Source of the DNA: Lentisphaeria bacterium
GTDB lineage: Bacteria; Verrucomicrobiota; Lentisphaeria; Victivallales; Victivallaceae
DNA: 41,552 nucleotides
Assembly: GCA_017505415.1 (NCBI GenBank)
Contig: JAFVPG010000166.1
Location: forward strand, 1 to 41,552
Direction of reading: 5' to 3'
Below, in pieces: positions 1-41,552 of this stretch. The position numbers were made by a program, and so were the translations under genes. Every line of letters starts with the position of its first letter. Position 1 is the stretch's first letter. The notes beneath the pieces are model-generated. The model saw only the letters and a program-made list of their open reading frames with translations. It was not told the DNA's origin and searched no databases.

Positions 1-130
1 CGCGGCGTTCGCTGCTTGGCAATTTCTTGCCTGCGCTCACTTCGCTGACGCTCGTGAACCGCTCCTTGCTCGCGGCGCTAACCGCGCTTTACTTACTCCG
101 AGAGAGCTTATATACTTTATTCAAAAAGTA
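1..130. other. Non-coding GC-rich edge segment
   Basis: I see no gene here. The first 90 bases are clearly more GC-rich than the AT-rich spacers elsewhere in the window and are full of short CGCT/GCTC-type units. A small inverted repeat, CGCGG at 71-75 with CCGCG at 82-86, closes the GC-rich part. The look is that of a dispersed intergenic repeat or the end of one, but only one copy lies in the window, so this cannot be tested here. Confidence 0.3.
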
Positions 131-223
131 CCCTTTTCTTTTTTGAAAAGGTGGAGGGTCTTAGGGAGGCGGAAAAATCTTTTTTTCTTTTAATCAAGAA
201 AAAAGTTTTTCCGCTTCCCTAAA
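131..223 (-). terminator. Two stacked inverted repeats downstream of the GH130 gene
   Basis: A long imperfect stem pairs 163-190 (AGGGAGGCGGAAAAA...) with 197-221 (...TTTTTCCGCTTCCCT), about 25 bp with a very short loop. A second hairpin, CCTTTTC at 132-138 with GAAAAGG at 145-151, follows on the minus strand and is succeeded by GTACTTTTTG. Together they lie just after the stop codon of the leftward GH130 gene, where a terminator is expected. The T-tract behind the first stem is poor, so this may instead be a structured repeat that also works as a terminator. Confidence 0.45.
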
Positions 224-242
224 AAACTTCCGATAAACAATA

Positions 243-1301
243 TTATTTCACATATTGTTTAACGTGAGCCAATGCTTCTTTGAAGGAAAATTCAGCAAGA
301 CCGATATAAACATCACCGCAGTCGTAATACATCATAACATTATCACCGATTACCACGTTGGCGCACGGGAATACACAATGCAAGCCTCTGCCGTTATGTT
401 CATAATCCATTTCGGGAGCGAAGATCGGTTCAGGTGTGCGGGCGAGGACTTTGGTCGGATCTTCACGGTCAAGCAGAGCCAAGCCGACATAATATTTACC
501 CATACGGTCGACACCGTGATAAGTCATCAGCCAGCCATCATCGGTCGGAATCGGAACACCTGAACCGCCGACTTTCATTTCTTCCCATTTTTGTTGGGGA
601 GCAAGCAGCAGAACTTCATTCATAATATCTTCGCCGTCGATCATATCCCAGCCCATTTCACGCTTGTTTGTACTCCAGAAATCAAGTCTGTCGGAAAATG
701 CCAGCCAGATACAGCCGGGGTGGTAATGCAGGGGCAAAGTCCACGGATGAAAAGCAGTCGGACGGTGAAGCATGGCATATTTGCCGTTGATTTTTTCGGG
801 GAACAATGCAACATTGGCATCTGAAATGTGTTCGCTGGTGATCGGACCTAATTTTTCAAATGTTTTGAAATCCTTTGTGACAGCCAGACCGACACGGCGG
901 TAGTTGTCAAACCAGCTCGGATTCAAATTGCCATTCGGTCCGCATGTACGTGCGCCGAAAGCATAGTCACGGATATTTATCGCACGACCTGCATAAGCAA
1001 TAACATATTGACCTTCAAGATAAGTCACTCGGGCATCTTCACAGCCTGCATGGTCAAAAGTTCCGGGATTGATGTCGCCATCCATCCACGGCTCGTCATT
1101 CTCTTCAAAATGATAACCGTCCTTGCTCCATGCGTAACCGAGACGGATAACTCCGTCATGCGGTTTCGGATCGGCGGTAAAGACCATGTGAAATTTTTCA
1201 CCGTCATAAACAACACCCGGATTGCGGGCGGAACCCCGCCAGCGAACGCCGGGAATGGGACTTAAAATCGGATTGCCGGGATAACGTTTAACTTTCAACA
1301 T
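243..1301 (-). CDS. Glycoside hydrolase family 130 protein (mannoside phosphorylase-like)
   Basis: A 352-residue protein of the five-bladed beta-propeller GH130 type. Known GH130 enzymes phosphorolyse or hydrolyse beta-mannosidic bonds, releasing mannose 1-phosphate in the phosphorylases. Visible family signatures are the N-terminal RYPGNPIL, GCEDARVTYLEGQYVIAYAG (the E-D-x-R segment carrying the catalytic Asp), DGWLMTYHGVD (phosphate/sugar site) and a C-terminal YYDCGDVYIGLAEF. There is no signal peptide, so it should be cytoplasmic. The ATG at 1301 is chosen because AAAGGAG lies five bases upstream; an in-frame TTG at 1316 would swallow that site. It follows the regulator gene by 11 bp and forms a bicistronic unit with it. 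The subfamily and exact substrate cannot be fixed by eye. Confidence 0.88.
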   Translation of the reverse strand: MLKVKRYPGNPILSPIPGVRWRGSARNPGVVYDGEKFHMVFTADPKPHDGVIRLGYAWSKDGYHFEENDEPWMDGDINPGTFDHAGCEDARVTYLEGQYVIAYAGRAINIRDYAFGARTCGPNGNLNPSWFDNYRRVGLAVTKDFKTFEKLGPITSEHISDANVALFPEKINGKYAMLHRPTAFHPWTLPLHYHPGCIWLAFSDRLDFWSTNKREMGWDMIDGEDIMNEVLLLAPQQKWEEMKVGGSGVPIPTDDGWLMTYHGVDRMGKYYVGLALLDREDPTKVLARTPEPIFAPEMDYEHNGRGLHCVFPCANVVIGDNVMMYYDCGDVYIGLAEFSFKEALAHVKQYVK

Positions 1302-1312
1302 AAAAACTCCTT

Positions 1313-2392
1313 TCAATTTTCTTTTATTTCAGGTTGTAATCTGATAATTTTTTCAGTAATTTTTTCATTTGATTTCAAAAGTTGGATTGCTTTCATAACC
1401 ATTTGTGAATAAGCAACCTGCATGGTTGGAAATTTCCATTGTTTTGAAATATTCGGGAAAAGACAGTCATATCCTGTAACCATGACATTTCTGACATTTT
1501 CAGCGGCAAGTGCCTGACATGCCCCTTCTGCAATCAAATCATTGACACAGAAAATCGCTTGAGGACGACGCCCGGAACGCAAAAGTTTGGTAATTGCAAG
1601 AAAGGCATTCTGAACCTGCCCCCCTCTCTCAATATGGATAATATCTTCCTTGTTGATATTTACAAAATAATCGTTGAATGCGGTCAATGCTCCTTTCAAA
1701 CGGTTATGATATGTGCGATCTTCGACCTGCAGTTTTACGGACAGCATGACAACATCATTGCAGTCATGGGCGATGATATATTCTGCCATTTTGTATGCCC
1801 CGTGATAATTGTCATTGACAATGGCGAACATATTCGGCGGCAAATCATTGAGTTTTTTCATTACATAGTTGATAAAAAAGAATTTCTGTTCCGGAAATTT
1901 GTTTGCCAATTTGATAGTTTCGTCAAATTTATCGGAATCAAGGACGATAACACCTTTGCAATCAAATTCGGCGGAGTTTTTGTAACGGTTTATTACTGAT
2001 TCAGGATTGTCGCAAATAAGCACCGGAGTTATATTGTTTTCTGCACTTCCCTGCAAAAGTCCGCAATAGAAAACACTTGAAAGCGGATGTTCAAGCGGTG
2101 TATCTGAATTATATTGAGTCCATACCGCACAAACGGGGTGTTTGATTAAATTTGCAGAGGCTCCGACGAAAGTACCTTTTTTCGGACGTTTGAAACATAC
2201 TCCGTCTTTTATGAGTTCTTGTACAGCAAGGTATGCCGTCCTGATGCTGACACCAGCATTTTCAGCAATAACATTTACAGCAGGTAAAGCTGTTCCCTCC
2301 GGATATTTACCACTTTTAATATCAGACAGAATAGTATTTTTCAGCTGAATATAAACAGGTATCTTACCTGCCGGCTGATTGTAAATATTCAT
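1313..2392 (-). CDS. GntR-family regulator with LacI-type ligand-binding domain
   Basis: A 359-residue transcription factor. Residues about 8-78 form a GntR winged helix (PVYIQLKNTILSDIKSGKYP, then LPAVNVIAENAGVSIRTAYLA and a GTFVG wing). Residues about 90-355 resemble a periplasmic-binding/LacI sensor domain (FDCKGVIVLDSDKF, MAEYIIAHDCNDVVML, AIFCVNDLIAEGACQAL). Such proteins usually repress sugar-catabolic genes until a sugar binds. The ATG at 2392 has AAGGTG eight bases upstream. The gene leads a two-gene unit with the GH130 enzyme, and its own promoter carries an operator-like repeat, so autoregulation is likely. It is a distant paralogue of the regulator at 33492-34613, which has nearly the same promoter region. 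Confidence 0.88.
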   Translation of the reverse strand: MNIYNQPAGKIPVYIQLKNTILSDIKSGKYPEGTALPAVNVIAENAGVSIRTAYLAVQELIKDGVCFKRPKKGTFVGASANLIKHPVCAVWTQYNSDTPLEHPLSSVFYCGLLQGSAENNITPVLICDNPESVINRYKNSAEFDCKGVIVLDSDKFDETIKLANKFPEQKFFFINYVMKKLNDLPPNMFAIVNDNYHGAYKMAEYIIAHDCNDVVMLSVKLQVEDRTYHNRLKGALTAFNDYFVNINKEDIIHIERGGQVQNAFLAITKLLRSGRRPQAIFCVNDLIAEGACQALAAENVRNVMVTGYDCLFPNISKQWKFPTMQVAYSQMVMKAIQLLKSNEKITEKIIRLQPEIKEN

Positions 2393-2407
2393 ATTGCACC
2401 TTGTTTA

Positions 2408-2464
2408 TACTATGATTTTACTTTGATTTTACCATAATATACAACTGTAAATAAAATTTGTCAA
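2408..2464 (-). promoter_or_regulatory. Promoter plus putative operator of the GH130 regulator gene
   Basis: On the minus strand TTGACA (2464-2459) and TATATT (2441-2436) are separated by exactly 17 bases, a near-perfect sigma70-type promoter. The -10 runs directly into TATGGTAAAATCAAAG and then TAAAATCATAGTATA, giving two GTAAAA half-sites (direct repeat) between -10 and the ribosome binding site. The same layout and nearly the same bases stand before the second GntR gene at 34631-34685. A protein bound here would cover the -10 and the start of transcription, which suggests autorepression. Confidence 0.75.
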
Positions 2465-2511
2465 GACAAAAGAATTTTTTTTCCAAAGTTTTTAAAAAAA
2501 ATACACAAGCA

Positions 2512-2545
2512 AAAAAAAGACCCGCATTTCTGCGAGTCTTTTTTT
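2512..2545 (-). terminator. Rho-independent terminator of hydCBA
   Basis: On the minus strand, 17 bases after the hydA stop codon, GACTCGCA and TGCGGGTC pair across a GAAA tetraloop (8 bp with one G-T pair) and are followed by a run of T. A matching run of T also follows on the plus strand, so it could work both ways, although no plus-strand gene points at it. Confidence 0.88.
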
Positions 2546-2561
2546 ATAAAAATCAATCCGA

Positions 2562-4304
2562 TTATTTGGAATGATATTCAGTATGAAGCAGGTGATGTGC
2601 TTTTTCACTGCCGGGTTTGCCGAGGAACTCTTTGTAGAGAGCCTGGATATCCGGGTTTTCGTGAGAACAACGCATAACTTTGCGTTCATCTTCTGTATAC
2701 AGACCTTTCATGCGCTTTTCAAGCAATTCGGCATCGCCGTGGAGGAAGGGCTGACCGCCGCCGTTGATACAGCCGCCGGGACAAGCCATGATTTCGATTG
2801 CCTGGAAACGGTTTCTGTCGGCACGAACCATATCGAGAACTTTGCGGGCATTACCCAAACCGGAGCAGACTGCAACGTTGATGGTTTTGCCGGGAGCGAT
2901 TTCGACTTTGGCTTCTTTGATACCGTCAAGACCGCGGACTGCACGGAAGTTGATTGCATCGCCTTCGAGGTTTTTGCCGTTGAGCATGAAGTAGACAGAA
3001 CGGCATGCAGCTTCGAGAACACCGCCGGTAACACCGAAGATGTCAGCAGCACCGGCAGATTTGCCGAGCGGATTGTCATATTCTTCATCATCCATGTTGG
3101 CGAGGTTGATACCGGCTTCTTTGAACATCTTGCAGAGTTCACGGGTGGTAACGACGAAGTCAACATCACGGACGCCGTTGGGAGCGAATTCGGGACGTGC
3201 GGCTTCATATTTTTTGGCCTGACAGGGCATGATTGAAACAACGATCAAATCTTCGGGTTTGACGCCGATTTTTTCAGCATAGTAGCTCTTGGCGATAGCG
3301 CCGAACATCTGCTGGGGAGATTTGCAGCTGGAGGGGATGTTCAACAAATCAGGATAGTTGTGTTCGATGAAGTTGATCCATCCGGGGCAGCAGCTGGTAA
3401 GAATGGGAAGGTTTTTGCCTTCTTTGATACGTTCAACGATTTCGTTGCCTTCTTCCATGATGGTAAGGTCAGCGGAGAAGTTGGTGTCAAAGACTTTGTC
3501 AAAACCGAGGGCGCGCAAACCTGCAACCAATTTACCGGTGACAGGGACGCCGGGAGCAAATCCGAATTCCTGACCGACAGCGACACGGACTGCAGGAGCA
3601 GTCTGAACGATGACAGTTTTGGTGGGATCATTGATAGCTGCCCAGACTTTTTTGACATAGCTGATACCGGTGATGGCACCGACGGGACAGACATTGACAC
3701 ACTGACCGCAGAAGGTACAGCTGGTATCTGCCAGAGGAATCATGCTGGCGGTACCGACTTTGGCTTTGAAGCCGCGGCCGTAACCGGTCAAAGCGCCGAC
3801 AGTCTGAACTTTGGAGCAGACGTTTTCGCAACGGCGGCACATGACACATTTGGAGAGGTCACGCATAATTGCGCCGCTGGATTGGTCGGGCTGAAAGAAG
3901 TTGATTTCGCCCTGATATTCAATATCGGTGATACCGAATTCAACAGCGAGCTTCTGGAGTTCGCAGTCGGTATTTTTGGGGCAGGTCAAGCAGTTTTTGG
4001 GGTGATCGCTGAGCATAAGTTCAACAACTGTACGGCGGGCGCGGAGAGCGCGCAGTGAGTTAGTGTGAACGACCATGCCTTCTGCAACAGGAGTTGCACA
4101 AGCGGGGGCAAGGTTGCGGCGTTTTTCGACTTCGACTACGCAAACGCGGCAGCTGGCGGGTTTATTGCATTCGCCGTTGCCCAGGTGGGCGCAGTAGCAG
4201 AGAGTCGGAATATTGATATTAAGCTGGCGGGCCGCCTGCAAAATTGTATAGTTTGCAGGAACAGTTACGGCTTTGCCGTTGATAGTGAGATTTACAGTAG
4301 ACAT
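2562..4304 (-). CDS. hydA: [FeFe] hydrogenase catalytic subunit HydA
   Basis: A 580-residue group A [FeFe] hydrogenase, expected to be the H2-forming subunit of a soluble HydABC complex. In order: [2Fe-2S] domain with C36, C46 (region LCYCAHLGNGECN), C52, C55 and C69; a His-Cys cluster motif H101-x3-C105-x2-C108-x5-C114; two [4Fe-4S] ferredoxin motifs (C153-C163 and C196-C206); and the H-cluster domain with L1 TSCCPGW (303-309), L2 MPCQAKKYEA (from 359) and L3 MACPGGCINGGGQP (from 506). All H-cluster cysteines are present. The extra C-terminal iron-sulfur domain of Thermotoga maritima HydA is absent. The ATG at 4304 gives the usual family start and has GGAG upstream; it lies 8 bp after the hydB stop, and an upstream in-frame start would overlap hydB. 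No maturation genes (hydE, hydF, hydG) are in the window. Confidence 0.95.
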   Translation of the reverse strand: MSTVNLTINGKAVTVPANYTILQAARQLNINIPTLCYCAHLGNGECNKPASCRVCVVEVEKRRNLAPACATPVAEGMVVHTNSLRALRARRTVVELMLSDHPKNCLTCPKNTDCELQKLAVEFGITDIEYQGEINFFQPDQSSGAIMRDLSKCVMCRRCENVCSKVQTVGALTGYGRGFKAKVGTASMIPLADTSCTFCGQCVNVCPVGAITGISYVKKVWAAINDPTKTVIVQTAPAVRVAVGQEFGFAPGVPVTGKLVAGLRALGFDKVFDTNFSADLTIMEEGNEIVERIKEGKNLPILTSCCPGWINFIEHNYPDLLNIPSSCKSPQQMFGAIAKSYYAEKIGVKPEDLIVVSIMPCQAKKYEAARPEFAPNGVRDVDFVVTTRELCKMFKEAGINLANMDDEEYDNPLGKSAGAADIFGVTGGVLEAACRSVYFMLNGKNLEGDAINFRAVRGLDGIKEAKVEIAPGKTINVAVCSGLGNARKVLDMVRADRNRFQAIEIMACPGGCINGGGQPFLHGDAELLEKRMKGLYTEDERKVMRCSHENPDIQALYKEFLGKPGSEKAHHLLHTEYHSK

Positions 4305-4312
4305 AGTTTCTC

Positions 4313-6244
4313 TTACTCCATGACAATAGCTTTTTTCGGGCATCCGTCGATACAGGCACCGCATTTAATGCACTTGGTCTGATCGATGACATGCAGCTGT
4401 TTAAGTTCACCGGTGATGGCGTTGACGGGGCAGTTGCGTTTACATTTGGTACAACCGATACAACTGTCGTTGATCTTGAGGGTGAAGAGCTTGCGGCAGG
4501 TACCTGCGGGACATTTCTTGTCACGGACGTGAGCAAGGTATTCATCCTTGAAGTAGCGCAAAGTACTCAAAATCGGGTTGGGTGCTGTCTGACCGAGACC
4601 GCAGAGAGCAGTATCAGTAATGGTTTTGGCGAGGTTTTCGAGATCGACAAGCATTTCTTCAGTACCGTTACCGTCGCAGATTTTTTCGAGCATTTCGAGC
4701 ATGCGGCGGGTACCGATACGGCAGGGAGTGCATTTACCACAGGATTCATCTTTGGTAAAGTCGAGGTAGAATTTAGCCATAGCAGGCATGCAGTCCTTAT
4801 CAGAAAGAACGATCATACCGCCGGAACCCATCATAGAACCGATTTTGGCAAGATTGCCGTAGTCGATGGGGGTATCAAGGTTCTCAGCAGTGATACAGCC
4901 GCCGGAGGGACCGCCGGTCTGAACAGCTTTGAATTCACGGCCGCCGGAAATACCGCCGCCGATTTCATAAATGATTTCGCGGAGGGTGGTTCCCATGGGA
5001 ACTTCAACGAGACCGACGTTGTTGATCTGACCTGCAAGAGCGAAAACTTTGGTACCTGCGTTACCGCTGATGGTACGTTTGAAGTTGCCGTTTTCGTCAA
5101 ATTCAGCCTGCCAGTTACCGATTTTACTGTACCATGCAGCACCTTTGCGGATGATTTCGGGAATGGTGGCATAAGTTTCAACGTTATTGACGTTGCTGGA
5201 GCAGCCCCAGTAACCGCCGCCGACGTTTGCGGGGAACGGTGGTTTGGTGGTGGGTTCGCCGCGCTGACCTTCCATAGAGTGGATAAGAGCAGTTTCTTCA
5301 CCGCAGACGAATGCACCTGCACCAAGTTTGATTTCAATATCAAAGCTGAAATCAGTACCCATGATGTTGTCGCCGAGCAAACCGATTTCACGGGCCTGCT
5401 GGATAGCTTTTTCCAAACGGGCAACTGCCAGCGGATATTCAGCACGGATGTAAACAAGACCTCTCTGTGCGTTGATAGCATAAGCGGCAATAGCCATAGC
5501 TTCGATCACGGAGTTGGGGTCGCCTTCCATGATGGAGCGGTCCATAAATGCTCCGGGGTCGCCTTCGTCAGCGTTGCAGATGACATATTTTTCATCAGTT
5601 TTGACGCCGGCGGCAATTTTCCATTTGAGACCGGTGGGGAAACCTGCACCGCCGCGGCCGCAGAGACCGGAGTTGAGAACTTCCTGAACGACAGTTTCGG
5701 GTTTCATTTCAAAAAGACATTTGGCGAGAGCCTGATAGCCCTGATTTGCGATATATTCACTGATGTCTTCGGGATCGAGCAAACCGCAGTTACGCAGAGA
5801 AATACGTTCCTGTTTAGCATAGAAAGACATTTTTGCATAGTCAGCAACGCGTGATTTGAGCTGGGGTTCGACGAAAAGCAAACGTTCAACAAGTTCTTTG
5901 CCGACGATGTGTTTTTCAACGATTTCATCAGCATCTTCAGGAGTGACCTGAACGTAAAAAACGTTGTCAGGCATAACTTTGACGATAGGACCCTGTGCGC
6001 AGAAACCGAAACAGCCGGTCTGAACGACTTTGACATCATTTTCAAGACCTGCTTTTTTGATATTTGCGGTGAGACGTTCCATCAACTCTTTGGAGTTGGA
6101 AGCATGGCAACCGGTACCGCCGCAGCAGAGAAGTTCTTTTTTGACAGATTTGATGTCATGTGCTGAAGTTTCGCGCAAAACGAGTTTGCCTTTGCATTCA
6201 TTGTATGCGGCAATGAGACATTCTTTGGAATTGATTTTATTCAT
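4313..6244 (-). CDS. hydB: NADH-dependent [FeFe] hydrogenase subunit HydB (NuoF-like)
   Basis: A 643-residue flavoprotein subunit related to NuoF. The N-terminal third begins with a thioredoxin-like [2Fe-2S] domain (LLCCGGTGCHAS and later QTGCFGFCAQGP). The NuoF core follows with FMN/NAD-binding stretches GRGGAGFPTGLKWK and CNADEGDPGAFMDRS, then a [4Fe-4S] site SCGKCTPCRIGTRRM with its fourth ligand in ALCGLGQTAP. The C-terminus adds two ferredoxin motifs (SCIGCTKCKRNCP and KCIKCGACIDGCP). In known HydABC complexes this subunit binds NAD(H) and is the site of flavin-linked electron confurcation or bifurcation. It starts 3 bp after hydC stops and ends 8 bp before hydA, so the three are one transcription unit. 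The ATG at 6244 has AGGGG upstream. Confidence 0.94.
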   Translation of the reverse strand: MNKINSKECLIAAYNECKGKLVLRETSAHDIKSVKKELLCCGGTGCHASNSKELMERLTANIKKAGLENDVKVVQTGCFGFCAQGPIVKVMPDNVFYVQVTPEDADEIVEKHIVGKELVERLLFVEPQLKSRVADYAKMSFYAKQERISLRNCGLLDPEDISEYIANQGYQALAKCLFEMKPETVVQEVLNSGLCGRGGAGFPTGLKWKIAAGVKTDEKYVICNADEGDPGAFMDRSIMEGDPNSVIEAMAIAAYAINAQRGLVYIRAEYPLAVARLEKAIQQAREIGLLGDNIMGTDFSFDIEIKLGAGAFVCGEETALIHSMEGQRGEPTTKPPFPANVGGGYWGCSSNVNNVETYATIPEIIRKGAAWYSKIGNWQAEFDENGNFKRTISGNAGTKVFALAGQINNVGLVEVPMGTTLREIIYEIGGGISGGREFKAVQTGGPSGGCITAENLDTPIDYGNLAKIGSMMGSGGMIVLSDKDCMPAMAKFYLDFTKDESCGKCTPCRIGTRRMLEMLEKICDGNGTEEMLVDLENLAKTITDTALCGLGQTAPNPILSTLRYFKDEYLAHVRDKKCPAGTCRKLFTLKINDSCIGCTKCKRNCPVNAITGELKQLHVIDQTKCIKCGACIDGCPKKAIVME

Positions 6245-6247
6245 GAC

Positions 6248-6766
6248 TTACCCCTGTTTTTTGTATTCGTTGACGATTTCAACCGCTTTGGCGGGGGTAA
6301 CTTTGCCATAGACCTTGCCATTGACCATCATGACGGGAGCAAGACCGCAGGCACCTACGCAGCGCAAGCCGGAGATGGAGAAAAGGCCATCTTCAGTGGG
6401 ATGTGTATCAGCTTTGACACCGAGGACACGTTCAACTTCGGACATGACTTTTTCTGCACCTTTGACGTAACATGCAGTACCGAGGCAAATATCAATGCAG
6501 TATTTACCTTTGGGTTCAGTGTGGAAATAGTTATAGAAACTGACGACACCGGAGACTTGAGCTTCGGTAAGATAAAGTTTTTTTGCGACATGCTGCTGGA
6601 CTTCACGGGGCAGGTATCCGAAGATAGCCTGAGCCTTGTGCAGGACTTGGATAAGTCTGCCGCGGCGGCGTTCATCAGCAGGGTCGACGTTGAGAGTGGC
6701 AATAAAAGCGTCAAGTTCAGCGAACTTGGCAGCTGCCGCCTCTGACATTTGTTTGCAACAACACAT
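6248..6766 (-). CDS. hydC: [FeFe] hydrogenase subunit HydC (NuoE-like)
   Basis: A 172-residue thioredoxin-fold [2Fe-2S] protein of the NuoE family. The cluster ligands are C94, C99, C136 and C140 in CLGTACYVKGA and RCVGACGLAP. The helical N-terminal part (RGRLIQVLHKAQAIFGYLP) is typical. It passes electrons to or from the HydB flavin. I place the start at the ATG at 6766 because GGAGAG lies six bases before it; an in-frame ATG at 6778 has no ribosome binding site and would swallow that one. The N-terminus MCCCKQM is unusually cysteine-rich and outside the cluster motif. It is the first gene of the hydCBA unit and is preceded by a structured leader. Confidence 0.93.
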   Translation of the reverse strand: MCCCKQMSEAAAAKFAELDAFIATLNVDPADERRRGRLIQVLHKAQAIFGYLPREVQQHVAKKLYLTEAQVSGVVSFYNYFHTEPKGKYCIDICLGTACYVKGAEKVMSEVERVLGVKADTHPTEDGLFSISGLRCVGACGLAPVMMVNGKVYGKVTPAKAVEIVNEYKKQG

Positions 6767-6859
6767 AATTCTCTCCATGTTATTTGTTTACGGTCGATTT
6801 GCAGATATTATTAATATACTGTATAAAAAACCCTTGACCACAAAGGCAGGGAACATCAC

Positions 6860-7051
6860 AAAATAAAAAAGTTCCGCAAATTTGCGGAACTTCAAAGTAT
6901 ACATAAATTTTACGGCTGTTGTTTTAATTGTATCAGCGGAAACAAGATACATTTCCTTTACATCTGTAATTTCTGCAAAATTTCTGCAGTCAGAAAACAT
7001 GTTGTAATGCATAAGCAACATCCTTTTAATACAATACATTCAAAACACCGT
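6860..7051 (-). ncRNA. Candidate small RNA or attenuated leader upstream of hydC
   Basis: A transcript from the promoter at 7057-7085 would run leftward to the hairpin at 6869-6892, about 180 bases, and then, if not terminated, into hydC. The stretch contains an SD-like AAAAGG followed nine bases later by an ATG at 7012, opening a 75-codon frame (to 6788) whose codons span the hairpin. It begins MHYNMFSDCRNFAEI and resembles nothing I know. Either an independent small RNA, a leader peptide with attenuation, or plain untranslated leader would fit. Nothing matches a riboswitch class that I recognise. Confidence 0.3.
6861..6892 (-). terminator. Perfect palindromic hairpin with T-tract, 100 bp before hydC
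   Basis: The 24 bases at 6869-6892 are a perfect palindrome (AAGTTCCGCAAA and its complement). Read on the minus strand, the stem ends in AACTTTTTTATTTT, which is a standard intrinsic terminator. It points toward hydC, with no recognised gene between it and hydC, so it can terminate a small RNA or attenuate the operon. Confidence 0.65.
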
Positions 7052-7056
7052 ATATT

Positions 7057-7085
7057 AATATAGCACATATTTACATAAAAAGCAA
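7057..7085 (-). promoter_or_regulatory. Promoter of the hydCBA leader
   Basis: On the minus strand TTGCTT (7085-7080) and TATATT (7062-7057) are 17 bases apart. Transcription would start near 7050 and read through the leader hairpin to hydC. I see no second promoter of equal quality between the hairpin and hydC. Confidence 0.55.
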
Positions 7086-7456
7086 ATCAAAATACATTTT
7101 TTTGTCAATATCCCGGCAGTGATCCTTTTATGTGACGATAGTAAAAGTAAACGCACCTCAAAGTCTGATCGACACCCGCCTGATTGACTGCTGTCACTAT
7201 CTTTTACTGAAAATTCAGTACATTATGGCACATCATACCCCAAATACCGCCATTGACTTTTCGCGAAATAAATGGGGTATTTTACAAAAAGTTAATGTCA
7301 CGAATTTTGTGAAAAATAAAATTACTTCATAAAAGTGCATCTGACATTACACAAAAATTTCAGATAACAACTTGTATTTTTCAAAAACACATATAACAAA
7401 ACTATTACCAATAATACTTTTTTGCATATAAAGTAACAATTTATTTTGTTTTTCAC
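7086..7456. other. Divergent intergenic region between hydCBA and purL
   Basis: No convincing gene. Several inverted repeats are present: ATACCCCA (7235-7242) with TGGGGTAT (7273-7280), enclosing TTTCGCGAAA; TACTGAA-AA-TTCAGTA (7205-7220); and AGTC-T-GATC (7162-7170) with GATTGACT (7182-7189). They lie upstream of both predicted transcription starts, so if functional they are more likely protein-binding sites or an unannotated RNA than a leader. A 66-codon GTG frame from 7132 has no ribosome binding site and no recognisable product. No purine riboswitch consensus is visible. Confidence 0.4.
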
Positions 7457-7485
7457 TTGTTTTTAAGCGGTTTATGGTGTAAATT
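7457..7485 (+). promoter_or_regulatory. Promoter of purL
   Basis: TTGTTT (7457-7462) and TAAATT (7480-7485) are separated by 17 bases, with TGGTG just before the -10. The predicted start near 7492 leaves a leader of about 40 bases before the ATG at 7534. Confidence 0.55.
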
Positions 7486-7533
7486 ATATATGAGTAATTG
7501 TACTTTAATCTTTTAAAAAAAGGATATGATATT

Positions 7534-10506
7534 ATGGATCACAGAATTGTTCTCTCTCCTCTTGAAAACTGGCGTGATGCCCGTGGCGAAGGCACCAAAA
7601 AACAGATCGAAAATTTCCTCAAAATCAACGTTGACAAAGTCGCTACCCGTGACGTCTACACAATTCATGCCGATATCAATGCCGATGATGCAGCAAAAAT
7701 CGCCGCCCTCCTCGTCAATCCCGTACTGCAATCATGGAAAGCCGGTGATGCCGCTTCCGAAAATGACAAAGCTCCCGCAACTCCCGACTTCATCGTAGTC
7801 ATCGGATTCAAACCCGGTGTCACCGACAACGTCGGACGTTCTGCCAAAGCCGCTGTTTCCGATATTCTCGGCAGAAAACTCGGCGAAAACGAACACGTTT
7901 TCAGCTCTGTCGAATACCTCCTTTACGGCAAAAATCTCACCGAAAATAATGCAAAAACCATCGGTGTCAAACTCCTCGGAAATGAACTCATTCAATCCGT
8001 TACCGTTCTGCCAGGCACAGAAATCAACAATATCCCACTCAATCTGCCTTTGATCGAAGGTTCAACTGCCGGTACAGTTCATGAATACAACCTCGAAGTT
8101 TCCGATGAAGGTCTTATGGAAATCAGCCGCAAAGGCACTCTCGCTCTGACTCTTGAGGAAATGAAATCAATTCAAAACTATTTCCGCAACGCCGTCGGCA
8201 GAAAAGAAGTCGGTCTCAACCAGAACCCCACCGACGTCGAACTCGAAGTACTCGCTCAGACTTGGTCTGAACACTGCAAACACAAAATCTTCTCCGCCGT
8301 CATTGATTACGAAAATGCTGAAACCGGCGAAAAAGAAACTATTGATTCCTGCTACAAATCTTTCGTCAAAAAAAGCACCAACGAAATCGCCGAAGAAGTC
8401 TACTGGCTCGTTTCCGTTTTCCACGACAACGCCGGTGTTATCGCTTTCAATGACAAAGTCGACCTCGTTTACAAAGTCGAAACTCACAACAGCCCCTCCG
8501 CTCTCGATCCTTACGGCGGCGCAATGACCGGTATTGTCGGCGTCAACCGTGACCCCATGGGAACTGGTCAGGGCGCAGAACTCCTCATCAACGTCTGGGG
8601 CTACTGCCTCGGTTCTCCCTTTACCGAAGATAAAGACGTTCCCGAAGGCCTGCTCCATCCCCGCCGCTTGCGTGACGGTATTCACAAAGGTGTTATCGAC
8701 GGCGGCAACCAGAGCGGCATCCCCTACGGCATGGGCTGGGAATATTTTGAAGACAGATACCTCGGCAAACCTCTCGTCTACTGCGGTACTGTCGGTCTGC
8801 TTCCCAAAAAGATCGGCAATGTCAAAGGTTCTGAAAAATCCATTAAAGACGGCGATCTCATCGTTATGGCAGGCGGCCGTATCGGTAAAGATGGTATCCA
8901 TGGTGCAACCTTCTCCAGTGAAGAACTTCACAAAGACAGTCCCGTTCAGGCTGTTCAGATCGGTGACCCCATCACCCAGAAAAAGATGTCAGACTTTATC
9001 TATGAAGCACGCAACAAAGGTCTTTACCGCTTCGTCACAGACAACGGTGCAGGCGGTCTCTCTTCCAGCGTCGGCGAAATGGCTGAACTCTGCGGCGGCT
9101 GCCGTATGGACCTTGCCAAAGCTCCGCTCAAATATGCCGGTTTAAATCCGTGGGAAATCCTCGTTTCCGAAGCTCAGGAACGTATGAGTTTCGCTGTTCC
9201 CAAAGAAAATATTGAAGAGTTCAAAGCTCTCGCCAAACTCCGTGATGTCGAAGTCACCGTCATGGGTGAATTTACCACCGACGGTAAATTCTGCATGACC
9301 TGGGGCGACAAAGTCGTTGCCAACCTCGACATAGACTTCATGCACGGCGGTTTGCCCAAACTTCATCTCAAAGCAAAATGGCAGACTCCGAAATTTGAAG
9401 AACCCTGTCTCTGCGGTCGTAAACTTGCCGATGACATCACTGCTATGGCAGGCAGATTGAACATTTGTTCCGATGAATTCAAAGCACGCCAGTATGACCA
9501 CGAAGTTAAAGGCTTGAGCGTCATTAAACCCTTCGTCGGCAAATGCCGCGACGTCCAGTCCGATGCAACTGTCACCATGGCAGAACAGCTCGGTACTGAA
9601 GGTATTGTCCTTTCCGGCGGTATTCTCCCCCGTTACAGTGACATTGATACCTACTGGATGACTGCTTCAATCATCGACCTTGCCATCCGCCGTATTATTG
9701 CTGTCGGCGGCAAACTCGGTCACATCGCAGGTCTTGACAACTTCTGCTGGCCCGATCCCGTTCAGAGTGAAAAAACTCCTGACGGCGAATACAAACTCGC
9801 CCAGCTCGTCCGTGCAAATCAGGCTCTTTACAACTTTACCAAACTTTTCAAAGTTCCCTGTATCTCCGGTAAGGACAGTATGAAGAACGATTCCACCAGA
9901 GGCGGCAAAAAGATTTCAATTCCGCCCTCAATTCTCTTCAGTGCGATTTCCAAAATGGACGATATTTCCAAAGCTGTAACTCTGGATTTCAAAAAGGCAG
10001 GCGACCTCGTCTATGTGATCGGTGATACCAAAAATGAATGCGGCGGCAGTGAATACTTCGCCATGCTCAATGCTACCGGCAACAACGTTCCCAAACTCGA
10101 TGCAGCCAAAGCCATCGAAATTTACACCAACGTTTCCAATGCCACCGAAGCAGAAATCATTCACTCTCTCACCACTCCCGCTCTCGGCGGTCTTGCCATG
10201 TCTTTTGCCCGTTCAGCAATGGGCGGCAGACTCGGCTGCACCATTGACTGCGCCAAGATCCCTGCAAGCGAAAAGATGAACTCTCTTGAACTTCTCTTCT
10301 CTGAAAGCAACAGCCGCTTCGTTGCAACTGTTTCTCCCGCAGATAAAGAAGCATTTGAAAAAGTTCTCGGCAACATTCCTTTCGCCTGTGTCGGTACTGT
10401 CGATGACAGCGATGAAATCAAATTTGTCAATACCTCTGAAGGTACATGCAGTGTCAAACTTGATGCTCTCATCAAGAATTACAAAGGCACTCTTGACCAG
10501 ATCTGA
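7534..10506 (+). CDS. purL: Phosphoribosylformylglycinamidine synthase, PurS-PurL fusion
   Basis: A 990-residue enzyme of purine synthesis that makes FGAM from FGAR, ATP and ammonia. The first 230 residues or so look like the PurS-like N-terminal region of large PurL proteins; the linker and two AIRS-like halves follow (TWSEHCKHKIFSAVI; THNSPSALDPYGGAMTGIV; DNGAGGLSSSVGEMAE; then SGKDSMKND and SLTTPALGGLAMSFARS in the second half). It ends at KGTLDQI, directly after the second AIRS half. The C-terminal glutaminase (PurQ) domain of the 1200-1300-residue single-chain enzymes is absent, so a separate PurQ must supply ammonia; none is in the window. The ATG at 7534 has AAAGGA nine bases upstream; a TTG at 7498 lacks a site. 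The downstream dus gene follows by 17 bp. Codon choice suggests strong expression. Confidence 0.93.
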   Translation: MDHRIVLSPLENWRDARGEGTKKQIENFLKINVDKVATRDVYTIHADINADDAAKIAALLVNPVLQSWKAGDAASENDKAPATPDFIVVIGFKPGVTDNVGRSAKAAVSDILGRKLGENEHVFSSVEYLLYGKNLTENNAKTIGVKLLGNELIQSVTVLPGTEINNIPLNLPLIEGSTAGTVHEYNLEVSDEGLMEISRKGTLALTLEEMKSIQNYFRNAVGRKEVGLNQNPTDVELEVLAQTWSEHCKHKIFSAVIDYENAETGEKETIDSCYKSFVKKSTNEIAEEVYWLVSVFHDNAGVIAFNDKVDLVYKVETHNSPSALDPYGGAMTGIVGVNRDPMGTGQGAELLINVWGYCLGSPFTEDKDVPEGLLHPRRLRDGIHKGVIDGGNQSGIPYGMGWEYFEDRYLGKPLVYCGTVGLLPKKIGNVKGSEKSIKDGDLIVMAGGRIGKDGIHGATFSSEELHKDSPVQAVQIGDPITQKKMSDFIYEARNKGLYRFVTDNGAGGLSSSVGEMAELCGGCRMDLAKAPLKYAGLNPWEILVSEAQERMSFAVPKENIEEFKALAKLRDVEVTVMGEFTTDGKFCMTWGDKVVANLDIDFMHGGLPKLHLKAKWQTPKFEEPCLCGRKLADDITAMAGRLNICSDEFKARQYDHEVKGLSVIKPFVGKCRDVQSDATVTMAEQLGTEGIVLSGGILPRYSDIDTYWMTASIIDLAIRRIIAVGGKLGHIAGLDNFCWPDPVQSEKTPDGEYKLAQLVRANQALYNFTKLFKVPCISGKDSMKNDSTRGGKKISIPPSILFSAISKMDDISKAVTLDFKKAGDLVYVIGDTKNECGGSEYFAMLNATGNNVPKLDAAKAIEIYTNVSNATEAEIIHSLTTPALGGLAMSFARSAMGGRLGCTIDCAKIPASEKMNSLELLFSESNSRFVATVSPADKEAFEKVLGNIPFACVGTVDDSDEIKFVNTSEGTCSVKLDALIKNYKGTLDQI

Positions 10507-10523
10507 TTTTAAGGAAGAACATT

Positions 10524-11486
10524 TTGAGCCGCATCGAAATTTATCCCGGAAATGCGCTGATAATGGCGCCGCTTTCGGGTTTTACCGATGCGGCATACCG
10601 CCGTTCTCTTTACAGACACGGCTGTAAGTTTGCATTTACTGAGATGGTTGATGTCAGCGCAATGGCGTACAGGACTCAATCATCTTTTTTCATGCTAAAG
10701 CGGTCAGAAGAGGATAAATTTCTCGGCTGTCAGCTGGTCGGAAGTTCCGTTGAGCATGCAAAAATCGCCATGCAGGAACTGAAAGCATACGATTTTGATG
10801 TGATTGACCTGAATCTCGGCTGTCCCGTTCCCAAAGTTGCCAAAAAAGGCGCAGGTGCCGCACTCGGCAGAAATTTTGAACTTGCCAAAGCCATATTCTC
10901 CGTCATTGCTGACAATGCCAAATGTCCGGTTACTGCCAAACTGCGCATTGTTGATGCCGACGATGTCGAACCGACTCTGCAACTCGTCAAAATGCTCGAA
11001 GATTGCGGAGCAAGTGCAATCACAATTCATGGCAGAATCAAAGAGGCATTTTATTCCGGTCCGGTAGATTTTGAACAGATACGCCTCTGCCGCGAAACTC
11101 TTTCCATCCCGGTAATTGCCAATGGCGGAGTAATGAATTTTGACAATTACTCTGAAATCAGAGAGCAGACGGGATGTGACAAAGTCATGCTTGCACGGGG
11201 GGCGATGGGTAATCCGTGGCTTTTTGACGAACTGCAAAATAATAAAACTTTTGAACGTCCTGATGTCTTTGAACTTGCCGAAGAGATAAGACTGCATATC
11301 ACTGATACCTGTAATCTTTACGGTGAAGATCAGGGAATGAAACTTTCCCGGAAAATCGTTCACGACTATCTCAAAGGCAGAGGATTCAAAAGTTCGTACC
11401 GTGCAGAAGCCTCTCAAATGGCTCAACTTGAAGATTTACACAATTTATTGAAAAAATTATGCGATGAGTACGGAAATAAACCTTGA
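10524..11486 (+). CDS. dus: tRNA-dihydrouridine synthase
   Basis: A 320-residue FMN enzyme that reduces uridine to dihydrouridine in tRNA. The TIM-barrel signatures are clear: MAPLSGFTDAAYRR at the N-terminus, LNLGCPVPKVAKKGAGAAL with the catalytic Cys, KLRI, ITIHGRIKEAFYSG, IPVIANGGV and ARGAMGNPWLF for flavin binding, then a short helical C-terminal domain. The start is a TTG at 10524, seven bases after AAGGAAG; the N-terminus MSRIEIYPGNALIMAPLSG is of normal length. It is co-transcribed with purL (17 bp gap). Which Dus subfamily (DusB-like seems most likely) cannot be fixed from motifs alone. Confidence 0.92.
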   Translation: MSRIEIYPGNALIMAPLSGFTDAAYRRSLYRHGCKFAFTEMVDVSAMAYRTQSSFFMLKRSEEDKFLGCQLVGSSVEHAKIAMQELKAYDFDVIDLNLGCPVPKVAKKGAGAALGRNFELAKAIFSVIADNAKCPVTAKLRIVDADDVEPTLQLVKMLEDCGASAITIHGRIKEAFYSGPVDFEQIRLCRETLSIPVIANGGVMNFDNYSEIREQTGCDKVMLARGAMGNPWLFDELQNNKTFERPDVFELAEEIRLHITDTCNLYGEDQGMKLSRKIVHDYLKGRGFKSSYRAEASQMAQLEDLHNLLKKLCDEYGNKP

Positions 11487-11535
11487 AAAATAAAATTATG
11501 AGTGTATTTTCTTATATCAGAAAAGGAGTTTGAAT

Positions 11536-11916
11536 ATGAAATATTTTTATCTGCTGATTTTTGCATTGCTGACATTTTTTACATCCGGCTGTACCACCAT
11601 GCTTCCTGCAGAAGATATAAAGATTTATGAAGTCTGCAAAGAGGAAATAGCTGTTTTGAAGAATCCGAAAATTCCGTCACACAGCAAGGAAAAATATGAA
11701 GCGGCACTTTCTCTCTGCAAAAAAGTCGATTTCAGCTACACCCGCACAGTCAAATTTTTGAGTACGATTTTTCTTGAATCCGATGCTCGCGTAAATAATC
11801 AGGGATACGGCAACATGATTATCATCATGTATTATCCCTACGAAGACAAATTTGTGAGCTTTGAATTTCACCGTTACAAAAATCATATCCTGCGCTCGAA
11901 CATCAGATATAAATAA
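11536..11916 (+). CDS. Small putative lipoprotein of unknown function
   Basis: A 126-residue protein with a lipoprotein signal: MKYFYLLIFALLTFFTSGC, in which SGC with preceding hydrophobic core resembles a lipobox (Cys19), although the -3 residue is Thr rather than Leu. The mature part is small, charged and has a hydrophobic strand (GNMIIIMYYPYEDKF) and a basic end. I recognise no family. The ATG at 11536 has AAAAGGAG seven bases upstream, which is why I do not use a TTG at 11530. It sits between dus and the lipoate ligase gene; a weak promoter (TTGAAA, 16 bases, TATTTT) may lie at 11484-11511. Confidence 0.7.
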   Translation: MKYFYLLIFALLTFFTSGCTTMLPAEDIKIYEVCKEEIAVLKNPKIPSHSKEKYEAALSLCKKVDFSYTRTVKFLSTIFLESDARVNNQGYGNMIIIMYYPYEDKFVSFEFHRYKNHILRSNIRYK

Positions 11917-11936
11917 TTGTACATAAACACTTTATC

Positions 11937-12926
11937 ATGACTCGATTCTTCTATCAAAAAACCACTGACAGTGCATTCAATCTGGCACTGGAAGAATTGC
12001 TGGTGCGGGAATCTGATGAGGAAATATTCTATCTCTGGCAGAATGCTCCGGCAGTCATTATCGGCAGAAATCAGAATACACTGGCAGAAATAAATTCCGA
12101 TTTTATCCGTGCCAAAAATATCAATGTCACCAGACGCAACACCGGCGGCGGTGCAGTTTATCATGATCTCGGCAATATAAATTACAGTTATATAACCAAT
12201 TTTGAAGAAGGAAAAAGCATAAACTTCGCCGATTTTGCAATTCCAATAATAAAAACTCTTGCAGAATCCGGCATACATGCTGAATTTTCCGGCAGAAATG
12301 ATATTCTTATCGATGGTAAAAAAATTTCCGGCAGTGCGCAGAGCCGCATCGGCAGCCGCATACTTTTTCACGGAACTATGCTTTTTGACGTCAATATTGA
12401 AGATTTAGTCAATTCCCTCAATGTCAGCGGCATCAAAATATCCGGCAAAGGCATTGCCTCTGTCCGTTCCAGAGTTACAAATATTAAAGAACATTTTTCT
12501 CAAAACATTAATGTTAAAGATTTTATAAATTCAATATCAACATCTCTCCGGCGGCAATTCAATGTAACTCAAGACTATGTTGTCCCCGAAAAAATTATAC
12601 AGGAAGCTGAAAAACTGGCACAGACCAAATATCGTACATGGGAATGGAATTACGGCAACTCCCCGGAATTTAACTATGAAAAAAGCAGTAAATTCACCGG
12701 CGGCAATGTAACTTTGCAGCTGGATATTCAAAAAGGAAAAATCCTCAATGCGAAATTCAACGGTGATTTTTTCTCCCGTCAGGATGTATCACTGCTTGAA
12801 AAAACTCTCGAAAACGCAGAAATTTCAACAGATAATATCTCCATCCTTCTGGATTCCCTGCCCATCTCAGAAATGTTTCTCAACATAACTTCCGCAGAAA
12901 TCCTCTCCCTCTTCCCCGCTGTATAA
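11937..12926 (+). CDS. lplA: Lipoate-protein ligase A
   Basis: A 329-residue enzyme that adenylates lipoate and attaches it to lipoyl domains of 2-oxoacid dehydrogenase or glycine cleavage proteins. The catalytic domain carries VIIGRNQNT, the signature RRNTGGGAVYHDLGNINYSY, and GRNDILIDGKKISGSAQ with the lysine expected to contact the lipoyl-AMP. The last 85 residues or so are the small accessory domain of long LplA proteins (GNVTLQLDIQKGKILNAKF). No strong ribosome binding site precedes the ATG at 11937; the preceding gene ends 20 bp before, so translation may be partly coupled. No lipoyl-protein genes are nearby. Confidence 0.92.
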   Translation: MTRFFYQKTTDSAFNLALEELLVRESDEEIFYLWQNAPAVIIGRNQNTLAEINSDFIRAKNINVTRRNTGGGAVYHDLGNINYSYITNFEEGKSINFADFAIPIIKTLAESGIHAEFSGRNDILIDGKKISGSAQSRIGSRILFHGTMLFDVNIEDLVNSLNVSGIKISGKGIASVRSRVTNIKEHFSQNINVKDFINSISTSLRRQFNVTQDYVVPEKIIQEAEKLAQTKYRTWEWNYGNSPEFNYEKSSKFTGGNVTLQLDIQKGKILNAKFNGDFFSRQDVSLLEKTLENAEISTDNISILLDSLPISEMFLNITSAEILSLFPAV

Positions 12927-12932
12927 TATATT

Positions 12933-13946
12933 TTAGAAAAGTTTCAATTCAACCAATAAGCGCAATATTTGCAATTTATAAATAAAACTTTTTCTGTAAG
13001 ATTTATGCTTGAAAATTTTACATGCCAGAAAACAAGTCAAAGGAAAACTCTGTTTACAAACCGGAAAAAGTTTCTCATAAAAAAAATCAGACAAACCGCT
13101 GTAACTCAAATCTCTTGTCGCCGGATCAAATTTCCGCATTTGCAATGCTATACGGAAAAATCTGCGCAAAACAAGATAATTCATAGCTTTTGCAGTCTTA
13201 AGATTACAATTACTGCCGGCAATTTCAGAAATCTTTTCCAAAGCCAGATTATGCTGTGCGAAATGCCACGGAAAAACCGGAATATACTCTGTAATTTTCT
13301 CTGTTTGTGCAGGCGGCGGAGTCTTGAATATTTCAGGATTGCAATGACGGTAAAGATAACCGGCAAAATCAATTTCGCACAAATGTTCCGCTCTGCTTAT
13401 TGCCATATTCAAAAAAACCAAATCTTCATATATCTTAAGTTCCGGCACAAATTTTATTCCCTGCAAAATTTCACGTTTATAAATACGATTCCAAATAGAA
13501 CGGGCTTTGAAACAATAATATTTTTTATTCGACATCCTGCCATTGAAAACAACTTTTTCAGCCGCAGAATCTTCATATTCAATACGTTTAAAAGTCGATG
13601 ACACAATATCCGCTCCACTTGCTTCAGCACATTGCAGCATAACTTCATAGTAATTTGGAGCGACCATGTCATCGGCATCAACAAAACCTATATAATCTCC
13701 CTGAGCCGCCGCCAGCGCAGTATTTCTGGCAGCAGAAACACCCTGATTGACCTCATGAGTAATAACTTTCAACCGTTCATCATTTTTTGCCATTTCATAA
13801 AGGAACTCTCCGCTGCTGCCGGGACTTGCATCATTGACACAAATAAGCTCCAAATCACGTTCCGTCTGCGCAAGCACACTCTCTATTGACAAACGGACAA
13901 CCCGTTCCTCTTTATTATAAAATGGCATGATGATTGACAAACGCAT
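12933..13946 (-). CDS. Family 2 glycosyltransferase (downstream copy)
   Basis: A 337-residue GT-A fold glycosyltransferase. It starts MRLSIIMPFYNKEERV, has the nucleotide-sugar motifs ICVNDASPGSSGEFL and NQGVSAARNTAL, and the metal-binding FVDADDMVAPNYYE. The C-terminal part is helical and basic, ending KLQILRLLVELKLF, and may touch the membrane. It is a paralogue of the gene just upstream: both share the order of motifs and the same QILRLL-x-EL tail. ATG 13946 is chosen because AGAGG precedes it; it begins 2 bp after the stop of the upstream copy. The acceptor is unknown; a cell-surface polysaccharide or LPS is plausible. Confidence 0.85.
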   Translation of the reverse strand: MRLSIIMPFYNKEERVVRLSIESVLAQTERDLELICVNDASPGSSGEFLYEMAKNDERLKVITHEVNQGVSAARNTALAAAQGDYIGFVDADDMVAPNYYEVMLQCAEASGADIVSSTFKRIEYEDSAAEKVVFNGRMSNKKYYCFKARSIWNRIYKREILQGIKFVPELKIYEDLVFLNMAISRAEHLCEIDFAGYLYRHCNPEIFKTPPPAQTEKITEYIPVFPWHFAQHNLALEKISEIAGSNCNLKTAKAMNYLVLRRFFRIALQMRKFDPATRDLSYSGLSDFFYEKLFPVCKQSFPLTCFLACKIFKHKSYRKSFIYKLQILRLLVELKLF

Positions 13947-13948
13947 TA

Positions 13949-15034
13949 TCAACCTCTTACATGTTTCAATTTCAACTGAAATTTAGCAAAAGTTTTGCTG
14001 ATATGATAGCCAATATAACGCAATTCAAAAAGCAGTCTCAAGATTTGAACTCTGAAGAAAAAACCTTTGCACATCTTATTGTCTGAAAAAATTCTGCTCA
14101 TCATTTTTTCAAAAAACTTATGGGAATTTAACGCAACTTCCTGTACAACTCCGATATAATGAGTACGGAGATTTTCATAAAGTTCAACATAAACTGCAGC
14201 ATCCATTTTTCTGAATCCGAATGCAGAACGCATATAGCGGCGGATCACCATGTATGAGACAAATGAACGCTCTGCATCTGTTTTGCACGTTTCAAAAAGT
14301 TTGGCAAAACCGTCAATCGTAATACGGGTCATACCATAAAAATGCTGCGGAATATTACGGTTGTTGCGGGCAGGAACTTTTTTCTCATTTTCTGCAAAAA
14401 TTCTGCCGATACGATAAAAATATCCCGGAAAATCTATATCTACGGTTCGTTTGCATCTTATCAGATATTGATGTATGAAAAGTAAATCACTGCCGCGTGA
14501 CAGCAATCTTTCAAAACGCAAATCTCCGATAGTTTCAAGTTTGAAAATACGGCAGACAAATTTCTGACGGAAAAGTTTCCTGGTCGCAAGCGGTCTCGCC
14601 AAAGTCAGATAACGGTCAATTTTCAAATTATTCTGAAATTCCACTGTTTCGCCGTCATGGAACTCACGAATATCACAAGTCACCATATCCGCATCATAAT
14701 ATTCCATCACACCGCACATGATTTCAAGATAATTATCAGGAATAAGATCATCCGGATCAAACATAGTAAAATATTTGCCCGTTGATTCCTCAATAGAAAC
14801 ATTCCGTACTCCGGCAAGTCCCATATTCTCTGCATTAGTGATAATGCGGAAACGACTGTCTTTCGCAGCATATTCTTCCAATATTCCAACAGTATAATCG
14901 TCAGGAGACTGGTCATTTATCAACAAAAATTCTGCATTTTTATAAGTCTGACGCAACAGACAATCCAACCCCTCACGCAAAATACGCTGAGGAATACCAT
15001 ACACAGCAAACAGAACACTGACTTTTTCTGACAT
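13949..15034 (-). CDS. Family 2 glycosyltransferase (upstream copy)
   Basis: A 361-residue GT-A fold glycosyltransferase starting MSEKVSVLFAVYGIPQRIL. Donor-site motifs are LLINDQSPDDYTVGIL and ENMGLAGVRNVSI, and the metal motif appears as MFDPDDLIPDNYLE, DPDD in place of DADD. The C-terminus is basic and ends with an amphipathic stretch (RVQILRLLFELRYIGYHIS) that is nearly repeated in the downstream paralogue. AAGGAT lies seven bases before the ATG. It follows ribD by 18 bp and closes the long thrS-led cluster together with its copy. Function is probably in surface glycan assembly, with no direct link to the housekeeping genes before it. Confidence 0.85.
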   Translation of the reverse strand: MSEKVSVLFAVYGIPQRILREGLDCLLRQTYKNAEFLLINDQSPDDYTVGILEEYAAKDSRFRIITNAENMGLAGVRNVSIEESTGKYFTMFDPDDLIPDNYLEIMCGVMEYYDADMVTCDIREFHDGETVEFQNNLKIDRYLTLARPLATRKLFRQKFVCRIFKLETIGDLRFERLLSRGSDLLFIHQYLIRCKRTVDIDFPGYFYRIGRIFAENEKKVPARNNRNIPQHFYGMTRITIDGFAKLFETCKTDAERSFVSYMVIRRYMRSAFGFRKMDAAVYVELYENLRTHYIGVVQEVALNSHKFFEKMMSRIFSDNKMCKGFFFRVQILRLLFELRYIGYHISKTFAKFQLKLKHVRG

Positions 15035-15052
15035 ATATAAATCCTTTTCAAC

Positions 15053-16108
15053 TTATTCAGATTTTTTCACATCACCGCATATACCGACATCTTTTCCCAA
15101 TGTCAGAACTTCCATATTTTCCAATTTACACAGATTTTCAAGATCAAGCGGCGACTTGCCGCCTATTGCACTTATACTGTCTTTGCCGCCCATGATTTTC
15201 GGTGCAATATGAAATTCAACTCGATCGACAACTCCGGCATTCAAGGCAGAAGCCGCCAATTCAGAACCGCCTTCAATAAAAAGTGAAGTTATTTTACGTT
15301 TAGCAAGATTCTGCAAAAACAACTCCCATTTTTCACCTGTAGAAACATCAACTATTTCAAAATCTCCTACCGCATCAACATCGCCGTAAAGTTTCTCCAA
15401 CTCATTACGTGTCATAGTTTCAGAAGCAATGAATCTCGACATTTTCCGCTCAAAAAGCGTACCGTCGGCATTGCGGGCAAAAAGTATCGGCAAATCCTTA
15501 CGCACCGTATTTGCACCAACCATTATCGCATCAAATCCTCTGCGCAAATACTGTACACGTTCCCGTGCCTCCGCTCCGGTTATAAATTTTGAACACCCAT
15601 TGGCACAGGCAATTTTTCCATCCAGCGTAATGCCCATTTTCAAAAGAACATAAGGACGGTCACTTGTAATATACTTGAAAAAAATACGATTGAGTTCCCG
15701 GCACTCTTTTTCACAAACGCCGACTTCATATTTGATTCCGTGTTCATCAAAAATTTTCAATGCACGTCCCGCATGTGCAGGATTAGGGTCAAGAGTACCG
15801 ATCGAAACAAAACTGAACTTCCGTGAACAAATCAATTCAGTACATGGCGGAGTCTTTCCATAAGTACAGCATGGTTCGAGAGTTACATAAATTTCCGCGC
15901 CTTCGCAACTGTAACCCTCTGCTTCGGCATTCCGCACTGCTTCGACTTCTGCATGCGGCATTCCGCATTGATGATGATAACCTCTGCCGAGTATTTTTCC
16001 ATCCCGGACAACAACCGCACCGACTAACGGATTCGGCGACACATAACCATAGCCTTTACGTGCCTCTTCCAGAGCGATCTGCATCCATTGTTCGTGTGCG
16101 GAAGACAT
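15053..16108 (-). CDS. ribD: Bifunctional riboflavin biosynthesis protein RibD
   Basis: A 351-residue fusion that deaminates and then reduces the pyrimidine intermediate in riboflavin synthesis. The N-terminal deaminase has the zinc ligands H52-A-E54 (PHAEVEAV) and C80 and C89 (EPCCTYGKTPPC). The reductase begins near residue 148 (RPYVLLKMGITLDGKIA), with NADPH/substrate motifs AIMVGANTVRKDLP and SLFIEGGSELA. The start has GGAG five bases before it and lies 2 bp after the ftsY stop, so the two are tightly coupled. ribH is three genes upstream in the same unit and ribE is about 22 kb away in the window. Confidence 0.95.
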   Translation of the reverse strand: MSSAHEQWMQIALEEARKGYGYVSPNPLVGAVVVRDGKILGRGYHHQCGMPHAEVEAVRNAEAEGYSCEGAEIYVTLEPCCTYGKTPPCTELICSRKFSFVSIGTLDPNPAHAGRALKIFDEHGIKYEVGVCEKECRELNRIFFKYITSDRPYVLLKMGITLDGKIACANGCSKFITGAEARERVQYLRRGFDAIMVGANTVRKDLPILFARNADGTLFERKMSRFIASETMTRNELEKLYGDVDAVGDFEIVDVSTGEKWELFLQNLAKRKITSLFIEGGSELAASALNAGVVDRVEFHIAPKIMGGKDSISAIGGKSPLDLENLCKLENMEVLTLGKDVGICGDVKKSE

Positions 16109-16110
16109 TT

Positions 16111-17043
16111 TTACTCCGTTATTTCATGCTCAAAAAGAGCTTTTGCATACATATCAGCATCGAATCTCTGCAAATCTTCAGGAGCTTCACCGAGACCGGC
16201 AAAAAAGCAGGGCAATTCAAATTTTTTCTGCAAAGCAACAGCCATTCCGCCTTTACCGCTGCCATCGAGTTTGGTAAGTACAATCCCGGTCAGATTGGCG
16301 GTTGCTGAAAACTTCTCCGCCTGACTCAAAGCATTCGCTCCGATACTGGCATCGACAGTCAGCCATGTTTCATGCGGCGCACCGGGCAGAACTTTATTTA
16401 TTGAACGGCATATTTTGGCAAGTTCCTCCATCAGATTCTTCTGATTATGCTGTCTGCCGGCAGTATCTATAAGCAAATAATCCGCTTTTTCAGCAATGGC
16501 AGTTTTCACAGCATCAAAAGCAACTCCGGAAGGATCAGCGCCATTTTTGGAAGAAACAAGCAGCGCTCCACTGCGTTCACTCCACAATGTAAGCTGTTCA
16601 TTGGCTGCGGCACGGAAAGTATCACATGAGCCGAGAACAACTTTTTTGCCTTCATTACGGAGCAGATTGGCAAGTTTTCCGACAGTAGTTGTTTTGCCGG
16701 AACCATTTACACCTACAAACAGAATAACTGTCGGCATTCCGTCAGCACCATGATTCAATTCACGCATATTGCGTTTGAGAATAGCTGCAACATGAGCGGA
16801 AGCGATTTCATAAATATCTTCGGAACTTTTTATCTTGCCGCGCTGATACTCATCTTTGAGTGTATCAGCAATATCCGTTGCCGCCGCCACGCCGAAGTCA
16901 TAAGAAATGAGCATATCACCCAGCATCTCAAAAACAGATGAGTCCCACTCTTTTACACCGCCGAAAAGTGAACTTATAGTACGTCCGACCTTGACAGAAC
17001 TTTTCTCCAAACCTTTTTTGAAAATAGAAAATATCGAAGCCAT
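16111..17043 (-). CDS. ftsY: Signal recognition particle receptor FtsY
   Basis: A 310-residue SRP-type GTPase that docks ribosome-SRP complexes at the membrane. N domain to about residue 95, then the G domain: GVNGSGKTTTVGKLA (P-loop), SCDTFRAAANEQL, LIDTAGRQHNQ, TKLDGSGKGG and the closing FAGLGEAPEDLQRFD. The acidic A domain of enterobacterial FtsY is absent; the N-terminus is a short basic helix (MASIFSIFKKGLEKS), as in minimal FtsY proteins. AAAAGG lies before the ATG. It follows nusB by 16 bp. Confidence 0.96.
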   Translation of the reverse strand: MASIFSIFKKGLEKSSVKVGRTISSLFGGVKEWDSSVFEMLGDMLISYDFGVAAATDIADTLKDEYQRGKIKSSEDIYEIASAHVAAILKRNMRELNHGADGMPTVILFVGVNGSGKTTTVGKLANLLRNEGKKVVLGSCDTFRAAANEQLTLWSERSGALLVSSKNGADPSGVAFDAVKTAIAEKADYLLIDTAGRQHNQKNLMEELAKICRSINKVLPGAPHETWLTVDASIGANALSQAEKFSATANLTGIVLTKLDGSGKGGMAVALQKKFELPCFFAGLGEAPEDLQRFDADMYAKALFEHEITE

Positions 17044-17059
17044 GAGTTATCCTTTTAGC

Positions 17060-17545
17060 TCAACGTTCGGGACGGTCAAGAGAATCTTTGACTGCATTAA
17101 GAACGCCATTGATAAAATTAGCAGATTTTTCATCAGCATAATCACGGGCGATTTCAACGCCCTCATTGATACTGACAATAGGCGGCACATCCATATCAAA
17201 AAGCATCTCATAAACTGCCACACGCATAATATTGCGATCAACATGTGAAATGCGTTCCCATTCCCAGTTTTTGGCAAAATCTTTTATTTTAGTGTCGATT
17301 GCCTCAAGATTCAATGCTATTTGTGCAATAATATTTTCTGCAATTTCACGGCTTTTGCGGGAATAACGGTTGTCAGACAGATTATGCTGACTCTTCATTT
17401 CTTCCTCAAAAAACTCATCAAATCTGCTCAATTCAGGAAATTCATTCAACATATCACAGCAGAAAAGATACTGCATAGCAATCTCACGGGCAAGACGTTT
17501 GGTGTGGAGTTTCGGAGTTGCTTCCAAAGATTCATCAATGTCCAT
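17060..17545 (-). CDS. nusB: Transcription antitermination protein NusB
   Basis: A 161-residue all-helical protein that, with NusE (S10), binds boxA RNA and promotes rRNA antitermination. Signatures are RLAREIAMQYLFCCDM near the N-terminus, then WEWERISHVDRNIMRVAVYEML and PPIVSINEGVEIARDYADEKSANFINGVLNAV, which are diagnostic. The gene lies 12 bp after ribH; a ribH-nusB pair is common in bacteria. AAAAGG precedes the ATG at 17545. Confidence 0.94.
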   Translation of the reverse strand: MDIDESLEATPKLHTKRLAREIAMQYLFCCDMLNEFPELSRFDEFFEEEMKSQHNLSDNRYSRKSREIAENIIAQIALNLEAIDTKIKDFAKNWEWERISHVDRNIMRVAVYEMLFDMDVPPIVSINEGVEIARDYADEKSANFINGVLNAVKDSLDRPER

Positions 17546-17557
17546 ACAAGAAACCTT

Positions 17558-18031
17558 TTATTTGATAACTTTGCAGAGATTTGCCATTTCAATAGCGGCA
17601 ATAGCGGCATCAGAACCCTTGTTACCGGCTTTTGTACCACTGCGTTCAATAGCCTGATCGAGGTCTTCAGCAGTGATCATACCGTAAGTAACAGGAATTC
17701 CGGATTCCAAACCGAGCTGGGCAAGACATTTTGAAACTTCACTGTTGATATATCCGGCATGCTGAGTAGCCCCCTGAATAACAACACCGAGAGCCATAAC
17801 AGCGTCAAACTTTTTAGTAGCGAGCAATTTTTTAACGGCAAAGGGAATTTCATAAGAACCGGGAACATAAGCAACAGTAATATTTTCTTCACTGCCGCCA
17901 TGACGGACAATACTGTCAACAGCACCAGTTAAAAGATGGCTGACAAAAAAATTGTTGAAACGGGCGCAAACGATACCGAATTTCAAACCTTCAGCATTAA
18001 AGTTTCCTTCAAGAATTGTCTTTTTTTCCAT
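17558..18031 (-). CDS. ribH: 6,7-dimethyl-8-ribityllumazine synthase
   Basis: A 157-residue enzyme forming lumazine from the RibD/phosphatase product and dihydroxybutanone phosphate. It shows GIVCARFNNFFVSHLLTGAV, YVPGSYEIPFAVKKL, ALGVVIQGATQHAGYI (with the catalytic His) and PVTYGMITAEDLDQAIERS, followed by GNKGSDAA. Length is normal, so an icosahedral or pentameric assembly is expected. AAGGAAG precedes the ATG. It lies 26 bp after nadA. Confidence 0.96.
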   Translation of the reverse strand: MEKKTILEGNFNAEGLKFGIVCARFNNFFVSHLLTGAVDSIVRHGGSEENITVAYVPGSYEIPFAVKKLLATKKFDAVMALGVVIQGATQHAGYINSEVSKCLAQLGLESGIPVTYGMITAEDLDQAIERSGTKAGNKGSDAAIAAIEMANLCKVIK

Positions 18032-18057
18032 AATATAACTTCCTTATTTAAAAAGTG

Positions 18058-18975
18058 TTATGATTTAAATTCAAGCATGCGGCGAATCGGAACGACCGCC
18101 TTTTCACAAATTTCTCTGCTCAAAACGATCTCTTCTGTTTCCTCCTCCATCGCCCGCAAAAGATCCTGCAAACGGGCAAGTTTCATGTGCGGACAGACCG
18201 CTTCAGGAGAAATAAGTATAAAACGTTTATCCGGATTTTCCTTTTCCAGACGGTGAAGAATGCCAAGTTCAGTAGCAATAATAAACTCTTTTTTATCAGA
18301 ATTTTTGACATGGCTTAAAATCTTGCCTGTACTCAACGCATGATCCGCCAGAGCAACGACATCTGCGGGAGCTTCGGGATGAATAAGGACTTCAGCATTG
18401 GGATATTCTTTCTTGCGTTTCTCTATCATACTGACAGTGAAACGGTTATGTACGGGACAATACCCTTCATAAAGTTTCATCACACGACCGAGCTGTGCAG
18501 CACAGAAACTTCCGAGATTTCTGTCCGGCAGAAAAAGGATTTCTCTATCCTGCGGCAAATTTTTCACCACATTAAGAGCATTGCCGCTGGTAACGCAAAT
18601 ATCACATTCAGTTTTGGTCTCTGCTGTGGTATTTACATAGGCGACGACATACAAACCGGGATTTTCCTGTTTCATACGGCGGACTTTTTCAAGATCGACC
18701 ATATCTGCCATATCGCATCCGGCAGTTGAAACGGGCAGGACGACTTTTTTGTCCGGAGAGAGAATTTTGGCAGTTTCAGCCATGAAACGGACACCGCAAA
18801 AAATGATCATATCAGCAGTCGTTTCTGCGGCTTTGATACTGAGTTCAAGAGAATCACCACAAAAATCTGCAATATCCTGAATCTCTCCGAGAGAATAATT
18901 ATGCGCCAGAATAACTGCGTTTTTCACTTTTTTAAGCGTTTTGATACGTTCAATAATTTGGGCATCCGTCAACAT
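18058..18975 (-). CDS. nadA: Quinolinate synthase NadA
   Basis: A 305-residue [4Fe-4S] enzyme condensing iminoaspartate with dihydroxyacetone phosphate to quinolinate for NAD synthesis. The three cluster ligands typical of NadA are visible: C87 (STAGCDMADM), C173 (EGYCPVHNRF) and C261 (EAVCPHMKLARL). Other family motifs are AHNYSLGEIQDIADFCGDSL and VTSGNALNVV. GAGG precedes the ATG, which lies 4 bp after pheT. nadB and nadC are not in the window. Confidence 0.95.
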   Translation of the reverse strand: MLTDAQIIERIKTLKKVKNAVILAHNYSLGEIQDIADFCGDSLELSIKAAETTADMIIFCGVRFMAETAKILSPDKKVVLPVSTAGCDMADMVDLEKVRRMKQENPGLYVVAYVNTTAETKTECDICVTSGNALNVVKNLPQDREILFLPDRNLGSFCAAQLGRVMKLYEGYCPVHNRFTVSMIEKRKKEYPNAEVLIHPEAPADVVALADHALSTGKILSHVKNSDKKEFIIATELGILHRLEKENPDKRFILISPEAVCPHMKLARLQDLLRAMEEETEEIVLSREICEKAVVPIRRMLEFKS

Positions 18976-18979
18976 TATT

Positions 18980-21382
18980 TTACCTCAATTCAACATTCAG
19001 TTTATTGGCAAGACTTTCACGGAGAGCATGATATGACTTGTTGATCTCGTCGTCGGTCAGAGTGCGTTCAGCATGACGGAAAGTCAATTTGAAAGCCATA
19101 CTCTTTTTGTCAGCGCCGAGTTTTTCATCCGTAAAGATGTCAAAAAGTTCAACTTTTTCAAGATGAGCAAGTTTGAGCTTGCGGATAAAATCAATGACTG
19201 CAGAATATTCCAGATTTTTGTCACAGACAAAAGCCACGTCGCGATCAGTTGCAGGATACATGCTGAACGGTTTATAAAGCAGTTTTCCCTGTGTACCATT
19301 AAGAACAGCTTCAACCTCAAGCACTGCAGCATACATCTTTTTAGTTGTTTTGAAACCTTTGGTGAGGTCATGAGCAATTTCACCGAGGAAACCTGCACAT
19401 TTGCCGTTGATAACAACTTTGGCACAGACTCCACTGACGAAACGTGCATCTTCTGCTGCTTCAAAACGGTAATTGACAATGCGGCGTTTATTGAAAAGAG
19501 CCTCAAGTGTACCTTTCAAATCATAGAAATCAATATCCTGTGCAAGTTCCGCACTGAAAAGTTCCGGATGACGTGAACCGGTCATCATTATACACATTTC
19601 AACACGTTCTTCAGGGAACATTTTAGGATTGGCACAGAAAACTCTGCCCTGTTCAAACAAGCGCAAATTGAGATTGCGGCGGGCAATATTGCGTTCCAGA
19701 GTATTGAGCATTTCTCCGAAAAGTGACGGTCTGAGACAGCGCAAATCCAGACTCAACGGATTATCAAGGATCATTACATCTTCAATTTTGAAGCGACGGT
19801 CGGACAAAGCAGTTTTGTCACTGACTGTGCTGTAATGATAACATTCAAAAAGTCCGAGACCAATCAAATCTTCACGCAATATCTGATATTTCAAATAAGC
19901 ATCTTTGCGCAGCGGTGCGACAGATTTGGATGTTACCGGAATAAGCGGAATCGCCGCAAGTCCGTTAATGCGGGCAACTTCTTCAGCAAGGTCGGCTTCA
20001 TTGGTCAGATCCAGACGGAACAACGGAGCAGTTACGACGCAGCCTTCAGCAGTTTCATCGCTGACTTTGAGCTGAAGTTTGCGGAAAATCGCACTGATTT
20101 CAGCACCGGAGAGCGAAATTCCGAGCAATTTATTGATACGTTCAAAACGGCATGGAATAACCTTTTCCGCAGGACGGGGAACACTGACATCAACGAGCGG
20201 TGTGACCAGTTCTCCACCTGCAAGTTCCAGAATAAGCTGGGCACAGCGGCGTGAAGCAAGTTCTGCCATATCAAAGTCAACTCCGCGTTCATAGCGGTAA
20301 CTTGAATCAGAACTTACGCCAAGTTCACGGCTGGAACTGCGAATATTTGAGGAGAAGAAAACTGCACTTTCAATCAGGCAGTTGACAGTTTTTTCAGTAA
20401 CACCGCTTTCTTCACCGCCCATGATACCGGCAAGGACGACAGGTTTTTCGGCATCGGCAATGACCAGATGACGGTTTTTAAGTTCAACTACTTTGCCGTC
20501 AAGGAGTTCCAATTTTTCTCCGTCGTTGGCACGGCGGATGACCACACGTTTTTCAGTCAGTTTGTCGAGGTCGAAAACGTGCAGCGGCTGACCGAGTTCC
20601 ATAAGTACATAGTTGCTGATGTCAACGATATTGTTGATGGGACGCAGACCGATAGCAGTCAATTTGTCCTGCAGCCATTTGGGAGAAGGACCGACTTTGA
20701 CGTTTTCAATAACTCTGCCGGTATAACGGGGACAGAGTTCATTGTCCATGACGGTAACAAGATTTTTGTATCTTTCAGGAACATCTTTGACTTCGGGAAT
20801 GGTGATTTCGGGAAGTTTTGCCTGTGTGTCAAGCAGACATGCGACGTCACGGGCGATACCGTAATGAGAAAGCCAGTCGGCACGGTTCGGAGTTACTTCA
20901 ACAGTAATACAGCTGTCTGCTCCAAGCAAATCATTGAGCGGAGTTCCGGGAACAGAATCAGCAGGAAGTTCCATAAGTCCGGAATGATCATCATTGAGAC
21001 CGAGTTCCTTGCCGCTGCACATCATGCCGAAAGATTCGACACCGCGGAGTTTGGCTTTTTTGATAACAAATTCGCCGTCACCGTCTTTGAAAACAGTACC
21101 GACAGCAGCAAGAGGAACAAGTTTGCCGGCATCGCAGTTGGGGGCACCGCAAACGATCTGAACTTCTTCAGTACCATTAAAAACTTTGCAGACAGAGAGT
21201 GCATCTGCATTGGGATGCGGATTGCGTTCAAGTATTTTGGCAACGACAATGCCTTTGGGGACGACTTCGGTGGATTCGACTTCCTCGACTTCAATACCGG
21301 CACAGGTAAGTTTGTCGCAGAGCTGTTCCAGCGAACAATCAATATCAACATATTGGGTAAGGAAATTTTTTGAAATTTTCAT
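18980..21382 (-). CDS. pheT: Phenylalanyl-tRNA synthetase beta subunit
   Basis: An 800-residue full-length beta subunit. In order: N-terminal B1 (MKISKNFLTQYVDIDCSLEQ), an EMAP/Trbp-type tRNA-binding domain at about 40-155 (VQIVCGAPNCDAGKLVPLA), the B3/B4 editing domain (CPRYTGRVIENVKVGPSPKW), the B5 domain, the catalytic-like core, and the C-terminal ferredoxin-like anticodon-binding domain (YPATDRDVAFVCDKNLEYS). It works with PheS as an alpha2-beta2 enzyme. AGGTGA precedes the ATG; the gap to pheS is 14 bp. Confidence 0.97.
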   Translation of the reverse strand: MKISKNFLTQYVDIDCSLEQLCDKLTCAGIEVEEVESTEVVPKGIVVAKILERNPHPNADALSVCKVFNGTEEVQIVCGAPNCDAGKLVPLAAVGTVFKDGDGEFVIKKAKLRGVESFGMMCSGKELGLNDDHSGLMELPADSVPGTPLNDLLGADSCITVEVTPNRADWLSHYGIARDVACLLDTQAKLPEITIPEVKDVPERYKNLVTVMDNELCPRYTGRVIENVKVGPSPKWLQDKLTAIGLRPINNIVDISNYVLMELGQPLHVFDLDKLTEKRVVIRRANDGEKLELLDGKVVELKNRHLVIADAEKPVVLAGIMGGEESGVTEKTVNCLIESAVFFSSNIRSSSRELGVSSDSSYRYERGVDFDMAELASRRCAQLILELAGGELVTPLVDVSVPRPAEKVIPCRFERINKLLGISLSGAEISAIFRKLQLKVSDETAEGCVVTAPLFRLDLTNEADLAEEVARINGLAAIPLIPVTSKSVAPLRKDAYLKYQILREDLIGLGLFECYHYSTVSDKTALSDRRFKIEDVMILDNPLSLDLRCLRPSLFGEMLNTLERNIARRNLNLRLFEQGRVFCANPKMFPEERVEMCIMMTGSRHPELFSAELAQDIDFYDLKGTLEALFNKRRIVNYRFEAAEDARFVSGVCAKVVINGKCAGFLGEIAHDLTKGFKTTKKMYAAVLEVEAVLNGTQGKLLYKPFSMYPATDRDVAFVCDKNLEYSAVIDFIRKLKLAHLEKVELFDIFTDEKLGADKKSMAFKLTFRHAERTLTDDEINKSYHALRESLANKLNVELR

Positions 21383-21396
21383 ATTTTCACCTGATT

Positions 21397-22413
21397 TCAG
21401 AATTGTTGGAGGAAACGGACATCATTTTCATAGAGATAACGGATGTCGCCGATACGGTAACGGAGCATGGCAAGTCGTTCAATGCCGAGACCGAAAGCAT
21501 AACCGCTCCAGATTTCAGGATCATAACCTACATTACGCAAAACATTGGGATCGACCATACCGGCACCGGCGATTTCGATATAGCCGGAATTTTTGCAGAC
21601 CGGACAGCCCTTGCCGCCGCACATAATGCAGGAGAAATCATATTCAACACTGGGTTCGGTAAAGGGGAAAAAGTGCGGGCGCAGACGGATGTTGATCTTC
21701 TCACCGAAAACTTCCCATGCAAAATTCTGGAGAATACTCTTCAAATCAGCTAATGAAACATCTTTGTCAATGTAAAGACCTTCGATCTGATGAAAATTCA
21801 TGCCGTGTGTCGCATCAGGAGTATCACGACGGAAACAGCGGCCGGGAGCAACGATGCGGACGGGCGGTTCCTGACTTTCCATAACGCGGATCTGAACGGG
21901 ACTTGTCTGTGAACGGAGCAGTCTGCCGTCAGCAAAATAAAATGTGTCACCTCTGTCGCGTGAAGGATGATCCATCGGAGTATTGAGGGCGTCAAAGTTG
22001 TGATAAACATCTTCGATTTCCGGACCTTCTGCAACGATGAAACCCATTCTGCGGAAAGTGTTTACACATTCATCAATCATGATTGAAATGGGATGTTTAT
22101 GGCCTGCATTTGCAAGTCTGCCGGGCAAAGTAACGTCGATTGAATTTTTCTTGGCTTCGACAGCACCTGCGGCATCTTTTGCATCCTGAAGCATTTCTTC
22201 GATTGCCTTACGGCTTATATTGAAAGCGATACCGACATTTTTGCGTTCTTCGGGGGGAACTGAACCCATTTCTTTGCTCAAAGCGGGCAGGAGGCCGTTG
22301 CGCCCGAGAAATTGGATACGCAGCTCCTCAATGCTTTTTGCGGAAGAGTCCTGCTGAAGTTTTGCTTGAACATCAAGCACGGACTGCTGGAGTTTTTCCA
22401 AAAGTGAACTCAT
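21397..22413 (-). CDS. pheS: Phenylalanyl-tRNA synthetase alpha subunit
   Basis: A 338-residue class II synthetase subunit. The N-terminal coiled coil (to about residue 85) is followed by the catalytic core: HPISIMIDECVNTFRRMGF, motif 2 VRIVAPGRCFRRDTPDATH, HQIEGLYIDKDVS, and motif 3 GFGLGIERLAMLRY in the form FGLGIERLAML. A CMCGGKGCPVCKNSG segment near residue 265 looks like a small four-Cys metal knuckle of the kind seen in many bacterial PheS proteins. A weak promoter lies just upstream (22425-22454) behind the rplT terminator. Confidence 0.97.
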   Translation of the reverse strand: MSSLLEKLQQSVLDVQAKLQQDSSAKSIEELRIQFLGRNGLLPALSKEMGSVPPEERKNVGIAFNISRKAIEEMLQDAKDAAGAVEAKKNSIDVTLPGRLANAGHKHPISIMIDECVNTFRRMGFIVAEGPEIEDVYHNFDALNTPMDHPSRDRGDTFYFADGRLLRSQTSPVQIRVMESQEPPVRIVAPGRCFRRDTPDATHGMNFHQIEGLYIDKDVSLADLKSILQNFAWEVFGEKINIRLRPHFFPFTEPSVEYDFSCIMCGGKGCPVCKNSGYIEIAGAGMVDPNVLRNVGYDPEIWSGYAFGLGIERLAMLRYRIGDIRYLYENDVRFLQQF

Positions 22414-22424
22414 TTTTCATCTCT

Positions 22425-22454
22425 CTTATATTAAAATTTTATTAAAATTTTCAA
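22425..22454 (-). promoter_or_regulatory. Possible promoter of pheST
   Basis: On the minus strand TTGAAA (22454-22449) and TATAAG (22430-22425) are 18 bases apart, in a very AT-rich spacer. It lies after the terminator-like hairpin at 22521-22560, which fits separate expression of pheST and the genes beyond it. Confidence 0.35.
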
Positions 22455-22520
22455 ATTCAAATCCAATTTTCAGTGTCTTAAAAAAACACACTATTGACAC
22501 TTTTTTCTGAAATTAAAGCA

Positions 22521-22560
22521 AAACAGCCCGAACATGGAAAAATCCACCTTCAGGCTGTTT
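22521..22560 (-). terminator. Terminator-like hairpin after rplT
   Basis: AAACAGCC (22521-22528) and GGCTGTTT (22553-22560) pair perfectly, with an inner TGGA-TTTTT-TCCA hairpin. On the minus strand the stem is followed by TGCTTT, only a moderate T-tract. It would end the thrS-infC-rpmI-rplT transcript at least partly. Confidence 0.6.
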
Positions 22561-22629
22561 ATAAATTTTCCGGATTTATGAGAAACGATTCAAAAAGAAA
22601 CGCTCACACAAAAATCCATTTGTCGGAGC

Positions 22630-22977
22630 TTAGGCCTGGGTGACTTTTTCCACCAGGTTTTTAAACTCTTGGGGCTCATTGATAGCCAGATCTGACAAAA
22701 CCTTGCGGTTGAGTTCGATATTAGCTTTTTTGAGGCCGCACATAAAAGTGCTGTAATTGACGCCCAATTCACGGCAAGCTGCATTGATACGGATGATCCA
22801 GAGACCTCTGTACTGCTGTTTCTTCTGTTTGCGGCCTTTGTAGGCGTGAACGCCTGCTTTATCGACTGCATCATAAACGGTACGGATCTGCTTACTGCTT
22901 GCACCATAAAAACCTTTGGCGCGCTCCAATACTCTTTTGCGACGTTTTCTGGAACTGACTGCACAAGTAACTCTCAT
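22630..22977 (-). CDS. rplT: 50S ribosomal protein L20
   Basis: A 115-residue 23S rRNA-binding protein with the usual basic N-terminal extension ([19 protein letters not shown]) and globular C-terminal half ([20 protein letters not shown], then [19 protein letters not shown]). It starts 12 bp after rpmI, in the conserved infC-rpmI-rplT order. L20 commonly represses its own operon through a leader structure. Confidence 0.97.
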
Positions 22978-22989
22978 AATATTCCTCCA

Positions 22990-23190
22990 TTAAAGTCCGT
23001 AGGGCAACGCTGCTTTGATGCGGCGGCTTTCTGCTTTTGAAACTTCACCATCGCCGTGCAAACGGCGTTTACGTTTCGGGCTTTTCTTGGTCAGGATGTG
23101 ACTTGCCCCGGCTTTGTTGTGGCGGAACTTGCCAGTTCCGGTCATTTTGAGCCGCTTTGCGGCACATTTTCTCGTCTTCAACTTCGGCAT
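22990..23190 (-). CDS. rpmI: 50S ribosomal protein L35
   Basis: A 66-residue basic protein with the L35 signature MPKLKTRKCAAKRLKMTGTG and KAGASHILTKKSPKRKRRL. AAGGAAA precedes the ATG. It is separated from infC by 81 bp holding a GC-rich hairpin that may be a regulatory leader. Confidence 0.96.
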   Translation of the reverse strand: MPKLKTRKCAAKRLKMTGTGKFRHNKAGASHILTKKSPKRKRRLHGDGEVSKAESRRIKAALPYGL

Positions 23191-23232
23191 CGTTGGTTTT
23201 CCTTTATGCTTAGGTTAAACTTTTCACGGAGG

Positions 23233-23272
23233 AGGCCGACGCCAGCCAACCTCGCGTGTTCCGCCCCGGCCT
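23233..23272 (-). promoter_or_regulatory. GC-rich hairpin between infC and rpmI
   Basis: Just after the infC stop codon the minus strand reads AGGCCG (23272-23267) and later CGGCCT (23238-23233), which pair across a G-rich loop. It is the most GC-rich spot of this cluster, lacks a T-tract and sits 43 bases or more before the rpmI start. It fits a ribosomal protein (L20 or L35) leader, but I cannot match it to a known consensus. Confidence 0.4.
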
Positions 23273-23781
23273 TATTTAGGGGCGAAAATTACGGATATAT
23301 TACGCCCGAGGAGCTTGGGAGTCCCGTCAGCATCCCCGTATGGTGCAAGATCAGTCATTACATTGTTCATAAGATCGAATGCAATATCCTGATGCGCCAT
23401 CTCTCTGCCGCGTAATGCGAGAGTAATCTTTAATCTACACCCTTTTTCCAAAAAGTCAAGCGCTTTTTTAATTTTAAACTCATAATCGTGTTTGTCAATG
23501 GTCACATGGAACTTGACTTCCTTCAATTTCTGAGCGGCATTGTTCTTTTTCTGGGCCTTGAGATTTTTTTTCTGTTCGTACTGCAATTTACCGAAATTCA
23601 TGATACGGACGACGGGGATATCGGCCTTGTCCGCGACAACAACCAAATCCAATCCTGCTTCTTTCGCCATTTCACGAGCGGTTTCAAGCGATACTATGTT
23701 CAACTGTTCTCCATCAGCACCGATAAGGCGCACTTCTTTGGCAGTGAACGACCGATCATTGGGTTTAAGTAACTTAGCTAT
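23272..23781 (-). CDS. infC: Translation initiation factor IF-3, non-AUG start
   Basis: IF-3, about 169 residues. It keeps 30S subunits free and checks the start codon and initiator tRNA. The sequence RLIGADGEQLNIVSLETARE (N-domain), the lysine-rich linker (EQKKNLKAQKKNNAAQKL) and the C-domain KVKF-like EVKFHVTIDKHDYEFKIK are clear. An in-frame GTG at 23733 would cut off the conserved N-terminus. No ATG, GTG or TTG gives the right length. The frame stays open upstream to AGGAGG (23792-23787), then ATT (23784) and ATA (23781). Starting at ATA gives IAKLLKPNDRSFTAKEVRLI, as expected for the family. ATT is the alternative, but only two bases separate it from AGGAGG. infC genes are known to use AUU, AUA or AUC for autoregulation. 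Confidence 0.93.
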   Translation of the reverse strand: MAKLLKPNDRSFTAKEVRLIGADGEQLNIVSLETAREMAKEAGLDLVVVADKADIPVVRIMNFGKLQYEQKKNLKAQKKNNAAQKLKEVKFHVTIDKHDYEFKIKKALDFLEKGCRLKITLALRGREMAHQDIAFDLMNNVMTDLAPYGDADGTPKLLGRNISVIFAPK

Positions 23782-23816
23782 AATAGCCTCCTGTGGTTCG
23801 TGGTTTTACTTTTTTT

Positions 23817-23849
23817 GAATGTGCAAGTTTTCGGCAGACTTGCACATTC
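23817..23849 (-). promoter_or_regulatory. Perfect 12-bp hairpin in the infC leader
   Basis: GAATGTGCAAGT (23817-23828) and ACTTGCACATTC (23838-23849) form a perfect 12-bp stem with a 9-base loop, between thrS and infC and about 25 bases before AGGAGG. On the minus strand it is followed by A and G, not T, so it is not a standard minus-strand terminator. An mRNA-stability, processing or regulatory role in the infC leader is possible. Confidence 0.5.
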
Positions 23850-23891
23850 TTCTCTATTCAATATAAACTCCTTGCGGAGATTTTTCAAATT

Positions 23892-25622
23892 TTAAACTGT
23901 TTTTTCCTCAACTTCTTTCAACATTTTTTCAGTGAGGACTTCGACATCCATTGTGCCGAGTTCACCTTCACGGCGGTTGCGGACTGAAACGTTGCCCTCT
24001 GCCATCTCCTTGTCACCGACGATAATAAGATAAGGAACACGTTCATTGCGGCCGAGTTTGATTTTTGCGCCGAGACCTTCGTTGCGGGTATCGACATCGA
24101 CACGCAGACCTTTAGCACGGAAGTTACGTTTAAGTTCTTCAGCATAAGCAAGTTGACGTTCCGTAACCGGCAGAATTTTTGCCTGAACAGGAGCCAGCCA
24201 CATCGGGAATGCTCCGGCATACTGTTCGATCAGGATACCGAAGAAACGTTCGATTGAACCGAGCAGCGCACGGTGAACCATAAACGGCTGATGACGTTTT
24301 CCATCCTCGCCTATGTAAGTCATATCAAAACGTTCCGGCAGATTGAAGTCAAACTGGATAGTGGTAGTCTGCCATTCACGACCGATGGCATCTTTGACTT
24401 TGAGGTCGATTTTCGGACCGTAGAAAGCACCGCCGCCTTCATCGACTTCGCAGTCAAGACCGGCTTTATCGACAGCTTTTTTGAGAGAATCGAGTGCTTT
24501 TTCCCATTTGGCGGGATCGCCGACGGCTTTAGCGGGACGGGTAGAGAGATAGGGTTTGATTTCAGTGAAGCCGAAAGCCTTCCAAATCGACAGACTGAAA
24601 CGCAGGACTTCTGCAATTTCGTCCTCAATCTGTTCCGGAGTACAGATAATATGAGCATCATCCTGTGTGAAACCTCTGACACGGAGCAGACCATGCAATG
24701 CACCGGATTTTTCATAACGGTAAACAGTACCGAGTTCAGCCCAGCGCAAGGGCAATTCACGATATGAACGGATTCTTGACTGATAAACTTCAATATGGAA
24801 TGGACAGTTCATTGGTTTGACGTAATAATCTTTTTCGTCAATTTCCATTGAGGAATACATGCCTTCTTTGTAGAAAGACAAGTGACCGCTGGTTTCCCAG
24901 AGAATGCTCTGACCGATATGCGGGGTATAAAGCATATCGTATCCGTTTTTGTAATGCTCTGATTTCCAGAAGGTTTCAAATGTGTTACGGACAAATGCGC
25001 CTTTGGGATGCCAGAGGACGAGACCGGGACCGACATTATCAGAGAAGCTGAAAAGATCAAGTTCAGTTCCGAGTTTGCGGTGGTCGCGTTTTGCGGCTTC
25101 TTCGAGCATTTTGAAATGAGCGTCCATCTCCTCTTTGGTGGCAAAAGCAGTACCGTAAATACGCTGAAGCATCGGATTTTTTTCATCGCCTCTGAAATAT
25201 GAACCGGCAATAGAGAGAAGTTTGACAGCACCGATCTGGGAAGAATTTTCGACATGCGGACCGCGGCAGAGGTCAACATAATCACCACACTGATAGAAAC
25301 TTACAACTTCGTCTTCGGGAATATCTTTCAAGCGTTCAAGTTTAAAAGTCTGATTTTCTTTTTTAAGCATTTCTTCTGCTTCTTTGCGGGAGAGTTCAAA
25401 GCGTGTGAACTCAAGCTTGCGTGAAAGCATTTTTTTCATGCGTTTTTCGATTTCTTTCAAATCTTCAGGAGTAAGTTTATGCTCCATATCAAAATCGTAA
25501 TAAAATCCTGTTTCAGTAGCAGGACCGATGTCAAATTTTACATCTTTGTACAATTCTTTGACTGCAGCCGCCATAATATGAGCGGCACTGTGCCGAATCG
25601 TTTCGATATTCAATTCACTCAT
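23892..25622 (-). CDS. thrS: Threonyl-tRNA synthetase lacking the TGS domain
   Basis: A 576-residue class II synthetase. It opens directly with the N2 editing (SAD) domain: HSAAHIMAAAV gives the first His pair and DLCRGPHV the Cys and His of the second half, so the editing site looks complete. The catalytic domain follows (motif 2 region AELGTVYRYEKSGALHGLLRVRGF; motif 3 HRALLGSIERFFGILIEQYAG), then the anticodon-binding domain (APVQAKILPVTERQLAYAEEL). The roughly 60-residue N-terminal TGS domain of most bacterial ThrRS is missing; in-frame stops immediately upstream exclude a longer start. GGTGA precedes the ATG. It leads the long cluster. Confidence 0.96.
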   Translation of the reverse strand: MSELNIETIRHSAAHIMAAAVKELYKDVKFDIGPATETGFYYDFDMEHKLTPEDLKEIEKRMKKMLSRKLEFTRFELSRKEAEEMLKKENQTFKLERLKDIPEDEVVSFYQCGDYVDLCRGPHVENSSQIGAVKLLSIAGSYFRGDEKNPMLQRIYGTAFATKEEMDAHFKMLEEAAKRDHRKLGTELDLFSFSDNVGPGLVLWHPKGAFVRNTFETFWKSEHYKNGYDMLYTPHIGQSILWETSGHLSFYKEGMYSSMEIDEKDYYVKPMNCPFHIEVYQSRIRSYRELPLRWAELGTVYRYEKSGALHGLLRVRGFTQDDAHIICTPEQIEDEIAEVLRFSLSIWKAFGFTEIKPYLSTRPAKAVGDPAKWEKALDSLKKAVDKAGLDCEVDEGGGAFYGPKIDLKVKDAIGREWQTTTIQFDFNLPERFDMTYIGEDGKRHQPFMVHRALLGSIERFFGILIEQYAGAFPMWLAPVQAKILPVTERQLAYAEELKRNFRAKGLRVDVDTRNEGLGAKIKLGRNERVPYLIIVGDKEMAEGNVSVRNRREGELGTMDVEVLTEKMLKEVEEKTV

Positions 25623-25666
25623 TTTTTCACCGTATGTTAAAAGTTAAAAAATTCTATAAACTCTCT

Positions 25667-25694
25667 AATATAATACCTTTATAAATTTTTGCAA
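25667..25694 (-). promoter_or_regulatory. Promoter of the thrS cluster
   Basis: On the minus strand TTGCAA (25694-25689) and TATATT (25672-25667) are 16 bases apart, with the thrS ATG about 45 bases downstream. The strong terminator at 25769-25814 isolates it from the glycan operon upstream. Confidence 0.55.
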
Positions 25695-25768
25695 GTCATA
25701 AATATCAGCTTAATGCAAGATTTTAACTGAAAATAAAGAGTTTAAGGTTTTCCTTATCAGAAAACAAC

Positions 25769-25814
25769 AAAAAAAAGGGCCGCTGCTCACCTTTTTCAAG
25801 GTTTTGCAACAGCC
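25769..25814 (-). terminator. Strong terminator of the glycan-utilisation operon
   Basis: On the minus strand GGCTGTTGC (25814-25806) pairs with GCAGCGGCC (25786-25778), nine pairs including two G-T; inside, CCTT-GAAA-AAGG adds a second stem. Nine T follow at once. It lies about 45 bases after the stop of the GH38-like gene. Confidence 0.9.
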
Positions 25815-25857
25815 TGAAAAAAAATTCCTGTACGAATTTTTCAATTAAGGGTATAAT

Positions 25858-28317
25858 TTACTGCAATTTCAAAATACTGTAAGGTTTTAGTTCGATATTT
25901 TTATATTTGCAATCAAATGGATTCGGATTTTCAATAAAAATCGAACCAGTGCAGTCTGAATGCACACGCAATTCAAGCGGAAAACCTGCAATTCCCTCAT
26001 TACCTGCCTCAAATGTCAACTCTGCTTCAAGCGCAGTTGCACCGAACCATGATGATTGAGCAAAAGCACTTGAGAATTTGCCGTCATTGATAAACAACGA
26101 ATAATTGAATGTATCTGTGATTCTCTGCCATGCAGGTGCATCAGTGTTGCAGATATTGTTGTAAATCAATCCGTAAATATGATTATTTTTGAATGAAAGC
26201 GGCAGATTTTTACGCCATTCGCAAGTGTGCATATCATCAAATTCCACCACCGGAGCGTCAATACAGCAGAGTACCGCATTGAAACTGTTGTTTTCCACAG
26301 CGGCAAAGCGAGAGCAGTAGAACATGTCCAGCATTGAGCCGGGCATAAGCTCCGCCGGAGTGTTTATGCCTGCATTGCTGTCAAAAATGAAATTACCGTC
26401 ATTGCCTGCAAACGGAAATTTAGCATAATAGCAGACTTTTTCATAATGTTCAGCAATATCCAGACGATACGCAAAGTCAATACGGGGAATATTTTTCCAG
26501 ATACGCATAACTCTTTCAGCGGCACCGTTTTTAAAAGTTCCATACTGCAGCACTTCGGTAAAAAGTTCTCCATCAGTCAGAATTTTTGCCGATTTTTCTG
26601 CAAGTTCCGATACTTCCACATCAACACTCGGACGCAATCCACAGAATCCGCTGTCAGGAATGGCATCATTGATGTTCTGTATTATGAAATCTCCGCAGCC
26701 GTTCTGCATCAAAATTTTTCCGTCAGCAGATTTCACATAATTCAAGGTCCCGTCAGCAGAAAAATCAAGTTCAAAAAATCTGCTTGTTATTTTCTGCGGC
26801 AGCACAAACGCACTGTTTCCCGGCTTTTCGTCATAAAAACGTGAAAATTCCACCTCCAGACGCAAAGAACCGAGAGCAGGAATGTTTTCAACATACAACA
26901 TCCAGCGGTTCTGACCGATAAGCTGACGTGAAACTTCTCTGCCGTCAGGGTATTTGAGTGAAACAAGTTTTTTTGCATAATTCCCGAGATACAATTCCGC
27001 ATTGCCGGAAATGACATGCGGTGCAGAATTGCGGATTATAACACCTTGAGTCTCCCAATAATCAGCTTTTGCAGCATTCAAACGGTTGAGTTTAACAGCA
27101 CGGCGCATGGCAGTTTCAGCATAATGCGCCTTGCATTTCCAGCTTTCACGGAAACGGTCAAAACAGCTTGCAGAGAGAGTTTTACCATTATTTTCATAAT
27201 CTTTCTGCCATCCCCATGTATTCAACCCTATGGTGTGATCGGAAGTAAGCATGAGATTTTCCAAAAGAGTATCATCTTTGAGGCCTTTCAAACGGCAACC
27301 ATCATAAATACGCTGAGCCTTGCGATGATTTTTCAGAACGGATGGAACTGCATTCAAACGGATATTCCACGGGTCGGCAAGGAAACCTTTTATCACCGGA
27401 ATGGAATCGCCGTATTTTGCCTCCATCATCTGAAAAAATCCTGACGGAGTGGTAAGTTTTATTTCCGGATAAAGTCCTGTTGTATTGAGTTTGCAGATCA
27501 GCTCTGCAAGTTCAGGTGCAGGGTTGCGGTTGTCGCCGCCGTACTGCATAAGCACTTCAGAGTATGGATAATTTTCTTTTTTCAATCTGTTTGCGAAAAT
27601 ATTGAAAGTATCTTTTCCCGAAAGTTTATGTTCTACACCATCCTCAGGCATGGGAAGATTTACTCCCAGGTCATAAATTCCCAGATGTTCCGGATAATTC
27701 CGGTAACCGAGATAAATGCATGCCATACCGTAAACCGCATACGGATGTTTTGATTCACATGAATTTACAGTGCGGTCGTTGCCGAGATTCCAAACGAGGA
27801 TTCTGCCGCCTGATTTACATTCAAGATAAAACAAATGCGGCAGATCCGCCCACGGAAGTTCCGTTTGATAAGCACCGCATCCTGCAATAAGGTAACGGAT
27901 TCCGGCACAGTTCATCAGAGTCGGAGTTTCACTTGCCAGACCGCCGATGTCGTCAAGGATGGCAGTTTGTACGGGAAAACCGTACTTTTTACCGAGTTCA
28001 GCAATACGGGAAGAATTTGCTGCAAGTTCAGCGAAAGAAGCTCCTTCTGTAAGCATCTGCATATCATAAGCTGCAACTTCAAATTGACCTTTTCGTAGAA
28101 GATTGAGCAAACGTTCTGCCTGTTCCGCGGGACGGTAATCGAGATAGTTGCGCAGGAGCGAACCGCTTTCGATGGTCCAGCAGTAATCGGGGTCTGCTTC
28201 TCCGAGGCGTACAGCTTCGTCAAGATAGACGAGCTGCTGTCTTTCGACCTCATCGGGCAAATCGGTAAAACCAATATCATAATGAGTGTGATGAATCACA
28301 TAAATTTTTTCAAGCAT
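25858..28317 (-). CDS. GH38-like alpha-mannosidase family protein
   Basis: An 819-residue cytoplasmic protein (no signal peptide). The N-terminal third matches the GH38 alpha-mannosidase plan: HTHYDIGF with H12 and D14 in the place of the two zinc ligands of the classical HSHNDPGW motif, LDDIGG with D122 in the place of the nucleophile Asp, and TSDHTIGLNTWG near residue 345, which resembles the later histidine zinc-ligand motif of bacterial GH38 proteins. The C-terminal half is a beta-rich mannosidase-type domain (FAYRLDIAEHYEKVCYYAKF). AAAGG precedes the ATG. It is the last gene of the operon led by the second GntR regulator, 10 bp after the 1479-residue gene. The substrate is inferred as an alpha-mannoside; divergent members of this group may cut other sugars. 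Confidence 0.75.
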   Translation of the reverse strand: MLEKIYVIHHTHYDIGFTDLPDEVERQQLVYLDEAVRLGEADPDYCWTIESGSLLRNYLDYRPAEQAERLLNLLRKGQFEVAAYDMQMLTEGASFAELAANSSRIAELGKKYGFPVQTAILDDIGGLASETPTLMNCAGIRYLIAGCGAYQTELPWADLPHLFYLECKSGGRILVWNLGNDRTVNSCESKHPYAVYGMACIYLGYRNYPEHLGIYDLGVNLPMPEDGVEHKLSGKDTFNIFANRLKKENYPYSEVLMQYGGDNRNPAPELAELICKLNTTGLYPEIKLTTPSGFFQMMEAKYGDSIPVIKGFLADPWNIRLNAVPSVLKNHRKAQRIYDGCRLKGLKDDTLLENLMLTSDHTIGLNTWGWQKDYENNGKTLSASCFDRFRESWKCKAHYAETAMRRAVKLNRLNAAKADYWETQGVIIRNSAPHVISGNAELYLGNYAKKLVSLKYPDGREVSRQLIGQNRWMLYVENIPALGSLRLEVEFSRFYDEKPGNSAFVLPQKITSRFFELDFSADGTLNYVKSADGKILMQNGCGDFIIQNINDAIPDSGFCGLRPSVDVEVSELAEKSAKILTDGELFTEVLQYGTFKNGAAERVMRIWKNIPRIDFAYRLDIAEHYEKVCYYAKFPFAGNDGNFIFDSNAGINTPAELMPGSMLDMFYCSRFAAVENNSFNAVLCCIDAPVVEFDDMHTCEWRKNLPLSFKNNHIYGLIYNNICNTDAPAWQRITDTFNYSLFINDGKFSSAFAQSSWFGATALEAELTFEAGNEGIAGFPLELRVHSDCTGSIFIENPNPFDCKYKNIELKPYSILKLQ

Positions 28318-28327
28318 ACATAAACCT

Positions 28328-31300
28328 TTAATTTCTTACAATTTTTTCAATCTTTACATCTTTCATCAAAGATTTCTGACTTTTGTCTCCTGCGTAATTA
28401 ACGAGCAAAACAATTTTTACACTGCGGGTTCCTCTCCACCAGCGATTGATCGGATTGATACCGTATTTTAATTCTCTGCCGATAGTACCGCTGAATTCTT
28501 TCCAGTCGTTCTGAATTTGTGCACCTGCGGCAGCAAGATAAATATACGGAGGTGCATTTTCATGCTGACGGACAGCAGTTCCGGCAGGGCGGTTAAGTCC
28601 GACAGGCGCATTGAATGTAACTTCATAAATTGCACCTTTTTTGCGTATGGAAATAATTCCTCCTGCAGAAAGATTACGGTTGGGCAAATCCTTGAAAGCT
28701 CCTGTCGTATCAATATCAAATGCAGCTCTGCGGAAGTCAACAGCTTTCCATTTTGAAGCATTTTTGACTTTGATCATGCGGTCGGTGGATTTGACAGGAG
28801 CAGCAAGAACAGTTTCTGTTCCTCCACACGCCTGAACTTCAATGGAATTTATCTGCTTGCCTTTTTCATCATGCGGCAGCAGACCGAAATAAAGCACTGC
28901 AGGCTTTGAACCGGGAGCAAGTTTGAATTTACCACTCACCCGATAAGTTGCTTTCGGGTCAATTGCAAGAATATTTTTAGAAAAGAGGAATGAACTTGCA
29001 GTTGCATGGATTGTATTATCTTTCATACTCTTTAAATTGGAAACAGAACCTGTAAAATCAGCAGGGTCTTTCAACTTGAGAATATTACCCTGAAAAATAT
29101 CAGGCGCACCTGCCAATGCTTCCAGTTCCTTTTCTGTATAAAGGTTACGGACACGGGGGGCAGGTTTATCAAGTGCTTTATCCAGAGCCTGACATTCAGC
29201 TTTACTGCCGAGGAAGAAAAGTTCACTGTCAAAAGGTGCGATTGAAGGAGCAAATGAAGTTACAGGCTTGTCTGAGATGAATTTTTTACGGAAAACATCA
29301 TAAACACAACTTGGAACAGGCAATTTGATATTGCTTTTTGCACCTTGCGCTTTGGCATGAATTGCAATAAAACGGTTTCCTGCGGTGACGTAAACATTGT
29401 CCGCTGTATAGCGGTGAACTCCGCTTGCAGCAAGAACTTTGCTCAATAAATCACGCTGGAAATCGGGAACTGCACAGAAAATATCCGTACGACTGCCGCG
29501 CCGCTTGACTGCAATCGCTGTTTCTCCGGTATCAGCGAACACACCGAGAATTGCGGCTTGCGGATCATTTACTGTAAAAACGGGGTCCAGCAGCAGTGTG
29601 CGCGGGTCGTAAGAATATTTGGTCGGAGTAAAGGTAAGTCCGTTCAAATCACCGACAAGTTTATCCGCTCCTGTCAGTCTGACTTTGAGTTTATCGCCTT
29701 TTCTTTCTCCTTTTTGTTCAAGTTTTATACCTGTAAGTTTTTCGATATTTACTTTATCAAGACCTTTTTCGGGATCTGAATAGCCGGGGGCATAAAACCA
29801 GATTGCAGTTTTTTTGCCCTTATTGAGAACTTTTTCAATTTCAGCACGTTTTTCAGCAGTGAGGTAATGAGCATCAAGGAAGATGAGAACTTTGTATTTA
29901 TCTGCTGTTTCCGTACTGAAGTCATGCAGGCTGTTCATATCGTATGCGACACCCTGCAAGCTCATACTGTTGGCAATAAAATTGAATCTTGCGCTTGCCA
30001 TTACGGGATCACCGTTGATTGTATCAAGCGTTACAATGTTGCGGTCATTGAAAAATACACCGACTTCGGCAACTGATTTATAAGGATATTGTACAGTTGC
30101 ACGATTGACATTGCCGCAGAATTTGAGCATATCAATCAGACTGTCTTCATTATACCAGCCGACAGAGATTCTGCCTTCTTTGCCGAGCGGGAACCCGACC
30201 CACCAGCAGGCATGGTCATGGGCAGCGGCTTTGCCGAAATCACGTTTGATAATCGAGAGATTTTCAAATTGCGAATAGAGATGACTTGCAGCAAAACTCA
30301 AATCCGTAAAGAATGTGCGAATATCATATTCTTCAAGGAAAAGTTTCCCTTTGCGGCGCAAGTTTTCATAGGTGAAAATTGAAAAAACCGGACTTCCCAT
30401 ATTTACACCTGCATATCCCTGAATGGCGGCAATATAATCAAGATTGGGGTCGTCAAGAGCAGCTCCGAGTCCGGTATAACCGATATGGTGACCTTTGCCG
30501 ACCGAACCTGAACAATGATTCATGCTGGTATTGTAGAATCCCCACAAACCGCAAATCATTTCATTGTTTGAAGCCTCTTTAATTGCCTGTGTAAATGAAG
30601 TTACGGCTTTGGCTACTGAATCAGATTGAAAAGTCCAGAAATCCATAGCCATAGTGCCTTTGGCAGGATCCCGGAAAACACCGAAATCTTTTCTCTGAAG
30701 CTCTGCAAGTTCAGGAGCGGCTGTATCAAAAGTAACGGAATCTTTTTTCCATGCTTTCTGTAACGCTTTTTCATCATCATTATATTTTTTACGCAGCCAT
30801 TTCTGAAAAGCATTTACTGCAACAGGTGAAAAATCACCGAAATTCAACTTTTCACGCGGAGTTTTAACACTGTTGAGACTTGCTCCGAAATAATATGTCT
30901 CAGGACCGTCGCCTACGCCGAAGTGAAAGCCGATAACTTTATCAGCATAATCACTCTGACGGATATGTTCAATCATTGCTTTTATACCTTCAACGCTTTC
31001 AGTGATATATTTATCAGAAGCAAATGAGTGATTGAGTTTCAATCCGTTTGGGAGAGTTGTACAATCATCGGGATTTGCACTGTTCCATGCTGCAGGCGGA
31101 CAAATAGTTGAGCCTGTAAGAATATAAGTATCAGGATTGATACGCAGAGTATTTTTGATACGGGAATCCATATAAGCAAGGACTGCTTTCAAATTCTTTG
31201 CTTTTTCTTCGGGAGTATTGCCATAAAATTTTGCACCTACCATAACACGGGTGATCGGAGCTTTTATTTTGGCAATTCCGCCGGAAGTACGGAAAGAATT

Positions 31301-32767
31301 CTGCTCTTCACTGTCAGTCATAATAAAAGGCGCAGTAAGTTTGCCGTTTATGAAAAGTTTCGGAGAACCATCAATGACTTTGACTTCCGCTTTGGCGGGA
31401 ACTGATGATGATATACGCTTAGCAGCAAAACGTTTAATGCGTATTTTAGCATTTGCAGGAGCTTTGAGTTCATGTATTTCACTGCCTGCTATTGCTTTAA
31501 CTGCAATCGGCATAACTCCGTCGGGCGCAAAATCAGGAATATAAAGTGATACGGGGACGGTGTAATCTTTGCCGACTTGCCATTTTGAAGTCGGGATACC
31601 GGGAATCACATCTTCTTCAGCAACGCGCAAATCACCCTTGTAAGTATTTTCACCGAGCATGACACGAAAGCCGAAATTCTGTTTCATCTTTGTTTTTGCA
31701 TGAAATGTGATATGGAAATTCAATTTCTGTTTTGGTTTAACTTCTTTCGGAAGGCGGATATATTTCCAATCAAGCAGTTCTTTTTCTGGAGAGAAGGTAC
31801 GGTACGATGTACTTTTGGTACTGCGCAAACTGTCCTCGGCATTTACCCAGCTTGAATCGTTGAAGTCGGTTTTATAGAAATCTGCGGGTGCTGTTTTTGC
31901 TGTTTTGAATTTTTCATCGCTGACAATGGTTGTTCTTGTTCCGTTTTTTTCAACGAGCATAAGTTCCAGCAGCAGTCCCTGATCAATGGTAAAATCCTTC
32001 ACGCTGAATGCGAGAACATTTTTACCGCTTTTAAGAAACTGTTTTATGTCTTTGACTTGGGCGGGAACGCCGCCGTTGCCGATTGATTGACCGTTGCAAT
32101 ATCCTGCCCATGCATCGTCAGCAGATATTTGGAGAATTGCTTTTTCGATATTATTAATGTCTGCAATCTCAAAAGTACGACGGAAAAAGCGTTCAATATT
32201 ATCGCCTCTGTCGCCGGGATACCAGATATATTTTCCCTGCCAGTGAGCATCCGGAAGTGTACGTTTTTTGCCTGTTCCTGTAATTTCCATTTCTGAAATT
32301 TCAGTTCGACCTGATGCACATGGACCGAAAACAAAACGCATATCAATACATTCAGTGACCGGAAGTTTGAAAAATTTTTTGTTCAAACCGTCTGCTTTTT
32401 TGAATTTTGCGATATTTTTCCATGTCCCGTTGAGAAGACGTGCTTTTACTTCAATATACTCAGGAATTGAAGTTTTTTCGGGAAAAACAAATTTCATACC
32501 GTCAACTTTTACAGGCTGAACCCAGCGGCTTTCTATCCAATTCGGAAATGTTCCCGCATTTGAACGGTAAAAAGTCTCAATATTGCCGTCTGCAACTTTT
32601 TCGACTGCCAGCGGAACTTCATACGGTGCCTGTGATGACGGAATGAGTACCGCACTGTATTTTTTATGCAGTAAATCTTTGGCAGAGCGGGCGTAAGCAA
32701 CCGCTCCGCTGCTGTCTCCGGCACTTGCAAGAGCCAGAGAGAGAAGTAGAATTTTTTTAATTTTCAT
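28328..32767 (-). CDS. Large secreted multidomain GH42-like protein
   Basis: A 1479-residue exported protein. Signal peptide about 1-26 (MKIKKILLLSLALASAGDSS, then AVAYA). Residues about 45-170 look like an F5/8-type C carbohydrate-binding domain (KVADGNIETFYRSNAGTFPN). Residues about 175-290 resemble a rhamnosidase-type jelly roll (FFRRTFEIADINNIEKAILQ, then ISADDAWAGYCNG). The middle, about 475-880, is a TIM-barrel-like region with GVGDGPETYYFG (near 622) and FLEEYDIRTFF (near 810) in the place of acid/base and nucleophile glutamates of GH42/GH35-type enzymes. A flavodoxin/trimerisation-like domain follows (about 900-1110), then a C-terminal beta-sandwich module (about 1240-1479). The family assignment is by layout; catalytic activity is inferred. 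It stands between the prepilin-like gene and the GH38-like gene in one operon. Confidence 0.7.
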   Translation of the reverse strand: MKIKKILLLSLALASAGDSSGAVAYARSAKDLLHKKYSAVLIPSSQAPYEVPLAVEKVADGNIETFYRSNAGTFPNWIESRWVQPVKVDGMKFVFPEKTSIPEYIEVKARLLNGTWKNIAKFKKADGLNKKFFKLPVTECIDMRFVFGPCASGRTEISEMEITGTGKKRTLPDAHWQGKYIWYPGDRGDNIERFFRRTFEIADINNIEKAILQISADDAWAGYCNGQSIGNGGVPAQVKDIKQFLKSGKNVLAFSVKDFTIDQGLLLELMLVEKNGTRTTIVSDEKFKTAKTAPADFYKTDFNDSSWVNAEDSLRSTKSTSYRTFSPEKELLDWKYIRLPKEVKPKQKLNFHITFHAKTKMKQNFGFRVMLGENTYKGDLRVAEEDVIPGIPTSKWQVGKDYTVPVSLYIPDFAPDGVMPIAVKAIAGSEIHELKAPANAKIRIKRFAAKRISSSVPAKAEVKVIDGSPKLFINGKLTAPFIMTDSEEQNSFRTSGGIAKIKAPITRVMVGAKFYGNTPEEKAKNLKAVLAYMDSRIKNTLRINPDTYILTGSTICPPAAWNSANPDDCTTLPNGLKLNHSFASDKYITESVEGIKAMIEHIRQSDYADKVIGFHFGVGDGPETYYFGASLNSVKTPREKLNFGDFSPVAVNAFQKWLRKKYNDDEKALQKAWKKDSVTFDTAAPELAELQRKDFGVFRDPAKGTMAMDFWTFQSDSVAKAVTSFTQAIKEASNNEMICGLWGFYNTSMNHCSGSVGKGHHIGYTGLGAALDDPNLDYIAAIQGYAGVNMGSPVFSIFTYENLRRKGKLFLEEYDIRTFFTDLSFAASHLYSQFENLSIIKRDFGKAAAHDHACWWVGFPLGKEGRISVGWYNEDSLIDMLKFCGNVNRATVQYPYKSVAEVGVFFNDRNIVTLDTINGDPVMASARFNFIANSMSLQGVAYDMNSLHDFSTETADKYKVLIFLDAHYLTAEKRAEIEKVLNKGKKTAIWFYAPGYSDPEKGLDKVNIEKLTGIKLEQKGERKGDKLKVRLTGADKLVGDLNGLTFTPTKYSYDPRTLLLDPVFTVNDPQAAILGVFADTGETAIAVKRRGSRTDIFCAVPDFQRDLLSKVLAASGVHRYTADNVYVTAGNRFIAIHAKAQGAKSNIKLPVPSCVYDVFRKKFISDKPVTSFAPSIAPFDSELFFLGSKAECQALDKALDKPAPRVRNLYTEKELEALAGAPDIFQGNILKLKDPADFTGSVSNLKSMKDNTIHATASSFLFSKNILAIDPKATYRVSGKFKLAPGSKPAVLYFGLLPHDEKGKQINSIEVQACGGTETVLAAPVKSTDRMIKVKNASKWKAVDFRRAAFDIDTTGAFKDLPNRNLSAGGIISIRKKGAIYEVTFNAPVGLNRPAGTAVRQHENAPPYIYLAAAGAQIQNDWKEFSGTIGRELKYGINPINRWWRGTRSVKIVLLVNYAGDKSQKSLMKDVKIEKIVRN

Positions 32768-32785
32768 ATTGAATGGAAGCCTTTT

Positions 32786-33523
32786 TTACTCTGCGTCGAA
32801 GTTAAGATTGATGGGAATTTTGCTGTTGTTATAGGCAGCTTTGTTATTGACATCAGAACTGTCAGCTGAAGCCTTGGTCCATGTTGCAGCAGCTTTATGT
32901 GATTCTACATGACCGTCAACGTGAAGTGCATTTGCTTTGCCGTTATGACGTCCTGCAATCGGAACGGCAGCACGAGCGGTAAGGATACGGTAATTACCTG
33001 TTTCCGTCATTTCAGCAGGAGTATCGCCTGAACTGCATTCAGTCATGAGAATTGTTCCGGAAGGAGCGCCGCATGAGCCGTTTTTGTATGTTGCGATAGC
33101 CATCTGATTTGAATCCCATTCTTTAGCCATTGCACCGTAAATAAAGCCGCCGTATCCGGGTTGCCAGTATGACGGATCTTTTACCTGAGGACAATAGAAC
33201 GGATTGTTCTGCTGCTGTTCCATTTTGGCAATAACTTCATGTCCTTCCTTGCCTGATGCGGTATATGAGAAAATGTAATAGAACCACGGACCTGCAGGAC
33301 CATTCAAATGAGGATAATGGTCCTGATTATCTGCAGTATATCCTTCGATTGCGATACCGAGATTTTTCAAACGACTGACACAGGTTGAGGTGCGGGCGCG
33401 TTCACGTGCTTTGTTCAAAGCGGGGAGGAGCATGCCTGCGAGAATTGCGATGATGGCAATCACTACCAAAAGTTCGATAAGTGTAAAGTCTTTACATGTC
33501 GGAATCAGGGGGCGTTTTTTCAT
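32786..33523 (-). CDS. Prepilin-like protein with H-X9-DG C-terminal motif
   Basis: A 245-residue protein. After a short basic leader ([12 protein letters not shown]) comes [20 protein letters not shown], the class of N-methylation helix used by type IV pilins and type II secretion pseudopilins; the -1 residue is Asp rather than the usual Gly. The body resembles DUF1559-type proteins of PVC bacteria: [12 protein letters not shown], the [13 protein letters not shown] region, and a C-terminal [12 protein letters not shown], which is H-x9-D-G. AAGGAGA precedes the ATG at 33523; an in-frame TTG farther upstream has no site. Its start overlaps the end of the regulator gene by 32 bases. In PVC genomes such genes often stand beside sulfatase and glycosidase genes; the role is not known. 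Confidence 0.85.
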
Positions 33524-34613
33524 AAATCTTTCTCCTTGTTGGATTTTTACCTTCAAGGACACTCCATTTTCCTGAGTGGCTTACGGTACTGCATTCTTTG
33601 CCGTTCAACCTCGAAGAAAGTATTTTTATTGCTTCATCTCCCATTCCGGGAGTAAACTTATACGCGGTAAATTCTTTTACTTTTTCATGATCATCTCCGG
33701 GAGACTCAATAACAAAAAGTTTTTTGCCCTCAAGCTCTCCACGTGATGTTAATATATACTTAAACTGCAACGCAAGCTGGTTGTCACTGCAAACGTATGC
33801 TTCAGCTTCCGGAATCTGTATTTCAGCATAATCTTCTGTTTCATCCGGCAGCTGGAGCAGCTTGAATTCAACATCAGCTTGCCACACAGACAAAAAACCG
33901 TTGCGCCGGTCGGCATCAGAGACAATAACGTGTTTTTCCCTGTTTTCCACCCAGCAGCAGGACTTTATTTTCCTGCGGCGCAATGATCTCGCCAATGCCG
34001 CCGCACAATCAAAATTCGGATATGTTACCGCATCATGATCAAATCCTTCATAATGACGGTCAAGAAATATCAAAGGATAATACCTCGGACGCATGCGGAT
34101 TATTTTCTTCGCCTGTTCCGCATTCAAAATAGACCACACTATACAACCGGAAATAGAAAAATCATTCAAAATCTCCTGCAATATCGACAACTGCTTCTCC
34201 GAACTGCTGTCAGCAGAAAAAAAGCATAAAGAACAGTTAAGCTGTTCCAATCCTTTATATAAATTTATAAAAAGACTCTGCTGAAAAGTTTGCTCCGACG
34301 CATAATCAAAGACCACTGCAATTTTTTTGCGTGCCTTATTTGCTTCCGGCAGATTTTTTATCTCCGGCACAGAAGTACCCGTAGCACGGCGGCGGTCAAG
34401 AATGTTGCGGCGGCGCAACTCATTCAAAGCCTTGGCAAGTGTAATATGACTGATTCCCAACTCAATGGCAAGTTTTTTGTCCGGCGGAAATTTAGTACCC
34501 GCCGGCAATTCTCCGGATTCAATCATTTCGATCAGAGTAACAATAATCGTTTCATAGATCGGTCGATTGAAACATTGAAGATTATCTTTGACTTTCTGAA
34601 AATCAAAATCCAT
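33492..34613 (-). CDS. GntR-family regulator with LacI-like sensor domain (second copy)
   Basis: A 373-residue regulator. Residues about 12-85 are a GntR winged helix ([47 protein letters not shown]). From about residue 95 a LacI/periplasmic-binding-like domain follows ([59 protein letters not shown]). I use the ATG at 34613, which has GAGG nine bases upstream; ATG 34628 lacks a site and would sit almost on the operator. The stop overlaps the next gene by 32 bases, so regulator and prepilin-like gene are coupled. Sequence identity to the regulator at 1313-2392 is low in the sensor part, yet the promoter regions are nearly the same. Confidence 0.88.
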
Positions 34614-34630
34614 TAAAACATGCCTCATAT

Positions 34631-34685
34631 ATAGTATAGTTTACTTTGTTTACCATAATATACTATGACATATTTTTAAATGCAA
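34631..34685 (-). promoter_or_regulatory. Promoter plus putative operator of the second GntR gene
   Basis: On the minus strand TTGCAT (34685-34680) and TATATT (34662-34657) are 17 bases apart. The -10 continues into TATGGTAAACAAAGTAAAC, with two GTAAAC units in direct repeat, and the whole is framed by an inverted repeat ATAGTATA (34631-34638) and TATACTAT (34659-34666). The plus-strand strings TTTACCATAATATAC and TTTACTTTG also occur in the same order before the first GntR gene (2417-2442). It lies between divergent genes and could control both. Confidence 0.75.
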
Positions 34686-34781
34686 ATAAAAAAATAAAAA
34701 AAATACGTTTTTTTTCAAAACTGTCAATTGAAAAACTAAATGCACAGGCGAAAAATTTTAACCGCTATAAAGCATTACTGC

Positions 34782-34811
34782 TTGACAATACAAAAAAAGT
34801 GATTATTTTAT
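34782..34811 (+). promoter_or_regulatory. Possible promoter of the divergent alpha/alpha-barrel gene
   Basis: TTGACA at 34782-34787 is followed after 18 bases by TTTTAT at 34806-34811. The start codon lies about 50 bases downstream, behind AAGGAG. The operator-like element at 34631-34666 is more than 100 bases upstream, so direct repression from it would need looping. Confidence 0.45.
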
Positions 34812-34864
34812 ACGTGACAATGATTTATTATGTTTTTGAAATAATAATATAAGGAGTAATAATA

Positions 34865-36061
34865 ATGTCTGAAAAACTGAAAAAAGCGTTGGAACTGCAC
34901 AAAAAATGGTTCCTTGAATCAGGAATCATGCCCGATAACGGGAAACTTGGCATCGCAGAAAGAGTCCTTCTAACCGTAAATAATTCCGCCGCAGAAAAAG
35001 CAATGTCAAGCTTTCCGGCATGGACATACTTCGGCAACGGATGTTTTCTGGAACAGCGGCGTGCAGACTGCTGTTTTGAAACTGCATACTATTTCCTCCG
35101 CCGGTTTCAACTTTTCAATGATCCGCAAGACCGTGAAATCTGCAGCAACATGCTGAATTATCTCTATCGCCGCTCCGGCATGCTCAGCCGCGACCCGCAA
35201 ATCACCACCTGCGAAGAGGGCGTTTGGAACTGGAGCGATATACGCTGGACTCCCGCAATCTGGTTCGATGACAACTCATGGTGCATTATTCTCGCCCTGA
35301 CAATCGGCAATATGGATGCTGAATTTGATCAGAAATATGAGATGAAAAAATACGCTCTGCTCGGAGCTGCCGCTATGGTCGGCGGTTTTGAACGTCAGTG
35401 GGCAAAAAATGATGCCCGTGAAGAGGGAAAAGTTTTCTGGTCAGGCAACCTTGAACTGCCGCACTGGGGGGCATTGACGGCAGCAGCTCTGGTTCTGGCT
35501 GCTCAGGAAGAAAAAGATGAAGCTCTGATCAAACGCTATTATGATGCCGACAAAGTTTATTTCGACTTTATAAAAAAGAATCTTGACACCTTCAATTTCA
35601 GTGAATTGAGCTATGCACTTTTGTACTTCGGCATGAGTATGAAACACAATCTGAAAGCGGAAAAAGAAATTCTCGGTGCAGAAATACGCAAAAAACTCCT
35701 TGACAACTGCGACAAGGAAAATTTGTGTCTGCCTTCAACTCATTATGAAGCCCCCAAAGGCGGCGCACTTGCCGACCTTATCTACACAATGAACTGGTTC
35801 TATACCGCAATGGTCGTTTTTGAAAAAGAACTTCCCACAAAAGAAGGCGGAGAATGGCTGAAAAAATTCTCTGTATTTCTCGCCGATATTCAGGATACAT
35901 GCAGTCAGAAAGAACTTTGCGGCTGCTGGAGAGGGATGTATGATATAAGCAACCATTCCTGGGGCGGCGGCGATTGCTACGAAGGCGGCGCAAACAGCAT
36001 TTATTCCGGCTGGACCAATGCTCCCATAGGCTGGTCTCTCGCCGAATGCTGTAATAATTAA
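34865..36061 (+). CDS. Putative alpha/alpha-barrel glycosidase-like protein, family unknown
   Basis: A 398-residue protein without a signal peptide. Its alternating helical stretches, aromatic residues and conserved-looking acidic pairs suggest an (alpha/alpha)6-barrel, the fold of several glycosidase and epimerase families. The segment IWFDDNSWCIILALTIG (D135, D136) recalls the double-Asp site of GH76-type alpha-1,6-mannanases, and GGDCYEGGANSIYSGW near the end looks like an active-site loop. This is a weak resemblance, not a family assignment. AAGGAG lies nine bases before the ATG. It is divergent from the second GntR-led operon, so a part in the same glycan pathway is plausible. Confidence 0.7.
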   Translation: MSEKLKKALELHKKWFLESGIMPDNGKLGIAERVLLTVNNSAAEKAMSSFPAWTYFGNGCFLEQRRADCCFETAYYFLRRFQLFNDPQDREICSNMLNYLYRRSGMLSRDPQITTCEEGVWNWSDIRWTPAIWFDDNSWCIILALTIGNMDAEFDQKYEMKKYALLGAAAMVGGFERQWAKNDAREEGKVFWSGNLELPHWGALTAAALVLAAQEEKDEALIKRYYDADKVYFDFIKKNLDTFNFSELSYALLYFGMSMKHNLKAEKEILGAEIRKKLLDNCDKENLCLPSTHYEAPKGGALADLIYTMNWFYTAMVVFEKELPTKEGGEWLKKFSVFLADIQDTCSQKELCGCWRGMYDISNHSWGGGDCYEGGANSIYSGWTNAPIGWSLAECCNN

Positions 36062-36089
36062 TAAAAAACTGTTTTATAAAAACATCTGC

Positions 36090-36127
36090 CGGACTCACAT
36101 TTATCAACATCAGTAAATGTGAGTCCG
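36090..36127. terminator. Bidirectional terminator hairpin between convergent genes
   Basis: CGGACTCACATTTA (36090-36103) and TAAATGTGAGTCCG (36114-36127) form a perfect 14-bp stem with a 10-base loop. It separates the plus-strand gene ending at 36061 from pdxJ, which ends at 36161 on the minus strand. A TTTTTA tract follows a few bases after the stem on the minus strand; the plus side has only AAAATTTT. Confidence 0.75.
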
Positions 36128-36160
36128 ACAAAATTTTCCAGTCAAAATAATATCAAATTT

Positions 36161-36877
36161 TTATCCCTTGTATTTGCGCATGAGAGCGCACATCTCACGG
36201 GTAGCCTGTTCCATACCGACCTCAATCGCTCTGCCGACGATGGAATGACCGATATTCAATTCATGCAATCCGGGAATAGTCAGAATACCTTCAATATTGA
36301 CATAATCTATTCCATGACCGGCATTGACTTTGAGACCGAGAGAAGTTGCAAACGCCGCCCCTTCCCGCAAGCGCACAAGCTCCTGCTGTTGTGCTTCGCC
36401 GACAGCATTTGAATAAGTCCCGGTATGCAGTTCAATATAATCACTGCCGACATCTGAAGCCGCCTGGATCTGTTCTTCAACAGGGTCAATGAAAAGACTT
36501 ACAATAATACCTTCTGCATGCAGTCTTTCGATCGCAGAAGCAATATAAGTCTGTCTGGCAATAACATCGAGACCGCCTTCTGTAGTAAGTTCCTGACGTT
36601 TTTCCGGCACCAGACAACAGCTGTGCGGTTTAACTTCACAGGCAATGGCAATCATTTCGTCGGTTGCCGCCATTTCCATATTGAGACGCTTTACGACTTT
36701 GACAAGTTCACGGATGTCAGCATCATTGATATGCCGTCTGTCTTCACGCAAATGAGCAGTGATTCCCCATGCTCCGCCTTTTTCGCAGGCGATAGCAGCA
36801 GTTACGGGACTCGGATATTTGGCAAGCCGAGCCTGTCTTACAGTTGCTACATGATCAACATTTACACCTAAATTCAT
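36161..36877 (-). CDS. pdxJ: Pyridoxine 5'-phosphate synthase PdxJ
   Basis: A 238-residue TIM-barrel enzyme that condenses 1-deoxyxylulose 5-phosphate with 3-amino-2-oxopropyl phosphate. Diagnostic motifs are LGVNVDHVATVRQAR at the N-terminus, ITAHLREDRRHI, SLFIDP, ELHTGTYSNA, LKVNAGHGIDYVN and NIGHSIVGRAIEVG. GAGG precedes the ATG. It is the last gene of the leftward operon; pdxA is not in the window. Confidence 0.96.
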   Translation of the reverse strand: MNLGVNVDHVATVRQARLAKYPSPVTAAIACEKGGAWGITAHLREDRRHINDADIRELVKVVKRLNMEMAATDEMIAIACEVKPHSCCLVPEKRQELTTEGGLDVIARQTYIASAIERLHAEGIIVSLFIDPVEEQIQAASDVGSDYIELHTGTYSNAVGEAQQQELVRLREGAAFATSLGLKVNAGHGIDYVNIEGILTIPGLHELNIGHSIVGRAIEVGMEQATREMCALMRKYKG

Positions 36878-36885
36878 TTTTTACC

Positions 36886-37644
36886 TCATCTTTCTTTATC
36901 AATTTTAAAAAACTGTTCTATATCAGTTTGAACAGATTGAAAATTTATATTTCCTGAAGGGCAAAGGAAGAAATCACATTTTGCCCCTTTCTCTTCAAAA
37001 TAATCCATTATTTTGCTGATAGTCTGCGGATTTATTTTGTTTCCGAGGGCGGCATCATAAAGAAAATTAACTGTTCCGATGTCAAATTCGACCGGCATAA
37101 GCATGGTACATATCTCTTCCCGGTCAAAACCGCTTTCGTGGATATGCATATCCACTGCATAATTCATGCCGCACATGGATTTTTGACGGAACTCAGATGC
37201 AAGATAAACAGTTTCAGCCATATCAGCAGCAGGCAAACGCAGAAGCAGTTCCGCTTCAATACCATGTTCATACATTATACCTTTGACTAACGCAAGGATT
37301 TTACGCAGATTAATGCAAAGCCCCTCATCCCGCAGGACTCCGGCAATATCAAAATCAAAAAATACTTTTCTGACACCTGCCATTGCATAAATTTCCATTT
37401 GCCGTGACAATGAATCAAGATATTCCGTCTGCAATTTGAAACCTGACTCCAATATCAGGCGATTCAAACGGGCTGAAACAGGATTTCTGACACTCAGAGA
37501 ATTACAGGATATTTTGCGCATTTTCCGCATGAACGGATAATTATTGAAAATCTCTGTATCTACTTGCAAATCAATACTCTGCAAAATATTATTTTCAGGA
37601 ATACTTTCAAAAAGTTCCCATGAATCAACAGTCAGTCCCGCCAT
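36886..37644 (-). CDS. Conserved-looking protein of unknown function
   Basis: A 252-residue soluble protein that I do not recognise. It has no signal peptide or membrane helix. Alternating strands and helices (QMEIYAMAGVRKVFFDFDI; HGIEAELLLRLPA; GMNYAVDMHIHESGFD; MPVEFDIGTVNFLYD) suggest a TIM-barrel-like fold of the sugar-phosphate isomerase/AP-endonuclease type; the acidic and His residues in VDMHIHE could bind a metal. Its ATG shares one base with the ribE stop (TGATG), and pdxJ starts 8 bp after it. This tight coupling between two B-vitamin genes suggests a related role, but no function can be named. Confidence 0.7.
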   Translation of the reverse strand: MAGLTVDSWELFESIPENNILQSIDLQVDTEIFNNYPFMRKMRKISCNSLSVRNPVSARLNRLILESGFKLQTEYLDSLSRQMEIYAMAGVRKVFFDFDIAGVLRDEGLCINLRKILALVKGIMYEHGIEAELLLRLPAADMAETVYLASEFRQKSMCGMNYAVDMHIHESGFDREEICTMLMPVEFDIGTVNFLYDAALGNKINPQTISKIMDYFEEKGAKCDFFLCPSGNINFQSVQTDIEQFFKIDKER

Positions 37645-38300
37645 CAGAGCAATCCCGCATTCATAAGTTTTTCCATTGTTATTTCTGAAGAACCGGCGCC
37701 ATTTGCCATATAAGTCTGAACCATGGAATAGACATATTTGCCGAGAACATCAGTTTCAATATTGACAATATCTCCTCTGTGCAGTGAACCGAGTACGGTA
37801 TCATTCAAAGTCAGAGGAATCAGATGGACACCGAAACAGCGGTTGTCAAGTTCAACCAGAGTCAGAGAAACTCCATTGATTGCAATGCTGCCTTTGGGTA
37901 CAAAATATGGACGCAATTCTTTTATCATACGGATTTTCAGAACATAATCATTGCCTTCTCTGGCAAAAGAGAGAACTTCACTTGTCCCGTCAACATGACC
38001 CGATACGATATGTCCACCCATTCTGCCTGACGGCTGCATGGCACGTTCAAGATTGACCATCTGCCGTGCTTTCAGCAGACCGAGATTGGTTTTTTTCAAA
38101 GTTTCTTCGAGGGTGAAAAATTCAAGAGAGCCGTCTCCGTGAACTTTTTCCAGACTGAGACAGCAGCCGTTAACGCTGACACTTTCACCTATTATTGGAT
38201 CAATAAACTTTTTTTCGGGACGGATGAGCAGCCTTGCGGAATCTGCACTTTTATTTCTTGAAATAAATTCTCCTTTTGATTCTATAATTCCTGTAAACAT
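37644..38300 (-). CDS. ribE: Riboflavin synthase alpha chain
   Basis: A 218-residue protein of two lumazine-binding repeats, making riboflavin from two dimethylribityllumazine molecules. The N-terminus MFTGIIESKGEF is diagnostic; each repeat has its own core (SVSVNGCCLSLE with MGGHIVSGHVDG, and SIAINGVSLTLVE). Length is normal. AAGGAG precedes the ATG. It follows the secreted protease gene by 9 bp. The rest of riboflavin synthesis visible here (ribH, ribD) lies 14-22 kb away on the same strand. Confidence 0.96.
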   Translation of the reverse strand: MFTGIIESKGEFISRNKSADSARLLIRPEKKFIDPIIGESVSVNGCCLSLEKVHGDGSLEFFTLEETLKKTNLGLLKARQMVNLERAMQPSGRMGGHIVSGHVDGTSEVLSFAREGNDYVLKIRMIKELRPYFVPKGSIAINGVSLTLVELDNRCFGVHLIPLTLNDTVLGSLHRGDIVNIETDVLGKYVYSMVQTYMANGAGSSEITMEKLMNAGLL

Positions 38301-38309
38301 ATTTTCTCC

Positions 38310-39623
38310 TTATTTCGGCATGATTTTAGCAAGCATGAGAGTTCTTGCCCATGCATCCTGCATACGCATGAATTTGCGTTCATGTCCTTTTCCCCAGCTG
38401 TCAGTATAAATTATTGATTTCAAACCGTCACAGCCATTGATAATATTCATATGCAGAGTAACATTCCCGATCCGTTGTCCGGGCTTGCTTTTCTCAAAAA
38501 CAAATGCGATCCAAATCAGCGGAACTCCATTATTTATAGAATTGCGTATTGCAACTTTGAAACGGTCATAATTTTTCTCATCTTCCATGCGTGCCTTCAG
38601 AAATGCGTCATAGAAATATACGTTGAAAAATGTGTTGAAATCAAAAGTACGGTCTTTTCCGGAAGATGAGAGCAGTTTCTTGAACTTGTAACGTTTATAT
38701 TTTTTTTTGGCGGCAAAATCATTATAGACATCATGAAATCTTTTAAAATTGCTTACATTGCTGAAAATTTTTTCAGTCATAACTTTTTCAACTTTGACAT
38801 TCAGTTTTGCACTGTTTTTTTCAATGACATTGAAAAGGATTTCTGCATTGGTTCCTCTGGCAGAATCACTTTGAGCGATCTGGGCAATTATCTGCTGATC
38901 GACCTCCGCTCCGTAATACTTCATGATACGTTCAACGGTAGCGGCGGCACAATAACCTTTCTGACCCTGATTTACCATCGGAATATCCAAATACCGGACA
39001 TTGCCGTCTGATTTTTTTACATTTTCTTTCAGGGATTTAAGGTTGACATCTGCACGGATCGTCTTTTTTAATGCCACGGATTTGCCGGAGGGATAAATTT
39101 TAAGTTGGATATATTCCGGAGATTTGCTGCGGCGGCTGAATTGCAGAATATAATCACTGAAATCATCAGTATACTTGACAGATTGAACGACAGATTTATC
39201 AAATTTGACATTTTCGACGGTTGTTTTTTGACATTGCAGAACCGAAGTAATAAATTTTGTCACAGTTTTCTGTATGTCCAAAAATCTTTTTTCCTCTATT
39301 TTGCCTGAATCTCCCCGATTGTAAAACGAGACCAAGACTGACTGAAGTTTACGCTGTTTGAAATAAAACAACATCTCCGCAATATTCATATCCTTAAAAG
39401 TTATCCGGTCTTTGCTCTCTTTGATATTATAACGCATTATATTATCAAATTCATCCTGTGCCTTCAGATTCACACCGAGAACAATACTGACCTGCTGCGG
39501 ATTCAACGACCATATTTTATCTTTGTTTTCCGAGAAAAATTTTTCAATATCCGCATCTGCTCCATAAAGAGCTGAAATGCAGATTGTGAACAGAAGGATT
39601 AAAAATATTCTGACTTTTCTCAT
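38310..39623 (-). CDS. Secreted C39-like cysteine protease
   Basis: A 437-residue protein with a signal peptide (MRKVRIFLILLFTICISALYG). Residues 22-205 are a charged region without known domain. From about 210 a C39-like papain-fold peptidase domain begins: QGQKGYCAAATVERIMKYYG supplies Gln and the catalytic C225, TLHMNIINGCD supplies H391, and IIYTDSWGKG supplies D408. The insertion between Cys and His (about 165 residues, lysine-rich) is longer than in typical bacteriocin-processing C39 domains, and there is no ABC transporter part. The ATG overlaps the U32 stop (ATGA). Substrate unknown; export to periplasm or outside is expected. Confidence 0.8.
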   Translation of the reverse strand: MRKVRIFLILLFTICISALYGADADIEKFFSENKDKIWSLNPQQVSIVLGVNLKAQDEFDNIMRYNIKESKDRITFKDMNIAEMLFYFKQRKLQSVLVSFYNRGDSGKIEEKRFLDIQKTVTKFITSVLQCQKTTVENVKFDKSVVQSVKYTDDFSDYILQFSRRSKSPEYIQLKIYPSGKSVALKKTIRADVNLKSLKENVKKSDGNVRYLDIPMVNQGQKGYCAAATVERIMKYYGAEVDQQIIAQIAQSDSARGTNAEILFNVIEKNSAKLNVKVEKVMTEKIFSNVSNFKRFHDVYNDFAAKKKYKRYKFKKLLSSSGKDRTFDFNTFFNVYFYDAFLKARMEDEKNYDRFKVAIRNSINNGVPLIWIAFVFEKSKPGQRIGNVTLHMNIINGCDGLKSIIYTDSWGKGHERKFMRMQDAWARTLMLAKIMPK

Positions 39624-40894
39624 GCTTCATCCAAGTTTGAAATGTAACCGAATTTTCGCGGTATTTCCTGATAAAAAAGATCGCCCCGCCGAACTTTGCG
39701 GTCGACTTTGAAAGTTATCTGTGAACCCTTTGGGGCAATTTCAGGGTATTTTTCATCAAGCATAAAATGACACTTTTCAAGTTCCATTGCGCCGGTGATT
39801 TTACCTGTAATAAGGGCTTGACCATCCTGCGGAAATTCTCCCGCTTCGAGTGTAATTTCTGCAATCATTGAACGGGCAAAAAAATTGGTGACTCTGCCGA
39901 GAAATTTTTTCTGCACCGGAGACTGATTGCCGGAAAGTTTACTCCATTCATCAAGATTTTCACCGAGATAATAGCCGCCGTGCCAGAATGAACGGTTGAA
40001 AGTCTTTTCCAGGCGTGCCATCAAACGTGATGCACTTTCATCAGAAAGAAATCCTTTCTCTGCAACTTCATCCAATCCTTCACGGTAAACACTCACTACA
40101 TTTGCCACATAATCTGCAGAACGGCCTCTGCCTTCAATTTTGAAAACAGAAGCTCCGCTTTCAAGCAATTCTTTCAAATGATAAAGCATGCAGAGATCTG
40201 TTGGCGACATCACATTTGAATTTTCAAGCAGAAAAGTCATTCCGCTGTCGGCATCTTTTATCTCATATTTGCGGCGGCAGGGCTGAAAACAGCGTCCGCG
40301 GTTGGCAGATTGATTGCAGGAAATCTGGCTCATAAAACATCTGCCGCTCTGGGCAACACACAAAGCACCGTGAATGAATATTTCAATTTTCAGCAAATCT
40401 CCCGACGGTCCGCAAATATTTTCCTCCTTTATGGAACGGCAGATACTTGCAATATCTTCAAGTGCAAGCTCTCTTGCCAACACTACCACATCCGCAAATT
40501 GAGCAGCAAAACGCACAGCTTCAAGATTGGACAGATTCATCTGGACTGACCCGTGAACACTCAACCCGATACTTCGTGCGTATGAAATAACAGCAAAATC
40601 AGAGGCGATAACTGCATCGACTCCGGCTTTTTTGGCATGATCGCACAACTGACGCATTTTCTCAAGTTCACTGTTGAAAATAATAGTGTTCAGCGTCAGA
40701 TAAAGTTTTTTGCCGGCGGCACGGGCAAGGCGTACAACTTCTTCAAGTTCTTCAATTTGAAAATTCATCGTCGCATGAGAACGCATATTCAAATCGCCGA
40801 CGCCGATATAAACCGAGTCAGCACCGCTTCGCAAGGCGGCGGAAAGGGAGGCAAAATCACCTCCCGGAGCCATGATTTCAAAACTGTGGTTCAT
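39620..40894 (-). CDS. U32 family protein, TrhP/YegQ-like
   Basis: A 424-residue U32-family protein. The N-terminal barrel begins EIMAPGGDFASLSAALRSGA. The family signature reads IHGALCVAQSGRCFMSQISC and NRGRCFQPCRR, giving the set of cysteines that probably binds an iron-sulfur cluster. FKIEGRGRSADYVANVVSVY follows, as in YegQ/TrhP. Members of this branch are known to take part in prephenate-dependent hydroxylation of tRNA uridine; older names call them proteases. The ATG at 40894 gives the normal N-terminus and lies just past the stop of the AsmA-like gene. No good ribosome binding site is seen, so translation is probably coupled to that gene. Confidence 0.88.
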   Translation of the reverse strand: MNHSFEIMAPGGDFASLSAALRSGADSVYIGVGDLNMRSHATMNFQIEELEEVVRLARAAGKKLYLTLNTIIFNSELEKMRQLCDHAKKAGVDAVIASDFAVISYARSIGLSVHGSVQMNLSNLEAVRFAAQFADVVVLARELALEDIASICRSIKEENICGPSGDLLKIEIFIHGALCVAQSGRCFMSQISCNQSANRGRCFQPCRRKYEIKDADSGMTFLLENSNVMSPTDLCMLYHLKELLESGASVFKIEGRGRSADYVANVVSVYREGLDEVAEKGFLSDESASRLMARLEKTFNRSFWHGGYYLGENLDEWSKLSGNQSPVQKKFLGRVTNFFARSMIAEITLEAGEFPQDGQALITGKITGAMELEKCHFMLDEKYPEIAPKGSQITFKVDRKVRRGDLFYQEIPRKFGYISNLDEA

Positions 40895-40895
40895 T

Positions 40896-41552
40896 TTATT
40901 TTGAGAAAATATTTTTAAGTGATTTACCTGCATCATTGATGGCTTTACCGGCATTGTTAACGACATCACCGGTGGACTTGGCAGCATCGCTGAGACCTTT
41001 TCCGATATTGTCTACACCTTTGCCGACAGCTTTGGCTGCCTGCACGACACAATCGAGAATAGCGTCATAGACGACTGCGACAAATTCTGTAATAGGCTTG
41101 CCATCACCGACGTCAGTAAGTTCCATTGAAGGAATGGGCCACGGAACTTTGAGCATAGTGAAATCAGATTTGGCGATTTTGAAATGACGGATAACCATTT
41201 TTGGGGGTTCTTTTTCCGGTTTTGATGTATCTTTGGCAGGTTCTTCTTTTTCTTTTTTCTTGCCGTCATCAGGTTTCTTTAATCCTTTGCTGATGTCTTC
41301 GAGGTTATTTGTTCCGAGTTTCAGCTCCAGAGTGGCATGCATATCTTCAATGATGATGTCGGCGATTTCGATTTTAGGAGAAGCGAGAGTCAACATTTTG
41401 AGATCGACGTAAAAATGTCCGAGTTCAAAAGCATACGGAGCTGTATATCCTTCAGGATTATGCACTTTCATATTTTTGATACGCACTGCACCATCAAAAA
41501 TATTGATAAATGCCGAGCCTATTTCGACTTTTACTTTCAAAATCTGTGATGC
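40896..41552 (-). CDS. AsmA-like protein, N-terminal part outside the window
   Basis: The reading frame is open to the window edge, so the gene is partial; 218 codons are visible. ASQILKVKVEIGSAFINIF and VRIKNMKVHNPEGYTAPYAF match the repeated beta-strand pattern of AsmA/DUF748-type proteins, which lie in the periplasm and are linked to lipid transport or outer-membrane assembly. The middle is a Lys/Glu-rich linker (about 27 residues), then another short beta part (MVIRHFKIAKSDFTMLKVPW). The tail is a set of short repeats with GKG, AGK and DAGK spacing, likely an amphipathic helix. A TTG at 41540 is not a credible start. The signal or membrane anchor expected upstream is not visible. Confidence 0.7.
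   Translation of the reverse strand, partial: ASQILKVKVEIGSAFINIFDGAVRIKNMKVHNPEGYTAPYAFELGHFYVDLKMLTLASPKIEIADIIIEDMHATLELKLGTNNLEDISKGLKKPDDGKKKEKEEPAKDTSKPEKEPPKMVIRHFKIAKSDFTMLKVPWPIPSMELTDVGDGKPITEFVAVVYDAILDCVVQAAKAVGKGVDNIGKGLSDAAKSTGDVVNNAGKAINDAGKSLKNIFSK

Follow-up and report, generated by a model that had tools for sequence, protein, structure and literature searches.

The hyd operon and its leader

The locus considered here lies on contig JAFVPG010000166.1 (assembly GCA_017505415.1; 41,552 nt, referred to in full as the window), part of the metagenome-assembled genome of an uncultured Lentisphaeria, labelled G000, whose nearest named relatives are mostly Lentisphaeria of the ruminant gut. 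Its minus strand carries a hydrogenase operon in the order hydC-hydB-hydA, and the HydA protein scored 869 bits against the NCBIfam model NF040763 for NADH-dependent [FeFe] hydrogenases of group A6 (cut-off 765). The ORF call for hydC (6248-6778) begins 12 nt too early: the true start is the ATG at 6766, since the one at 6778 overlaps the Shine-Dalgarno sequence, which reads AACAGGGAGAG in relatives. The upstream neighbour of hyd is a divergent purL-like gene at 7498, and the stretch 7120-7215, between the hyd leader and this gene, contains rearranged GATAGTAAAAG-like copies on both strands (read by eye). The features discussed below are the following, with coordinates in the window:

2562-4364, minus strand, hydA, NADH-dependent [FeFe] hydrogenase group A6 (NF040763)
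4313-6244, minus strand, hydB, NuoF-like FMN subunit
6248-6766, minus strand, hydC, thioredoxin-like [2Fe-2S] subunit (PF01257)
6788-7012, minus strand, leader ORF of 74 codons spanning both hairpins
6813-6840, minus strand, weak promoter-like site TGGTCA-16-TATATT, downstream of hairpin 1 and 46 nt before hydC
6825-6830, minus strand, U6 tract after hairpin 2
6831-6851, minus strand, hairpin 2, weaker and terminator-like
6860-6868, minus strand, U-rich tract after hairpin 1
6868-6893, minus strand, hairpin 1, 11-pair stem, intrinsic-terminator-like, candidate attenuator
7021-7026, minus strand, Shine-Dalgarno sequence AAAGGA of the leader ORF, eight bases before 7012
7057-7085, minus strand, promoter-like site: TTGCTT (7085-7080), 17-nt spacer, extended -10 TGC TATATT (7062-7057)

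Two terminator-like hairpins in tandem

The initial annotation described a perfect 24-base palindrome with a T-tract about 100 bases before hydC, and this was borne out: the palindrome AAGTTCCGCAAATTTGCGGAACTT occupies 6869-6892 within hairpin 1, and 101 nt separate the end of the stem from the hydC start codon. Folded alone, hairpin 1 reaches -15.9 kcal/mol (z -5.89, equalled by none of 200 shuffles), and it ranks first among the 19 terminator-like sites found in positions 1-12000; this class is mildly enriched over shuffles, and since these average 13.0 sites (sd 3.9) most of the 19 look like chance occurrences. Hairpin 1 has a GC-containing stem followed directly by its U-tract, on the coding strand and between a promoter called by sequence and the first gene, which is the arrangement of a terminator-attenuator. 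Behind it stand hairpin 2 and its U6 tract, absent from the initial annotation and found in the present analysis; folded alone, hairpin 2 is modest against shuffles, with 8 and 18 of 200 as good in the two species compared below.

The palindrome occurs once in the 3.15-Mb genome, which rules out a repeat element, and allowing up to one mismatch adds a single unrelated site, on contig C45. A perfect 24-bp palindrome is also what a DNA operator for a dimeric regulator might look like; this reading is highly improbable in our view, as there is only one copy in the genome, as it lies about 160-180 bp below the putative transcription start, and as the U-tract that follows it is identical in a sister species.

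Conservation of the leader in a sister species

A search of 137 genomes of the order with 6767-6900 gave short, weak matches in 35 other genomes and an extended match in G000 and G001 only, the exact leader being known from these two species. The G001 leader is referred to as locus L002; L031 denotes the same contig, listed by name. In an order-wide DNA search, five loci were inspected and two of them had the palindrome pattern, L121 with the exact inner 20 nt and no U-tract and L128 with an imperfect copy; both are taken as chance. A comparison with phage DNA gave no match.

Between G000 and G001, hairpin 1 with its U-tract and the following bases differs at 2 of 44 sites, compared with 158 of 464 four-fold sites in purL (34%) and 15 of 85 in hydC. 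These counts point to selection on hairpin 1, with a binomial P of 3e-6 against the purL sites and of 0.01 with hydC as the yardstick. Hairpin 2 keeps its architecture in G001 through compensatory changes in which pairs are exchanged, and is again followed by U5-U6. The upstream contexts of the two loci differ, a divergent purL in the window and, in G001, a same-strand ORF whose end is about 220 nt upstream of the leader ORF, so that the leader belongs to hyd and hairpin 1 is more than the tail of a neighbouring gene.

The sequence between the start codon and hairpin 1 has behaved quite differently, as 53 of 117 aligned sites differ there, spread over the three codon positions as 18/19/16. This part of the leader appears to have diverged to near neutrality, with no sign of selection on the peptide, and the missing codon-position signal upstream of hairpin 1 is the reason for rejecting a functional peptide; in a PHROGs search the window peptide had no match and the L002 peptide a single weak one (E 0.015). 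The comparison in relatives that had been proposed, for a conserved stem and a conserved peptide, is therefore answered in favour of the stem, in one sister species, and against the peptide. The same divergence speaks against an abundant trans-acting small RNA with conserved sequence; an abundant small RNA had been offered as one explanation of the layout.

A translatable frame of constant geometry

That a short frame with a ribosome-binding site starts at 7012 and crosses the hairpin was confirmed, and its L002 counterpart (2092-1868) also has 74 codons. In both species the distance from start codon to hairpin 1 is exactly 120 nt and the Shine-Dalgarno sequence is in the same place, AAAGGA aligning with the AGG of L002. 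The frame before hairpin 1 contains two alignment gaps of 3 nt each. After hairpin 1 there are gaps of 2 nt and 7 nt and the registers differ, so that the two frames across hairpin 2 do not share descent; both nevertheless continue without a stop almost as far as the ribosome-binding site of hydC. The longest leader ORF in the window uses this frame too but begins at ATG 7039 and has 83 codons, a length equalled in 3 of 2000 dinucleotide shuffles. From ATG 7012 to hairpin 1, the frame was open in 197 of 5000 shuffles of the window and in 142 of 5000 of L002: its openness is moderately unlikely by chance, and the evidence for the frame is suggestive. The window presents a leader ORF with a Shine-Dalgarno sequence running across a terminator-like hairpin, the layout of the pyrBI type.

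Promoter-like sites

The presence of a promoter upstream on the same strand, as first annotated, is supported in the form of the promoter-like site at 7085-7057. This site matches the consensus at 8 of 12 positions plus the TG, lies 290 nt before hydC, has the top score within 420 nt of hydC in the window, and is the sole promoter-like site conserved between the window and the sister species; transcription would accordingly be expected to start near 7050. In both species the strongest promoter-like site is upstream of the leader ORF.

The weak site at 6813-6840 bears on another reading, in which transcription of a separate short RNA (a small mRNA or sRNA) stops at the hairpins and hydC is served by a promoter of its own below hairpin 1, with no attenuation. 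Two terminator-like hairpins in tandem suit the end of a transcript, and TGGTCA-16-TATATT is suitably placed in the window. Against this, the site is not kept in L002, where its -10 falls in the 7-nt gap and where the best score within 125 nt of hydC is 8, compared with 11.5 for the upstream site; moreover, neither RNA nor peptide is conserved upstream of hairpin 1. The promoters of other relatives, described next, also weigh against a separate transcript, which we regard as somewhat unlikely.

Leaders in other relatives

We collected 77 loci with a hydC at least 76% identical. Removing duplicates left 53, and in 50 the sequence extended 160 nt or more upstream of the gene. In 13 of these 50, including the window and L002, a terminator-like hairpin stands 10-160 nt ahead of hydC, where shuffles predict 0.23, a comparison in which the 50 loci are mutually related and not independent trials; the other 37 had none so defined. 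In the eight rex-free leaders compared, a TTGnnn/TATATT site was top-scoring in every case, with the extended -10 TG in seven and lacking in L069. The top site of L033, L036, L044 and L069 stands 74-143 nt ahead of hydC; in the window, L002, L034 and L035 the distance is 290-318 nt. L036 and L069 place the same promoter type at 74-78 nt, the point that counts against the separate transcript. All four long leaders have a leader ORF; those of L034 (52 codons) and L035 (54 codons) have a Shine-Dalgarno sequence and stop just before a hairpin.

These ORFs matter for a further reading, namely that the hairpin is a constitutive partial terminator, or an RNA-stabilising structure, that sets the hydrogenase level with no regulated input and with the ORF incidental. 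Such a hairpin would be conserved while the peptide is not, as found here, and would have neither an Rfam match at the gathering score nor a 5'-arm antiterminator common to both species. It would not explain why the 120-nt spacing, the Shine-Dalgarno sequence and the 74-codon frame are equal in both species despite 53 changes in 117 sites, nor why L034 and L035 also have leader ORFs, and we consider this reading unlikely.

Searches for sensors and antiterminators

Searching the window against Rfam at the gathering score gave no match. With the threshold relaxed to E 1, the region 6740-7500 returned two microRNA families and GcvB (E 0.022, 21.3 bits against a cut-off of 42), all far below cut-off, so that no riboswitch or other known RNA family was recognised. 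Pairing of an antiterminator with the terminator's 5' arm did not exceed chance in the window (222 of 300 shuffles as good). By contrast, a GCGGAAC motif in the 5' UTR of L002 pairs with the terminator 5' arm at -13.5 kcal/mol, which only 3 of 300 shuffles match. This motif lies in an extra stretch of 5' UTR of the G001 leader (L002:2092-2155, minus strand) and is a species-specific antiterminator candidate; because of this pairing, another mechanism is possible in L002. Candidates for pairing with the 3' arm were modest in both leaders (16 and 29 of 300 shuffles as good).

The pairing in L002 would suit a riboswitch-like or trp-like attenuator with an alternative antiterminator stem, as would the folding of 6767-7085, which is better than that of shuffles (z -3.85, a figure that includes hairpin 1). 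Such an attenuator is nonetheless improbable, given that the window has no 5'-arm antiterminator, that the leader before hairpin 1 is not conserved and that Rfam recognised nothing: an antiterminator pairing conserved in both species, as in trp, was not found. No redox or metabolite sensor came to light, and with no Rfam match at the gathering score and no shared antiterminator pairing the earlier suggestion of redox- or metabolite-linked attenuation is not supported.

Proposed mechanism

The reading that we favour, tentatively, is that the hyd leader contains a conditional intrinsic terminator (an attenuator) for which translating ribosomes act as the antiterminator. Transcription of the hyd operon would begin at the promoter near 7050 and first cross a leader of about 285 nt. 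Hairpin 1 and its U-tract, with the weaker hairpin 2 behind, would form an intrinsic terminator at which most transcripts are cut early. A ribosome on the 74-codon ORF, following close behind RNA polymerase, would cover the sequence of hairpin 1, 120 nt past the start codon; hairpin 1 could then not fold and polymerase would reach hydC, while polymerase without a coupled ribosome would terminate. What would matter is the act of translating across the stop, the peptide not being the product. Such ribosome-coupled antitermination fits because a translatable frame across the terminator keeps its geometry while its sequence drifts. It agrees with the initial proposal that translation of the frame could alter termination: the anatomy, a conserved hairpin lying within a frame that has a ribosome-binding site, speaks for this, and an effect of translation on termination is its natural reading. 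Regulation of the hydrogenase by the leader is what this arrangement suggests, and the operon would probably be switched on only once transcription passes the stop.

Ribosomes on the short frame would most likely work here as in E. coli pyrBI. The leader gene of that operon, pyrL, is given as 135 bp (PMC4824070); ribosomes are described as suppressing the terminator inside it (PMC4824070, PMC5021804), and coupling across pyrL as required to prevent the terminator from forming (PMC5021804). In both systems an intrinsic terminator lies within a short leader ORF, the hyd hairpin beginning 120 nt into its 74 codons, which is slightly past the coupling range cited in that work, and the coupled ribosome that prevents termination in pyrBI is proposed, by analogy, to do so in the hyd leader. 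Unlike pyrBI, the hyd leader precedes a hydrogenase operon, has two terminators in tandem and is known from sequence alone, and no U-rich pause signal or link to UTP was identified in it. Attenuators of the trp/his type share the succession of leader ORF, terminator and structural genes; their ORF, however, ends before the terminator whereas that of hyd runs through it, and the hyd leader has no run of regulatory codons in the peptides of the window or the relatives and no conserved 5'-arm antiterminator.

The leader is real and conserved, and probably an attenuator of a known kind in a new setting. Limited searches of the open-access literature found no paper on hydrogenase operons together with transcription attenuation and leader peptides, or on Lentisphaerae together with structured RNA motifs and hydrogenase; a wider open-access search for leader ORFs with tandem terminators also found nothing. 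If the reading is true, control of H2 production in these ruminant-gut bacteria would act on transcript elongation, and the two leaders, with the same geometry and diverged sequence, would constitute a compact test of peptide-independent, ribosome-driven antitermination.

Rex and the rex-hydC intergenic region

Many relatives have a Rex-like gene directly upstream of hydC (detected by match to the Rex-like protein of L038), as in Rex-regulated hydrogenase operons, and PF06971, the Rex N-terminal domain, was matched beside hydC in G017 and others. This domain was matched in 15 of the 18 genomes examined and had no match in G000, G001 and G060, which are 84.5, 87 and 91% complete; a search of G000 with the L038 protein also gave no match. 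Loss of rex in these three incomplete genomes is likely. It is conceivable, as a speculation to which we give little weight, that in a Lentisphaeria lineage that lost Rex the control of hydrogenase passed to a leader with translation as the sensor, in which sequence and peptide turn over while the start-to-terminator spacing, the length of the frame and the tandem terminators persist, and which would couple H2 metabolism to translation or energy status.

In rex-linked loci, the intergenic region carries other structures. Within the 130 nt before hydC, two hairpins were observed in L040, L042, L076, L086, L087, L088, L092 and L095: the first has a purine-rich loop with GGAGG and stems such as GCCGCC/GGCGGC, GCCGTC/GACGGC, ACCGCTT/AGGCGGT and GCCGG/CCGGC, and the second, in most loci, has a CCG/CGG core before hydC. 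Of 25 rex-linked loci, 10 have a hairpin with GGAGG or GGGAG in the loop, where 1.05 would be expected; L063 and L041, both among the ten, look different. These rex-hydC intergenic hairpins are possibly an undescribed structured RNA.
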